Source: Bacteroidota bacterium | GTDB lineage: Bacteria > Bacteroidota > Bacteroidia > Cytophagales > Cyclobacteriaceae | DNA: 64,000 nucleotides | NCBI GenBank assembly: GCA_013285945.1 | Contig: JABDGP010000007.1 | Span: 1 to 64,000 of the forward strand | Direction: 5' to 3' | Shown here: positions 1-64,000 of the stretch, one piece after another | Layout: each line of letters starts with the position of its first letter | Position numbering within the stretch: the first letter of the stretch is position 1 | Program-made: the position numbers and the translations under genes | The notes under the pieces: model-generated | Database searches by the model: none | Seen by the model: only the letters and a program-made list of their open reading frames with translations | Told to the model about the DNA's origin: nothing

Positions 1-16
1 TGCAGACGATCTGCAA

Positions 17-44
17 TTGACCATTGACCACTGACCACTGACGA
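17..44. repeat. Short heptanucleotide tandem repeat, four units (TTGACCA TTGACCA CTGACCA CTGACGA)
   Basis: Read directly: ttgacca|ttgacca|ctgacca|ctgacga at 17-44, just 3' of the minus-strand gene ending at 72. Confidence 0.7.
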
Positions 45-71
45 GCCGACTCATTGGGAAAATTGAGCAGA

Positions 72-1184
72 TCAGTTATTCACCGTAGCAGAAACATTTA
101 CCTGTAGCTGCGTACCCGGCAGCACGGAGGCATTCTGGATATTTACACTGTTAATTTGTGGGATAGGCGGAAGCGGGCTCGTGTCATACCCACCGCCAAT
201 GGCGCCTCCGCTTGGAAATGGATACGAACCTCCATAAATGCCAATGTCCGTGCCGTCTGTGCCGGCATTGTGTCCAGTTGAACCCGTTTGAAGTCTATAG
301 TTGAAAGTGGCATTATAATTATTCAAATCAGTAACATTAGTAAACAGCGGGTTGACACCAACTTGATTATTGCCACCCGTATTATTGTTAGCTAAAAAAC
401 TATTGGTTGGCGTTGCTGAACTAATATTCGATGAAACAGAAATATTGTTATTAAAAGTGCACTGGGTAATATTCCCCATAACTATAGTTCCAGAAGAGCT
501 TGTAAAAATATTGTTGGTTACGATTGCAAATTGGATAGAAGAAATAGCGCCTATCGCGCCGTTACCATTTCCATTTAAATTAATAAACAGATTGTGGTCG
601 ATTACTACTGAGGGCTGATTGAAGTTGCTTATACAATTTTGACTTGAATTATAAAAAAGGTTGTTCTGGATGACGACATTGCTGGAATTGTTATTTCCAT
701 TGATTGACCCGCCAGGGAATTGACCCGTCATGACATTGTTATAAATTGCCCAATTAATCATTTGCAGGTTAATCTGACCGATTTGATTCCTGAACATTTT
801 GATGTTATTTATGCTTAGGGAGCCGCTTGTTAACCCGACATTTGCGACTTTGAATCCCGAGATCACAGTTCCTGAACCGTCATTCACACCAGCATCTTTA
901 AAGAAATTAATATTATTTACCGCAGTGATCAGGTTAAACTGATTGGCTACGCTGAAGCCAGCGCCAATCAATACTAACTTTTTGGTGATGTTGATATCCG
1001 AATACGTGTACTGTGTGCCATTCACATAAATTGTATCGCCTGCACTTGCAGCAGCGATCGCCTGCGGGATGTCGGGATATTGCGCGGGCTTGTTGAGGTC
1101 GTTGCTCACCGTACGAATAGTTGCATTGGCATGTATTGCACCAATAAGCAATACAAAAATCCAGAAGTTCGTTTTAGCTTTCAT
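72..1184 (-). CDS. Secreted right-handed parallel beta-helix repeat protein
   Basis: N-terminal signal peptide (MKAKTNFWIFVLLIGAIHANA), then 'QAIAAASAGDTIYV' and repeated Asn-rich NNI/NNxF turns typical of pectate-lyase-like beta-helices. Confidence 0.65.
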   Translation of the reverse strand: MKAKTNFWIFVLLIGAIHANATIRTVSNDLNKPAQYPDIPQAIAAASAGDTIYVNGTQYTYSDINITKKLVLIGAGFSVANQFNLITAVNNINFFKDAGVNDGSGTVISGFKVANVGLTSGSLSINNIKMFRNQIGQINLQMINWAIYNNVMTGQFPGGSINGNNNSSNVVIQNNLFYNSSQNCISNFNQPSVVIDHNLFINLNGNGNGAIGAISSIQFAIVTNNIFTSSSGTIVMGNITQCTFNNNISVSSNISSATPTNSFLANNNTGGNNQVGVNPLFTNVTDLNNYNATFNYRLQTGSTGHNAGTDGTDIGIYGGSYPFPSGGAIGGGYDTSPLPPIPQINSVNIQNASVLPGTQLQVNVSATVNN

Positions 1185-1278
1185 GGGTTTGATTTTAGGC
1201 TAATCAAATTTCCCCATTAAACTCACTTCCTCACATCGGATGAATATCTGATTTTAATAGGATAGAGAATAGTTCTGA

Positions 1279-1905
1279 TTAACTCTTTCGCAGCACTTTT
1301 GCTACAGCCTGTGCTTTACTGTGCACATGCAACTTTTCGTAAATGCTCGAAATGTGGGTGCGCACCGTAGAGATGCTGATGAAATACTTGTCGGCTATTT
1401 TTTTATAACTCAACCCATCAACGAGAGAATAAAGTATTTCCTTTTCTCGCACAGTAAGTGAGTAGTCATCTACAGGAGAGACTGATTTTGACTGAAAGGA
1501 TTGAATTATCTTTCTCGCTATGGTATCGCTCATCGGTGCTCCGCCACCAGAGAGTTCACGCACAGCTTCTATAATTTGTGTTGGCGGTGTCTTTTTTAAA
1601 ATATATCCGGATGCACCGTTGCGAATGGCTTCAAATATTTTTTCGTCATCTTCGAATACAGTAAACATTAAAATCTGCATCAAAGGAAAATTGGACTTCA
1701 CCGTGCGCACACCTTCTATTCCCGAAATTTCGGGTAAGCCAATATCCATCAAAATAATATCGGGCTTGGCCTTGTTCAATTCACTTACAATATTCTGAAG
1801 ATTGCCCATAACCGCTACACATTGCATACCCTCCGAATTGTTCAATAAATTCGCCAAGCTGCTCCTCAATGCAGTGTTATCTTCAACAATGGCTACTTTA
1901 ATCAT
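1279..1905 (-). CDS. LuxR/NarL-family response regulator
   Basis: REC domain (VAIVEDNTALR...DIILMDIGLPEISG...) and C-terminal HTH (LTVREKEILYSLVDGLSYKKIADKYFISISTVRTHISSIYEKL). Confidence 0.93.
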   Translation of the reverse strand: MIKVAIVEDNTALRSSLANLLNNSEGMQCVAVMGNLQNIVSELNKAKPDIILMDIGLPEISGIEGVRTVKSNFPLMQILMFTVFEDDEKIFEAIRNGASGYILKKTPPTQIIEAVRELSGGGAPMSDTIARKIIQSFQSKSVSPVDDYSLTVREKEILYSLVDGLSYKKIADKYFISISTVRTHISSIYEKLHVHSKAQAVAKVLRKS

Positions 1906-1963
1906 GCATAATGATCTATTCAGGTAAAGTTGCTTAATCTGTCGAGATTATTCTGTCAGATGT

Positions 1964-4963
1964 TTATTTGATTTTCACTTGTAGCGACACACAGTTTCCG
2001 TGTTTTAGATCGGATTCTATTTTAAGGATCGCTTTCATTGACTCTGCTCTTTTTTTCATGCTACTCAACCCATTGCCTTCATACGAAAAGTTGGGATCGA
2101 AAACTTTTCCATTGTCGGTAATTATCACCTTCAAATGGTTTTGCTCATAATTCACAGCAATGGAGGCTATCGTGCAATCAGCATGCTTTATAATGTTATT
2201 GATTGATTCTTTCAGAATCAAAAAAATATGCTGACGGTATTCCATCGTTAAGGTAAGTTGCTGAATATTGTTTTGTACATCGATCGAATATTCGATGTTC
2301 TTCGCTTCAAAAAGCTGCGCAGCAAATCGTTTCACCCGCAACAAAAGTTTTTCAAGAGAATCATTATCGGGGTTAATACCCCAAACAATGTCATCCATTT
2401 TTTCCATCAACATCTGGGCATTGTCGCGGATCTCTCTTATCATACCCGAAGTATTTTGATGAGACATCCGATGCAGGGCAAGGTCACCAAGTATAGAAAT
2501 AGAACTGAGTGTAGAACCGATATCATCATGCAAATCTGTTGATATCTTACTTCGTAATCTCTCCTGCATAAGTACCTGATTCAGCCGGTAACGATACCCA
2601 ATATAAACTGTCACTGAGATTACAAACGAACTAAGCAAAACAAACCACCAAGTCTTCCAAAACGGTGGGCGAATTGTAATAAAAAGCAAGTCATCTGATT
2701 TATTTGCAACACCATCACTTGTGGCGCCACGTGCTCTGAAAACATAATGGCCTGGGGCTAAACTTGCATACTGCGCCTGGCCGGTATTGCCAACATACCT
2801 CCATTCCTTATCTACTTCGTCGAGTTTGCAATAGTAATGGTTTTGTAACGGATTACTGTAGTTCAGCAATGCCCAGTGAAATGTAAAGTTGTTATAACTA
2901 TAATCGAGATAAATATATTTTTTTCCATCATCACCGCGTTGCACCTGAATTTCTTTGTTTTGCGAAAACAGCTCGGTGATGGTTATTGTTGGAGTCATCG
3001 CTGATTTAAGCATCACTGTAGGATCAAATTCTGTTATATAGTTTTCATCAGCGTATAGAATTTTTCCTGTGCCAAGACAAGTAATTACGCCATCCATCAT
3101 GTCATTGTTTATCAATCCGTCATTTGATGTAAAACGATTAAATTCATGGGTCTTTTTATTGAATGATAACAAACCGCTGCTGGTGGTTATCCATAATCGT
3201 CCCTGAAGATCGCTGCAAAAGCCGGACACGGTTTTATTCAATTCTTCCGGTACATGCCACTGTTCAATTGCTCTCGTGGTAGTGTGAATTCGAATTACTT
3301 CGCCGGAGATTACAAACCAGAGGTATGGTTTCTCATATTCTATATTTAATAGCCGATATCCGGCGCCGAGCACTTGCGCTGTCGGCTTTGTAAAAGTGCT
3401 GTCCGAGCGATTAAACAAGATCAGTCCTTCGTCAAGATCGGCAAACCAAACATTTCCAACTTCATCTTCTAGTGCACTAGAAACAACAAGTTTTTTGATT
3501 TCCTCTTCTCGTGTCGGAAACCCTGCCATTATTTTTTTGAATTTCCCGTTGATATCAACTTGCCATATTCCGCTCCTCCATGGAAACACCCAATGCTTGC
3601 CGCGACTATCAATAAACATGTTGGTAAAAAAATTCCGCGCGGGTGTGTTACTTTCCTTTTGTGTAAGGTGAAAATCTTTTTGTTCTCCGGTAACTTCATT
3701 TAGTAATACGAGCCCTGATTCTGTACATAACCAAATATGAGTTGCGTCTTCGCGTACAATATTCAGTGTGGCAATCGACTCAACCCCGCTTCCAGTCTTT
3801 TTGATAACCTTAAATGCAGAATCATAAAGAGTAAGGAATTCAGTACCATTTCCACCAACATACAATTGCTTTCCTTTTTGCAACAATGCAATACTTTGCG
3901 GGGTAATTTTATTAGGAGTAAGATAATGATGGATAAAGAATTGTCTGCCAGGGTCCATGATCTTCACGCCCTGTAAATCACTTATCCAAAGCAGGCCATC
4001 TTGCGAAACATATAATTTCGACTGAATAAAATTACTTTCGGTTTCATCCACTGTAGGAAAATATCGCTTCGCATTTCCCTCTTCATCAATGGCCACGAGG
4101 TTTGAGCACCAAATATTGAATTTGCCTCGGAGATTTTTTGCCTCTGCAATTCCATATACATTCAAAGGAACATTTTGACCTGATACAGCGCGTGTTGTTT
4201 TTTTTTCAGGGTCATATACGCGAATGCCCTTGCCCCAGTATCCAAGCCAGAGGTTACCTGTATGGTCTTCGGCAATAGTGTTAATGAGATCAAAAGCTTC
4301 GTGATCCGTTACTTGTTCAAATTTATTTTCACCGAAATGAAATTGCCAAAGACCATTGAAAGTAGACAGCCACAATCTCCCCTTCTTATCTTGATGAACC
4401 TGAACGATGTGGTTGTCAGCTCTGCGTAAAGGGGATTCGTCATGTGTTTCATTATAATGAATTACAAACCGATGCTCCTTAATTATGAACTGAAGCAATC
4501 CTACTTCGGAAGCCAACCAGATATTCCCAATAGCGTCGGCACGAAGATCCCACATCAGGTTGCCATTACCTCTGTTGGTTTTAATGTGATAAGTAGTAAA
4601 AGTGTTTAACTCAGCATCAAATTTCGACAGCCCATCAAGTGTAGCAATCCAATAATCGTGATTTGCGTCTTCAGTTATGGCACTGATATAATTGCTGCGA
4701 AGTGTTGTGGTATCATCCTTTTTGCTTCTATATTTTTTTATAACCGAGCCGTCATACCGGTTAAGCCCGTCTTGTGTTCCGATCCACATAAACCCATAGC
4801 TATCTTGAAAAAAACAGGTAACTCGATTGTCGGATAAACCGTTCTGGTCACTGAGTGAGTATAGCACCAAACGATCGCCGTGAGTCTGTGCGACAATTTG
4901 AATCGCCGCTACTAAAAAAATAAACAGAAAGAAAGAAAATGTGTAACGCATGGAAGGAATCAA
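1964..4963 (-). CDS. Sensor histidine kinase with two-component-regulator propeller, Y_Y_Y domain, TM helix and HisKA_3/HATPase
   Basis: Repeated 'WIGTxxGLxxY/F' propeller motifs, YYCKLDEVDKEWRYVGNTGQAQYASLAPGHYVFRARG (Y_Y_Y), TM segment, DLHDDIGSTLSSISILG H-box; likely start at the internal Met (MRYTFSFF) giving a signal peptide. Confidence 0.92.
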   Translation of the reverse strand: MIPSMRYTFSFFLFIFLVAAIQIVAQTHGDRLVLYSLSDQNGLSDNRVTCFFQDSYGFMWIGTQDGLNRYDGSVIKKYRSKKDDTTTLRSNYISAITEDANHDYWIATLDGLSKFDAELNTFTTYHIKTNRGNGNLMWDLRADAIGNIWLASEVGLLQFIIKEHRFVIHYNETHDESPLRRADNHIVQVHQDKKGRLWLSTFNGLWQFHFGENKFEQVTDHEAFDLINTIAEDHTGNLWLGYWGKGIRVYDPEKKTTRAVSGQNVPLNVYGIAEAKNLRGKFNIWCSNLVAIDEEGNAKRYFPTVDETESNFIQSKLYVSQDGLLWISDLQGVKIMDPGRQFFIHHYLTPNKITPQSIALLQKGKQLYVGGNGTEFLTLYDSAFKVIKKTGSGVESIATLNIVREDATHIWLCTESGLVLLNEVTGEQKDFHLTQKESNTPARNFFTNMFIDSRGKHWVFPWRSGIWQVDINGKFKKIMAGFPTREEEIKKLVVSSALEDEVGNVWFADLDEGLILFNRSDSTFTKPTAQVLGAGYRLLNIEYEKPYLWFVISGEVIRIHTTTRAIEQWHVPEELNKTVSGFCSDLQGRLWITTSSGLLSFNKKTHEFNRFTSNDGLINNDMMDGVITCLGTGKILYADENYITEFDPTVMLKSAMTPTITITELFSQNKEIQVQRGDDGKKYIYLDYSYNNFTFHWALLNYSNPLQNHYYCKLDEVDKEWRYVGNTGQAQYASLAPGHYVFRARGATSDGVANKSDDLLFITIRPPFWKTWWFVLLSSFVISVTVYIGYRYRLNQVLMQERLRSKISTDLHDDIGSTLSSISILGDLALHRMSHQNTSGMIREIRDNAQMLMEKMDDIVWGINPDNDSLEKLLLRVKRFAAQLFEAKNIEYSIDVQNNIQQLTLTMEYRQHIFLILKESINNIIKHADCTIASIAVNYEQNHLKVIITDNGKVFDPNFSYEGNGLSSMKKRAESMKAILKIESDLKHGNCVSLQVKIK

Positions 4964-5064
4964 CCATGTAATTTAAGTTTCTTATGGAAAACTTTACACT
5001 CCACAAATAGGTTTAATTTTGATGTTGAATAAAAAATTGGGAGTCCGTTGTAAATTGCCCGACT

Positions 5065-6861
5065 TTGAAAGTTAACGAATCACTAAAAGCTATTGTCTCC
5101 AATCTCCCTGATTCACCGGGAGTGTACCGTTATTATAATGAGGAAGACGTTCTGATCTATGTTGGTAAAGCCAAGAGTCTGAAAAAAAGAGTCAGTAGTT
5201 ACTTCAACAAACAATCACAATATAGCCGCAAGACAGAAAAGCTGGTATCGGAAATACGAAAGATAGAATATACGTTAGCAAACACGGAATTTGATGCATT
5301 GCTTCTCGAAAACAATCTCATCAAGCAAAACCAGCCCAAGTACAACATTCTGTTAAAAGACGATAAGACTTTCCCATATCTCTGCATTATCAAAGAACCA
5401 TTTCCTCGCATTATTGCCACACGCAAATTTATTCCGAAGTGGGGCGAATATTTTGGCCCATATGCTGGTGTACTTGCCATGAAAAATATTCTGGAATTGG
5501 TTCGTCAATTATATTCTATTCGCACATGCTCGCTTCTGTTATCAGAAGCTAATATTCAACAAAAGAAGTTCAAAGTTTGTCTTGAATACCATATTGGAAA
5601 TTGTAAAGGTCCTTGTGAGGGGTTTCAAGAATTGAAAAATTACCTTGACGATATCGCACAAGCAAGAAATATTTTGAAGGGTGACTTGAGTGTGGTCAAA
5701 AATACGTTTGCTGCGCGCATGAACGAAGCTGCTGAAAAGTTGGAATTTGAAAAAGCAGATGAATACAAGCAAAAGTTGGGTCTTCTCGAAAATTTCCAGG
5801 TGAAGTCGCTGGTAGTTAACCCCAAGATTACCAACATCGATGTAATTACAATCACCGGCAACGAAAATGGTGCATTTATTAATTATCTAAAAGTAAAAGA
5901 GGGGTCAATCATTTTCTCCAAGAATTTGGAAGTCAAAAAGAAATTGAACGAAACCGATGAAGACATTTTAAATATGGCTGTAGCCGAACTTCGCGCGACT
6001 TATCGAAGCGACAACCCCGAAGTGTATACCAATATTCCTTTGTCCTTAAAGTCGGATGAGTTTGAAAATGTGGTTCCGTTAATTGGAGACAAGAAAAAAT
6101 TGGTGGACATGTCGTTGAAAAATGCGTTTTACATGAAACGCGAAAAAGAGCTTGCCAAAGAAACACGACAGTCGAAGAAAAATGAAGTCCTTTCTATCCT
6201 ACAGAAAAATTTACGACTTCTGCAGCTGCCTCGAATTATCGAATGCTTTGACAACTCAAACTTTCAGGGCACCTCGCCGGTAGCAAGCATGGTACGTTTT
6301 GTTGATGGCAAGGCTGACAAAAAAGGTTACCGTCATTTTAATATCAAAACTGTAATAGGCCCCGACGATTTCGCATCGATGAAAGAAATCGTCACACGCA
6401 GATATAAGCGTATCATGGAGGAGCAAGGCGAATACCCTCAATTAATTATTGTCGATGGCGGCAAGGGACAGCTCAGTAGTGCCTGTGAAGCATTGAAAGA
6501 GCTGGGCTTGTACGGAAAAATTCCTATCGTGGGCATTGCAAAAAAACTTGAAGAGATCTATTATCCCGAGGACCCGCTACCTCTTCTCATAAGTAAAAAA
6601 TCTCCAGGACTTCAACTCATGCAACAAATACGTGATGAAGCCCACCGCTTTGCCATTGAATTTCACCGGCTGAAGCGAAGCAAAAATACTTTCATAACGG
6701 AAATAGAAAATATTCCGGGCATCGGGAAAAAGACAGCAGATAAGCTACTCAGGCATTTCAAGTCTTTTAAGAAAATCAAAGAAGCATCCCTCGAAGAGCT
6801 TACTGTTTTAATTGGAAAGAACTCCGCCGAAAAAATCAAACAGATAGAGAGTGAAACGTAA
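5065..6861 (+). CDS. uvrC: Excinuclease ABC subunit C
   Basis: GIY-YIG N-terminus (DSPGVYRYYNEEDVLIYVGKAKSLKKRVSSYF), UvrC homology domain (ECFDNSNFQGTSPVASMVRF), C-terminal HhH; apparent TTG start. Confidence 0.97.
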   Translation: MKVNESLKAIVSNLPDSPGVYRYYNEEDVLIYVGKAKSLKKRVSSYFNKQSQYSRKTEKLVSEIRKIEYTLANTEFDALLLENNLIKQNQPKYNILLKDDKTFPYLCIIKEPFPRIIATRKFIPKWGEYFGPYAGVLAMKNILELVRQLYSIRTCSLLLSEANIQQKKFKVCLEYHIGNCKGPCEGFQELKNYLDDIAQARNILKGDLSVVKNTFAARMNEAAEKLEFEKADEYKQKLGLLENFQVKSLVVNPKITNIDVITITGNENGAFINYLKVKEGSIIFSKNLEVKKKLNETDEDILNMAVAELRATYRSDNPEVYTNIPLSLKSDEFENVVPLIGDKKKLVDMSLKNAFYMKREKELAKETRQSKKNEVLSILQKNLRLLQLPRIIECFDNSNFQGTSPVASMVRFVDGKADKKGYRHFNIKTVIGPDDFASMKEIVTRRYKRIMEEQGEYPQLIIVDGGKGQLSSACEALKELGLYGKIPIVGIAKKLEEIYYPEDPLPLLISKKSPGLQLMQQIRDEAHRFAIEFHRLKRSKNTFITEIENIPGIGKKTADKLLRHFKSFKKIKEASLEELTVLIGKNSAEKIKQIESET

Positions 6862-6864
6862 AGC

Positions 6865-6903
6865 AGAAAGTCTGGCGTTGACACTTCGCGCACCAAACTT
6901 TCT
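6865..6903. terminator. Possible bidirectional hairpin between convergent uvrC and S9 peptidase genes
   Basis: Inverted repeat agaaagt (6865-6871)/actttct (6897-6903) in the convergent intergenic region; no strong T-run. Confidence 0.3.
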
Positions 6904-6913
6904 ACTCTTACTA

Positions 6914-9052
6914 TTACATATCCTTTTTTGCTAACGGGGGAATCACGCCCATATTATACCATGTGAAAGCATACTGATCTGCAGTTACATCCAGTGCTTT
7001 TGAAAGATTTGATGAACCGTGTCCAGATTTTGTATCAATTCGAATTAATACCGGAGCTACCCCGCTCTGCGACTCCTGCAATGTTGCTGCAAACTTGAAA
7101 GAGTGAGCAGGCACTACTCTGTCATCATGATCGGCTGTTGTAACTAACGTTGCCGGATAGGATGTGCCTGGTTTCAATGCATGGACCGGAGAATATTTTC
7201 TGAGGTATTCAAACATTTCCTTCGAGTCATCGGCAGTCCCGTAATCGTAAGCCCAACCTGCACCCGCGGTAAATTTGTGATACCGAAGCATATCCATTAC
7301 ACCCACTGCCGGCAATGCCACGCGCATCAAGTCGGGGCGTTGTGTCATCGTCGCTCCCACTAGCAGGCCGCCATTGGAACCACCTTGAATGGCTAAGTAT
7401 TCATTAGACGTATATTTCTCTTTAATCAAATACTCTCCGGCAGCAATGAAATCATCAAACACATTTTGCTTATTCATCTTGGTGCCGGCCAGGTGCCACT
7501 TCTCTCCATACTCGCCACCACCGCGCAAATTAGGTTGCGCATAAACGCCTCCGTTTTCCAGCCAAACAATTCGTGACGTATTGAAACTTGGCGTAAGGCT
7601 GATATTAAATCCACCGTAGGCATAGAGTAACGTCGGGTTTTTTCCGTCCAGCTTTGTGCCCTTCTTATAAGTAATGAACATGGGAATACGTGTGCTATCC
7701 TTGCTGTGATAAAAGACCTGTTTGGTTTCATAATCCTCAGAATTGAAATCCACTTTTGGTTTTTCAAATAATGAAGATTTACCGCTGGCTATATCATATT
7801 TAAAAATTGTTGGAGGGTACGTGAACGAAGTGAATGAGTAATAAAGTTCTTTATCATCCACTTTGCCGCCAAATCCATTAGCTGTACCAATTCCCGGTAA
7901 TTCAATTTCGCGTTCAAGCTTCCCTTTGAAATCATATTGTTTCACTTGAGTCTTTACATCTACAAGGTAGTTTGCAAAAATTTTGTGGCCTGCAGTGCCT
8001 GCATTTAACACATTTTCATTCTCGGGGATAATGTCTTTCCAATTTTCGGGAGTAGATTTCATGAAATTAACTCCCACAACTCTGCCATTAGGTGCGCCAA
8101 GATTTGTTTGAATGATCAGTCGATCTCCTTCATTATCTATTACACTATGGTTGTTATCAAAATTATTCACGATCGTGATCAACTTCGCTGAAGGGTTTTT
8201 CAAGTCCTGAATATAGAGCTCGTTACCAGTAGTGCTTGTAGCCGCCGAAATAACAAGGAAGCGTTCATCTTCCGTGAGATATCCGCCCACATACCTGCGA
8301 GGATTTTTATCATCACCAAAAATCAATTTATCCTGACTTCGTGGTGTCCCTACTTTATGATAAAACAGTTTATGGTTTTGAGTCTTGGCAGAAAGTTGGC
8401 TTCCCTTGGGTTTCTCATACGTGCTGAAATAGAATCCGTCATTTCCCTTCCATGCGATACCACTGAATTTGATATTACGAAGTGTATCTTCCAGAATGGT
8501 CTTGTCGGCTGCATTAATAATAATTGCTTCTGTCCAGTCTGCGCCGCCTTTCGAAATTTGAAAACCTGCGCGTGATCCATCCTTTGAAAAGGAGACGCCG
8601 GCCATGCGAGTTGTTCCATCCTTTGAAAAAGTATTTGGGTCAAGGAACACTTTGGGAGTACCTTGCTCACCCTTTTTGCGATACAGAACACTGTGGTTTT
8701 GCAACCCGTCATTCTTATAGAAATAATAGTATTCCCCTTCCTTAAATGGTGCACTCAAGCGCTCGTAACTGTAAAGAGTTTCAAGTCTTTTTTTAATTAC
8801 ATCCCTGTAAGGAATTTTATTGAGGAATCCGAAGGTGACATCATTTTGGTTTTTCACCCATTCGGCAGTGACTTTGGCTGTGTCATTTTCCATCCAACGA
8901 TATGGATCGGAAACTTTCACGCCAAAAAATTCATTTACAGTATCTACTTTCTGAGAAGCCGGGTACTGAAAATTCTTTTCAACTTTTGGCGATTGATTGC
9001 ATGCAGAAAAAAGAAACAAGCCAACACAGACTGCTATTGAAGTATGCTTCAT
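6914..9052 (-). CDS. Prolyl oligopeptidase family (S9A) serine peptidase, predicted lipoprotein
   Basis: Lipobox-like signal (MKHTSIAVCVGLFLFSACNQ), DPYRWMEN, catalytic GGSNGGLL; start reassigned from 9070 to the internal ATG at 9052. Confidence 0.92.
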   Translation of the reverse strand: MKHTSIAVCVGLFLFSACNQSPKVEKNFQYPASQKVDTVNEFFGVKVSDPYRWMENDTAKVTAEWVKNQNDVTFGFLNKIPYRDVIKKRLETLYSYERLSAPFKEGEYYYFYKNDGLQNHSVLYRKKGEQGTPKVFLDPNTFSKDGTTRMAGVSFSKDGSRAGFQISKGGADWTEAIIINAADKTILEDTLRNIKFSGIAWKGNDGFYFSTYEKPKGSQLSAKTQNHKLFYHKVGTPRSQDKLIFGDDKNPRRYVGGYLTEDERFLVISAATSTTGNELYIQDLKNPSAKLITIVNNFDNNHSVIDNEGDRLIIQTNLGAPNGRVVGVNFMKSTPENWKDIIPENENVLNAGTAGHKIFANYLVDVKTQVKQYDFKGKLEREIELPGIGTANGFGGKVDDKELYYSFTSFTYPPTIFKYDIASGKSSLFEKPKVDFNSEDYETKQVFYHSKDSTRIPMFITYKKGTKLDGKNPTLLYAYGGFNISLTPSFNTSRIVWLENGGVYAQPNLRGGGEYGEKWHLAGTKMNKQNVFDDFIAAGEYLIKEKYTSNEYLAIQGGSNGGLLVGATMTQRPDLMRVALPAVGVMDMLRYHKFTAGAGWAYDYGTADDSKEMFEYLRKYSPVHALKPGTSYPATLVTTADHDDRVVPAHSFKFAATLQESQSGVAPVLIRIDTKSGHGSSNLSKALDVTADQYAFTWYNMGVIPPLAKKDM

Positions 9053-9148
9053 GATTTTAGGGTTAATCAAGTAATGATAATAGGTTATAGGCTGGTAACA
9101 AATGACCTTTTGACAAGTGGTGTCATGGCCATTTTTAGGGCCAGAGCA

Positions 9149-10156
9149 CTATTTCTCCAAATACCACTTCACGGTTTTCTGTATTCCGCTGTCAAAGTTC
9201 TCATTGGCTTTCCATTTCAGTTCAGTCTCAATCTTTGAAGCATCAATGGCATATCGCTTGTCGTGACCCGCACGGTCCTGCACATAAGTGATCAATTCAC
9301 TATAAGGTTTTCCGCTTTTGCGCGGCTTTAGCTGATCAAGGATGGAGCAGACGGTTTGAGCAATCTGGTTATTGTTACGCTCATTTCTACCGCCAATATT
9401 GTAGGTTTCGCCGGCACGTCCATGTTGAAACGCCAAATCTATTCCTTTCACATGATCCATTACATACAACCAATCGCGCACGTTTTTTCCGTCACCATAT
9501 ATGGGAATAGGTTTTTCTGCGAGAGCTGTACGAATGATGGTTGGGATTAACTTCTCGTTGTTTTGTTTAGGTCCATAATTGTTAGAACAGTTTGTTGTCA
9601 CTACGTTCATTCCATAAGTGTGAAAATAACTTCTTACAATCATATCGCTACCAGCTTTTGATGCTGAGTAAGGGCTATTGGGAGCGTGAGGAGTTTCTTC
9701 AGTAAAAAGTCCAGTTTCGCCAAGGGTTCCATATACTTCGTCTGTAGAAATATGAAGGAAACGATTGTTCGCTTTGTTATAGTTGAATTGAAAAGGAGCC
9801 TTCATCCAGTTTTTTCGAGCGACATCTAATACAGTGAACGTTCCTAACACATTGGTACGAATGAAAGCCTCTGGTCCAGCTATGGAATTATCCACGTGTG
9901 ACTCAGCTGCAAAATGCACAACCCCCGAAATATTATATTGATTGAAAATGCGTTCTATTAATGAGCGGTCCAGAATATCTCCTTTAATAAAAATATGATG
10001 AGGATTAGCATCTACTTCTTTCAAATTGCTTAAGTCACCAGCATAAGTAAGGGCATCCAGATTTATCACTTGGTAATCTTTGTACTGATGAAGAATGTGA
10101 GTGACGAAATTAGACCCTATAAAACCTGCTCCTCCCGTAACCAAAATCGATTTCAT
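9149..10156 (-). CDS. rfbB: dTDP-glucose 4,6-dehydratase
   Basis: GGAGFIGSNF, HFAAESHVDNSI, HISTDEVYG, YSASKA; adjacent rfbC/rfbA. Confidence 0.97.
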   Translation of the reverse strand: MKSILVTGGAGFIGSNFVTHILHQYKDYQVINLDALTYAGDLSNLKEVDANPHHIFIKGDILDRSLIERIFNQYNISGVVHFAAESHVDNSIAGPEAFIRTNVLGTFTVLDVARKNWMKAPFQFNYNKANNRFLHISTDEVYGTLGETGLFTEETPHAPNSPYSASKAGSDMIVRSYFHTYGMNVVTTNCSNNYGPKQNNEKLIPTIIRTALAEKPIPIYGDGKNVRDWLYVMDHVKGIDLAFQHGRAGETYNIGGRNERNNNQIAQTVCSILDQLKPRKSGKPYSELITYVQDRAGHDKRYAIDASKIETELKWKANENFDSGIQKTVKWYLEK

Positions 10157-10159
10157 ATT

Positions 10160-10717
10160 TCAAAAATTAAATTGGGCGTCTGCCAATCGAGGGTGCTTTT
10201 TGTCGCGTTCAGAAATTATCATCTCGGGCTCCGCAATTTTCCAATCAATCTTCAAGGCTGGGTCATTAAATAGAATACCGCCTTCGGATGCAGGATAATG
10301 AAATTCGTCGGTCTTATACAACAACTCAACGCTCTCACTTAATACAATGAACCCATGCGCAAAACCTTTGGGTACCAAAAGCTGCTCACCCCGTTCAGAT
10401 GACATTTCAAATTGAAAAGTCTTGCCAAATGTGCTTTTCTCCTTACGCAAATCCAGCACTACATCAAGTATCTTTCCCGATAGAACCCGCACCATTTTCG
10501 TTTGTGCATATGGCGCATTCTGAAAATGAAGACCTCGCATCACCCCGAGCATTGATCTCGACTGATTATCTTGTACAAACCGAATGTCAATACCAACCGA
10601 TTTCAGATCGCGATAGTTATACGTTTCCATAAAATAACCGCGGGCATCGCCAAGTCTTGTTGTTTCAATTATAGTCAAACCCTCAAATCCTGTTTCAGTT
10701 AATTTTATCCGGCTCAT
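10160..10717 (-). CDS. rfbC: dTDP-4-dehydrorhamnose 3,5-epimerase
   Basis: [34 protein letters not shown]. Confidence 0.97.
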
Positions 10718-11592
10718 GCAAGAAATTTTTCGTTAGCAATCTTCACCAGGTATTGTCCATATTGATTCTTGCTCAACGGTTTGGCTAATTCCAATAACTG
10801 CTCTTTGGAAATGTATTTTTTATGAAAAGCGATTTCTTCCAGGCAGGCAATTTTTAGTCCCTGGCGTTCTTCGATAGATTCAACAAAAGTAGAGGCTCGC
10901 AATAGTGATTCATGAGTTCCTGTATCGAGCCAAGCCATACCTCTACCTAATAATTTAACCTGAAGTTCGCCATCGTTCAGGTAGCTTTTATTTAAGTCTG
11001 TAATTTCAAGTTCGCCACGCAAAGATGGCTTAATGGTCTTCGCCCTGGCGATTACACTGTTGTCGTAAAAATATAAGCCGGTAACTGCATAGTTCGATTT
11101 GGGGGTTTGGGGTTTTTCTTCAATGGAAATAACTTTGCCGGCCGCATCAAATTCTACTACACCATAGCGCTCGGGGTCATTCACATAATAACCAAACACG
11201 GCAGCGCCACTTTTCAATTGACCTACATCTTCCAGCATTGATGAAAAATTGTAGCCATAAAAAATGTTATCGCCCAATACAAGGCACGCTGTATCATTAC
11301 CTACAAAAGTTTCTCCTATAATAAATGCCTGGGCTAATCCATCAGGTGATGGCTGCTCCCGATACTCAAGTTTCAATCCAAATTGACTTCCGTCTCCTAA
11401 TAAATCCTGAAACAATCTTTTTTCGTGAGGAGTGGTGATAATTAAAATGTCACGAATGTTGGCGAGCATCAGCACCGACAATGGGTAATAAATCATTGGT
11501 TTGTCATACACTGGCAACAATTGTTTGGATACCGACTTGGTGAGAGGGTAAAGTCGTGTGCCTGATCCTCCAGCTAAAACTATTCCTTTCAT
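10714..11592 (-). CDS. rfbA: Glucose-1-phosphate thymidylyltransferase
   Basis: [64 protein letters not shown]. Confidence 0.98.
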
Positions 11593-11631
11593 TATTTAAT
11601 AATACGAGGTGAGCAATCAAATTTTACAATC

Positions 11632-12531
11632 TCAATTTCTTTTAGGTCTGATTTCATGCGCCAGTTCAATCGAAGGCTTTGCATCTATTAACCCAAATCC
11701 ACGGCCAGCCAAAATCTCATTATAACTTTTGGTGTGCAGGTCGGTGAAGCCATCACTAAACTCTACTTCCTTTCCACTCATTTTCAGGGAACGAAACGTA
11801 CGCTTGCCTTTCGCCCTTACATCCGCTGGCAGGTCGTTCTCATTAATGCTCAACATCCATTTAACCCGGGCTTGCTTCAGTTGAAGATATCCTGAGGCTT
11901 TGTCAGGGTCTGTATTATCAATTTTTAAACTCTTTACATCACCAAAAACCCAAAGCAACATATCAAAAAAATGAATTCCGATGTTGGTAGCTATCCCGCC
12001 TGATTTAGCCTCATCCCCTTTCCAGCTATGATGATACCATTTGCCGCGAGAAGTGATGTAGGTAAGTTCCACATCAAAAACCTGATCTGCCGGCGAAGAT
12101 TCAATTTCCTTTTTCAATTGAATTATACTCGGATGAAGTCGCAATTGCAAAATTGTAAAAACTTTCTTCCCCGTTTCCTTTTCAATTTCTTCTAGTGCTT
12201 CTACATTCCACGGGTTGAGGACAAGAGGTTTCTCACAAATAGCATCGGCATGATGACGCAATGCAAAACGTATGTGTGAATCGTGAAGATAGTTTGGTGA
12301 ACAGATGCTCACATAATCGATTTTTTGACCAAGACGCTTTAACTTATCAATGTGTCTGTCAAAGCGTTCAAATTCAGTAAAAAAATCGGCCGCCGGAAAA
12401 TAGGAATCCATGATACCCACGCTATCAAATTTATCAAGAGCAGCAACTAGGTTATTACCTGTTTCCTTGATCGCTTGTAGGTGACGCGGGGCTATGTAGC
12501 CTGCAGCGCCTATGAGGGCAAAATTTTTCAC
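11632..12531 (-). CDS. wlbA: Gfo/Idh/MocA oxidoreductase, WlbA/WbpB-like (UDP-GlcNAcA 3-dehydrogenase)
   Basis: KNFALIGAAGYIAPRHLQAIKETGN, YVSICSPNYLHDSHIRFALRHHADAICEKPLV, LTYITSRGKWYHHSWKGD; followed by WlbB- and WlbC-like partners; C-terminus may be frameshifted. Confidence 0.88.
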   Translation of the reverse strand: MKNFALIGAAGYIAPRHLQAIKETGNNLVAALDKFDSVGIMDSYFPAADFFTEFERFDRHIDKLKRLGQKIDYVSICSPNYLHDSHIRFALRHHADAICEKPLVLNPWNVEALEEIEKETGKKVFTILQLRLHPSIIQLKKEIESSPADQVFDVELTYITSRGKWYHHSWKGDEAKSGGIATNIGIHFFDMLLWVFGDVKSLKIDNTDPDKASGYLQLKQARVKWMLSINENDLPADVRAKGKRTFRSLKMSGKEVEFSDGFTDLHTKSYNEILAGRGFGLIDAKPSIELAHEIRPKRN

Positions 12532-13112
12532 TGTAGTTTTCTAACTAATCCGTCCTTCAATATATATTTTTCTCCACTTTCGTCACAAAATGCTTCTCCA
12601 GTCTTGTTAAAATTTAATTTGTGTCCATACTCACTCATCCACCCCGACTGTTTTGCCGGATTTCCAATAACTAACGCATAATCAGGAACATCTTTAGTAA
12701 CCACTGCCCCGGCACCAATGAATGCATAGCGCCCAATATCATGGCCACACACTATGGTTGCATTAGCGCCAATAGATGCGCCTTCCTTCACCAATGTTTT
12801 GGCATACTGATTTTTTCGGTTGACTGCACTACGAGGGTTAGTCACATTCGTGAAAACCATTGACGGCCCCAGAAAAACATCATTCTCACAAATCACACCC
12901 GTATATATTGAAACATTGTTTTGCACTTTAACATTCTTGCCGAGAATCACTTCAGATGAAATGACCACGTTCTGCCCAATGTTACATTGTTCGCCGATTT
13001 TGCAGTTGGGCATAATATGAGAAAAGTGCCAAATTTTTGTGCCGACTCCAATTTCGCAGCCTTCATCAATTACAGCCGTTGCGTGCGCAAAATATTTTTT
13101 TTCGTCAGGCAT
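12528..13112 (-). CDS. wlbB: Left-handed beta-helix N-acetyltransferase, WlbB/WbpD-like
   Basis: Hexapeptide repeats, KIWHFSHIMPNCKIGEQCNIGQNV, FTNVTNPRSAVNRK; start moved from 13151 to the ATG at 13112, which overlaps the upstream stop by 8 nt. Confidence 0.88.
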   Translation of the reverse strand: MPDEKKYFAHATAVIDEGCEIGVGTKIWHFSHIMPNCKIGEQCNIGQNVVISSEVILGKNVKVQNNVSIYTGVICENDVFLGPSMVFTNVTNPRSAVNRKNQYAKTLVKEGASIGANATIVCGHDIGRYAFIGAGAVVTKDVPDYALVIGNPAKQSGWMSEYGHKLNFNKTGEAFCDESGEKYILKDGLVRKLQ

Positions 13113-14250
13113 GAAACTCTTTAATAGTCTGACAAATGTAAGACAATTCATCTTCGGTCATCTCCGTGTGGATAGGCAGGGAGAGCACCGTTTTGGAAAG
13201 CCTTTCAGCTACCGGAAATGATCCCTCATTGAAGCCTTCCCGTCGGTAAGCCTTCTGTAAATGCAACGGGATGTGATAATAAATCATTGTAGGAATACCC
13301 TTGTCTTCCAGATATTTTTTAAAATGATTGCGATCGATCGTTCTAATTTTTATAGTGTACTGATGAAACACATGCGTGGAGTTCACGGCACGAAAAGGTG
13401 TTTCTATAAAAGGCACGCCAGATAAATTCTTGTCATAATAATTGGCTGCTTCATTTCTTTTGCGCGTATACTCATCAAGGTATTTCAATTTCACAAGAAG
13501 GATTGCTGCTTGTAATGTATCAAGCCTGCTATTGACGCCAATAATGTCGTGTTGATATTTCACTTTTTGGCCGTGATTGGCGATCATTTTTATTTTTTCT
13601 CCTAAAACCTGATCAATAGTAAAAATGGCACCGCCATCGCCATAGCAACCCAGATTTTTAGAAGGGAAAAATGACGTAGTTCCTATGATACCCATTGTCC
13701 CGGCTCTTTTCACAATTCCGTCAGCATAGGTGTAGTCAGCACCCATAGCCTGCGCCAAGTCTTCAATAACATGAAGTTTATGTTGATAGGCTATTTTCAT
13801 AATTGGTTCCATGTCAGCACACTGACCATACAAATGCACCGGCACGATCGCCTTGGTGCGGGAAGTAATTTTGCTGGTTATTTGAGCTACATCAATATTA
13901 AAAGTACGCTCGTCTACGTCAGCAAAAACAGGAGTCAGTCCAAGAAGGGCAATCACTTCGGCTGTGGCCACATAGGTGTGCACGGGCAAAATGATTTCAT
14001 CTCCAGGCTTCAAGTCAAGCGCCATCATCGCAATCTGGAGCGCATCGGTTCCATTGGCGCAAGGGGTAACATTCACACCACGATTATATTTCGATAATGC
14101 CTCAGCAAAAGATTTTACTTGTGATCCCTGAATAAATTCGGTCGACATCAACACCTCCTGAATAGCTTCATCCACCTCACGCTTGATGTGCAGGTATTGT
14201 CCTTGCAAGTCAACCATTTTTATTTTTCTCATCGAATCGCGATTCGTCAC
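13105..14250 (-). CDS. wlbC: DegT/DnrJ/EryC1 aminotransferase, WlbC/WbpE-like
   Basis: FIQGSQVKSFAEALSKYNRG, CANGTDALQIAM, HLYGQCADMEPI, SFFPSKNLGCYGDGGA. Confidence 0.9.
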   Translation of the reverse strand: MTNRDSMRKIKMVDLQGQYLHIKREVDEAIQEVLMSTEFIQGSQVKSFAEALSKYNRGVNVTPCANGTDALQIAMMALDLKPGDEIILPVHTYVATAEVIALLGLTPVFADVDERTFNIDVAQITSKITSRTKAIVPVHLYGQCADMEPIMKIAYQHKLHVIEDLAQAMGADYTYADGIVKRAGTMGIIGTTSFFPSKNLGCYGDGGAIFTIDQVLGEKIKMIANHGQKVKYQHDIIGVNSRLDTLQAAILLVKLKYLDEYTRKRNEAANYYDKNLSGVPFIETPFRAVNSTHVFHQYTIKIRTIDRNHFKKYLEDKGIPTMIYYHIPLHLQKAYRREGFNEGSFPVAERLSKTVLSLPIHTEMTEDELSYICQTIKEFHA

Positions 14251-15300
14251 CTAAGCTAATTGCTTTTGCCAGCGCCATGCATCAGCCAAGGCAGTTTCGA
14301 GTGTAAGTTTTGTTTGCCAGCCCAAAAGTTTTTTTGCTTTGGCTGGATTGGCGTAGACTTTTTCAATATCACCCGGTCTGCGTGGGCCGACTTCATAATT
14401 GAGTTTCACGCCGGTCACTTCGATAAATTTCCTAGCTAGTCCTAAAACAGAAACGCCCTCTCCAGTACCCAAATTAAAAGCTTCATTTCGACTTGGCATC
14501 GAGTCGATTTTCTCGACGGCACTTACGTGGGCTTGAGCCAGATCCATTACATGAATAAAATCCCGCAGGCAACTGCCATCCGGTGTTGAATAATCGTCTC
14601 CGAAAATCGTAAGTTTTTCGCGTAAACCTGCAGCTGTTTGCGTCACGTAAGGAACGAGGTTATCCGGTACTCCAATCGGGAGCTCGCCAATCAAAGCCGA
14701 CGGGTGCGCACCAATTGGGTTAAAATAACGAAGTGAAATGACCTTCAATTTCTCACCGGCCAAAACAACGTCTTCAAGCAGTCGCTCACACATCTGCTTA
14801 GTAGCACCGTATGGAGATTCAGCTCTTTTGAAAGGTGCTGTTTCGTCTACTGGAATTACATCCGGCTGTCCGTAAACAGTGCATGATGATGAGAAAATCA
14901 ATTCATTTACTGCAAAATTATTCATCGCTCTCAATAGCTCTGTCATCGAGCGCAAATTGTTATCGTAATATAACAACGGCTCTTGCACCGATTCCTTCAC
15001 CGATTTATAAGCAGCAAAATGAATGACCGTATCAAATTTATTTTTACTAAAAATACTCTCCAGGAATTTTGAATCTTTACAGTCTCCTTCCTGAAACGAA
15101 GGGCATTTATTAGTGATCTTTTCTATACCCGTTAAAAGTGCCTTGTTGCTTTTCGAAAAATCATCGATGAGCAGGATATCATAACCCTGAAGAATTAATT
15201 CTACAGCAGTATGCGCACCAATGTACCCAGCACCACCTGTAAGCAATATTCTTTTTTTCATTTGCAAGTTATAAACGCGATGTAACCAATGACTTATCAA
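14251..15300 (-). CDS. galE: UDP-glucose 4-epimerase
   Basis: LLTGGAGYIGAHTAVELI, FSSSCTVYGQPD, SPYGATKQMCE, LRYFNPIGAHPS. Confidence 0.95.
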   Translation of the reverse strand: MISHWLHRVYNLQMKKRILLTGGAGYIGAHTAVELILQGYDILLIDDFSKSNKALLTGIEKITNKCPSFQEGDCKDSKFLESIFSKNKFDTVIHFAAYKSVKESVQEPLLYYDNNLRSMTELLRAMNNFAVNELIFSSSCTVYGQPDVIPVDETAPFKRAESPYGATKQMCERLLEDVVLAGEKLKVISLRYFNPIGAHPSALIGELPIGVPDNLVPYVTQTAAGLREKLTIFGDDYSTPDGSCLRDFIHVMDLAQAHVSAVEKIDSMPSRNEAFNLGTGEGVSVLGLARKFIEVTGVKLNYEVGPRRPGDIEKVYANPAKAKKLLGWQTKLTLETALADAWRWQKQLA

Positions 15301-16519
15301 GAAAACCTTTTACATCGTAAACTACAGTGTTGGGTTCTTTTAATGCCTTCCAATCAATAGAAGAAAACTCCTTGTGACCAACGGCGAGAATGATGGCATG
15401 ATACTTTCTTGAAAGATCTTTAGTCAATTCAAGATGATACTCATGCCTCACCTCATCAGCATCGGCATGCGGATCATAAATATCAATCTGCGTTCCAAAT
15501 CCTGAGAGTTCACGCACTACATCAACAACTTTGCTATTGCGTATGTCAGGGCAATTTTCTTTAAAGGTCAACCCAAGCACCAAAATTTTGCCACCAAATA
15601 TCGGCAACTGATTCCTGGCCATAAGTTTAATTACACTGTTGGCAATGTAAATAGCCATATTGTCATTGATTTTTCGGCCCGATAAAATCACTTCGGGATG
15701 ATAACCCAGACTTTCAGCCTTATATGTGAGGTAGTAAGGATCCACGCCAATGCAATGTCCGCCCACAAGACCTGGCCGAAATGGAAGAAAATTCCATTTT
15801 GTACCCGCTGCCTCCAACACTTCCTGAGTATCAATACCAATACGTTCAAAAATGAGAGCAAGCTCATTTACAAAGGCAATGTTCAGATCGCGTTGAGAGT
15901 TTTCAATTACTTTGGCAGCTTCAGCCACCTTCAGCGAAGAGGCTTTGTGTGTTCCTGCTTTGATAATTTTTTTATAAAGTTGATCTACCTTCTCTGCAAC
16001 TTCTGGAGTGCTGCCACTGGTAACTTTTTTAATGTTCGGCAAGCGATGCTGTTTGTCTCCTGGGTTGATCCGTTCCGGAGAATATCCTACAAAAAAATCC
16101 TTATTGAATTTCAGACCGCTCGTAGACTCCAAAATCGGAACACAAACCTCCTCTGTACATCCAGGATATACCGTTGACTCATAAATAACAATATCATTTT
16201 TTTTCAAAACCGACCCTACGGTCTTACTTGCTGACCGTAACGGGTTCAAATCAGGAACATGGTATTCATCAACCGGAGTAGGTACGGTTATAATGAAATA
16301 ATTGACAGACTTCAAATCACCGACTTGCGACGAAAAAATAAGACGCGTTACACTCTTTAGTTCTTCGCTCTCTACTTCAAGCGTATGATCAATTCCTTTG
16401 TTCAATTCTTCAATACGGGAGCTGTTGATATCAAAACCAATGACATCTGTTATTTTTCCAAACTCAACAGCCAATGGCAACCCGACATAGCCCAATCCGA
16501 TGACCCCGATTTTTTCCAT
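15269..16519 (-). CDS. UDP-N-acetylhexosamine 6-dehydrogenase (WbpA/TviB-like nucleotide-sugar dehydrogenase)
   Basis: GVIGLGYVGLPLAVEF, VPTPVDEYHVPDL, YESTVYPGCTEE, FVGYSPERINPGDK, FRPGLVGGHCIGVDPYYLTYKAE. Confidence 0.93.
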   Translation of the reverse strand: MEKIGVIGLGYVGLPLAVEFGKITDVIGFDINSSRIEELNKGIDHTLEVESEELKSVTRLIFSSQVGDLKSVNYFIITVPTPVDEYHVPDLNPLRSASKTVGSVLKKNDIVIYESTVYPGCTEEVCVPILESTSGLKFNKDFFVGYSPERINPGDKQHRLPNIKKVTSGSTPEVAEKVDQLYKKIIKAGTHKASSLKVAEAAKVIENSQRDLNIAFVNELALIFERIGIDTQEVLEAAGTKWNFLPFRPGLVGGHCIGVDPYYLTYKAESLGYHPEVILSGRKINDNMAIYIANSVIKLMARNQLPIFGGKILVLGLTFKENCPDIRNSKVVDVVRELSGFGTQIDIYDPHADADEVRHEYHLELTKDLSRKYHAIILAVGHKEFSSIDWKALKEPNTVVYDVKGFLDKSLVTSRL

Positions 16520-16520
16520 T

Positions 16521-17543
16521 TTAACTTTTAATGTTATAGTATTCTAAATACCAATCAATAAAATCAGAAACACCTTTTTCAATAGAAGTGTTCGGCATAA
16601 AGTCAACATCCCGCATCAGTTCATCAATATCGGCCAGCGATTCAGGAACATCGCCTTCCTGAATAGGCATGAAATTCTTAATTGCCTTTTTATTTAATTT
16701 CTTTTCAATGGTCTCAATGAAATAGAGTAACTCAACTTGCTGATGGTTACCAATGTTATAAAGTTTGTAGGGAGCAAAACTACTCGCCGGATCAGGTTGA
16801 TAGCCGCTCCAGTCGGGATCTGGCTTTGGGACTTTAGGAAGTAGGCGTGCCACGCCCTCTACAATGTCATCAACATAGGTGAAATCCCGCTTCATTTTAC
16901 CATTATTATAAACATTAATTGGCTTGCCCTCTAAAATAGATTTAGTAAAAATAAACAGAGCCATGTCGGGTCTTCCATACGGACCATAAGCGCTGAAGAA
17001 ACGAAGGCCAGTCGTTGGCAATTTATATAACACAGAGTAGGCATGTGCCATTAGTTCGTTCGACTTTTTGGAAGCAGCATAAAGGGAAAGCGGATGATCT
17101 ACATTATGCATAACCGAAAATGGCATTTGTTTATTTGCACCGTAAACCGAACTGGATGAGGCATAAATCAGGTGCTCAGGTTTGTGGTGTCTGCATGCCT
17201 CGAGCACATTTAAGAATCCCTGAATATTGCTTTCTAAATAAGCCTGTGGATTTTCGATAGAGTAGCGCACTCCCGCTTGTGCAGCAAGGTTGACAACGTA
17301 ATCAAACTTATGAAGTTGAAATGTTTCTTGAAGAAGGGTAAGGTTCTTTAAATCACCTTTAATAAAAGTAAACTCAGGCTTTCTCTCCAACAGAGCAAGC
17401 CGTGAATTTTTTAAAGACACATCATAGTAATCGTTTACATTATCAAAGCCTATCACCCTGTAGCCTTGATCCAATAGTCTTTTGGAAAGGTGAAATCCTA
17501 TGAAGCCAGCTGATCCGGAGACGAAAACTGTTTTGGAGGGCAT
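16521..17543 (-). CDS. NAD-dependent epimerase, UDP-glucuronate 4-epimerase-like (CapI/LpsL type)
   Basis: VSGSAGFIGFHLSKRLL, AAQAGVRYSIENPQAY, YASSSSVYG, RFFSAYGPYGRPDMA. Confidence 0.85.
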   Translation of the reverse strand: MPSKTVFVSGSAGFIGFHLSKRLLDQGYRVIGFDNVNDYYDVSLKNSRLALLERKPEFTFIKGDLKNLTLLQETFQLHKFDYVVNLAAQAGVRYSIENPQAYLESNIQGFLNVLEACRHHKPEHLIYASSSSVYGANKQMPFSVMHNVDHPLSLYAASKKSNELMAHAYSVLYKLPTTGLRFFSAYGPYGRPDMALFIFTKSILEGKPINVYNNGKMKRDFTYVDDIVEGVARLLPKVPKPDPDWSGYQPDPASSFAPYKLYNIGNHQQVELLYFIETIEKKLNKKAIKNFMPIQEGDVPESLADIDELMRDVDFMPNTSIEKGVSDFIDWYLEYYNIKS

Positions 17544-17592
17544 TGGTCTTTATGAGACAGCAAAGTAAGTAAAACAAATTAATGATGGGAAC

Positions 17593-18408
17593 TTACACCA
17601 CATTAACGGCCTCATCTTTAACTGCAATTATCTCATCACTGCGCTTATTATCCCGGGTGATTTTCCTATTGGCTTCATACAATTTGGCGTACTTATAGAA
17701 AGTATGATTAGATTCCGCCATCGCCACCATTAGGCCCTCAAAGCCGTCGAAAATTCCTCTTTTAATAATGTAGCTTTTGAAAAAAGTGAAGCTTGCCCGA
17801 AGGATTATTTTAAGGACAGAACTTGCCTCGCGTCCCCCATTCTGGTTTGCATAAATATCAGAGTACGCTTGTATTTTTTTAAGCGTTTCAGATGAATCTT
17901 CATAAGCTCGATGGAGAATATCGCCTTTCAAATGAAGAAACTCTACTCCCTTTTTTAAAATGACGCGGTCATGCGGGTTCTTTCCCCCCCATTTCCCCAG
18001 GCTCTTATTCCAGAGTCTGACCTTTTTATCAGGATACCAATTACCTCGTCTTATCCATTTATTGCCATAAGTAGAGAGGCGATTCATTCGGTACGCTTCA
18101 TATGGCCAGGATTCTTTTATAATCAGTATTGATTCAATTAACTCATCAGATAAATATTCATCAGCATCCAGTGAGATCACATAATCATGCTTGGTTTGTG
18201 AAAGGGCAAAATTCTTTTGCTCTATATGACCATTGAACGGATGTTCAATAAAACGAGCTCCTTTATTTTCAGAAATAATTCTGGTAAGATCTTTGGAAAA
18301 GGAGTCAATAACCACAATTTCATCCGCAACTTGCGCGAGGGAGTCAATGCATCGCCCTATGCTTTTTTCTTCATTAAAGGTGATTACAATAGCACTGATT
18401 TTTGACAT
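17593..18408 (-). CDS. Family 2 glycosyltransferase (WaaE/KdtX-like)
   Basis: ISAIVITFNEEKSIGRCIDSL, ISLDADEYLSDEL, WIRRGNWYPDKKVRLWNK. Confidence 0.88.
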   Translation of the reverse strand: MSKISAIVITFNEEKSIGRCIDSLAQVADEIVVIDSFSKDLTRIISENKGARFIEHPFNGHIEQKNFALSQTKHDYVISLDADEYLSDELIESILIIKESWPYEAYRMNRLSTYGNKWIRRGNWYPDKKVRLWNKSLGKWGGKNPHDRVILKKGVEFLHLKGDILHRAYEDSSETLKKIQAYSDIYANQNGGREASSVLKIILRASFTFFKSYIIKRGIFDGFEGLMVAMAESNHTFYKYAKLYEANRKITRDNKRSDEIIAVKDEAVNVV

Positions 18409-18466
18409 TATAATAATAGTATGAATTGCTGACTGTCGTTATTCAAATATCTATTTTGATCTTATT

Positions 18467-19849
18467 TTAAAATGCCTTTTCGTTTCCCCTCAACAAACTG
18501 ACTATCGTTTGAACAATAATTTTGATGTCAAAATAGAATGACCAGTTTTGAATGTAAAATCTATCCAATTTAATTCTATTTCTCATATCATGAAGGTTTT
18601 TTGTCTCACCTCGATAGCCCATGCATTGAGCAAGCCCCGTGATACCAGGCTTCACATAATGCCGTGACATTAATCGTTCAATTCTAAGCGAAAATTGTTC
18701 ATTCAGTTTCAATGGATGCGGCCGTGGTCCTATCACAGACATATCCCCTGTTAAGACGTTAAAAAATTGCGGGACTTCGTCAAGGCTGCTTTTGCGAAGG
18801 AACTTTCCGAGTTTAGTAATTCTATTGTCCTCCTTAGTTGCCTGCCTGGTATCAGCTTCGCGATTGACAATCATTGTTCTGAATTTTAAACAAGTAAAGG
18901 GCTTATTATCTCTGCCCGTTCGCTTCTGCCTAAAAAAAATAGGACCGGGAGAATCCGACTTTATTGCCAAGCCAATAATTGGCACTAGCCACGAAAGTAT
19001 GGTTAAAATTACAAAAGACGAAAAGAGAATATCAAAAAGCCTCTTATACAACCTGTTTCTTCTTTCATCTAAATTAATTGTAGTCTTGCCAAGTGTAGGG
19101 ACATAGTCGTTTCTGTCCAGAGCAAGGGGCTTTTGTTGGATAGAGAAAGAATCGGCAATTAATCTAATTTTTATTAATCTATTCAAACCAAGTTCAACGA
19201 TAGCCTTCAACTCTTCTCCGTCCATATCTTGAATGCAACAATAGATTTCATGTACTACCCTGTCTCTGCAAAAAGATCTTATTTGTTCAACCACTGACTT
19301 ATTCGGAGCTCTGTCAATATATCCAAGAAATCTATAATTTAATTTCCAATGCATGAGAAAATATTTCCTGATGTCCCTTGCCTGCTGTCCTGTTCCGAGA
19401 ATTATTATATTTTTCTGCTGCATCGCCTGCTTTACGAAAAGATTGAAGAAATACAGCACAACCATTTTCCACAAGAAGAAGAACGGGGTAAAGAGCAAAT
19501 ACATCAATCCAATCTGAAGAGGGAAATAATTCTTTTTGAAGAAAAAAATAAGAGAGGCTACTACAAGAACGTGCACAAAGATAAAACTAAGTTGACTTTT
19601 AAAGACTCTAATAATACCAACGGTTCGCGAGAAATTGTACGGGCTCGAGACAAGAGCTAAAAAGAGCCATGAAAGATTGCTGAAAATAAAAAGGTAAAGG
19701 CTGTTTGAGAGTTCTGTGCCAAAAACTGAATCGCCAAAAAGAGAATAAGACAGTATGATTGAAACATTCAATACAATCAAATCGCCGATAAAGAAAATTA
19801 GCTGCGAAAAAGGGGGCATGAAACTTGATTTTCCCCTCAAAGATGGCAA
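18467..19849 (-). CDS. WcaJ-type undecaprenyl-phosphate sugar phosphotransferase
   Basis: N-terminal TM bundle; C-terminal sugar transferase KRLFDILFSS...GPIFFRQKRTGRDNKPFTCLKFRTM...KSSLDEVPQFFNVLTGDMSVIGPRPH. Confidence 0.94.
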   Translation of the reverse strand: MPSLRGKSSFMPPFSQLIFFIGDLIVLNVSIILSYSLFGDSVFGTELSNSLYLFIFSNLSWLFLALVSSPYNFSRTVGIIRVFKSQLSFIFVHVLVVASLIFFFKKNYFPLQIGLMYLLFTPFFFLWKMVVLYFFNLFVKQAMQQKNIIILGTGQQARDIRKYFLMHWKLNYRFLGYIDRAPNKSVVEQIRSFCRDRVVHEIYCCIQDMDGEELKAIVELGLNRLIKIRLIADSFSIQQKPLALDRNDYVPTLGKTTINLDERRNRLYKRLFDILFSSFVILTILSWLVPIIGLAIKSDSPGPIFFRQKRTGRDNKPFTCLKFRTMIVNREADTRQATKEDNRITKLGKFLRKSSLDEVPQFFNVLTGDMSVIGPRPHPLKLNEQFSLRIERLMSRHYVKPGITGLAQCMGYRGETKNLHDMRNRIKLDRFYIQNWSFYFDIKIIVQTIVSLLRGNEKAF

Positions 19850-19853
19850 AAAA

Positions 19854-21080
19854 TCAGATTTCTTTTGAATTGTACCGGCTTATAAAGCACTGATGCAATA
19901 GGGAAAAAAAAACAACTCCCTGATATCGTCCTAAAAAGACCTCGGTGACTCCGTAGATTAAAAATGGAAAAAAAACAAGTATACCTAAAACATTTTGATG
20001 CCTGACCGCCAGGTACAGTGGCCGCCCAATAAGGAATATAAGGGAGAGTAATCCTATTAAGCCATTTGAAAAAAGTGATTCTATAAATTGATTATGGGAA
20101 TTGTAACTTGACTTTGCGTACTGTATAAGTCCATGTGATAGAAAGTATTCGTTGAGCACCTTTTTGTAATCTCCTGTCCCGACCCCAAATAAAAAGTCGG
20201 GGTTAGCTTTTAAAGCAGCCTTCCAGAGAATCAATCTTTCCCAGTAGTCATTATTTTCCGAAGGCGCATAGCTTCTAGTATTAAGGTCGAAATGATTCAC
20301 TGCCAACATCCCTATCAAAAGGATAATTGAAATAAAAAAGGTCTTTGTCTTGGCGGCGTTGGCCTTCTCTTCAAAAAAGAATTTCAAAATAAAAAATGAA
20401 AAGGTTAGCAGCATACTAATGTATGATGTTCTGCCTGCGGTCAGCATGAGCACAATAAAGAGAAGAATGATGCTCGACACGAGAATCCACGGTGGAAGTC
20501 GGGTTATTTCATAGTACAAAAAATACAAGCCTAATGTGATGGCAAAACAAAGGTAATATGCTAAATATGTCGGCTGCAAATCGCTTTGCTGTACAAGTTG
20601 ATAAAAAAAGAAGGCTTTGCTGTCTCCGTAATGATAGAATGACAAGGAAGCAGCTGCTAAACACAGGAGACTAATTAATACCAAGCCCAAACAAAAGCTA
20701 AGGAGGATATTATAAAATTGGTCTTTTTCAGATTGAGAAGTTCTACTGAAAATAATAGGAATTGCAAATAAGCTAAAGCTTGTTTCCAAAACTTTTAATC
20801 CCATGCTGATGTCTTCAGAATATAGAAGCCCGATCGTCAACACTATCAGGTACAATCCTATATCCCACGCATTTTTCAATAAACTAAGTGAACTCCGTCC
20901 AAGGTCCTGAAACGAAACAGATAACAGACAAATACAAAACAACAACCTCACGCTAAAAAACTGAGAAATTGGAATTGTGAAAGCAAAAACAAGGATTAGA
21001 AACGCAAGTGTTTTATTCAGCCCTATTCGCGCGATAGCCTTTTGATAATTTTGACCCATCAATTTGTTTATCCTATTCAA
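19854..21080 (-). CDS. O-antigen ligase/polymerase-family membrane protein
   Basis: Multi-TM; 'LFGVGTGDYKKVLNEYF...SSYNSHNQFIESLFSNGLIGLLSLI' (Wzy_C-like). Confidence 0.85.
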   Translation of the reverse strand: MNRINKLMGQNYQKAIARIGLNKTLAFLILVFAFTIPISQFFSVRLLFCICLLSVSFQDLGRSSLSLLKNAWDIGLYLIVLTIGLLYSEDISMGLKVLETSFSLFAIPIIFSRTSQSEKDQFYNILLSFCLGLVLISLLCLAAASLSFYHYGDSKAFFFYQLVQQSDLQPTYLAYYLCFAITLGLYFLYYEITRLPPWILVSSIILLFIVLMLTAGRTSYISMLLTFSFFILKFFFEEKANAAKTKTFFISIILLIGMLAVNHFDLNTRSYAPSENNDYWERLILWKAALKANPDFLFGVGTGDYKKVLNEYFLSHGLIQYAKSSYNSHNQFIESLFSNGLIGLLSLIFLIGRPLYLAVRHQNVLGILVFFPFLIYGVTEVFLGRYQGVVFFSLLHQCFISRYNSKEI

Positions 21081-21832
21081 AATATTTGCGCTTTTACTTT
21101 TAAAATAAGATAAATAAATAAAGTATTCGTTTTAAAGTACCGCTTAAAGAGTCTTCTTGGCTCTTGAATAAGTCGATATAGCCACTCCAATCCCATGTTT
21201 TGCATAAAGAAAGGAGCCCTCGAGGCTATTCCTGCATAGACTGGAAACGCACCACCAACTCCCAGCAACGGAGCATCAATCTTTCTTGAGTGACAGGCCA
21301 TCCATTTTTCTTGTTTAGGGCATCCCAAGGCTACGAATACCAAATTCGCTCCGGACTCTTTGATAAGTGTAATATAAGCTTCATCGTCCAAAGATCTGTT
21401 AAAAGGAGGGGAATACAGACCAGCAATTTTCAACTGAGGGAATTCCCTTACTGCTCTGGCTCGTATCCTCTCCAAGGTCTCAGCCGTTGACCCGAAAAAA
21501 AAGACTTTTAAACACTCCTTCTCTAATAACTTTAACAGGTCAGGAAATACGTCCATTCCGGCGATACGTTCCTGTGATTTCCCATGAATAAATTTTAGTG
21601 ACTTGACAATTGGTACGCCATCGGCCAGTACAAGAGAGGCATTATTGACTTGATGGGTAAACTCATTGTCTTCATAAGCTTCAATAGTCATGTGAACATT
21701 GGCAAAGCAAATATAACTTGCTTGTCTTCTTAGCGCTAAATCGATTATTACTGCTAAGGCATCTTTATAGCCAATCAAATCTATATTTAATGAAATGATT
21801 TTTTCAATCAGCCTTTTTTCCCGTAAAATCAT
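21077..21832 (-). CDS. WecG/TagA/CpsF family glycosyltransferase (GT26)
   Basis: YICFANVHMTIEAYED, LADGVPIVKSLKF, VFFFGSTAETLERI, LVFVALGCPKQEKWM. Confidence 0.92.
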   Translation of the reverse strand: MILREKRLIEKIISLNIDLIGYKDALAVIIDLALRRQASYICFANVHMTIEAYEDNEFTHQVNNASLVLADGVPIVKSLKFIHGKSQERIAGMDVFPDLLKLLEKECLKVFFFGSTAETLERIRARAVREFPQLKIAGLYSPPFNRSLDDEAYITLIKESGANLVFVALGCPKQEKWMACHSRKIDAPLLGVGGAFPVYAGIASRAPFFMQNMGLEWLYRLIQEPRRLFKRYFKTNTLFIYLILKVKAQIF

Positions 21833-21862
21833 GCTACAATTAGTTTCTAACTATTGGCTCAA

Positions 21863-23128
21863 TCATTTTGTCGGTTTATTCACCTTACTGTCATCGGTAT
21901 GAGTGAAAAATAAAAAGGAGTTAAAGAAAGCAAAAAAAACAATCCCACTCCTTCGCTCCAATAATGATTCCGTTATACATGAGAGAATAAAGAGCACGAC
22001 AAAAATAAGGTAAAGGCTGTTTCTTTCTTTAAATGCCAGCTTAATTGAAAAATAAAAGTTCGTTAAAAAAATGATAAGCCCAACACATCCAAATTCAATT
22101 ACAGTCTCTAAAAACTGATTATGTGCATTAAATCTTGTGCTATCAGAGTAAGTCAGTGGCGTGTATTCATTTTCGATATAACAATCCTGAAGTTCATCCT
22201 GAGTATCTCCTGTTCCAACTCCTATAACAGGGTGAGCCATGAAAAGTTTGAATGCACAATCCCATATTAATAATCGCATTTGTCGCTCCCCCCACCTCTT
22301 ACCTGCATCAAACTCGTCTCCATAATTAAACGCTTCCCTAAACCGTTCCCGATTGACCGGGAACAACATTACAATGCCAATAAAAAGAACTCCGAGAGCC
22401 GTAGCAGCAGCCATTGATCGCCAAATGCCAAACTTTTGATTAATTTTAAATGCGAAGTATCCAACACCTCCAAGGATAACTAAGACTATATGAGTTCTTC
22501 CTGCAAGAAGAAATACCGAGACAATCAAAAGTGCCAGAGAGCAATAATACAAAACCGAATTTCTTATGATCAATTGACTTAGCCCTTCAAAACGAAAATT
22601 CGCGAGGATGGCAAGTGAGAAGCAAAAATACATAGCAAGATAAGCCGCGTGCATTCCTGCGATTCCACTCAGTTTATGATAGAAATAGAAAGAGGAGTCG
22701 CCCCGCAGCAAATAGTGATACGTAGCAATTGTGAGGCACGTCAACGCTGTCAACAAGCAACTAATAACAAAAACAATCAGGATAATATTAACCTTAGTCT
22801 TGTCTGGTTTAGCTGAATAATAGAGCATAATCGGGAAAATCAATAAACTCACTTTTTTCTCAAGGTCAAAAAATGCCTGGTGCCAATTATCGGTTCTAAC
22901 CATTCCCAAAAGATTCATTAGGAAGACTGAAATAAATAAGACCATCATACCGCTAAAACGTGATTTCCCTTCACGCTTTGAGATGATTAGGTACCAAACC
23001 CAGTTAATTCCAAGTAAGATTATTATAAAATTATTTAACTGCACATCGCCAAAAGAAAATGGCATTGTAAATACAAAACATAATATCAATACATAATGTA
23101 TTTTACTTGCAAAAGAGGTTTGATTCAT
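21863..23128 (-). CDS. O-antigen ligase/polymerase-family membrane protein
   Basis: Multi-TM; 'MAHPVIGVGTGDTQDELQDCY...STRFNAHNQFLETVIEFGCVGLIIFL' (Wzy_C-like). Confidence 0.87.
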   Translation of the reverse strand: MNQTSFASKIHYVLILCFVFTMPFSFGDVQLNNFIIILLGINWVWYLIISKREGKSRFSGMMVLFISVFLMNLLGMVRTDNWHQAFFDLEKKVSLLIFPIMLYYSAKPDKTKVNIILIVFVISCLLTALTCLTIATYHYLLRGDSSFYFYHKLSGIAGMHAAYLAMYFCFSLAILANFRFEGLSQLIIRNSVLYYCSLALLIVSVFLLAGRTHIVLVILGGVGYFAFKINQKFGIWRSMAAATALGVLFIGIVMLFPVNRERFREAFNYGDEFDAGKRWGERQMRLLIWDCAFKLFMAHPVIGVGTGDTQDELQDCYIENEYTPLTYSDSTRFNAHNQFLETVIEFGCVGLIIFLTNFYFSIKLAFKERNSLYLIFVVLFILSCITESLLERRSGIVFFAFFNSFLFFTHTDDSKVNKPTK

Positions 23129-23166
23129 TTAGAAAGGCCTTTAGCTTCTTACTTGATGCACACTAT

Positions 23167-24618
23167 TTAAAAAGCCTTGTTTACAAAAAAATTAACTGTA
23201 TCTGTTTCACGTCTTAATCTTTCAAAATGTAATTTATCAAATATTGGATTAAATATGTTTATTGAAGTCATGGTTGGATACAATTCGCTGTAGTCGCCGT
23301 CCGGAAAGTAAAGGCAAACAAAGTTCTCAAACGATTCCTTCGTTTTATCAGGCTCATTTTTTAATAACCTGTATCCATGATCACTGGTTAGAATTATGAA
23401 TGATTTGGGGTTATATCTCAAAATTGTATCAATTGATTTCTCCAAGAGCTTATTCGTATATTTTAGCTGGTCCAAATAAGGCTCACTTCGGCTAAAGCTT
23501 GGGTTTGTCGATGGCCTCAGTGCCCCAGTACTATCGTAAATATAGGGATGGTGGGGAAGCAAAAGATGACAATAAACAATCTTCGGTCGGTCTTGCTTTT
23601 CCTTAGATATCCGCTCTAGTTCATTCAATACACTTAAATGATCCATATAAGTATACCTGTAAATGATTCTCATAGGAAGAGTCTTTGATAACAGGTAATT
23701 ATTAAAATTCGGATAGAGAAATCGATCAAAATAGAAAGGCTTCGTATTTAAAATGTCAAAAATTGAAAGATTATATATATCATAACCCTTTAGATAAAAC
23801 TCCTGAAAAACTCTACTATTCTTGATCTTACTAATTATTTTTTTTTGAGTTTCAATATACCGGTTAGTTGAATTTAAATTTAAATCCTCTGTTAAAAACT
23901 CATTGTTTAGCATGGAAGCCATGCTGCTCCCAGTATTATTGTAATTACTTCGGGAATGTGGAATGTAATAAAAGCCCTTTTCCTTAAGAGCATTTATAAA
24001 CTTATTATTGTTGTAGTTCCAGTATTTTTTCAGATTGTCGGCATTTGCATATGCATCCGTTACTATAAAATAAACGTCTGGTCGCCCCTGCCCACTTACG
24101 CGGCTCTTATCAAGGTACTCCATTAAAGCCCTTCCTTCACTCACTCTGCCTACGGTCACTGTTAGAATAACCACCTCCATCGCCAGATACACTAAGAGTA
24201 AAACGTTAAGGTAGAGGTTTAAGGTCTTAAGCCCTCGTTTGGTAGTAAATAGAAACAGCGCGATTCCGGCAATGAAAAAGACTATCAATAATATAAAATA
24301 ACCCTCTTTTAAAAAGTTCTTAATAAAGGCCGAGGAAGAAGTAAAAAGGAAAAATAAATGGGCATAGAACAAAGTTGTCAACATTACTGTGGTTGTAAAA
24401 ATCGCTGACGGTATGCTTTTATTTGTAATGCTGGTTAATAGCAACTTTAACGAAACGGGAAGGGTGAGCAAAACAACAAATGGAATCAGAGTCTCATCGA
24501 ACTCCATTTCGCCATTCAATTCATTTATATTATAAAAAAGAAAAAATATCCCGCAAACACTGTAATGGAATGATCGGTCTCTGGCCAGCTCAAAGAGCGA
24601 GTCCCATCTTTTACTCAT
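23167..24618 (-). CDS. Membrane-anchored sulfatase/alkaline-phosphatase-superfamily protein
   Basis: N-terminal TM segments, 'RPDVYFIVTDAYANADNLKKYW', 'HLLLPHHPYIYD', 'FIILTSDHGYR'. Confidence 0.78.
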   Translation of the reverse strand: MSKRWDSLFELARDRSFHYSVCGIFFLFYNINELNGEMEFDETLIPFVVLLTLPVSLKLLLTSITNKSIPSAIFTTTVMLTTLFYAHLFFLFTSSSAFIKNFLKEGYFILLIVFFIAGIALFLFTTKRGLKTLNLYLNVLLLVYLAMEVVILTVTVGRVSEGRALMEYLDKSRVSGQGRPDVYFIVTDAYANADNLKKYWNYNNNKFINALKEKGFYYIPHSRSNYNNTGSSMASMLNNEFLTEDLNLNSTNRYIETQKKIISKIKNSRVFQEFYLKGYDIYNLSIFDILNTKPFYFDRFLYPNFNNYLLSKTLPMRIIYRYTYMDHLSVLNELERISKEKQDRPKIVYCHLLLPHHPYIYDSTGALRPSTNPSFSRSEPYLDQLKYTNKLLEKSIDTILRYNPKSFIILTSDHGYRLLKNEPDKTKESFENFVCLYFPDGDYSELYPTMTSINIFNPIFDKLHFERLRRETDTVNFFVNKAF

Positions 24619-25979
24619 TTTGTAAACAGATAAATAAGCCTTTCCGAATTTGTCATTTCAACTTTTTTGATCAGTTTAAAGTGACGGCTAAACTCCAGTT
24701 CAAAATTATCCCTGGTATAATCATCGTAAATGTCTTCTTTGCTCTGAAGGAGCGTTTGAACCATTGGATCAGATTTTGGGACAAATTCAATTATAAGGTT
24801 ACTCGTGACGGATGCAAAATGAATAGCAATTTTGTAAAAAGGGATATTATAAAAAATAACCAAATGATGTATCAAAGCCAACGCAAGAACAGTGTCCACC
24901 TCAATCCTTTCAAAAAAAGACTGTCGCTCAGAATTTGCCCATCCAAATGAAGGCGTTGGATTTATTGCATCAATTACTAAAGGCAGAATAGAAGTCAATC
25001 CTTCCCTTTTACACATCAAATAATTTCTTTCAACGGAAACCTGGTCGCTGTCAGTTGCTATCACTTCAAATCCCAAGCCTCCCAAATGCCTGCTTATCGT
25101 TCCGTCGTTTGCTCCAAAATCTAAAATCTTCTTTGCATTGTGTATAAGTAAAAGGTCACTTACGGTTTTTATCTTGAAATGCAAATAAGCATCGGATACA
25201 TCCTCTTTATAATATAAAGACCAATTAGAAACAGCATTCCATTCGATCTTAAGTACCTGACTAAGCAGGTCTTCAGTCAGACGCTTAATGTAGTCGGCAT
25301 TAAATGATTTGTAGGTTGCGTGATGCCCCTTACTTTTGTATTTGATCTTGGATCTCGTATGTAGAACAATATGAAGCAAAACTCCCAGGGAAACCTTGTT
25401 CCTTCTCTTCAATAATTTGTTGACAAGTTCAAGAGGGATGCCATCGATGAAGGCATTAAAAAGTGCTGATAAGCCAGCATCTACTTTTGAGATCAAAAGC
25501 AATGGACCGAAGAAATGCTCACAAAACTGCCGATAGGCCATCCAAGGCTCCCCTTCAATGTAAAATCGAAATGACAGCGTGTCTATCAGAACAGCCCTCC
25601 CTTTATAAAATTGAATATTATAAGCGCTGCAGTCTTTAAGTATCATTTTATACTTAATAGCAATTTGTTGTATTTTGAGAGTTGCTATAGCAGCATCCTT
25701 CAGCTGGCTAAATGTCCATTCGCTTGGGTACGAGATCGTGACAACAGAGGGTTTGATCGCTTTGTAGAAATCGCTTTTCAATTCGCTTTTGATTTCTTCA
25801 CCAATTTCCTGATGATCAATTATTAAATTACTGCTTCTTAAATCATGGAAAAGTCCTGATGACATTAAGTGATCATATTCTTTAACATAATTATTTTTAA
25901 TCACTCTGACAATAGCGCCTTTAAATTCGATAACTGATCCGTTTGGATCTTTGAAAGAGCTTTTGTGAATTTTCATCAC
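24615..25979 (-). CDS. Kinase-like N-terminal region fused to class I SAM-dependent methyltransferase (NoeA-like)
   Basis: C-terminal SAM motif 'KILDFGANDGTISRHLGGLGFEVIATDSD'; N-terminal 'LKDCSAYNIQFYKGRAVLIDTLSF' resembles the D-x4-N ... D catalytic loop of APH/LPS-kinase folds. Confidence 0.72.
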   Translation of the reverse strand: MMKIHKSSFKDPNGSVIEFKGAIVRVIKNNYVKEYDHLMSSGLFHDLRSSNLIIDHQEIGEEIKSELKSDFYKAIKPSVVTISYPSEWTFSQLKDAAIATLKIQQIAIKYKMILKDCSAYNIQFYKGRAVLIDTLSFRFYIEGEPWMAYRQFCEHFFGPLLLISKVDAGLSALFNAFIDGIPLELVNKLLKRRNKVSLGVLLHIVLHTRSKIKYKSKGHHATYKSFNADYIKRLTEDLLSQVLKIEWNAVSNWSLYYKEDVSDAYLHFKIKTVSDLLLIHNAKKILDFGANDGTISRHLGGLGFEVIATDSDQVSVERNYLMCKREGLTSILPLVIDAINPTPSFGWANSERQSFFERIEVDTVLALALIHHLVIFYNIPFYKIAIHFASVTSNLIIEFVPKSDPMVQTLLQSKEDIYDDYTRDNFELEFSRHFKLIKKVEMTNSERLIYLFTK

Positions 25980-26138
25980 CTAATTCTCTTCTTTATGCTT
26001 CTTGTTGAATATCCGTAGAATAAAGAATTTTATTTTCTTTATATATACCAGGATACCAAGAACGGAGGCTAGGATTACTTGAAAAATTATGCTGCCACTC
26101 GCCGGATCTATATAAACTATTATATTAAGAGATTTCAT
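25980..26138 (-). CDS. Small (52-aa) single-TM protein MKSLNIIVYIDPASGSIIFQVILASVLGILVYIKKIKFFILRIFNKKHKEEN
   Basis: Translated by hand from the minus strand: ATG at 26138, TAG at 25980-25982, directly abutting the next gene's start (GTG at 25979); Y-[IL]-D-P-x-[ST]-G-S motif plus TM helix; below the 60-aa cutoff of the ORF track. Confidence 0.85.
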   Translation of the reverse strand: MKSLNIIVYIDPASGSIIFQVILASVLGILVYIKKIKFFILRIFNKKHKEEN

Positions 26139-26171
26139 GTCCACATAAGTTTTCGGTTGTAAAAATTAACT

Positions 26172-27149
26172 CTATTTAATAAGTTTAGGATGATATAATT
26201 TCATCCACCTTATTGTTTCGTCGATACCCTGCTCAAGGCTATAAGGCGGTTTACCTAAAACGTCAAACGACGGTTGCATAGGGGCCATATTACTTGTAGT
26301 CATACTTTTATACCTCGAAGTTGTAATCGGAAATTTAAGTCCAATCAGCGTCAGTGCATCTCCAACCAGACCCAGGGTTCTCACAACAATTCTAGGAACT
26401 ACTTTCACTTTTTTTCCAGTTTGTTGAATTGAAAACCCATTTACCCAGTTATAAATATCAGTTGGCATATCTCCTACGTAAAAAACTTTTCCATTAATTT
26501 TTTCTGGCAAAGTATTTAAAATAGAAATAATCTGAAACACAACGTTTCCAACGTAACCATATGAACGGATAACCGGCTGATGACCAGGATGGAAATACAG
26601 TCCCTTACTCACAACTCTCCAAAATTCGTATGGATACCTCAAATGCCAGGGGCCCCAGATATTGGTTGGCCGAATGATAGTCCAAATGCAGGATAAGCCA
26701 ACCGCTCTCGTCATTTGTTCCATTATGACTTTGCTTTCCCCATACACCGTGTGCGGAGCATAGTCTTCATCATCTTTAGGGAATCCATGGTACTGATTTA
26801 CAAACTGAGTTGAAGTAATGATTGCTCTTTTGATATATGGTCTCTGCTTAATTGCATCTAAAATATTTCGAGATCCTTCAGTGTTTACTTTATAATCATC
26901 AAGCAAATTACGCGCATCAGTGTCAGTTCGGGCAGCCAAATGAATTACCACTTCCGGCTTAAATAATTCAAATTTCTCGGTAACCTGATTGATATCCAAT
27001 ATGTCACATTTTTCCCAAAGCCGACTATGATCGCTAACATTTGGTTTTGATATATCCAGATTTAAAACCGTATGCTCCTCCATTAGGGCCAATTTTTCAA
27101 TCAAATTGGTGCCAATAAAACCCGATCCTCCCGTAATTAATATCCGCAT
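26172..27149 (-). CDS. NAD(P)-dependent sugar epimerase/dehydratase
   Basis: MRILITGGSGFIGTNLIEKL, VIHLAARTD, TVYGESKVIMEQ, RPTNIWGPWH. Confidence 0.88.
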   Translation of the reverse strand: MRILITGGSGFIGTNLIEKLALMEEHTVLNLDISKPNVSDHSRLWEKCDILDINQVTEKFELFKPEVVIHLAARTDTDARNLLDDYKVNTEGSRNILDAIKQRPYIKRAIITSTQFVNQYHGFPKDDEDYAPHTVYGESKVIMEQMTRAVGLSCIWTIIRPTNIWGPWHLRYPYEFWRVVSKGLYFHPGHQPVIRSYGYVGNVVFQIISILNTLPEKINGKVFYVGDMPTDIYNWVNGFSIQQTGKKVKVVPRIVVRTLGLVGDALTLIGLKFPITTSRYKSMTTSNMAPMQPSFDVLGKPPYSLEQGIDETIRWMKLYHPKLIK

Positions 27150-27166
27150 CTTATTTAAATGAAAAT

Positions 27167-27667
27167 TTACAATTTCCTTAAAACTCTTGCCGGATTTCCT
27201 GCGGCGACTGAATTTGATGGTACATCTTTAACAACCACAGCCCCTGCACCAATTATTACATTATCTCCAATATTTACCGGGCCAATAATGATCACATGTG
27301 CACCAAGGTTTACATTATTGCCTAGCGTTGGCGCATTCGATTTATTTCCACGAGAATCAACCTTAATACCAATCGTACAGTTATTACGCAAAGTGCAATT
27401 CTGACCTATTATCGTCGCATCGTTTATTACCAAGCCCTGACCATGCTGAATAATTAGACCCCTGCCTACCTTGGTCTTAAAGGGCAATTCCACACCCAAA
27501 ATCCATTCAACACAAATTCGGTATGAAACTAAAATGGGAATTCCGATCAGCCATATTGGAAATTTCATTTGTCTAACGAAATAGGCCAATCTAAACGCTG
27601 ACGTAATAATGCGTCCTTTTATATTTCCTCTGTTAGCTGACCAATCTTGAAACAAGTAAGAACCCAT
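27167..27667 (-). CDS. Serine-acetyltransferase-like hexapeptide acetyltransferase (WcaB-like)
   Basis: GLIIQHGQGLVINDATIIGQNCTLRNNCTIG, IGPVNIGDNVIIGAGAVVVKDVP, AAGNPARVLRKL. Confidence 0.88.
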   Translation of the reverse strand: MGSYLFQDWSANRGNIKGRIITSAFRLAYFVRQMKFPIWLIGIPILVSYRICVEWILGVELPFKTKVGRGLIIQHGQGLVINDATIIGQNCTLRNNCTIGIKVDSRGNKSNAPTLGNNVNLGAHVIIIGPVNIGDNVIIGAGAVVVKDVPSNSVAAGNPARVLRKL

Positions 27668-27709
27668 TTTAAATAAATAGTTTAATAGAGTACAAACATA
27701 AAATTATTG

Positions 27710-29110
27710 TCAAGTTCTCTCGGAAATAGCACTTTCATTTTTTGAGTATTCAAAAAAATATTTAAACATCAAGAAGCCTAAGAAAATTGCCTGAGGCACT
27801 TCCAAATAATTTTCAAAAAAAGAAAATATCACAAAAAACAAAACCAAAATAGCACATGCGTAAGCGTATGACGCCTTTAATGAATTGCTCTCTGTTGTCC
27901 TTTTTTGAAATATCCTTTTAATCCCCTTTATAAAGAAGATTATTACTGCGAACAAAATCAAGAATAGAATCCAGCCAAACTCAGTTATAATTGACAAAAT
28001 CGAAAAAAAAGGCCTTGCCATTGTTGAGTTACCGTACTTTGGAACATTTGTGGCAACCTCTTCCCAATAGGGGTAAACATATTTTGCAAACGCCAATGAT
28101 GAACGCTCTTCCAAAAGCGGCAACTTCTGTGGGTCATTAAAATCACCGAAGTATTTACCCGTTCCAATTAATCCTGCTCTGCTGGAGTATTGGCCAGGTC
28201 CCAACCCTATCAAGATCACCCATGGGAAGTCTTTTGGCAATTCAATGACTGAATTTAAAGCTACAGTAGCTTTGGGTGATTCACCAGAAGTCAATTTTTC
28301 AAAATAATGTGAAATCAGGCTAAAGTTTTTAGGCTGCGTGAATATTGTCAATGAAATCACAATGGTCAAAAGGAAGACAATTAGTACCCTTGAGATACTC
28401 AGTCCTTTTAAGAGCAAGCCAAAATAGATTGACACCAGAATTATAGCCAAGAGAAATGCTATGAACAGATGCCAAATAGAGGCCAGAACTAAGGCTGTAA
28501 AACCAAGGAGGCATACCCCTAATCCATTTTTCTTATAAACCGCATACGGCGTATAAAATAACAGTAGCAAAAGTAGATTGGTGGTATATATCTGATTATT
28601 AAAATTGCCTAAGGGATTTAAAAATGACAATGGATTTAAAGTGCCCTGGACAATATCCCCTGTGGCAGAATCAAAATTACCACCATTTAAAACGAGATAA
28701 ATAAAAATCTGAAATACGCCAAGCAGGGATTGTACTACAATAACTATGCGGATTACCTTGATGTACTTCAAAAAATCTTCTTCCCGAAAGTTCAGATTAG
28801 CCGGTAGTATGAGAAAGAAAATAAATGAACTGTAGGTAAGTAAAATCAAAATAGAGTTTTGGATTACAAATTCTTCTTTTACAAACTGGTAAAAACCGAT
28901 ATAAAGACAAACAACTATGAAGTAGCAAAAGAGATATAAGAGTAGTCTCACTAAGGTAGCCCCGGAATTAGCACGAATAATGAACCATGCTATGCACAAA
29001 AAGGGAGCAAGGTAGCCGATTACTTTGGAGGGAAGCGAAATAGTAACTATACCTAGTATGAATACCTCGAAAAAAGCTTTCCGATAATTGTTTGATACTG
29101 AAGCACTCAA
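27710..29110 (-). CDS. Multi-TM protein, candidate O-antigen polymerase (Wzy-like)
   Basis: About 10 predicted hydrophobic segments, 'LIGLGPGQYSSRAGLIG' and late periplasmic loop; locus position. Confidence 0.7.
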   Translation of the reverse strand: MSASVSNNYRKAFFEVFILGIVTISLPSKVIGYLAPFLCIAWFIIRANSGATLVRLLLYLFCYFIVVCLYIGFYQFVKEEFVIQNSILILLTYSSFIFFLILPANLNFREEDFLKYIKVIRIVIVVQSLLGVFQIFIYLVLNGGNFDSATGDIVQGTLNPLSFLNPLGNFNNQIYTTNLLLLLLFYTPYAVYKKNGLGVCLLGFTALVLASIWHLFIAFLLAIILVSIYFGLLLKGLSISRVLIVFLLTIVISLTIFTQPKNFSLISHYFEKLTSGESPKATVALNSVIELPKDFPWVILIGLGPGQYSSRAGLIGTGKYFGDFNDPQKLPLLEERSSLAFAKYVYPYWEEVATNVPKYGNSTMARPFFSILSIITEFGWILFLILFAVIIFFIKGIKRIFQKRTTESNSLKASYAYACAILVLFFVIFSFFENYLEVPQAIFLGFLMFKYFFEYSKNESAISERT

Positions 29111-29114
29111 GGTC

Positions 29115-30209
29115 TTAAGGCGTTTTAAAAATCTCCTCCATATTCTTTTGGAATTTTACTAGTGTGAAATTATCCAAAAAATGGTTACGTCCAGCTTCAC
29201 CCATTTTTTGTCGCAGCGATGAGTCCAGGATCAAGATTTTCAGCTTGTCTACTAACTCATCTACATTTCTCGGCTTAACTAAAAAACCACTTTCCCCATT
29301 TTTAACAACCGATGGTATTCCTCTCCATGTCGTTGCTACAACAGGTAAGGCAAACTGCATTGCTTCCAATAATACCACTCCAAAGGTCTCGGCCTCAAAA
29401 AAAGTCGGGAAGCAAAAAATATCCGTATCACTGAAAATTCTAAATTTTGGATCGCCTGAAAGCACGCCCAGAAAAAGGACATAGTCCTCCAATTGGTGAT
29501 CTTGTATGAAGTTCTTTACTCTATTCTCGAATTCCTTAGACTCGAATTTTCCCATTATCTCTATTTGAAATTTTAATCTAAACAGTTTTAATTTCTCACA
29601 AGCCTCCAATAAAATTAATACTCCCTTTGATTCCTTGATTACCCCTACAAAGAGAATCGTCACGAGGGTATCATTTGGTCGGAGTGTGGCACTCCCCCTA
29701 AAATTATCCTCTATTCCATAAGGTATTATCACCTCTCTCTTTGCGTTTAGGTTTTTTCCATCGTGGGGGTTAAATTCAGAAAGCAGAATGGCACAATCTA
29801 CATCTGAGTATGCCAGCATATAAAAAAAGCGGGGCAGTCGGGATTTAAAAACAAATTCGGAGAGGCCGCCAGCATGAAAATGAAAAATGACTTTCTTGAA
29901 CAGCCACCGAGTACTTCCAAGAATGATTAAATCCCTAATAATGGGTACCCTATCAGGCCCTGCAGGAGGATAGTATAAAACTGTAGCATTCTTAAATATT
30001 CTGATAACGTAAATTCTTAAAATGATTTGTATAAGGTGAATAATCTTATAAAAATTTACGCGACCGATTTCGTCCATCTCCTTCGAGAAGGACATCTTTA
30101 CATGAAATAATTTTATCCCATCATATTGCCCTTCCAAAATCTTTGCAATCATGATGGATTGCCCTCCGTAAGGAGGAGGTGTCTGACCAACAAAAACTAT
30201 ATTTTTCAT
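29115..30209 (-). CDS. Family 4 glycosyltransferase
   Basis: VGQTPPPYGGQSIM, LFVGVIKESKGVLILLEAC, IFCFPTFFEAETFGVVLLEAMQFALPVVATTWRGIPSVV. Confidence 0.93.
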   Translation of the reverse strand: MKNIVFVGQTPPPYGGQSIMIAKILEGQYDGIKLFHVKMSFSKEMDEIGRVNFYKIIHLIQIILRIYVIRIFKNATVLYYPPAGPDRVPIIRDLIILGSTRWLFKKVIFHFHAGGLSEFVFKSRLPRFFYMLAYSDVDCAILLSEFNPHDGKNLNAKREVIIPYGIEDNFRGSATLRPNDTLVTILFVGVIKESKGVLILLEACEKLKLFRLKFQIEIMGKFESKEFENRVKNFIQDHQLEDYVLFLGVLSGDPKFRIFSDTDIFCFPTFFEAETFGVVLLEAMQFALPVVATTWRGIPSVVKNGESGFLVKPRNVDELVDKLKILILDSSLRQKMGEAGRNHFLDNFTLVKFQKNMEEIFKTP

Positions 30210-30245
30210 CCTTACTTAGTGAGTCATTCTTCCCACACAACTGAC

Positions 30246-31649
30246 CTAATTATTGCGGTGTATATTTAAATTGCTGGTTTTCAAATATTCATTCACCGGA
30301 CTAAGTAAGAGGGATATGTTTTCCCTATTTAAGCAATTAATGCTCATGTAGTTAAAGTTTCCCTCAAAACACATTTTTGAGTAAAGATTAAAAGTCTCAT
30401 TTTTTGAGCCGCTTACCTGTTTCTTCTGAAGTGATTTCACTTTTTCTTCTAACTCAAAATATGAATTTACCTTTTCACAACCAGGATAATTTTGAAAAAA
30501 GACTTCTCCTAATACATATACAGGGACTTTCTTAGTTAAAGCCTCAAAGCCGACGGTACTTGTTAGGGTCACGACTGCATCAAAATTTTCCAGGTTATCC
30601 TTTAAATTATAATATGGATCTAATAAGACCACGTTGGGGAGCTGCTTTATTTTTTTATAAAATCGCAAGCTATTATTCCCGACATTGCTCTTATGTTCTT
30701 TTACAACGAGAATGCAATTTTCTGGCAATGAGAATGCCAAGTTTTTAATTAGATTAATCTCATTTCCATCGTAGTACTTTGCCATTATACTCGTTGAGGC
30801 TTCCGGGTAGAAATGAAGTGGATAGACGACATAAACTTTGGCTGATTGGAATTTTATATCCGCTTGATATACTTTCAATATTTTTCGATAATAGATGTCT
30901 GAAAGAATTCTCCTAATTGCAATTTTATAAACTTTGAAGAGATAGGATTTTGTATTGCCAACCTCTAATGAATGAAATGATCTTAGAAAAAGGAAGCGAA
31001 TCATCTCTTTATAAAACGACATCGTTAAAAGGAAATATTTTCGCTGAAATAACCCTCCAAATTGAGAGTTCTTCATATAATCAGGAATTGCATCCGGCAA
31101 CAAGTATTCCTCAGGAGCTTGGTTATTTCTTAACACCATGTTACCAGTTATATCGGTGTGTATATTGAAATGATAAGGAATTCGTGCAGCCATAAAACCG
31201 AAATACGGAATATTATTGGCACGTGCTTGCTCATATGCCAGATAAAGGAAAGAGTTTGATACTCCTTCTGAAATAACCAATGAAACATCATTTTCCTTCA
31301 AAATTATTTGAAAGAAAAACTTGACTCTTTTAAAAACATCTACACCATTCAGGGGCTTGTCAAATTGGTACGATTGCCTTGAAAAGCTGGCATAATATGA
31401 CCAGTTGTTAAAATCCAAATCTTCATATTCCCCTTTTTCTATCTTTCTTTCCAAAAAATTATTGAGGTAATAAACCTTACCAATTCTACTAAGATTTACT
31501 TTCTTAAAGCTCTCGTAAAACGGAGTTGTCACAGCAAAAAAAATGCTATGGCCATTCTCTTTTAGCATTTCTCCCATTTTATAGCACAATTCGGTATAAT
31601 AACCGGCGCATTCGGGTAGTAAAAATAATATCCCTTTTGAACTCATCAT
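30246..31649 (-). CDS. Capsule_synth/KpsS-like surface-carbohydrate biosynthesis protein, probable glycosyltransferase
   Basis: GT-B-like layout: 'YVVYPLHFYPEAS', 'CILVVKEHKSNVG', 'FDAVVTLTSTVGFEALTKKVPVYVLGEVFF'. Confidence 0.72.
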   Translation of the reverse strand: MMSSKGILFLLPECAGYYTELCYKMGEMLKENGHSIFFAVTTPFYESFKKVNLSRIGKVYYLNNFLERKIEKGEYEDLDFNNWSYYASFSRQSYQFDKPLNGVDVFKRVKFFFQIILKENDVSLVISEGVSNSFLYLAYEQARANNIPYFGFMAARIPYHFNIHTDITGNMVLRNNQAPEEYLLPDAIPDYMKNSQFGGLFQRKYFLLTMSFYKEMIRFLFLRSFHSLEVGNTKSYLFKVYKIAIRRILSDIYYRKILKVYQADIKFQSAKVYVVYPLHFYPEASTSIMAKYYDGNEINLIKNLAFSLPENCILVVKEHKSNVGNNSLRFYKKIKQLPNVVLLDPYYNLKDNLENFDAVVTLTSTVGFEALTKKVPVYVLGEVFFQNYPGCEKVNSYFELEEKVKSLQKKQVSGSKNETFNLYSKMCFEGNFNYMSINCLNRENISLLLSPVNEYLKTSNLNIHRNN

Positions 31650-31665
31650 GAGAACTCGTTAGCTT

Positions 31666-33114
31666 CTAGTTTCTATTCTTTATTTTAATCAAACTAAATA
31701 TTTTCTCCTTCTCCTTTTTAGTTAATACTGAAGACAAAAAGAGGCTCAACAATGTTACCATACTTAATGGAATGACTTTTAGGAAATTTGAGAAATCAAA
31801 GAAGTTAAGTATGACCACTGTGAAAGTGAGAATCAAAGTAATTTTTAGAAGCCCCCAAAGATTAAGGTACACAAAATCGATCATTCCCCTCTGCCTAATC
31901 AGTAAGCAGATAAATATAAATGCATAAGAACCCAGTGAAGAATATATCGCGCCATAAACCGAATAGTAAGGAATCAAAAAAATAGCAAATAGAAATGAAA
32001 GCGAAATACCAACGGAGTATATTATTCCCAAGTATAGAGTCTTACCGTCTTTTAAAAAACGCTGCTCAAATACGATAATAATGATTCGCAAGAGCGGAAA
32101 AAAGATGAGTAGGGGAATATAGTCGCCTGCAACAAGGTACTTTTCGGAGGCTACGATTTGAATGATATCGTATCTTAACATAAAAATAAATGGCACAATA
32201 AATATGATAGCTAAGATGGAATATTTAAGCATTATGTTATAAAATAACGCAGGCTTATCACCATCAGTTTGTTCTTCAAAAAAATAGGGAGAAAGTGTAG
32301 CGGTAATGGTGGAGATAAACATAAAAACAATCTCCATCAGCGTGTATGCTACAGAAAATATAGCCACATATTTTGCCCCATCATAAATATTAAGCTGAGT
32401 TCTTACAATTAATGGGATTCCCCACACACCGGCGAAATAGGGCAATAAAGGAATACAATATTTAAAGAGTCTGCCAAATGCATCTTTATCAACTTTGAAT
32501 GGAAATAATAAATTCCATTCTTTCCATGGAAAAGCTATTAAAAGAATTATGCACATACAGAGATTAAATACTACTAACACTTGAAGCAGAGTCAGCTTCA
32601 AAAAAAAAGAAAAAAAAACTGAAATGATTACCCATAAGGAGCCACGAAGAAATTGAAGAAAATTCTGAAAGTTGTTTTTCCCCAATCCATAATGATAAAA
32701 AAGAAATAAGGTCATTACTGCTGTTGTGGCAGTACCCGTTATTGTAAGGACAAGTTCCCTTTTAAACAAACTGAGATTTAACCATTTAGAAATCGAATTG
32801 TTAAATAGGATGATGGTAATTATGAAGACAAGGCTAATCAAAATGGTTACAGTCAATGATGCCCAAAATGCGCTGCTGGTTCTCTCTATACCTTCATTTA
32901 CACTTTTAAATAAGAATTGGTAAGTACCAAGTGTAAACACGTACATCAAAAAAGCTGAGAATGTAAGAAGCAGGGAAAGAGCACCAAACTCCTCCATTGA
33001 AAGATTTTTGGAGAAAAAGTAAACCCTGAGAAATCCAATAAAAAATGTGGAAAAGCTTAAAAAGGCAGAGATAAGTGTTTGAGCAAATAATCTCTTAAAA
33101 GGAATTGGGCTCAA
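31666..33114 (-). CDS. Wzx/MATE-like polysaccharide flippase
   Basis: Multi-TM; 'FFIGFLRVYFFSKNLSMEEFGALSLLLTF' N-terminus and about 12-14 hydrophobic segments. Confidence 0.88.
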   Translation of the reverse strand: MSPIPFKRLFAQTLISAFLSFSTFFIGFLRVYFFSKNLSMEEFGALSLLLTFSAFLMYVFTLGTYQFLFKSVNEGIERTSSAFWASLTVTILISLVFIITIILFNNSISKWLNLSLFKRELVLTITGTATTAVMTLFLFYHYGLGKNNFQNFLQFLRGSLWVIISVFFSFFLKLTLLQVLVVFNLCMCIILLIAFPWKEWNLLFPFKVDKDAFGRLFKYCIPLLPYFAGVWGIPLIVRTQLNIYDGAKYVAIFSVAYTLMEIVFMFISTITATLSPYFFEEQTDGDKPALFYNIMLKYSILAIIFIVPFIFMLRYDIIQIVASEKYLVAGDYIPLLIFFPLLRIIIIVFEQRFLKDGKTLYLGIIYSVGISLSFLFAIFLIPYYSVYGAIYSSLGSYAFIFICLLIRQRGMIDFVYLNLWGLLKITLILTFTVVILNFFDFSNFLKVIPLSMVTLLSLFLSSVLTKKEKEKIFSLIKIKNRN

Positions 33115-33143
33115 AATGATTTAATTAATATCTTCAATAAAGC

Positions 33144-34136
33144 CTATATTTCAAATCGTTGAAATGAATAGGGATGTGCTTTCATAAACATTTTAACTTC
33201 TGGCTGTAGGTCATTTTTTAAATCTATATTTTCGTATGTTACTCCGAATAAACTATTTGTGAACTCAAATTGGATTAATAAACGCTCACCACTTTCTAAT
33301 ACTTTACCTTTATGAAGCCCTCTTGTATCTACTGCGAGGATTGTTCCTTTTACGCCTGTAATTTCTAAAATATCGTCCTTGGAAAAATTTTCAAATATTT
33401 CCTTGTCCTGAATTCTTCCATCCTTCCAAAGATTTTCAGGTAATCTTTTGTGACTTCCCCGGACATAACAATGAGGGCCGTTTTGGAGATTAACATCTGT
33501 CAAATAAATAAAAAATTTAATGAACTTAATCCTGTCCATATCAAAATGATATAACTGAGCTGCCTCAGAACTTGCTTCTTTCGAAAATGCTGCGCTCCAC
33601 CACATGGCAGTAAGATCTTGAATTGGTTTGCAGCCTAAATAGGCTTGAGCAACTGCAAATAAAGTGGGGTCTACGGTAAGCTTTTGAACAGTTGGATGCT
33701 TTAAAACAGTATGTTCATTAAATTGATACCGTGGAGACTGAACATTTTCCCGACGATACAATGATCTTTTTAATCCATCTTTGGATGGGGGCATTAATTC
33801 TGCCTCTGTCGAAAGCGCTAATTTAGTCAGTTCCTCAACTTTATCGGCGTCTAGTTTTGAATCAAAGATGAAGTACCCGTTCTTGGCTATATCCATCGCG
33901 ACTGATTGAATCTTATCCTTGCTCAGCCTTCCCAATATTCCAATAGATTCGTCACTAATAGAATATGGAGGATAGAGTCTACTTATTCGATGACTAACCA
34001 CATCATTGGACTTACCTTTTGTAAGTACGAATAATCTCCTAAAACTGACATAAGGGTACCAGTATGTTTTTTTCGTCATTTTAAAAACCCAATAACCCAA
34101 CCAGAACAAAGGGTAATAAATCAAATAGGTTCTCAT
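33144..34136 (-). CDS. Phytanoyl-CoA dioxygenase (PhyH)-family Fe(II)/2OG dioxygenase-like protein
   Basis: 'QLYHFDMDRIKFIKFFIYLTDVNLQNGPHCYVRGSHKRLP' and 'AVDTRGLHKG' (HxD ... H). Confidence 0.82.
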   Translation of the reverse strand: MRTYLIYYPLFWLGYWVFKMTKKTYWYPYVSFRRLFVLTKGKSNDVVSHRISRLYPPYSISDESIGILGRLSKDKIQSVAMDIAKNGYFIFDSKLDADKVEELTKLALSTEAELMPPSKDGLKRSLYRRENVQSPRYQFNEHTVLKHPTVQKLTVDPTLFAVAQAYLGCKPIQDLTAMWWSAAFSKEASSEAAQLYHFDMDRIKFIKFFIYLTDVNLQNGPHCYVRGSHKRLPENLWKDGRIQDKEIFENFSKDDILEITGVKGTILAVDTRGLHKGKVLESGERLLIQFEFTNSLFGVTYENIDLKNDLQPEVKMFMKAHPYSFQRFEI

Positions 34137-34189
34137 AATTTAAAGATTGGGATTTAGATGCTATATCAATTGTTGATCTCCAGAATTTT

Positions 34190-35230
34190 TCAAGTCCGGG
34201 ATCTAGTTAATGCAATTGTACTTAATCCAAGTGAATTGCTAACATTTGGACGATTCTTAATACAAAAACAAATCAAATTATACTTATTCATTTCATTTCC
34301 TAATGAGGCAACCAAAGCAAGGGCTTGTTCTGACAGAGCTATATTAGAAGTGCTTATTAGTAAAGAAAAATCAAAATTACCAGCATTAATCTTTAAGGTC
34401 CACTCATATTTTCCCTGCCATAAAACTACCACTTCCAGATCTTTTACATTTTTGTTTACAAGTCCTGAAAAATTAAGTGTGTCATAACTATCACCAGCCA
34501 ATACTACTAGAGCCTCATCGTGTACAAAAATAACATTTTCCTTTCTTGAGATTTTTAATGCATCTGCTTTTTGATCAAACCCGCGATAAAAATACGGCAA
34601 GTGTTCATCGGAATTACTCGAAATCGCGGGGAGTGGGGTGAATTCAAGCCTTCTCTTTACTTCCCTATTAGGTGACCCCACCTGAATACTATATGGGGAT
34701 ACATCTTTCGTAATCACAGTGTTTGCTCCAATCACTGCACCCCTCCCTATATACACACCTTGTTTGATAAATACACCATATCCAATCCAGCAGTCCTCTT
34801 CGACTCGGATTGGTTTTGAATGCTCTTTTCTTCCACTTTCTGAACTAAGAATCAAGGCGTCCTGATCTTTAATAAGCAATGAGGGGTAAGACTGGGCATA
34901 ATGATTTCCGGAACTAGCAAATATGTTAGCCGAAAACAAGCAGTGTCGCTCTATCACTACATCTCCCAAGAGTTTACATCCGTCATTTAAGGTTGAGTTA
35001 TCTTTGATGAGGATATGATTGTTTTCCCAAACATGTAATTCGCAGTTCCTTCCAACCCCGGCATTGTCTCCAATCCTGATTGATTGATTAGCCTTCGCTG
35101 TTCCTTCGGAAGAAAAAATGATCCGAGAGAATGCACCTATGCCCGACCCTTTTCCAATATGAAATTGGAATATGTTATTAATGTAAACACACTTTAAAAG
35201 CAGTTTTATTAAGTGCTTTACCTTGCTCAT
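34190..35230 (-). CDS. Hexapeptide acyltransferase with extra C-terminal domain
   Basis: LbH repeats and 'VIGANTVITKDVSPYSIQVGSPNREVKRR' followed by ~140 aa with no recognised family. Confidence 0.8.
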   Translation of the reverse strand: MSKVKHLIKLLLKCVYINNIFQFHIGKGSGIGAFSRIIFSSEGTAKANQSIRIGDNAGVGRNCELHVWENNHILIKDNSTLNDGCKLLGDVVIERHCLFSANIFASSGNHYAQSYPSLLIKDQDALILSSESGRKEHSKPIRVEEDCWIGYGVFIKQGVYIGRGAVIGANTVITKDVSPYSIQVGSPNREVKRRLEFTPLPAISSNSDEHLPYFYRGFDQKADALKISRKENVIFVHDEALVVLAGDSYDTLNFSGLVNKNVKDLEVVVLWQGKYEWTLKINAGNFDFSLLISTSNIALSEQALALVASLGNEMNKYNLICFCIKNRPNVSNSLGLSTIALTRSRT

Positions 35231-36294
35231 GAAAGATTCAAAAAATCAAAACCCAAAGGGGAGCCACGTTTTATATCAGACCGAGCTCTTTTACCAAGCG
35301 CCATATCATAATACTTGGGGGGTAATCCATCACCTGGACGAATTATTCGAATGTTGTCCTTTGTCAGCAACTCTCCTGCTCTGATATCTTTGACTATATA
35401 TATTGACCTCTTGAACATCTTACTTTTTTCTTCGGCTTTTTGAACATCGAGTTGCACCTTTCCCATTGCCAGATAGGCTCTTTCACTTTCAATTACCAAT
35501 TGTTTCATTTCCTCGGGCTCCATACTAAATGTACTATCTACTCCGCCATCTGCTCTTCTGATGGTAAAATGCTTTTCAATTACTCTGGCACCTAATGCCA
35601 CTGATGCAATGCTTGCTCCAACTCCCATCGTATGGTCGCTCAAGCCAATGATGCAATCACGAAATATCTGTTGGAGAACCGGTATGGTTACTAGGTTTGT
35701 ATTTTCGGGAGTAGACGGGTATGTACTCGTACACTTGAGCAGTACGATCTTATTACATCCATTTTCTTTAAGAACCTGAACCGATTCGATGATATCCGCC
35801 AGATTAGCAATTCCAGTGCTCATAATTACTGGCTTGCCTGTCTGCGCTACTTTTTTGAGAAGATGATGGTCAGTATTCTCAAATGAAGCAATTTTATAGC
35901 ACGGAACATTTAAGGTCTCCAGAAAATCGACAGCTGTTTCATCAAACGGAGTACTAAAGCAAATTAGCCCAAGTTCGAGGGCATAATCGAATAACGGTTT
36001 ATGCCATTCCCACGGCGTGTGAGCCTCCTGATAAAGCTCATATAAGTTCCGTCCGTACCATAGAGATTTCTTATCTGTTATATCAAATAACCCACCGGTG
36101 TGGTTTATAGTCATGGTGTCGGCCGTATAGGTTTGTAATTTTACGGCATGTGCTCCGGTAGTTGCGGCAATTTTTAATATTTCCATAGCTCTATCTAATG
36201 AGCGATTGTGATTTCCGCTCATCTCGGCTATGATAAAAGGCTGGTGATCTGCCCCGATTAACCTGTCAGCAATTTTTATTTCAACTCCGTTCAT
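35227..36294 (-). CDS. pseI: Pseudaminic acid synthase (NeuB family with SAF domain)
   Basis: FIIAEMSGNHNRSLDRAMEI, AVKLQTYTADTMTI, WYGRNLYELYQEAHTPWEWH, GLICFSTPFDETAVDFLE, C-terminal SAF. Confidence 0.95.
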   Translation of the reverse strand: MNGVEIKIADRLIGADHQPFIIAEMSGNHNRSLDRAMEILKIAATTGAHAVKLQTYTADTMTINHTGGLFDITDKKSLWYGRNLYELYQEAHTPWEWHKPLFDYALELGLICFSTPFDETAVDFLETLNVPCYKIASFENTDHHLLKKVAQTGKPVIMSTGIANLADIIESVQVLKENGCNKIVLLKCTSTYPSTPENTNLVTIPVLQQIFRDCIIGLSDHTMGVGASIASVALGARVIEKHFTIRRADGGVDSTFSMEPEEMKQLVIESERAYLAMGKVQLDVQKAEEKSKMFKRSIYIVKDIRAGELLTKDNIRIIRPGDGLPPKYYDMALGKRARSDIKRGSPLGFDFLNLS

Positions 36295-37733
36295 ATTTTT
36301 TTATATTCATATCGATACGAATTAGGATAATCGATCGTCTCCATTTGTGCGAACCCCAGGTTCAAAAATATTTTTTTTGAACCCTCATTTTCTTTTTTTA
36401 CATAGCCAACTACTGCGATAGAACTATCGCGTTGTTGATAAAACAGTTCGATTGCTTTCTGCAAGACAAGTTCACCCCAACCTCGCCCTCGGTAATTTTT
36501 ATCTAAGGAATAACTTATCGTCGCGTACTCATTTACATCAAAACGAACCTGTGCAAATAAGATATTTTTAAAGGCAAATATAAAAAGAAGATCGGAGGAG
36601 TCAGATATCTTCTTCATAAACCAAGAAGTATGTTCTTCAAGTTCAATAGGCCTTGAATTGTATGATTGCCTTCGCAGATCTGGTTCATTAGTCCATTCAA
36701 ACAGCATCAATAGATCGTCAGGAACTGCTCGTCTAACCTTGCAGTTAAGTTCAAAGTCTAATCGATTAAAAATTTTTAAAATCCGCTGGTCTGAATTTCC
36801 ATCAAATATCCTCAGTCGATTTTGGGTTGCCGATTGTACTTTTTCGGGCTCAACTCGAAAATTTTCAAGTTTAAAAGCTAGGTTGTTCTGTATTAAGAAT
36901 GAAAAAAAATGGCTTTGATTTTCGGCTGTTTGCCTGAGATACAATTCTCCACCAACACTTAGATATTCGTAGGCAATCCCGCTGGCAGAACAAATAGCAA
37001 CTCCCGTCTTTTTCATGATTCCGGCAAGCGAAGAGGATTCGAGATTGCTTAGTATCTCTATTTTAAATGACGATTCATCAACTACATCAACTATATTTTG
37101 AAGGGACTGCCGATGTGCAAAGGCTTCTCCAAGAACAATATAACAAGTGTTAAAAGAAAAATTCAGTCCTATCTTTAGGGCTGAAAGTGTATGGTTTTCG
37201 GGATCGGCTCCCCCCATACAGATCAACAAATTAGTTTCCCGGTTGTTAATCGGTGCCTCTTTTGAGGCTTCTCGAAATGGTTTTTTGAGCATCGCAAACG
37301 CTGGGCCAAAAAAAGTCTTTGTATAGGGCTCTTTTGAATATTCAGAAAGGCTAACATCACCGGCAGGATTAATCAAAACATCTGAAACGAAGTGATAAGA
37401 ATGTATATCGTCAATACACACTAATTTACACCCATGTTCTTTTACCTCTTGTTGATAGGCAGTGTTGAAATTATAACCATCAAGAACAACTATTTCATGT
37501 CCGGTAAGCTGACGTTTAAGTTCATCTAAATCGTTGTTTCCTTCAACATCAATAATTTGATGCCCACTGGCATGAATGAGTTTACTTATGCCGGGTAAGG
37601 GTGATCGAATCAGATATATACACGTGAAATGCCGGGATAAAATTTCGCCTAATGCCAGTAAGCGGTGAATGTGGCCGAGGCCAATCCTGCTATTCCCGTC
37701 TGCTCTTAAAAAGACCTTTGTTTTCGCAACCAA
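36291..37733 (-). CDS. pseG: PseG-type UDP-sugar hydrolase (residues ~1-325) fused to GNAT acetyltransferase (residues ~331-480)
   Basis: RADGNSRIGLGHIHRLLAL, LLICMGGADPENHT, AICSASGIAYEYL; C-terminal GNAT 'CKVRRAVPDDLLMLFEWTNEPDLRRQS...SLDKNYRGRGWGELVLQKAIEL'. Confidence 0.92.
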   Translation of the reverse strand: MVAKTKVFLRADGNSRIGLGHIHRLLALGEILSRHFTCIYLIRSPLPGISKLIHASGHQIIDVEGNNDLDELKRQLTGHEIVVLDGYNFNTAYQQEVKEHGCKLVCIDDIHSYHFVSDVLINPAGDVSLSEYSKEPYTKTFFGPAFAMLKKPFREASKEAPINNRETNLLICMGGADPENHTLSALKIGLNFSFNTCYIVLGEAFAHRQSLQNIVDVVDESSFKIEILSNLESSSLAGIMKKTGVAICSASGIAYEYLSVGGELYLRQTAENQSHFFSFLIQNNLAFKLENFRVEPEKVQSATQNRLRIFDGNSDQRILKIFNRLDFELNCKVRRAVPDDLLMLFEWTNEPDLRRQSYNSRPIELEEHTSWFMKKISDSSDLLFIFAFKNILFAQVRFDVNEYATISYSLDKNYRGRGWGELVLQKAIELFYQQRDSSIAVVGYVKKENEGSKKIFLNLGFAQMETIDYPNSYRYEYKKI

Positions 37734-37734
37734 T

Positions 37735-39024
37735 TTACCGTATTTTAAACAAGGGCTTTAATGGTTCACATAGTAGAAATTTTTTGAGGTCATTACTCTC
37801 AAAAGCATTGACTACTTTTTCAAAGTAACCGCGATAACTTTTTAATAAACTCTCAACGTCTTTCTCGCTATGGGCATAATTGATATTATGAGTACCAATC
37901 ATAAAAATTCCATTGGCAAACATTTCCTGCAGAAGGAGGGTTTTTAACTCCCAGGAATTAAACTGCTCATTATCTTTAATAATAAAAAACGACCAGACCG
38001 GATAACCCGAAACGCTAAATACGTGGCCGAGTTTATATTCAGCAATAAGTTGATTCAAGCTCTTCATGATTTCTTCTCCCGTCTTAAAAAGTTTGGCAAC
38101 AACAGGCTCTCGTTGAAGCTTATTGAGTGTAGCGTAAGAAGCTGCCAGAGATAAAGTCTCGCCACCGAAAGTAAATGAGAAGAAAATCTCTTCCATTAAT
38201 TTCATGATTTCTGCGCTACCTGCTACGGCTGACACGGGATACCCATTAGCTAACCCTTTGCCAAAAGTCGCCAAGTCGGGTGTTACGCCGAAAAACTCTT
38301 GTGCTCCTCCATTAGCATACCGAAAGCCGGTAATGGTCTCATCAAAAATCAAAACGGCTCCATGCAGCTGAGTCAACTCTTTTACTTTTTGCAAAAATCC
38401 ATTCTCGGGAGCAGTTGTATTTACGGGTTCTAAAATAACTGCAGCAACCTTTCCTTTTAACTCATTTAATTTTGATTCCAACGAGGCAATGTCATTATAG
38501 AAGAATTTATGTGTAAGGTCTTTAACTGCCTTAGGGACACCAGAATCACGAGTAGTAGACCCGATATACCAATCCTGCCATCCGTGATATCCGCAAACTA
38601 AAACATGATCACGTTTGGTGTAAGCCCTAGCTAACCTGATTGCGCCTGATGTTGCATCAGACCCATTCTTACCAAAGCGCACCATTTCAGCGCAGGGCAC
38701 CATCTCCACGATTTTCTCGGCCACTTTAAATTCCAATTCGTGAGAAAGAGAATAGATGGTTCCATTCTGGAGTTGTTCAGTAACAGCCTTAGTAACATCG
38801 GGATCATTATATCCCAACGTGATGGAGGCTAGGCTGTTTACAAAATCAACGTATTGATTTCCATCTACATCCCAGATATACGCACCTTGCCCTCGTTCTA
38901 CAAAGAAAGGAGAAACCCCTATCGGTAATTGAGTTTTACTCTTACTAAATGTTTGAGAACCTAAAGGGATGGTCTTTAAAGCTCGGGCCAAATAGTCTTC
39001 GGATTTTTTATAACGTTTACTCAT
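37735..39024 (-). CDS. Class-III PLP aminotransferase (glutamate-1-semialdehyde aminomutase-like)
   Basis: FVDFVNSLASITLGYNDP, RFGKNGSDATSGAIRLARAYT, LIFDETITGFRYANGG, PDLATFGKGLANGYPVSAV. Confidence 0.92.
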   Translation of the reverse strand: MSKRYKKSEDYLARALKTIPLGSQTFSKSKTQLPIGVSPFFVERGQGAYIWDVDGNQYVDFVNSLASITLGYNDPDVTKAVTEQLQNGTIYSLSHELEFKVAEKIVEMVPCAEMVRFGKNGSDATSGAIRLARAYTKRDHVLVCGYHGWQDWYIGSTTRDSGVPKAVKDLTHKFFYNDIASLESKLNELKGKVAAVILEPVNTTAPENGFLQKVKELTQLHGAVLIFDETITGFRYANGGAQEFFGVTPDLATFGKGLANGYPVSAVAGSAEIMKLMEEIFFSFTFGGETLSLAASYATLNKLQREPVVAKLFKTGEEIMKSLNQLIAEYKLGHVFSVSGYPVWSFFIIKDNEQFNSWELKTLLLQEMFANGIFMIGTHNINYAHSEKDVESLLKSYRGYFEKVVNAFESNDLKKFLLCEPLKPLFKIR

Positions 39025-39806
39025 TTATCTTCCTTTTTAATTGATTTACTATATCCTTCATTTCTAGTGATCGAACTGTTGATTGATTTTATTTCGCGGT
39101 TTCCTTCGAGATAATTTGCATAATCAAGCCAGGTTTTGTCTGATCCAATCGCTGACACAAGGTTACTAATCAGTACAAAATCATCAGGTTCATCAACAGT
39201 AAGTCTTAAATGGCCGCATAAATATCCTTCTTCAAAATTATCTGAAATAAATTCGGTACCTCCTTTAAAGGTTGAGTTTTTCCAAATATAAGGAGTCACA
39301 TGTTCGCGCTCTGAAGTAAGTCGGGCTTCTTTCCATGCTTTTTCTAATGCCGCGTATCGAAATACTTCAACATCTTCTCCATCAGGATAGGTCGGAGATA
39401 ATGTATTTGAACAATAATCCAGGTTGTGATCAATTGTGAATTGAATTATTTTATCAATAAGTTCTGCATCAATCAGGGGGCAGTCTGATGTTAATCTAAC
39501 CACGTAATCGGGGTTCTTGTCGTTCAAAGATTGATAAAATCGATCGAGTACATCATCTACAGATCCGCGATAAGAATTTTGATTTAGCTTCTTTGCGATT
39601 TCTGTTATTACTTTGTCCTCTTCTTTTTCAGTGGTAGCAATTATCAAGTCATCAATCATTTTTGATTTGAGAATTCTCCGAATATGCAATTCGAGAAGTG
39701 TCGTTCCATTGATCTCTTTTAAAACTTTCCCTGGCAATCGTGTTGATCCAGTACGGGCTTGTGTAATTGCTATGATTTTCATCAAGTATTTATTTAGCAA
39801 TTTCAA
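39021..39806 (-). CDS. SpsF/PseF-type cytidylyltransferase (candidate CMP-nonulosonate synthetase)
   Basis: IIAITQARTGSTRLPGKVLKEINGTTLLELHIRRI, RGSVDDVLDRFYQ, VVRLTSDCPLIDAELID. Confidence 0.88.
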   Translation of the reverse strand: MKLLNKYLMKIIAITQARTGSTRLPGKVLKEINGTTLLELHIRRILKSKMIDDLIIATTEKEEDKVITEIAKKLNQNSYRGSVDDVLDRFYQSLNDKNPDYVVRLTSDCPLIDAELIDKIIQFTIDHNLDYCSNTLSPTYPDGEDVEVFRYAALEKAWKEARLTSEREHVTPYIWKNSTFKGGTEFISDNFEEGYLCGHLRLTVDEPDDFVLISNLVSAIGSDKTWLDYANYLEGNREIKSINSSITRNEGYSKSIKKEDK

Positions 39807-40950
39807 GAATTGATTTAATTACATAATCCTGTTCCTCTTCCGTTAAGGTTGGATACATGGGCAGGCTAAGGCACTGTTCGTAATAGTTTTCAGCCTGAGG
39901 AAAGTCACCTTTTTTATTTCCCAGAGACTGATAATAGGGCATGGTATGAACAGGGGCATAGTGAATTTGAGCATAAATGCTATTTTTTCGAAGCTCATCA
40001 TACACAGCCTTTCGATTACTCACCAACACGATGTATAAATGATATGCATGCTTTCCCGATGCGGGGGGCTTCAAGCTTCTGACACCCGCGTTCTTGAATG
40101 CTTTATCGTATTTACTTGCAATTTCCCATCTTTTTGAAAGTCCCTCATTGGCTCTTCTTAGTTGCGATATCCCCAATGCACATTGCATGTCGGTTAAACG
40201 ATAGTTATACCCCAAGTCAATCATTTCATAGTACCATCCTCCATGATTTTCTTTCATCAAATGCGAATCTCGGGTAATACCATGGGTGCGCAACAACAAA
40301 AGTTTTTCGTACAGGCCTTTATTATTAGTCGTTACCATTCCTCCTTCACCACAGGCAATGTGTTTAACCGGATGAAACGAGAAAATTGATAAATCGGCAT
40401 AAACACCATTACCACACATTTGCTTTTGGCCATGGCTATTCATAAAAAAACCTCCGGGAGCATGGCAAGCATCTTCGATAATCCAAAGACCGTGTTCGTC
40501 GGCTAAGTTTTTGAAAGGCTCAAGATTGACAGGATACCCTGCAAAGTCTACCGGTATAATTCCTTGATAAGTTCCCTTGGGCGATGATTCCAAAAGGTGC
40601 TTGACCTTTTTAAAGTCAAGAAGAATTGTTTCAGGATCAACATCGCTGAACACCACCTCTCCGCCGCAATACCGAATACAGTTTGCTGAAGCAGCAAACG
40701 TGATTGGCGTAGTAATAATTTTGGAGCTTTTGTTGACCTCCAAAGCCAGTGCGGCCAAATGAAGTGCCGCTGTCCCGTTTGCTACAGCTACAGCATATTT
40801 AGCCCCTACATAGCTGGCAAATTTTTGTTCAAACTCGTTGACCCTGGGGCCTTGAGTCAAATACTCAGAGGTAAGAGACTCAGTAACTGCGAGGATATCT
40901 TCGGGTGTAATATTTTGTTTGCCGTAAGGAATTATTTTCATCCCATCCAT
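39790..40950 (-). CDS. pseC: UDP-4-amino-4,6-dideoxy-N-acetyl-altrosamine transaminase
   Basis: IIPYGKQNITPEDILAVTESLTSEYLTQGPRVNEFEQKFASYVGAKYAVAVANGTAALHLA; FSFHPVKHIACGEGGM. Confidence 0.95.
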   Translation of the reverse strand: MDGMKIIPYGKQNITPEDILAVTESLTSEYLTQGPRVNEFEQKFASYVGAKYAVAVANGTAALHLAALALEVNKSSKIITTPITFAASANCIRYCGGEVVFSDVDPETILLDFKKVKHLLESSPKGTYQGIIPVDFAGYPVNLEPFKNLADEHGLWIIEDACHAPGGFFMNSHGQKQMCGNGVYADLSIFSFHPVKHIACGEGGMVTTNNKGLYEKLLLLRTHGITRDSHLMKENHGGWYYEMIDLGYNYRLTDMQCALGISQLRRANEGLSKRWEIASKYDKAFKNAGVRSLKPPASGKHAYHLYIVLVSNRKAVYDELRKNSIYAQIHYAPVHTMPYYQSLGNKKGDFPQAENYYEQCLSLPMYPTLTEEEQDYVIKSILEIAK

Positions 40951-40994
40951 TGATTATGTTATTTCAATTATTACAAAAGTATTAAGTGCCGATT

Positions 40995-41876
40995 TCACAG
41001 TTTCCAATTTGAAGGATTGAGCAGTGAAGTATTTTCGACTTGCAGTTTGCTTAATCTTTCCATCGCGTCTTCCGGAAAAACGGGAAGAATTGAGTCTATA
41101 TTTTGATCCAATTGCAGCTCAGTTTCTACTCCAATGAGTACATAGTCAATGTGGTTTTCACCAAGGGCAAAATTCAGGCAAGCCTGCATCACGCTAAGAT
41201 TATAGTCTGTTCTTATCTGATGAAAGTTGTGTAGTGGGTTTCTCAACTCCGTTAAATTTCCTAAAAGATCTTCGGGGTTTTTAAAAAAGAGGCCTTGCAA
41301 GAAAATTGAGCGCACGTGTATTTCTTTACCCTTCTGCTTTGCCCGTTTGAGCAAGTCTCTTTTTTGAGAGGATGCATCAAATGGATTATAAGGAATCTGA
41401 ATCACCGAAATCGTCTCATCATCGATAGCCTTCATAAACTCCTGAAGATGATAAACAGACAATCCGATTTGTTCAATTTTATTATTCTTTTTCAAATCAA
41501 TCAATTCCTTATGATTCCTTCCTGATACATAATCTAAATATCTATGATACATGTAAACATATAATCTATCAATAGCAAGCCCCTCCAGTGTCTTTTGAAC
41601 CTTTTGGGTCAGAGGGGTATCATCGTGGATAAATTTGCTTATTACTTTTTTAAACTGATTCTGTTTATTCTCTTTATGATAGCGTCCTATTATTTCTAAA
41701 GAATCTCCGTAGGCGTCCGCCGAATCTAAGATTTCAATGTTATAACTCCGTGCTTTTCCAAGAATCTTAAAAGCCTCCATTTGATCAGGCTTTCCCAAAC
41801 TATTATTGATTCCGTAAGGGAGACCCAACTGTACGGTTCCCAGAATCAATTTCCTGCTGCTTTGGACTGAGTTCAA
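40995..41876 (-). CDS. Aldo/keto reductase-family protein
   Basis: KLILGTVQLGLPYGINN, EILDSADAYGDSLEIIG, IGLSVYHLQEF. Confidence 0.87.
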   Translation of the reverse strand: MNSVQSSRKLILGTVQLGLPYGINNSLGKPDQMEAFKILGKARSYNIEILDSADAYGDSLEIIGRYHKENKQNQFKKVISKFIHDDTPLTQKVQKTLEGLAIDRLYVYMYHRYLDYVSGRNHKELIDLKKNNKIEQIGLSVYHLQEFMKAIDDETISVIQIPYNPFDASSQKRDLLKRAKQKGKEIHVRSIFLQGLFFKNPEDLLGNLTELRNPLHNFHQIRTDYNLSVMQACLNFALGENHIDYVLIGVETELQLDQNIDSILPVFPEDAMERLSKLQVENTSLLNPSNWKL

Positions 41877-42883
41877 GCTTCAAAATTTGAATCGACAAAT
41901 TTTTTTATTAATTGCCGCAAACTATCAACCGTTTCCCATTGAGCATTGCTACCTGAATCATAACTAAACCCCGCCGGAACATTTACACCCTTAAAATGAT
42001 TTTTGTATTCCTTTATGTCAAAAATTGGTTGTTGTGGCAAGATGCAATAGTATTTTCCAAGGTCAATTGTATTAATGGAGTCAGAAGCGGTAATCATTTC
42101 TTCATGTAGTTTTTCTCCTGGCCTCATTCCCACCAACTCCTGTCTGCATTCTGGCCCAATTGCCGTTGCAACGTCTACGATTTTATAGGATGGAATTTTA
42201 GGTACAAAAATTTCGCCCCCCCAGGCATTTTCGATAGCATTGAAAACCATTTCACATCCATCTTCCAGTGAAATATTAAAACGAGTCATGCGATTGTCGG
42301 TGATAGGAAGTACCCCTTCTTTTCTCTTCTTTAAAAAAAATGGCATTACAGAGCCATTAGATCCCATCACATTTCCATAGCGAACGACCGAGAAAGTGAT
42401 GTCTCTTTTTCCCCTAATATTATTCGCAGCGATAAACAACTTATCTGACGCCAATTTAGTAGCACCATAAAGATTAATCGGAGCAGCAGCCTTATCTGTA
42501 GATAGTGCCACAACTTTTTTTATTCCACATTTAAGAGCAGCGTTAATAACATTTTCAGCGCCAAGTATATTTGTTTTAACACATTCCATAGGGTTATATT
42601 CTGCCAAATGAACGTGCTTCATCGCCGCAGCGTGTATGACAATGTCTATTCCTTCAAATGCGCTTATTAATCTGCTTTCTTCTCTTACATCGCCAATGAA
42701 ATAACGGATGGCTGGATATTTATCTTCGGGGTATTCAATGGCCATTTGATAATGTTTTTGCTCATCTCTGGATAGGATGACAAGTCGTTTTACCTCAGGA
42801 AATCTTTTAAAAATTAATTTGGTAAACATCTTACCAAAAGAACCGGTACCTCCGGTTATCAATACACTTTTATTGTTAAGCAT
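41873..42883 (-). CDS. pseB: UDP-N-acetylglucosamine 4,6-dehydratase (inverting)
   Basis: SVLITGGTGSFGKMFTK, SRDEQKHYQMA, AAAMKHVHLAEYNPMECVKTNILGAENV, STDKAAAPINLYGATKLASD, RYGNVMGSNGSV. Confidence 0.97.
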   Translation of the reverse strand: MLNNKSVLITGGTGSFGKMFTKLIFKRFPEVKRLVILSRDEQKHYQMAIEYPEDKYPAIRYFIGDVREESRLISAFEGIDIVIHAAAMKHVHLAEYNPMECVKTNILGAENVINAALKCGIKKVVALSTDKAAAPINLYGATKLASDKLFIAANNIRGKRDITFSVVRYGNVMGSNGSVMPFFLKKRKEGVLPITDNRMTRFNISLEDGCEMVFNAIENAWGGEIFVPKIPSYKIVDVATAIGPECRQELVGMRPGEKLHEEMITASDSINTIDLGKYYCILPQQPIFDIKEYKNHFKGVNVPAGFSYDSGSNAQWETVDSLRQLIKKFVDSNFEA

Positions 42884-42894
42884 AAATTTTATCT

Positions 42895-43824
42895 CTAAGA
42901 TGCAATATTCTTATCCGTTTCAACTAAATTCCTGAGCCCAGATTCGAGGTCAATTCTGTATTTCCAACCTAAGCTTGTTAACTTACTTACATCCATAAGT
43001 TTACGGAAAGTTCCATCAGGTTTGGAGGGGTCAAATTTAATGTCGCCATTAAATCCGGTTATTTTTTTTATCAATTGTGCCAGTTCAGCAATCGAAAGAT
43101 CTTTCCCGGTACCAACATTTATGAACCCAGTCTCTTTGTAGTACGTCATCAAGAATAGGCACGCATCAGCCAAATCATTCACATGTAAAAATTCTCGCAT
43201 TGGAGCTCCCGACCCCCAAACTTCTACAAAGGGCAACCCGTTTATTTTTGCATTAATAAATTTCTTTAGCAAAGCAGGTATTACGTGCGAGTTGTTCAAA
43301 TTATAATTGTCATTAGGCCCGTAAAGATTAGTTGGCATTGCGCTGATAAAATCACATCCGTATTGCCTTCGGTAGCTCTCACATAGTTTTATACCCGCAA
43401 TCTTAGCTATTGCATAGGGTTCATTGGTTTCCTCAAGAAATCCTGAAAGCAGATACTCTTCTTTTAAAGGCTGGTGCGCCAACTTGGGGTAAATGCAAGA
43501 TGAACCGAGAAACAAGAGCTTTTTAACTTTATGAACATAACTCTGTTGGATCACGTTACTCTCGATCATGAGATTTTCATAAAGAAAATCCGCCCGGTAC
43601 GTATTGTTGGCCAGTATACCCCCAACTTTTGCTGCAGCCAAAAAAACATATTCAGGCTTTTCCGTGGAAAAGAAACTTTCAACTGCTGCCTGATTTCTCA
43701 GATCAAGTTCGGATGAAGATCTCAGCACCAAATTAGTGTAGCCTTCACTAGTTAATTTTCTCACAATCGCAGACCCGACCATACCATTATGGCCAGCTAC
43801 GTAAATCTTAGATGATTTTTCCAT
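42895..43824 (-). CDS. fcl: GDP-L-fucose synthase
   Basis: [66 protein letters not shown]. Confidence 0.97.
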
Positions 43825-44936
43825 TATTCGTGATACTGGAAAATTTTATGTCCTCCTTCTTTCAAGTAATGATCACGCTTGAAGAGTTCAAGGTCGCTCT
43901 TTACCATATCATCAATCAAAGAATCCAAATTGTATTTCAATTCCCATTTCAAATCGCGTTTTGCTTTAGTTGGATCACCAATTAATAACTCAACCTCCGT
44001 TGGCCTAAAGTATTTTGGATCAATCTTTACGACAACTTCTCCCACCCGTACTTTAACATCGGTATTTGAGATTTTAGAAACATATCCTATTTCATCAATT
44101 CCTTTTCCTTTAAACTCAATATCAATTCCCAATCTTTGGAACGCCTTGATGATAAACTCTCTTACTGTAGTTGTAACCCCTGTGGCTATTACAAAATCAT
44201 CAGCCTTATCTTGCTGAAGCATTAACCACATCGCCTGAACGTAGTCTTTGGCATGTCCCCAATCACGCTTCGCGTCTATATTACCCATAAATACAGTCTT
44301 TTGAAGCCCCAAGGCAATGCGGCAGGCTGCCCTTGTTATTTTCCGTGTGACAAACGTTTCACCACGCAAAGGCGACTCATGATTAAATAAAATTCCATTG
44401 CATGCAAACAGGTTATAAGCCTCCCTGTAGTTCACTGTGATCCAATAGCTGTATAGCTTTGCTACTGCATAAGGGGAGCGAGGGTAGAACGGTGTTGTTT
44501 CGCTTTGTGGTACTGCCTGTACCAATCCATAGAGTTCTGATGTTGACGCCTGATAAAATTTCGTTTTTTTTGTCAAGCCCAAAATCCGAATTGCCTCAAG
44601 TATTCGCAGGGCACCGATACCATCAGCATTTGCTGTGTATTCTGGCATATCAAAACTTACCTTCACATGAGACATTGCCCCAAGGTTGTAAATTTCATCA
44701 GGTTTAACTTCCTGGATAATCCGGATCACATTGACGGAGTCTGTCAGGTCACCATAATGAAGTCGGAGATTTACGTTTTCTTCATGTGGATCCTGATACA
44801 GATGATCAATGCGATCGGTATTGAATAAAGAGCTTCTCCTCTTCAATCCATGAACTTCATACCCCTTTGAGAGCAGTAATTCTGCTAAATAGGCACCATC
44901 TTGGCCGGTAATACCTGTGATAAGGGCTTTTTTCAT
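43824..44936 (-). CDS. gmd: GDP-mannose 4,6-dehydratase
   Basis: [77 protein letters not shown]. Confidence 0.98.
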
Positions 44937-44955
44937 TCAAAAATTTAATTCCAGG

Positions 44956-44963
44956 CAAAGATA
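44956..44963 (-). promoter_or_regulatory. Candidate -7 element (TATCTTTG) of the polysaccharide locus
   Basis: caaagata on +, i.e. TATCTTTG on -, matching the Bacteroidota TAnnTTTG consensus 20 nt upstream of gmd; TTG 15 nt further upstream (44979-44981) is a poorly spaced -33 candidate. Confidence 0.5.
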
Positions 44964-45104
44964 GAAATTTCCGCTGTCCAATGGATTCCCTCAGGTAGCT
45001 GCAAAACCCCGCATCTATATCTTTCCGTTCAGTAAAGCGGCTTGGATCGTTTTTTTATTTTTACGATTCCCTGTATTTTGATGAGATTTGCAAAAAAAAT
45101 AAAA

Positions 45105-45932
45105 ATGGAAAATAGATCTACCGATGAGATTGACCTTCAGGAGCTTGGGGTGAAAGTAATTCAATACTTTAGAAAACACTTGAAATTTGTTCTGATCTCG
45201 TCATCGGTTGGAATTGCACTTTCAATAGTGGTTTATTCTCTGTCTCCCAAAGTGTTTGAAAGTAAGATGCTTTTACTCTCGGATATCCTCACAGAACCGT
45301 ATAGCAAACAAATCACAGAAAGTTTAAATAATTTGATAAGGGAGAAAAACAAGAAGGGATTATCGTTACGCTTAACTCTCACTGAAGAAGAAGCTGAACT
45401 AATTGACCTCATCGAAATTGAAAGCGTCAAAAAAGATAAAGATAAGAGTGACGCCAGCATCTTTCTTGTAACAGTCGACATTAGAGACCGGGCAATACTT
45501 TCAAAACTTCAGGATGGTATGATTCAGTTTTTGAGGAATAATGAATTTGTCAAAATCAGAGTTCGACAAAGAAAGGAAATGTATCAGAGCCTGGTTGATA
45601 AAATTGGTACTGAAATCAGCTCTTTAGATAGCCTAAAAAGGCGCTTATTTTTGGGCAAGCCTGTTTATTCCAAAAGTGCCGAAATGCTGTTGATTGATCC
45701 TACTAGCATCTACTCTAAGATTATCGAACTAAGCAAAGAACAAATAGGTTATAAAAACGCCCTTGAGCTGGTAGACAGCATTCAATTAGTAGAAGGGTTT
45801 ACCGTTTTTGAAAAGCCGGCTTCTCCAAAACTTTCCATATTCCTAGTGGCTGGTTTTACCATCGGATTTCTGTTTGCAATTGGCCTGTTGACCTTACTTC
45901 AGTTATTCAAATTGGCTAACAACGAGGCTTGA
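45105..45932 (+). CDS. Wzz-like chain-length determinant protein
   Basis: Two terminal TM helices around a coiled-coil periplasmic domain; 'EIDLQELGVKVIQYFRKHLKFVLISSSVGIALSIVVYSLSPKVFES' and 'PKLSIFLVAGFTIGFLFAIGLLTLL'; start moved from 45042 to Met22. Confidence 0.78.
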   Translation: MENRSTDEIDLQELGVKVIQYFRKHLKFVLISSSVGIALSIVVYSLSPKVFESKMLLLSDILTEPYSKQITESLNNLIREKNKKGLSLRLTLTEEEAELIDLIEIESVKKDKDKSDASIFLVTVDIRDRAILSKLQDGMIQFLRNNEFVKIRVRQRKEMYQSLVDKIGTEISSLDSLKRRLFLGKPVYSKSAEMLLIDPTSIYSKIIELSKEQIGYKNALELVDSIQLVEGFTVFEKPASPKLSIFLVAGFTIGFLFAIGLLTLLQLFKLANNEA

Positions 45933-46591
45933 AAGCAATCGGGCAACTTATATTAAAAGAATTCAAACTAGAACTGAGGCGCAAGGCTGTAGTTTCGGGA
46001 CTGGCTCTCTATTTATTCAGCACGATTTTTATCAGCTACCTTGCATTTGCTCTTCGTCAAAACCTAATAACTCCGTTAGTGTGGAGTGCGCTTTTTTGGA
46101 TCACCATCTTATTCACCGCTATTAATACGATTGCCAAAAGCTTTATAGGCGAAAAACGTGGTCTCGATATTTATTTCTACTCTATCGCAAGTCCGGTAGA
46201 GGTTTTGCTCTCAAAAATCATATACAATTTCCTGCTATGCCTTTTGCTTTCGCTGACAGGATATTTGTTGTTTGTTCTTTTTCTAAATGACCCGATTCAG
46301 GATAAATTGACTTTTGTAGTTACGCTCATTTTGGCTTCCGGCGGCTTTGCATCTTCGCTCACACTGCTCTCAGGCATTGCCTCAAAAGCCAGTAACAGCA
46401 ACATCCTTATGGCGGTACTGAGTTTCCCAGTCATAATTTCAATTCTTCTAATCGTCATAAGGATCACCAAAAATTGTATGGACGGATTGGACCCAAGTGT
46501 GAGTTACGACAGGCTCCTCTCATTGCTGGCCATCAATGCTTTGGTTGCCGCTATCTCCTACTTACTATTTCCATTTACCTGGAAAAGTTAA
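45929..46591 (+). CDS. ccmB: CcmB-like haem exporter subunit
   Basis: 'QLILKEFKLELRRKAVVSGLALYLFSTIFI', 'IAKSFIGEKRGLDIYFYSIASPVEVLLSKIIYNFLL'; apparent TTG start overlapping the upstream TGA. Confidence 0.87.
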   Translation: MKAIGQLILKEFKLELRRKAVVSGLALYLFSTIFISYLAFALRQNLITPLVWSALFWITILFTAINTIAKSFIGEKRGLDIYFYSIASPVEVLLSKIIYNFLLCLLLSLTGYLLFVLFLNDPIQDKLTFVVTLILASGGFASSLTLLSGIASKASNSNILMAVLSFPVIISILLIVIRITKNCMDGLDPSVSYDRLLSLLAINALVAAISYLLFPFTWKS

Positions 46592-46659
46592 CGGACTTTA
46601 AAATAGTAGAGGACTTCTGATGTTTATGGAATAAATTTGACCATTATTTCAATGCTCTG

Positions 46660-47337
46660 ATGAAATCCAATTGGTGGAAAATACTAAGTATAATTTTGCT
46701 GGTCTACTCGATCATTGGCGGGCTGCTCTTTGCAGTGCCTCGCCTGAATATCGTGAATGAAACAATACGAGCGCTCTATTTTCATGTGCCGATGTGGTTT
46801 GGCATGGTAGTTCTTTTCCTCGCCTCAACTATTTATGCAATAAAATATTTGAGGAATCCAAACTTTCAAAACGATACCTACTCTGTAGAGTTTGCCAATG
46901 TAGGTCTGGTGTTTGGGCTGCTTGGCATTTTTACAGGGATGATTTGGGCTAACTACACATGGGGCTCGCCCTGGCATGGTGACCCAAAACAAAATGGTGC
47001 AGCCATAGCGCTGCTCGTTTACCTTGCTTATTTTATTTTGCGAGGATCAGTAAACAATGAAGAGCAGCGTGCCCGATTGAGTGCTGTCTACAATATTTTT
47101 GCATTTGTTGCGATGGTACCGTTAATCTTTATAATCCCACGTATGACGAGCAGCATGCACCCCGGCAGCGGTGGGAATCCTGGATTTAATATGTATGATC
47201 TGGACAGTAAGATGCGGATGGTCTTTTATCCTGCCGTAATCGGTTGGATTTTATTGGGAGTTTGGATTGCGTCATTACGTATTCGGATGAGAATAGCAGA
47301 GGAAAAAATTATAGAATCAGAAAATGAAAACGCATAA
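46660..47337 (+). CDS. ccmC: CcmC/CcsA-like cytochrome c biogenesis protein
   Basis: 'ALYFHVPMWFGMVVLFLASTIYAIKYL', 'WANYTWGSPWHGDPKQNGAAIALLVYLAYFIL'. Confidence 0.9.
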   Translation: MKSNWWKILSIILLVYSIIGGLLFAVPRLNIVNETIRALYFHVPMWFGMVVLFLASTIYAIKYLRNPNFQNDTYSVEFANVGLVFGLLGIFTGMIWANYTWGSPWHGDPKQNGAAIALLVYLAYFILRGSVNNEEQRARLSAVYNIFAFVAMVPLIFIIPRMTSSMHPGSGGNPGFNMYDLDSKMRMVFYPAVIGWILLGVWIASLRIRMRIAEEKIIESENENA

Positions 47338-47539
47338 TAAATACCTACTGTTGGGTTTATTCCTATTAATAAATTCAGCTTTGGCTGCACAAGATGCAGA
47401 AATGGCCGACACGCTGCGATCTGAAGGGAAGATCTTTGTAGTGGTAGCTATCATTCTGGTGATTTTTCTTGGACTCATTGCATTATTAATATATACCGAT
47501 CGCAAAGTTTCCAGGCTTGAGAAGAGACTTCCGAAATAG
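47324..47539 (+). CDS. CcmD-like small membrane protein
   Basis: 71 aa, signal/TM, central TM and 'YTDRKVSRLEKRLPK' tail; overlaps ccmC by 14 nt between ccmC and ccmE. Confidence 0.7.
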   Translation: MKTHNKYLLLGLFLLINSALAAQDAEMADTLRSEGKIFVVVAIILVIFLGLIALLIYTDRKVSRLEKRLPK

Positions 47540-47611
47540 CTACTCGGTATCATAGCAATTATCGGGTATGCCAAATAACTAATAACGATTACCTTTGCAG
47601 GTCTGTCAAAT

Positions 47612-48019
47612 ATGAAACGTTCACACATCATTGCAATCATCATCGTAGCTGCTGCCATTGGCATTATTATTACCACGGCTGGTGATGCCAGCACCTATGT
47701 AAATTTTGATCAGGCACAACAAATGTCTGACGCAGGTAATTCCACCCCTATTCATGTAGTGGGTAGTTTGAAAAAAGACCAGAGTGGCCACATCATCGGG
47801 CTGGAGAACAGCGTTGACAAACTCTCATTTTCGTTTGTATTAGTAGACGATAATCATCAAGAACAAAAAGTTTTTTACAATGAACCAATGCCTCCGGATT
47901 TCCTACGAAGCGAAAAGGTAGTTGTCGTCGGTGGCTATCAAAACAGTCAATTCGTTGCTAAGAAAATTTTGCTTAAGTGCCCAAGCAAGTATCAGGAACA
48001 AAAGCTTGTTACCCGTTAA
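47612..48019 (+). CDS. ccmE: CcmE-type haem chaperone, CxxxY variant
   Basis: N-terminal TM, OB-fold signature 'PPDFLRSEKVVVVGGYQNSQFVAKKILLKCPSKYQ'. Confidence 0.9.
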   Translation: MKRSHIIAIIIVAAAIGIIITTAGDASTYVNFDQAQQMSDAGNSTPIHVVGSLKKDQSGHIIGLENSVDKLSFSFVLVDDNHQEQKVFYNEPMPPDFLRSEKVVVVGGYQNSQFVAKKILLKCPSKYQEQKLVTR

Positions 48020-48073
48020 TAGCTAAGCGTTAATCGGAGATGCTATTGACCAATAACGATTAACCATTCACCC

Positions 48074-50590
48074 ATGCATTTTCTCATCGGCAATCTTGGC
48101 CACCTGTTCGTTATAGCTTCGTTTGTTGCGTCTTTGGTTTGTGCTTTCGCTTACTGGAAAAGTTTCTATTCCGCTAATAACCTTGAAAAAGGTAAATGGG
48201 TGAACAACGCGCGATTTGCATTCTATTTTCACTCTATCTCCGTACTTGGAATAATTGCCAGCTTGTTTGTGATCATTTATAGACACTACTTCGAATATCA
48301 CTACGCCTATAGTCACTCGTCGTTGCATTTGCCAGGCCAGTATATGATCTCCTGTTTTTGGGAAGGTCAGGAAGGAAGCTTTTTGCTATGGATGTTTTGG
48401 CAAGCTGTACTCGGTGTGATCCTGATTCGCACACAACGTGCGTGGGAAGCGCCCGTAATGATTGTGTTTGCACTGGTGCAGGCATTTCTTGCTTCCATGA
48501 TATTGGGAGTTGTCATTCCTGCGATCAATATTAAAATCGGAAGCTCACCTTTCATTTTGTTGCGTGATGCAATGAGTGATCCGATATTCAAAATCGACCC
48601 CAACTTTATTCCCAAAGACGGCCACGGATTAAATGCGCTTCTTCAAAATTATTGGATGGTCATCCACCCGCCTACACTTTTTCTTGGCTTTGCGCTTACA
48701 CTTCCACCATTTGCATTTTGCATTGCGGGGCTTTGGCAAAAAAAATATTCCGAGTGGATCAAACCCGCTCTGCCATGGGCGCTTTTGGGTGGCGCTGTTC
48801 TTGGCCTCGGCATTTTAATGGGCGGTTACTGGGCCTACGAAACACTTAGCTTTGGCGGCTACTGGAACTGGGACCCTGTAGAGAATGCGGTCTATGTGCC
48901 TTGGCTGATACTCATCGCGTCAATCCATGTGATGATGACGTATAAAAACAGCAACACTGCGCTTAAGACTTCAATCATTCTGGCAATTTCAGTTTTCATC
49001 TTGATTTTGTACTCAACGTTCCTCACCCGAAGCGGTATTTTGGGCGACACTTCCGTACATTCATTTACCGATCTTGGACTTTCGGGGCAGCTGCTTCTTT
49101 ACCTTTTATTCTTTACTGTTGCCGCCATTATTCTTTGTATCAGCCGATGGAAAGAAATTCCGTCATCTGAAAAAGAAGTCTCCGTTTACTCTCGTGAGTT
49201 CTGGGTTTTTTTGGGAGCCACCGCACTCTGTCTTATGGGTTTTCAAGTGCTAATGCCTACGTCCATCCCTGTTTATAATAAAATTATTGAGCTCTTTGGA
49301 GGGCATTCGAATTTAGCACCTCCGGCCAACCAGATCGAATTTTATTCAAAGTTTCAATTATGGTTTGGTGTTGCCGTGGCGTTGATATCCGGTACAGGCC
49401 AATTTTTCTGGTGGAAGAAAATGGATAAAGGGAAACTGAAAAAGGAGTTGCTTACACCAGTACTTTTCTCTCTCGTCATCTTTGCTATAATTATTTCCGT
49501 CGCCAAAGTTTACAGTCCCGTTTACCTCGTGCTTACACTGGCTGGTGTTTATCTAATTGTATCAAATGTTAAAGTACTTTTATCGGTAACGAAAGTAAAT
49601 CCAAATCTTTCGGGAGGAGCCGTGGCTCATATTGGCGTTGGACTTGTGCTAATCGGAATTCTTTTTTCTGCCGGCTACTCTAACGTGGTTTCACTGAATA
49701 ACAGTGGAATGATCGTTAACAAAGAGATGGGCACAGACTTCAACCGCGACAATCTTTTGTTGTTTATCAATGAAGCAAAATCGATGGCGGGATATGACAT
49801 CGAGTATCGCAGTGAAAATTTAGAGCTGAGAAATAAAAGAGGTTATGTCAGAAAAAATGATATCGACCCTACCTCTGATCCTTATCGTGTTGTGGCAATC
49901 AAAGACATCGTTTACAAAGGCGAGAAACTTTACAGCGCCCGCGATACTTTTGAAATTTATCCGGAGAACACGTTTTACGAAATCGAAATGCGCAAGAACG
50001 GAAAGTTAGCTGCCACGCTTTACCCACGCATTCAAATCAATCCGGCCATGGGTGGATTTCTTGCCTCACCCGATATTAAAAAGAATTTTGATCGTGATAT
50101 TTATGCTCACGTATCTGCTATGATGAGTCGAGAGGAAGAACCCAACTGGAGTAAGACTGAAGAAGTGAAAGTAAAAATTGGTCAACAGTTTTTCATCAAT
50201 GATTATGTGGCCATACTTGAAGAGATCAAACGGATTGATCAGCTGGGAGGAGTTACCTTAAATGCAGAAGATGTAGCTGTGAAGGCTAAAATAAAAATTG
50301 AAGGAGAACATGAGTCGTTTTACGCAGAGCCTGTATTTCTGATCCGTAACAAAAATGAAGTCGGCCGTATCCCCGCAGAAATCAACGACCTTGGCATTCG
50401 CATCGCTTTGCTCAACATTCATCCGCAAACCAATGAGTTTTCCCTTGGTACCAACGCCCGCCAAAAAGACTGGGTGGTAATCAAAGCATTGGAAAAACCT
50501 TTTATCAATGTACTTTGGCTAGGCACATGCGTGCTTATGGTAGGCTTTGGCATGGCCATGGTACGAAGGTTTAAGGAATTTAAAAGTTGA
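48074..50590 (+). CDS. ccmF: CcmF-like haem lyase subunit
   Basis: 'LSFGGYWNWDPVENAVYVPWLILIASIHVMMTYKN' WWD domain, 'YSTFLTRSGILGDTSVHSFTDLG', 838 aa multi-TM. Confidence 0.95.
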   Translation: MHFLIGNLGHLFVIASFVASLVCAFAYWKSFYSANNLEKGKWVNNARFAFYFHSISVLGIIASLFVIIYRHYFEYHYAYSHSSLHLPGQYMISCFWEGQEGSFLLWMFWQAVLGVILIRTQRAWEAPVMIVFALVQAFLASMILGVVIPAINIKIGSSPFILLRDAMSDPIFKIDPNFIPKDGHGLNALLQNYWMVIHPPTLFLGFALTLPPFAFCIAGLWQKKYSEWIKPALPWALLGGAVLGLGILMGGYWAYETLSFGGYWNWDPVENAVYVPWLILIASIHVMMTYKNSNTALKTSIILAISVFILILYSTFLTRSGILGDTSVHSFTDLGLSGQLLLYLLFFTVAAIILCISRWKEIPSSEKEVSVYSREFWVFLGATALCLMGFQVLMPTSIPVYNKIIELFGGHSNLAPPANQIEFYSKFQLWFGVAVALISGTGQFFWWKKMDKGKLKKELLTPVLFSLVIFAIIISVAKVYSPVYLVLTLAGVYLIVSNVKVLLSVTKVNPNLSGGAVAHIGVGLVLIGILFSAGYSNVVSLNNSGMIVNKEMGTDFNRDNLLLFINEAKSMAGYDIEYRSENLELRNKRGYVRKNDIDPTSDPYRVVAIKDIVYKGEKLYSARDTFEIYPENTFYEIEMRKNGKLAATLYPRIQINPAMGGFLASPDIKKNFDRDIYAHVSAMMSREEEPNWSKTEEVKVKIGQQFFINDYVAILEEIKRIDQLGGVTLNAEDVAVKAKIKIEGEHESFYAEPVFLIRNKNEVGRIPAEINDLGIRIALLNIHPQTNEFSLGTNARQKDWVVIKALEKPFINVLWLGTCVLMVGFGMAMVRRFKEFKS

Positions 50591-50665
50591 TATCGATTTA
50601 ATCCTGACTATCAAGTCTATTAAATTCGCTATCAGTTTATTACCATTCTTTAAAATTCTGAGACA

Positions 50666-51502
50666 ATGCAAAAAGCGAAATCGATTCTAATCACAGGCGC
50701 GTCTTCGGGTATCGGCAATGGCACGGCTAAAGAGTTTATCAGGCGAGGTTACAAGGTCTTCGGCAGCGTACGCAAAGACGAGGATGCCAAACGTCTGAAA
50801 AATGAACTGGGTGAGAACTTCTTTCCATTGATATTCGATGTTACCGACCAAGCCGCTGTAGATCGTGCCGTGACAGAGGTGCAAAAGCTCTTGAACGGAC
50901 AAGGCCTTGGTGGCTTGATTAACAACTCGGGCATTTCAATAAGTGGCCCGATCGAACACCTTCCCATAGAAAAAATAGCTCAAAATTTTGAAGTGAACGT
51001 TTTCGGGCTCATCCGTGCTACAAAAGCTTTTCTTCCATTGCTTGGCACGCAAAAGAATCATCCTTCAGCACCTGGCAGAATCCTTAATATCAGCTCCGTG
51101 GCTGGCAAGATGGCCCCTCCTTTTATGGCACCTTATGTAGGAAGCAAACATGCTGTGGAAGGAATTTCCCACACTTTGCGCCGGGAGTTGATGCGTTATG
51201 GTATTGAGGTAATCATCATCGGCCCTGGTGCAGTTCAAACTCCTATTTGGGATAAAGGCTCAGTAGATGAGTACAAAGACACTGCCTACATTGGCTCGAT
51301 GGCAAAATTTTTTGGCAAGTTTGTAAGCGAAGGTAAAAAGGGATTGCCACTGGAAGAATTCTCGAAACAGGTTGTAGATATTTTTGAAACTCAAAAACCT
51401 AAAACAAGGTATGCTCTCGTGCAAAACAAATTTCAGAACTGGACATTGCCCCGTTTATTGCCCGACCGCGCCGTTGATAATTTTTTCAAAAAACTGATGT
51501 AG
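50666..51502 (+). CDS. Short-chain dehydrogenase/reductase
   Basis: SILITGASSGIGNGTAKEFIRRG, NNSGISISG, NISSVAGKMAPPFMAPYVGSKHAVEG. Confidence 0.93.
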   Translation: MQKAKSILITGASSGIGNGTAKEFIRRGYKVFGSVRKDEDAKRLKNELGENFFPLIFDVTDQAAVDRAVTEVQKLLNGQGLGGLINNSGISISGPIEHLPIEKIAQNFEVNVFGLIRATKAFLPLLGTQKNHPSAPGRILNISSVAGKMAPPFMAPYVGSKHAVEGISHTLRRELMRYGIEVIIIGPGAVQTPIWDKGSVDEYKDTAYIGSMAKFFGKFVSEGKKGLPLEEFSKQVVDIFETQKPKTRYALVQNKFQNWTLPRLLPDRAVDNFFKKLM

Positions 51503-51551
51503 TTTTAATAGCAACATTTGTCTCAATTAACCTATTTAATCACTCTGATCT

Positions 51552-51998
51552 ATGTCACGAACTAAAAAAATTCTGATAGCTCTATTGGTCGTCCTGATTG
51601 TCATTCAATTCATCCGGCCTACGCGCAATATTTCTAATCTGGATGGCCCAAATGAAATTTCAAAGAAGTATACCGTACCCACCGAAGTGCAATCCATCTT
51701 AAAACAATCGTGCTACGACTGTCATAGCAACAACACCAATTATCCATGGTACGCCAATGTGCAGCCCGTTGGCTGGTGGATTCAATACACACATATCAAT
51801 GATGGCAAAAAGCACTTGAATTTTTCAGAATATGCCGGCTACCCTGAGAAGAGAGCCAAGCGTAAATTTGAAGAGATTGTAGACGAAGTGAAAGAAGGAG
51901 GAATGCCTTTGGGAACGTATACATTCATGCATCATGAGGCAGTACTTACACCCGAGCAATCCAAAGCTTTAACCGATTGGGCGGAAAGCCTGAAGTGA
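51552..51998 (+). CDS. Haem-binding domain protein with single CxxCH
   Basis: N-terminal TM, 'SILKQSCYDCHSNNTNYPWYANVQPVGWWIQYTHINDGKKHLNFSEY'. Confidence 0.88.
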   Translation: MSRTKKILIALLVVLIVIQFIRPTRNISNLDGPNEISKKYTVPTEVQSILKQSCYDCHSNNTNYPWYANVQPVGWWIQYTHINDGKKHLNFSEYAGYPEKRAKRKFEEIVDEVKEGGMPLGTYTFMHHEAVLTPEQSKALTDWAESLK

Positions 51999-52030
51999 CC
52001 CCGGAAAGGCAGGAAATGCCAACCGAACCT

Positions 52031-52771
52031 TTAGACTAAGCCCTTTGAATACTTCACCTCCGCCAAAAACAAACCTTCAGCCGGTACATTCATGCCGGCT
52101 TTTTTTCTATCCTTTCCTTTAATGATTTCCTGGAAGTCTTTCAACGAAATCTTTTCGGTACCCACATCAAGCAGGGTGCCTACAATGGCGCGCACCATAC
52201 CACGCAAAAAACGGTTGGCCGTGATTTCAAAGACCAACAGATTCTTTTTCTTTGTCCACCGCGCTTTTTTTATTGTGCACACAAAATGGTTCACGTCCGT
52301 CTTTACCTTGCTAAAACTTGTAAAGTCATGCTCGCCAATTAATAATCCCGCTGCCTGATCCATGGCTTTCACGTTAAGTGGCTTAAAGAAATAATACGAA
52401 TACCCCATAAGTAAAGGGTCTTTTACAGTGGTGACGCAGTATCTGTAGGAGCGCTGGCGGGCATCGTAACGCGCATGAGCGTCATCCCTGACTTTGACTA
52501 TTGAGCGGATGGCAATATCCCTGGGAAGGAATGAATTAAGTCGGTGCAATAAATCATCAGTATCTAGCTCGTTTTTAAAATCAGCATGAAAAAACTGCTG
52601 CTCACAGTGCACGCCAGCATCGGTACGACCACTGCCGACGATAGCTATTTTCTCGCGCATCAGTTTAGTGAGTGCATCTTCCACAACTTGTTGTACGCCA
52701 ACAGCATTGGCCTGATTCTGCCAGCCGCTGTAACGTGAACCGTTGTAGCTGATCTCAAAGAAATACCTCAT
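52031..52771 (-). CDS. truA: tRNA pseudouridine synthase A
   Basis: MRYFFEISYNGSRYSGWQNQANAVGVQQVVEDAL, GSGRTDAGVHCEQQFFHAD, NRFLRGMVRAIVGTLLDVG. Confidence 0.97.
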   Translation of the reverse strand: MRYFFEISYNGSRYSGWQNQANAVGVQQVVEDALTKLMREKIAIVGSGRTDAGVHCEQQFFHADFKNELDTDDLLHRLNSFLPRDIAIRSIVKVRDDAHARYDARQRSYRYCVTTVKDPLLMGYSYYFFKPLNVKAMDQAAGLLIGEHDFTSFSKVKTDVNHFVCTIKKARWTKKKNLLVFEITANRFLRGMVRAIVGTLLDVGTEKISLKDFQEIIKGKDRKKAGMNVPAEGLFLAEVKYSKGLV

Positions 52772-52884
52772 GACAAAAGCATTAACAGACTCATAAAACG
52801 GGGATAGAAATTCGTTTCAAAACTTACATTATTACCTGATTAATCAAATTAACAAATTAATGAATTAGCATATCCACTAATTAG

Positions 52885-54399
<1,515 letters not shown>

Positions 54400-54486
54400 A
54401 ATTTCAAAGTTTCCCAGACAGAGACTTTCTTTCCTGTTTTGGTACATGGATTGGGTCTAGTGATAATTTCCGGCTTTATTTTAAGC

Positions 54487-54514
54487 TTGGACTGGAATTA
54501 GCTTGTTACCTTTG
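54487..54514 (+). promoter_or_regulatory. Candidate promoter TTG-N17-TACCTTTG upstream of the giant T9SS gene
   Basis: TTG at 54487-54489 and TACCTTTG at 54507-54514; spacing fits Bacteroidota -33/-7; implies a ~130-nt 5' UTR. Confidence 0.5.
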
Positions 54515-54652
54515 GATAAATCTGTTATTCAGTATAATAAGTGAATTGTGCTGTTTAATAAGTATTGTTAATCCTATTAAGGTAGTTGCAACTCTTAACT
54601 TAAGGAACTGAATTACTGTCAGTTATTCGGTTAAGTCTGCTGATAATCTAAA

Positions 54653-57600
54653 ATGACCATGAAAATGCTTTACCCCGTGCCGACGACTTCAACGAAAATT
54701 AGCTCAAATACTAAATTTGAGACGCGAAATGGAGTCCCCAAAACAACATTGTCCATTGGTAAGACTTTGCTGTTAAGCTTTGTCTTTCTGCTCGCTTTTG
54801 GTGCGGTTTCAGCACAGACATACTATAACAGAACTAGTCAGAATAATGTTAACTGGTCTACAACAACCGCATGGTCCACAACAAGTCATGCCGGAGGAAG
54901 TTGTGGATGTACTCCCACAGCAGGCTCTACTGTAAACATAGGCGGAGGAAAAACTGTAACATTAAATAACCTTTTGGTTAGCGTAGCTACTGTAAATGTA
55001 GGAGACGATGCTTCTGCCAGTTCTCTAATAATTGGTAATGGAACTGCCACGGCCTCATCATTGACAATAACGGGAAATCTAACCATAACCGGCTCGGCAG
55101 TTGCAGGGTCAACTGTGCAGGTGGGCGGCACTGCGGCTGGAACAACTAATACCCTTTCTGCCTCCAGTATTTCAACTGATGCATTAAGTACTTTTGATCT
55201 TGGAAACACCGGAAACAGCAATTCGGTGGTAACTATTTCTAATACGTTGACCAATGCGGGGACTTTTCAGACCGTTGGCGATGGTGGCGGGACTTTCACA
55301 ATCGCTTTTGATGGAAACATTACCAATAATGGCACTTTGAATTTGGCAAACGCCACCGAAGGATCAACCGCTTCATTTATTGGCTCAGGCCAAACTATCA
55401 GTGGAACTGGCACAAACACATTCTACAATTTTACGATGGGCACCACGGGGTCCAACAATGTGAATGTCAATAGCAGTATCACGATCAATAATACTTTGAC
55501 TTTTTCAGCCACCGGATTACTGGTTGTCAACTCTTCTTCGAATGTCACTCTAGGCAGTAATGCACCTGCCATATCCGGAGCTAGCTCTACAAAATACATT
55601 CAACTGGACGGTACACAAGGAAGCAATAGCCAGTTGATACGCAACAACGCAGGAACAACGGCAGGTTGGCAATACAAATTTGAAATAGGTACGAGCACCG
55701 GAGGTTATACACCTTTGGATATGTCAGCTTCAACTGTCTCCACTGCTCCAACCAATGGCAGTTCGCTTGCAGTAAAAGCAATTTACACCGCTAGTGTGAC
55801 TGGCCACTTGCGCAGAAGTTTTAGGATGGTAGTAACCGGAAACTCAAACGCCACCACATTTACTGGGGCGAATTTCTACTATGCTTCACCCACGACCCCC
55901 GATATTTCGACAAGTGATGTATTAGCAAATTACAATACGATCTGGTTTCTGAATATCAATACCGGTACATGGGCCGCGGTGCCGGGAACCGCACCGGGTG
56001 CTTCTGGGTTTTTCTCCGGCTCAACTACAGGGCAAATGCTAAGCACCGGTTCTTATTATTTTACTATCGGAGCAGCTACATCATACCAAACCTGGTATTC
56101 TTATTCGACGGGAAATTTTTCGGACTATAGCAACTGGACACAAGATCCGTCAGGTACTACGTTTGTTAACCCTTTTTCAACACCACCCTCCGATGGCGAT
56201 GTTGCCATCATTCTTAATGGGTTTACAATTACTGCGGATGTCAACAATATTAATCTCTACGCTGCTACCATAAATAGTGGCGCTACGCTAGATATGATGG
56301 CAACCACAGGCAATTCCTTAGGTACTGTATCAGGTTCAGGCTTGTTGAGAGTAAATGGCGTGGGTTTGCCTACCGGAACGTATGCTTCTTTTGTTTCTTC
56401 ATCTGGAGGCACAGTTGAGTATTATAATTCAGGAGGGAATCTTTCAACTACTCAGACTACCTACAATAACTTATCGCTCACCAATACAACCAACACTGCA
56501 ATCAGTTATGTAATGGCCAGCAATCTAACTGTAAACAGTGCCATGAAAATTACTCAGTCTTCAGGTACAGGAACTGTAGCGTGGCAGATTAATGACAATA
56601 CGAATACCAGCCGAACCCTGAGCATTGCAGGTGACCTTACGGTTTCATCTGGAGGTATAATCAAAGTAGGTACAGGAAACTCTACATCAACCACACCTCA
56701 TGCACTAACATTGTTTGGCAATTTTACAAATAGTGGGGTCGTACAATTTTTTGACTCAACGGGTACCGGCACACAGGATTATAACATTACCCAATACAAC
56801 AATGGTAGTATTTATGGTGCTGCTCTTCAGGGTAATGCCGTGAACGTCACTTTTAGTGGAGGAACAAACGCCACTGTTACTTGTAACAACCATACTGATT
56901 TCTACAGGTTTATCGTAAGCAAAGGAACTGGTCAGCAAACCATTCTTATCTTGAACTCGGCCAAATCAAATTATATGCGGTTGTATGGCCCTGCAGCTTT
57001 GGGAAGTTCAGGAGCGACGGCAGCTACTGAAAAATCTGACAACGCACTATCTATAGTGAATGGGACACTTGAGATTACCGGGACACTTACTATTCCCATC
57101 CTTGATCAGACCGGTGGCGCAGCGAATGATTATTTCGCAATTCCACAAACAGCCGCCCTTTGGATAAATGGCGCTGGAGTTAATGTAACTGTGGCCAGCA
57201 ACTCTGCTGGAAATGGTGATCAACGACTTATGCTCAATGGGCTTCTTCAAGTTACCAACGGCTCAATAAGCTTTGGTTATTCAAAAGGGCTTGGGTCAGG
57301 AGATGCCGGAACTGTAAATATCCAGGGTGGTACAATGAGTGTTTATCAAATCCGACCTCGTGCGGCAAGTGCGACACAAGCTTTCTCATATATTCAATCT
57401 GGTGGAACTGTCAATGTAGGAACCACCGGAACCAATGGTACACCATCTTTAAATGGTGTGGTTAATACCGGCTATGGGCGGATTTCTATTCCTGTGGCAA
57501 CCAGCTCATTCCAGATGTCAGGGGGTATTTTGAATATTGGTCAGCCCACGTCAAATTCCCCAGGCGGGATCGAAATCGCTTCCTCAACCAGTAACTACTC

Positions 57601-60600
57601 GGTGACCGGAGGAACAATCAATGCATATATTCCTTCTACAGGAAGTAATTTTACCATCAATTCAACGGCTTCGCTTTATAACTTAAATATTTACAGAGAT
57701 GGAACCACAAGTGCTCTAACAGCCCAGTTACAAGCATCTCTCATAGTTTTAAATAACCTTACATTAATAAACGGCAACACACCCACTTTTGATTGTAATA
57801 GTAAAAACCTTGCCGTGGGTGGAAATCTAATAGTCAACACGGGAACAGTTTTTACTTCGGGAACGAATACGTTGACCTTTAATGGTTCGGCTGCTCAAAG
57901 CTGGACTAACAGTGGAACCGTCTCCACGTTGGCCAATGTAAGTGTAGTCGTCAACAAATCGGGAATCTTAACTATACCTAATGCTTTGGGAAGCAGCATG
58001 CTCGGCCTCACGCTTACCTCTGGCACACTTGCTGACGGTGGTAACGTGCTAACCGTATTAACAACATTAAGCAATAGTGCAACTCATACCAGCACTGGGA
58101 GCGGAGCAATTCAGTTTAACGGAACTTCCATCACCGGGAGCGCTGGTACTTTTGGTAACCTGACCATCAATAACAATGGAACGGTTACGACAAGTGGCAA
58201 TCAGACTGTTAACGGTAATTTGCGCTTGCTTAACACTAATTCAGCTTTGAACATTGCGTCTAACAATCTTACTGTTTTAGGTAACATCTTTACAGACGCA
58301 GCCAGCGGCGTTGCCTTCAGTACGACGAAACTCATTATTACCAATGGCAATAGGAATGATTTAGGCCTTACGATGAAACCCAGCGCTTCCGCCAGCGATT
58401 TAACTTTTCCAGTTGGCGCATTTATCCCTAACCCAAGTGCCCCTCCTCCAACGATCCTGATATATACGCCGATGACGATGAATATCACTGCTACAACATT
58501 GGGTACAGTTACCGTACGGCCAGTAGCTTCTGTTCATCCCAATGTAACGACTGGAAGCCAGAGCGTAGCCTACTATTGGCGCGTCACGAGCAGTGGTTTT
58601 GCCGGCACAACTGCCGTGATAAATAAGAATTATACATACAGTACTGCCGTGCGCAATGGCACCACGACTTCCTACGTTGCTGCACGTTACGATGCGTCAA
58701 CATTTACCTGGACATACGGCCCAACGGCTACACCATACAATTCAACAACAGGTGCTGGAACAACAACAATCAATACAGTTATCGGCGCGAATAATGGGTG
58801 GTTCAATACCAATTCGGGCTGGTCAGCAAATGCCGTATACATTGATGGAGAATATACGGCAGGGAATACTTCAGCATTTAACGGAACCGTTGTGGTGTAT
58901 TACAGTCGCCTAACTCCCGGAAATTGGAGCGCTAGTACAACTTGGAGTACACTATCAGTGGGAGGATCAGCAGCTGCGTCCGCACCTTGCAGTACTTGTC
59001 CGGTAGTTATAGGAGATGCAACGCATAATCACGTAATAACAAATGATGCAAACAATCAAACGGCCGGAAGTATTTCTATTGCTCAGGGCTCAACGTTAAA
59101 TTGCGGCTCTACTGCCACAGGTCTGAATTTCGGCGTGTATTCGCAAAGAAATGATGGGACCACACCAGGGACTTTGCAGGTAGGTTCCGCTACTTTCCCA
59201 TCTGGCGATTTTAACAGTTTTCTCGGACCTTCAGGTGGAACGGTGCTTTATACGAGTGGTGGTTATACAATTCCCACATTAACTCTTGGAACCTATTATA
59301 ATTTGAGTATTACGCCAACGGGTGCAATAACATTGCCCACTTCTAATCTCACTATCTATAATAATTTAACCACAGCTTCCGGAACTATTAACACAGATGT
59401 TACTACTGCAACTACTAGGACAATAACTGTCAATGGTAATTTTAACCTTAATTCTGGAACATTTAGTTTCCTCACCAACGCTGGAAACACCGCTATAACA
59501 AGTCTAACTGTCGTTGGAAACAGTTCAATTACAGGCCAATTACAAACAAGCGGTGGTACTGTAACGCATACTTTACTTACCTCGGGGTCTATAACAAACA
59601 CTGGTCACATAATATTTGCCAACGGATCATCTAAGGTAGATATCACTTTTTTTGGTTCAAATTCCCAGTCTTTCACTACAACAAGCCCCGGAGTAACAAC
59701 GCTTGACAAGCTTACTGTAAATCTCGGGACTTCTCAAACTCCAGTATTAACGATCGGTGGAACTGGTACATACAATTTCTTGTCTACCAATTGGCTTAGT
59801 CTGTTAAACGGCACAACCAATTTCAATACCTCGGGCACAGTCACTATTGAAAATGCTAACTCTTTTACTATTCCAGCTACAGCTGACTTAAAAGTTTCTT
59901 CAGGTACTGTAAACATCTGTGCTGGCAACAATGACACCTACGACCTTAAGCTAAATGGGAAATTAGAAGTAGCTGGGGGGACTTTATATGTTGGGCCTTC
60001 GAGCGGGGGTGTCAACAATAATGATATCGAATATGCTTCTGCAGGAACTCCGACTATCATAGTTTCGGGAAGCGGTACGCTCTTTGTGATTGGGGCTATA
60101 CGGAGGAATTTAACAACATTAGCCGGAGCTTTAGTGTATAATCAAAGCGGAACATCAACCACTACAGTTCTGGGAACAAATTGCAGTATTGCTGCAAACA
60201 ATGTCCGTGGTGTTTTTGAAATCGAAAGCAACACTGGAAGTAGTTTCATCTTGGGCGGCTCAGCGAACCTGATTATTCAAAAGACAACAACCGGAAGTAG
60301 TTATGCAGACCTCTATTTAAATCCGGTAACCAATTCTATAAGCGCAACAAGTACTATACAAATGGGCCTTGCTGCTACCACGCAAACGATGACCTACAAT
60401 GGTGTAGGGTTGATTGGAAACTTTACCGTAGTAGGGGGTAATACTACCGTGACTTTATCCTCGGATGCAATGACAGCCGCAGGAAACGTAACCATTTGTT
60501 CTACTTGCGTATTAAGCCCTGGGTCGCTAAACGTTAACATTGGCGGTAACCTGGTTGTCAATTCTACGGGAACTTATAGTGGATCTTCCAATACCACTAC

Positions 60601-63373
60601 ATTTAATGGATCGTTAGCACAGTCGGCTTCCATTGGAGCGAATGTCACTTTTCAAAATGTTACCATTAGTAATACATCAAACACGGTAACATTTTCGGGG
60701 TCATCACCTAACATTACTAACTTAAACATACTCAACGGTACATTGGATGTATCAAATTTGAACGTCACCGTTAGTGGAAATATCATTAACAATAGTACAC
60801 AGATAAATACAGGTGGCGGATCAATAGCTTTAGGAGGGACGAACACCGCACACGCGATTACCAGTTCGGGCGGCACTTTCGGTAATCTCACAATTAGTAC
60901 CGGCTCTGCAACTAAGAATGTAACCCTGAGTGGAAATCTTACAATCAGCGGCAAACTTACGTTTAGCCCGAGCAACAGCAACCGTTACTTTAGTATCGGT
61001 AGCAACCAGCTTACTTTTACTTCGGCAGCTACTGCGTCAGCTAATATAGTTTCGGGCACTGGGAGTACATCGTTCATCAGGACCAATGGCGTAACAAGCG
61101 ACTTGGGTATCGTGAGGTCGTGGCCTGGGAGTGCCAGTTCTGATTTTACTTATGAGCTTGGTACCGGGAATAACTACACACCAGTTAAGTTAAGTTTGGC
61201 AGTCAACTCAGTAAGCGGAGGCAATATCACAGTAGTTGCTGTTAACTCAGCACACCCGACATCGAAAGCCGGTGAGCAATTGCTTAATTATTATTGGACT
61301 CTTACTCGTGATAATATCATTTCGTACACAGCAACAGGAACACAAACCTATAGCTATCCGTCAAGTTTAATGTCGGGCGCTGGCGGGACGTTAGTTGCCT
61401 GTTATTTCGATCCTAATGCTGCGACTTTGGGATGGGTACCTGGGAGTCCTGGTAGTGCCACTACTACCCAAATGGTTTTCACCAATAATTTAACAACAAA
61501 CATGCCTACTGCTGGGGAAAACTTCGACTATTCTGCTGGAACCGGCTATTTAATTGATGGAACTAATGCCTCATTGCCAAATCCTGTTCAGCCTTATTAT
61601 AGTCGATTAACAGGTGGAAACTGGAGTAACGTTAATAGTTGGACAACAAATAGCTCTGGCACTGGTGCAGCGGTATCCTCACCTCCTACAGGTGTACCTG
61701 TTGTAATCTTACCAGGTGCAACGATCACAATGAATACCCTTGGCCGTACGGCATATACTACTCAGATCAACGGTACACTTGCGCTCGGTACTTTCACAAG
61801 ACATAATCTTGGAATCATCAGCGGAACAGGGACTCTTCAGACTGCGACTAATACATTCCCGGCAGGTAATTACAATGCTTTTGTTTCCAGCACTGGTGGT
61901 ACTATTCAGTACGTTGCTCCAATGACAATGAACAATCGTAATACATACAATAACCTGAGCAGTACCGGAGCAGGAACATTGACAATGACAAGTACTGATC
62001 TGACCTTGAATGGAGGATTGACCATAGGTGCGGGTGTGACATTGGATAACAGTGTTAACAACAAAAACATTACTCTTTCAGGGGGCTGGACAAATAGCGG
62101 GGGAACATTTTCTGCCGGCACAGGTACAGTTACTTTTGCAAATACGTCGGCCCAAAATATTACAGGATCTACCGCTTTTAATAATTTGTCAATGGCATCT
62201 TCTGCCAATGTAACCTTAACAGGTACCGGTCCCACTACTGTAAATGGAATACTTTCGCTGAGCGGTGGTAGTATCGTTTCAAGTGCTGGAAATCTGTTGA
62301 CAATTTCATCTACAGGTTCAATTAGCGGCGGCTCGTCGGCGAGCTATGTGTCGGGCCCAATGACCGCTGTGGTAGGTTCTGGTTCTACCTTTAATTTTCC
62401 TTTGGGGAATGTAACTGCAAACTATTATCGGCCAGCTACAGTAGCCAATACCACCGCATCTGATACCTGGAGTACACAATATTTCGCGCAAGACCCAACC
62501 TTGGGCGGGTTCTCGCACTTGAGTCTTAATTTAGCCAATTTGGTAAAAGTTAGTCAATTTGAATACTGGACAATCTCACCAGCTCTTGCTACTACATTCG
62601 CCGACCTTACGCTTGCATACAACACAGGAAGCTACAGTGGAAACATTGGAAATACTTCACAGTTATTCATAGCACATTGGGACAACACTAATTCGCGGTG
62701 GGATCTTCCGCCTGGAGGAGGTACGGTTTCGGTATCTGGCAGCACTACCGCAGGCACTGCAACAGTAACTAATGTAACCAGCTTTAGCCCTTTTACTTTC
62801 GGATCAACTGATTTGGCTTCCGGATTACCCATTGAGCTTGTTGATTTTTCTGGCGAGCCTAAACCGTATGGCGTAGTATTGTCGTGGACCACAGCGTCTG
62901 AAGTAAACAACGACTACTTCACAGTTTATCATTCTGCTTCAGGTGCAAATTTTGAGTCGATTGGAACTGTGAAAGGGCATGGAACTACAAATGCAACTAA
63001 CAATTATACTCTTACAGATTTAAAACCTGCAATTGGGAAAAATTACTACCAACTGAAGCAGACCGATTTCGATGGAAAATCTACCTCAGGTGAAGTCATC
63101 TCGGTAACAGTCGTAAACCTCGACCCTCTGGTAAAAATCTATCCTAATCCTGTAGCGCAACAGCAGGTTTTGAATGTAGAGATCAATGGGCTCCAGGCTA
63201 ACATCCAGGCCGAAGTTCAAATCATAAACCTTCAAGGAAATAAACTGAGCGGCACAACTGTAAGTACCGACTCAGAAGGTACCCTTATAGCTGCTGTTGA
63301 ACCACGTGGTCTCACACCAGGATTGTATATCTTATTGGTGCAGGGCATTCCCTACAAGTTCATCGTTGAATAA
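54653..63373 (+). CDS. Giant (2906 aa) modular secreted surface protein with T9SS type A C-terminal sorting domain
   Basis: Signal peptide (LLLSFVFLLAFGAVSAQ), Thr/Ser/Gly/Asn-rich beta-helix-like repeats, four W-x(n)-NW/W modules, C-terminal 'LPIELVDFSGEPKPYGVVLSWTTASEVNNDYF...VKIYPNPV...GLTPGLYILLVQGIPYKFIVE'. Confidence 0.93.
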   Translation: MTMKMLYPVPTTSTKISSNTKFETRNGVPKTTLSIGKTLLLSFVFLLAFGAVSAQTYYNRTSQNNVNWSTTTAWSTTSHAGGSCGCTPTAGSTVNIGGGKTVTLNNLLVSVATVNVGDDASASSLIIGNGTATASSLTITGNLTITGSAVAGSTVQVGGTAAGTTNTLSASSISTDALSTFDLGNTGNSNSVVTISNTLTNAGTFQTVGDGGGTFTIAFDGNITNNGTLNLANATEGSTASFIGSGQTISGTGTNTFYNFTMGTTGSNNVNVNSSITINNTLTFSATGLLVVNSSSNVTLGSNAPAISGASSTKYIQLDGTQGSNSQLIRNNAGTTAGWQYKFEIGTSTGGYTPLDMSASTVSTAPTNGSSLAVKAIYTASVTGHLRRSFRMVVTGNSNATTFTGANFYYASPTTPDISTSDVLANYNTIWFLNINTGTWAAVPGTAPGASGFFSGSTTGQMLSTGSYYFTIGAATSYQTWYSYSTGNFSDYSNWTQDPSGTTFVNPFSTPPSDGDVAIILNGFTITADVNNINLYAATINSGATLDMMATTGNSLGTVSGSGLLRVNGVGLPTGTYASFVSSSGGTVEYYNSGGNLSTTQTTYNNLSLTNTTNTAISYVMASNLTVNSAMKITQSSGTGTVAWQINDNTNTSRTLSIAGDLTVSSGGIIKVGTGNSTSTTPHALTLFGNFTNSGVVQFFDSTGTGTQDYNITQYNNGSIYGAALQGNAVNVTFSGGTNATVTCNNHTDFYRFIVSKGTGQQTILILNSAKSNYMRLYGPAALGSSGATAATEKSDNALSIVNGTLEITGTLTIPILDQTGGAANDYFAIPQTAALWINGAGVNVTVASNSAGNGDQRLMLNGLLQVTNGSISFGYSKGLGSGDAGTVNIQGGTMSVYQIRPRAASATQAFSYIQSGGTVNVGTTGTNGTPSLNGVVNTGYGRISIPVATSSFQMSGGILNIGQPTSNSPGGIEIASSTSNYSVTGGTINAYIPSTGSNFTINSTASLYNLNIYRDGTTSALTAQLQASLIVLNNLTLINGNTPTFDCNSKNLAVGGNLIVNTGTVFTSGTNTLTFNGSAAQSWTNSGTVSTLANVSVVVNKSGILTIPNALGSSMLGLTLTSGTLADGGNVLTVLTTLSNSATHTSTGSGAIQFNGTSITGSAGTFGNLTINNNGTVTTSGNQTVNGNLRLLNTNSALNIASNNLTVLGNIFTDAASGVAFSTTKLIITNGNRNDLGLTMKPSASASDLTFPVGAFIPNPSAPPPTILIYTPMTMNITATTLGTVTVRPVASVHPNVTTGSQSVAYYWRVTSSGFAGTTAVINKNYTYSTAVRNGTTTSYVAARYDASTFTWTYGPTATPYNSTTGAGTTTINTVIGANNGWFNTNSGWSANAVYIDGEYTAGNTSAFNGTVVVYYSRLTPGNWSASTTWSTLSVGGSAAASAPCSTCPVVIGDATHNHVITNDANNQTAGSISIAQGSTLNCGSTATGLNFGVYSQRNDGTTPGTLQVGSATFPSGDFNSFLGPSGGTVLYTSGGYTIPTLTLGTYYNLSITPTGAITLPTSNLTIYNNLTTASGTINTDVTTATTRTITVNGNFNLNSGTFSFLTNAGNTAITSLTVVGNSSITGQLQTSGGTVTHTLLTSGSITNTGHIIFANGSSKVDITFFGSNSQSFTTTSPGVTTLDKLTVNLGTSQTPVLTIGGTGTYNFLSTNWLSLLNGTTNFNTSGTVTIENANSFTIPATADLKVSSGTVNICAGNNDTYDLKLNGKLEVAGGTLYVGPSSGGVNNNDIEYASAGTPTIIVSGSGTLFVIGAIRRNLTTLAGALVYNQSGTSTTTVLGTNCSIAANNVRGVFEIESNTGSSFILGGSANLIIQKTTTGSSYADLYLNPVTNSISATSTIQMGLAATTQTMTYNGVGLIGNFTVVGGNTTVTLSSDAMTAAGNVTICSTCVLSPGSLNVNIGGNLVVNSTGTYSGSSNTTTFNGSLAQSASIGANVTFQNVTISNTSNTVTFSGSSPNITNLNILNGTLDVSNLNVTVSGNIINNSTQINTGGGSIALGGTNTAHAITSSGGTFGNLTISTGSATKNVTLSGNLTISGKLTFSPSNSNRYFSIGSNQLTFTSAATASANIVSGTGSTSFIRTNGVTSDLGIVRSWPGSASSDFTYELGTGNNYTPVKLSLAVNSVSGGNITVVAVNSAHPTSKAGEQLLNYYWTLTRDNIISYTATGTQTYSYPSSLMSGAGGTLVACYFDPNAATLGWVPGSPGSATTTQMVFTNNLTTNMPTAGENFDYSAGTGYLIDGTNASLPNPVQPYYSRLTGGNWSNVNSWTTNSSGTGAAVSSPPTGVPVVILPGATITMNTLGRTAYTTQINGTLALGTFTRHNLGIISGTGTLQTATNTFPAGNYNAFVSSTGGTIQYVAPMTMNNRNTYNNLSSTGAGTLTMTSTDLTLNGGLTIGAGVTLDNSVNNKNITLSGGWTNSGGTFSAGTGTVTFANTSAQNITGSTAFNNLSMASSANVTLTGTGPTTVNGILSLSGGSIVSSAGNLLTISSTGSISGGSSASYVSGPMTAVVGSGSTFNFPLGNVTANYYRPATVANTTASDTWSTQYFAQDPTLGGFSHLSLNLANLVKVSQFEYWTISPALATTFADLTLAYNTGSYSGNIGNTSQLFIAHWDNTNSRWDLPPGGGTVSVSGSTTAGTATVTNVTSFSPFTFGSTDLASGLPIELVDFSGEPKPYGVVLSWTTASEVNNDYFTVYHSASGANFESIGTVKGHGTTNATNNYTLTDLKPAIGKNYYQLKQTDFDGKSTSGEVISVTVVNLDPLVKIYPNPVAQQQVLNVEINGLQANIQAEVQIINLQGNKLSGTTVSTDSEGTLIAAVEPRGLTPGLYILLVQGIPYKFIVE

Positions 63374-63377
63374 TTTC

Positions 63378-63413
63378 AAAGCGAAGGCTTCCTACTGCGG
63401 TAGTCTTCGCTTT
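63378..63413 (+). terminator. Rho-independent-type hairpin after the giant gene
   Basis: aaagcgaag (63378-63386) pairs perfectly with cttcgcttt (63405-63413), with inner ctac-tgcg-gtag stem-loop, then cttcttt; begins 5 nt after the stop. Confidence 0.75.
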
Positions 63414-63464
63414 CTTCTTTAAATCCTCCCAATTTTCCAGCATTTTTAAATCTTGATTTAAGGA

Positions 63465-63472
63465 TATATTTG
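63465..63472 (+). promoter_or_regulatory. Candidate -7 element (TATATTTG) upstream of purD
   Basis: TAnnTTTG match ending 15 nt before the purD ATG; no clear -33. Confidence 0.4.
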
Positions 63473-63487
63473 CCGCAAGTATCCTTT

Positions 63488-64000
63488 ATGAATATTCTTA
63501 TTATCGGCAACGGAGGTCGCGAGCACGCCTTCGCCTGGAAAATCAGACAAAGTCCTGATTGTGATAAATTATTTGTTGCGCCCGGCAATGCAGGCACAGC
63601 CTCGGTAGCAACCAACGTGGCTATTGCTGTAGATGATTTTAAAGAGCTAGGTTCGTTTTGCATCGATCAAAAAATAGACTTGGTTGTCGTCGGCCCCGAA
63701 GTGCCTTTGGTTAAAGGTATTCGAGATTACTTTGAAGCTGATAAAGCCCTCTCAGGCATCCTCATGGTGGGTCCTGGAAAAGTTGGAGCGCAACTGGAAG
63801 GCAGCAAGGATTTCTCCAAGCAATTCATGCTACGCCACAATGTTCCAACAGCAGGAGCTAAAACTTTTTTTAGCAGCCAGTCAGAGGAAGCTCAACAATA
63901 TGTCAACACTATTCAACCGCCCATCGTACTTAAGGCCGATGGCTTAGCTGCCGGAAAAGGAGTTGTAATTGCGCAATCTGTTGCCGAAGCTAAAGTCGCT
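63488..64000 (+). CDS. purD: Phosphoribosylamine-glycine ligase, 5' part (runs off window)
   Basis: Hand translation: MNILIIGNGGREHAFAWKIRQSPDCDKLFVAPGNAGTASVATNVAI...DLVVVGPEVPLVKGI...KADGLAAGKGVVIAQSVAEAKVA; not in the supplied ORF track because it is open at the window edge. Confidence 0.96.
   Translation, partial: MNILIIGNGGREHAFAWKIRQSPDCDKLFVAPGNAGTASVATNVAIAVDDFKELGSFCIDQKIDLVVVGPEVPLVKGIRDYFEADKALSGILMVGPGKVGAQLEGSKDFSKQFMLRHNVPTAGAKTFFSSQSEEAQQYVNTIQPPIVLKADGLAAGKGVVIAQSVAEAKVA

Follow-up and report, generated by a model that had tools for sequence, protein, structure and literature searches.

The window, that is, the whole 64,000-nt stretch of Bacteroidota DNA analyzed here, contains a polysaccharide locus with an intergenic gap of 192 nt (25980–26171). 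A sequence-only reading had placed in this gap an ORF for a 52-residue membrane protein and had regarded the product as a small subunit or adaptor of a glycan-modifying complex. The question raised by the locus is whether this ORF is a genuine gene and, if so, with which partner its product works. The features concerned are listed in Table 1.

Table 1. Features of the window that bear on the microprotein gene
Feature	Position	Strand	Remarks
Wzy_C-type O-antigen ligase/polymerase	21863–23128	−	Downstream; host locus context
NoeB-like multi-TM enzyme, alkaline phosphatase superfamily	23167–24618	−	Asp188, Thr229, His351, His356 and Asp413 conserved; Pfam Sulfatase match
NoeA-family kinase-methyltransferase	24615–25979	−	Kinase-like Arg24, Asp115, Asn120 and Asp132; SAM-binding G288-x-N290-x-G292
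Microprotein gene, 52 aa	25980–26138	−	Stop codon included; assigned from sequence, conservation and coding constraint in the family
Parts of the microprotein			Short N-terminal tail; motif YIDPASGS (residues 9–16); TM helix with invariant Gln20; basic C-terminal tail
NAD-dependent epimerase/dehydratase family gene (SDR-type)	26172–27149	−	Upstream and codirectional, at 33 nt from where the microprotein gene starts; host locus, outside the conserved unit
Wzx-like flippase (Polysacc_synt)	31666–33114	−	Wzx/Wzy-type locus context

Translation of the ORF gave exactly MKSLNIIVYIDPASGSIIFQVILASVLGILVYIKKIKFFILRIFNKKHKEEN followed by a stop, which is the peptide of the sequence-only reading, and the length of the gap was also confirmed. 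The TAG stop codon (25982–25980) is followed by GTG (25979) and ATG (25976) of the kinase-methyltransferase gene, so that the two genes abut, as had been claimed, if GTG is the start, and lie 3 nt apart if ATG is used. An in-frame GTG at 26144 is an alternative start of the microprotein gene, adding two residues. The gene belongs to a minus-strand run consisting of the SDR-type dehydratase, the microprotein, the methyltransferase, the sulfatase-like gene, and the Wzy_C protein. A 52-codon ORF in AT-rich DNA carries little weight by itself. Conservation is what raises this one above chance, since its homologues keep the same downstream gene, the family extends over more than 20 phyla, and codon comparison of family pairs with unsaturated dS gave dN/dS values of 0.08–0.57, indicating purifying selection. 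The segment is a real, conserved gene that was skipped by annotators. Elsewhere in the window (35227–42883), genes resembling the pseudaminic/legionaminic acid pathway were noticed (a NeuB-like synthase, a DegT aminotransferase, a cytidylyltransferase, and a dehydratase); these assignments, made by eye except for the DegT match, suggest a nonulosonic acid in the polysaccharide of the window.

The homologues share the pattern Y-[IL]-D-P-G-[ST]-G-S-xxx-Q, one TM helix, and a basic tail, which bears out the earlier proposal that membrane microproteins marked by Y[IL]DPx[ST]GS are conserved. Among 73 members, Tyr1 and Gln12 were present in 73, Asp3 and Gly7 in 72, and Ser8 in 71. The scan demanded a motif-like pattern, which in part fixed the values for Asp and Gly beforehand; the first position could also have been F, W, H, or L, and Ser8 and Gln12 were free. 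At least 18 residues, the length of a signal peptide, precede the motif in 53 of the 73, and 50 of these 53 have small residues at −3 and −1 (AxA-like); the remaining members start 1–15 residues ahead of the motif with an almost uncharged segment. Lys and Arg averaged 0.01 in the motif plus TM helix and 6.0 in the following 24 residues, a distribution that, by the positive-inside rule, points to a motif outside and a tail inside. Most members thus appear to have a signal peptide ending in AxA directly before the Tyr, so the motif was rightly placed ahead of a TM helix, with the correction that it would usually be the mature N-terminus outside the cytoplasmic membrane. An amphipathic tail lying on the membrane surface was also considered and was dropped, as the amphipathicity of the cytoplasmic segment barely exceeded that of shuffled sequences (mean z 0.34).

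The window peptide had no match above the curated cut-off in Pfam/NCBIfam, and 74 homologues searched against the same collections gave single chance matches and no family; hits to UPF0697 (E 0.016) and DUF5400 were set aside as below cut-off or isolated. The microprotein profile found no credible match in the PDB, and a text search for the motif in 5.39 million papers returned a single, unrelated chromoprotein paper. Neither a family model nor a paper naming the microprotein was found. The family appears to be unnamed; its neighbors NoeA and NoeB are already known. A single family member used as query against plasmids and phages found nothing, yet plasmids of Sinorhizobium meliloti carry the gene; short queries evidently overlook divergent members, and profiles are needed.

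The downstream neighbor does have the methyltransferase domain from which the sequence-only reading had named it, and a kinase-like domain had been missed. Its N-terminal domain has the kinase-like Asp, Asn, and DFG-type Asp, with an Asp–Asn spacing of 5 as in protein kinases and an Arg in place of the ATP-binding Lys, while the C-terminal domain is a class I SAM methyltransferase (weak match to Methyltransf_23, with methyltransferase structures also matching by fold). The four kinase-like residues and the GxNxG SAM site were invariant in 59 aligned sequences. The same catalytic residues, again with Arg replacing the usual Lys, are described for the kinase-methyltransferase Lani_1194 family (PMC9758233), and rhizobial plasmid homologues are annotated NoeA; from its sequence, the protein is assigned to the NoeA (Lani_1194) family. 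The solved structure nearest to NoeA was WbdD, both by sequence profile (E 1.6e-4) and by fold search, in alignments that span only about 210 columns, most other listed fold matches being methyltransferases. The predicted NoeA model (pLDDT 93.8) consists of two soluble domains and no TM domain. NoeA probably phosphorylates and methylates surface sugars, the likely substrates being glycans that are linked to a lipid or associated with the membrane.

For the next gene, the label "sulfatase-like" needed correction: the protein shows a conserved Thr and an EptA-like fold rather than a sulfatase Cys motif. A formylglycine sulfatase was rejected since the CxPxR Cys/Ser motif was not seen in the sequence, in which the nearly invariant Thr229 is found instead. 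The predicted model consists of TM helices and an outer domain, and its fold search ranked EptA first, with EptA/EptC and sulfatases as the nearest structures; NoeB is likewise assigned an alkaline-phosphatase fold in the Legionella pan-kinome paper (PMC9758233). Several loci carry more than one NoeB-like gene, either flanking NoeA in the order microprotein–NoeB–NoeA–NoeB (L046:8960–13645) or in tandem (L112, L130, and L138). Rhizobial NoeB proteins (L140:6378–8039, L209:4878–6551) start ...AFQGVYIDPRSDAGYAV followed by a hydrophobic stretch, a faint likeness to the motif that may be due to chance.

The linkage of microprotein and NoeA was followed from both sides. A first search in relatives gave four clear homologues with the same methyltransferase directly after each, and a profile of these four matched in 13 of 398 genomes of the window's phylum, the window's own genome included. 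The methyltransferase adjoined the microprotein at all 15 clean loci besides the window, the four from relatives being among them. For the reciprocal test, 85,462 species genomes were scanned with a NoeA alignment that did not contain the microprotein, built from NoeA genes first reached via the microprotein. The best 80 of the 572 NoeA loci were examined; they over-represent the subfamily near the window, to which the figures apply, and by their record titles represent over 20 phyla, among them CPR groups, Chloroflexota, Bacillota, Acidobacteriota, Planctomycetota, Cyanobacteria, and one archaeal MAG. The motif scan found the microprotein upstream of NoeA at 68 of these 80, and five more had the variant motifs YLDASTGS, YVDWGSAS, YIDAGTGS (twice), and YINPGTGS. 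Two loci had no upstream DNA, leaving 78 testable, and genome search with gene-order mapping recovered the last five, with the microprotein (m), NoeA (A), and NoeB (B) in the orders m-B-A (L102, L126), A-B-m (L118), and A-m (L136) or on divergent strands (L121). The microprotein was therefore present at 78 of 78 loci with enough flank among the best 80 of 572, and both genes occurred in 51 of 51 searched genomes. One of the MAGs with the system (L114) is labeled Rickettsia typhi, a label that is probably wrong.

Across the 398 genomes, both genes occurred in 13, a NoeA-like gene alone in one, the microprotein alone in one, and neither in 383 (Fisher p 2e-22), a count that ignores a methyltransferase-only fragment match (G204) and a marginal match in a long frame (G404). 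In the NoeA-only case, a distantly related kinase-methyltransferase gene stands beside the permease and ATPase genes of an ABC polysaccharide exporter (L183:5443–6867), a WbdD-like setting. The microprotein-only case (L184:5953–6189) is a YIGPGLGTG variant between an arylsulfotransferase (PF14269) and a sulfotransferase (PF13469), which may mark a wider class. In a second phylum (121 genomes), NoeA accompanied 15 of 20 microprotein loci; the other five comprised a locus with both genes broken (L203), one with a NoeB-like neighbor and no NoeA detected (L205), and three with MYIDP[NG][ST]GG beside a PF01663-type phosphodiesterase. At the broken locus (L203:509–1712), NoeA is fragmented and the adjacent microprotein is cut after YLDPGSGSYY, an apparent joint decay. 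Plasmid-borne NoeA members with the microprotein were found in Novosphingobium (divergent, 35% identity), Gemmatirosa, Singulisphaera, Deltaproteobacteria, and Rhizobium, and the pair also occurs at loci outside obvious polysaccharide clusters. Gene order varies, and so does the strand (m-A, m-B-A, A-B-m, A-m, and divergent), and none of the loci examined had the microprotein fused to NoeA or NoeB. NoeB adjoins NoeA at 74 loci and is missing at at least 15 that have room for it, where the microprotein motif is unchanged. Recurrence beside both neighbors, as proposed, was thus seen, with the qualification that the two are not equal partners: the microprotein and NoeA are nearly inseparable, while NoeB is optional.

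Microprotein relatives without NoeA were found in two settings besides the arylsulfotransferase locus. At L143 and L144 the microprotein stands beside a NoeB-like gene, and YIDP[NG][ST]GG microproteins stand beside PF01663 phosphodiesterases in Chloroflexota, where the MYIDP[NG][ST]GG ORF lies directly upstream of the PF01663-type gene (L146:5774–5947, L147:6058–6243, L202, L204, and L206). The head motif varies with the partner, being YIDPG[ST]GS with NoeA/NoeB, YIDP[NG][ST]GG with PF01663, and YIGPGLGTG with the arylsulfotransferase.

The system is not confined to surface-glycan clusters, the setting named in the sequence-only reading, and is also found in the nodL–noeA–noeB nodulation operon. 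In S. meliloti, nodL and noeA are separated by an unnamed 71-aa ORF (MPIIMSVVGFLILSIVPAHAYLDPGTGSMLVQ...) that overlaps the start of noeA; the gene at this place is annotated "hypothetical protein" (MPIIMSVVGFLILSIVPAHAYLDPGTGSMLVQGLIG...) and is present in strain 1021 too. The operon was named as nodL, noeA, and noeB, with no microprotein (Ardourel et al., 1995, as cited in PMC9758233 and PMC10945364). In the Legionella paper, conserved neighbors of Lani_1194/NoeA are Lani_1193 in 65% and the NoeB-like Lani_1195 in 38% of 816 neighborhoods, and the main text is silent on the nature of Lani_1193 and treats it as a likely effector (PMC9758233). Judging by its position, Lani_1193 may be the same microprotein gene.

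On balance, it seems probable that the microprotein is an obligate single-pass transmembrane subunit or adaptor of the NoeA-type kinase-methyltransferase. The small-subunit part of the earlier proposal would thereby stand, and the enzyme and its chemistry were less well judged. The N-terminus with YIDPG[ST]GS would lie outside the cytoplasmic membrane, one helix with the invariant Gln would span it, and the short basic segment in the cytoplasm would dock soluble NoeA at the membrane. There, a lipid-linked glycan would be phosphorylated and then methylated, as by WbdD, the substrate here being a Wzx/Wzy-type polysaccharide and, in rhizobia, probably the Nod factor. As the NoeA model is soluble and its likely substrates are lipid-linked or membrane-associated, a small subunit for membrane docking is the simplest reading. 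Against it, plain anchoring leaves unexplained why the outer motif is the best-conserved part, relatives without NoeA exist as described above, no fusion with NoeA was found among the loci examined, and the cytoplasmic segment is barely more amphipathic than shuffled sequences. The high conservation of the outer head calls for a second contact, and the weakest step of the proposal is that this near-invariant motif may touch an extracytoplasmic partner, for instance NoeB at loci that have it or the lipid-linked glycan once flipped to the far side, a contact that would couple the cytoplasmic modification to an outer step.

Alternatively, the microprotein might first of all serve enzymes of the alkaline-phosphatase superfamily (NoeB, PF01663 phosphodiesterases) as a subunit or activator, its outer YIDPGxG[SG] head binding their outer catalytic domain and NoeA being a frequent third component. 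The pairs of microprotein with NoeB or PF01663 in the absence of NoeA, and a well-conserved outer motif that changes with the enzyme, fit this reading; the loci that lack NoeB with their motif intact, and a genome-level link that is to NoeA in 51 of 51 cases, do not, and we regard it as rather unlikely. In a further reading, that of a DltX-like covalent carrier, the invariant Tyr or the Thr/Ser of the motif would transiently bear a group and hand it to an outer enzyme such as NoeB. The general design resembles that of DltX (PMC12148441), and the Tyr, found in 73 of 73 members, lies at or near the mature N-terminus, but the conserved unit has no MBOAT-like membrane transferase, the NoeA model has no TM domain, and the motif is N-terminal rather than C-terminal as in DltX. 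Since the motif is predicted outside and the NoeA kinase would be on the wrong side of the membrane, we give the carrier a slim chance. A wider version takes the YIDPGTGS microproteins in general as relays across the membrane, in which every variant of the head pairs with its own extracytoplasmic glycan- or lipid-modifying enzyme and, in the NoeA/NoeB version, the invariant outer Tyr or Thr carries or presents the transferred group as in DltX; this is likewise improbable.

Two further readings were weighed. The Wzx- and Wzy-like genes of the window locus would suit a microprotein that regulates Wzx/Wzy export or some other envelope protein and merely shares a transcript with noeA, yet the constant neighbor is NoeA and not a flippase or polymerase, which also holds for the nod operon and for loci that lie in no obvious polysaccharide cluster and makes this very unlikely. 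An ORF that acts only through its translation, as a leader peptide or by coupling, to control the translation of NoeA, and whose product has no role as a protein, would fit a stop codon that touches or comes close to the NoeA start (median of 16 nt to the NoeA SFRDP codon). This reading was rejected as scarcely credible, given that order and strand vary: the microprotein also occurs downstream of NoeA, parted from it by an intervening NoeB, or on the opposite strand, and its protein sequence is conserved across phyla under purifying selection, with signal peptides common.

If the microprotein is an obligate subunit of NoeA, experiments in which NoeA was expressed or deleted on its own may have left out part of the system, and one member of the nodL–noeA–noeB operon has gone unnoticed. 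Both NoeA and NoeB have been on record as determinants of Medicago host range since 1995, and we found no assigned reaction for either in the literature. The pairing in more than 20 phyla would then define a widespread phosphorylation–methylation step acting on glycans of the cell surface and would be a clear example of an enzyme dependent on a microprotein. From its place beside NoeA, the microprotein is probably a missing subunit of that enzyme, also in the nodulation operon of the alfalfa symbiont.

Among known systems, the nod operon shares with the window a NoeA-family kinase-methyltransferase (37% identical to the L061 relative), a NoeB of alkaline-phosphatase fold, and the intervening microprotein ORF, but it is a host-range nodulation operon on a symbiotic plasmid, whereas the window holds a polysaccharide locus. 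WbdD, the chain terminator of the O9a O-antigen, likewise joins a kinase to a methyltransferase; it phosphorylates and then methylates the terminal sugar of the lipid-linked O-antigen, and it brings WbdA to the membrane by means of its C-terminal region (PMC3482155). It belongs to a different family, with the order methyltransferase–kinase–coiled coil and an ABC-transporter pathway, whereas NoeA has the kinase before the methyltransferase and the window is of the Wzx/Wzy type. Like the EptA-type phosphoethanolamine transferases, its top fold match, NoeB is predicted to have an N-terminal membrane domain and an outer alkaline-phosphatase-type domain; its conserved Thr may correspond to the EptA nucleophile, and it shares with EptA only 14% identity in the structural alignment. 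DltX is a membrane microprotein with an invariant extracellular Tyr motif that carries D-Ala between its partners, an MBOAT protein and an SGNH protein, and it shows that microproteins of this sort can act as catalytic carriers (PMC12148441). Both microproteins combine an invariant Tyr, extracellular in DltX and predicted to be so here, with an operon of envelope-polymer modifying enzymes, but their motifs show no likeness: DltX has a C-terminal FxYxxF motif and MBOAT/SGNH partners, while the microprotein described here has an N-terminal YIDPG[ST]GS motif and a conserved unit built around NoeA.
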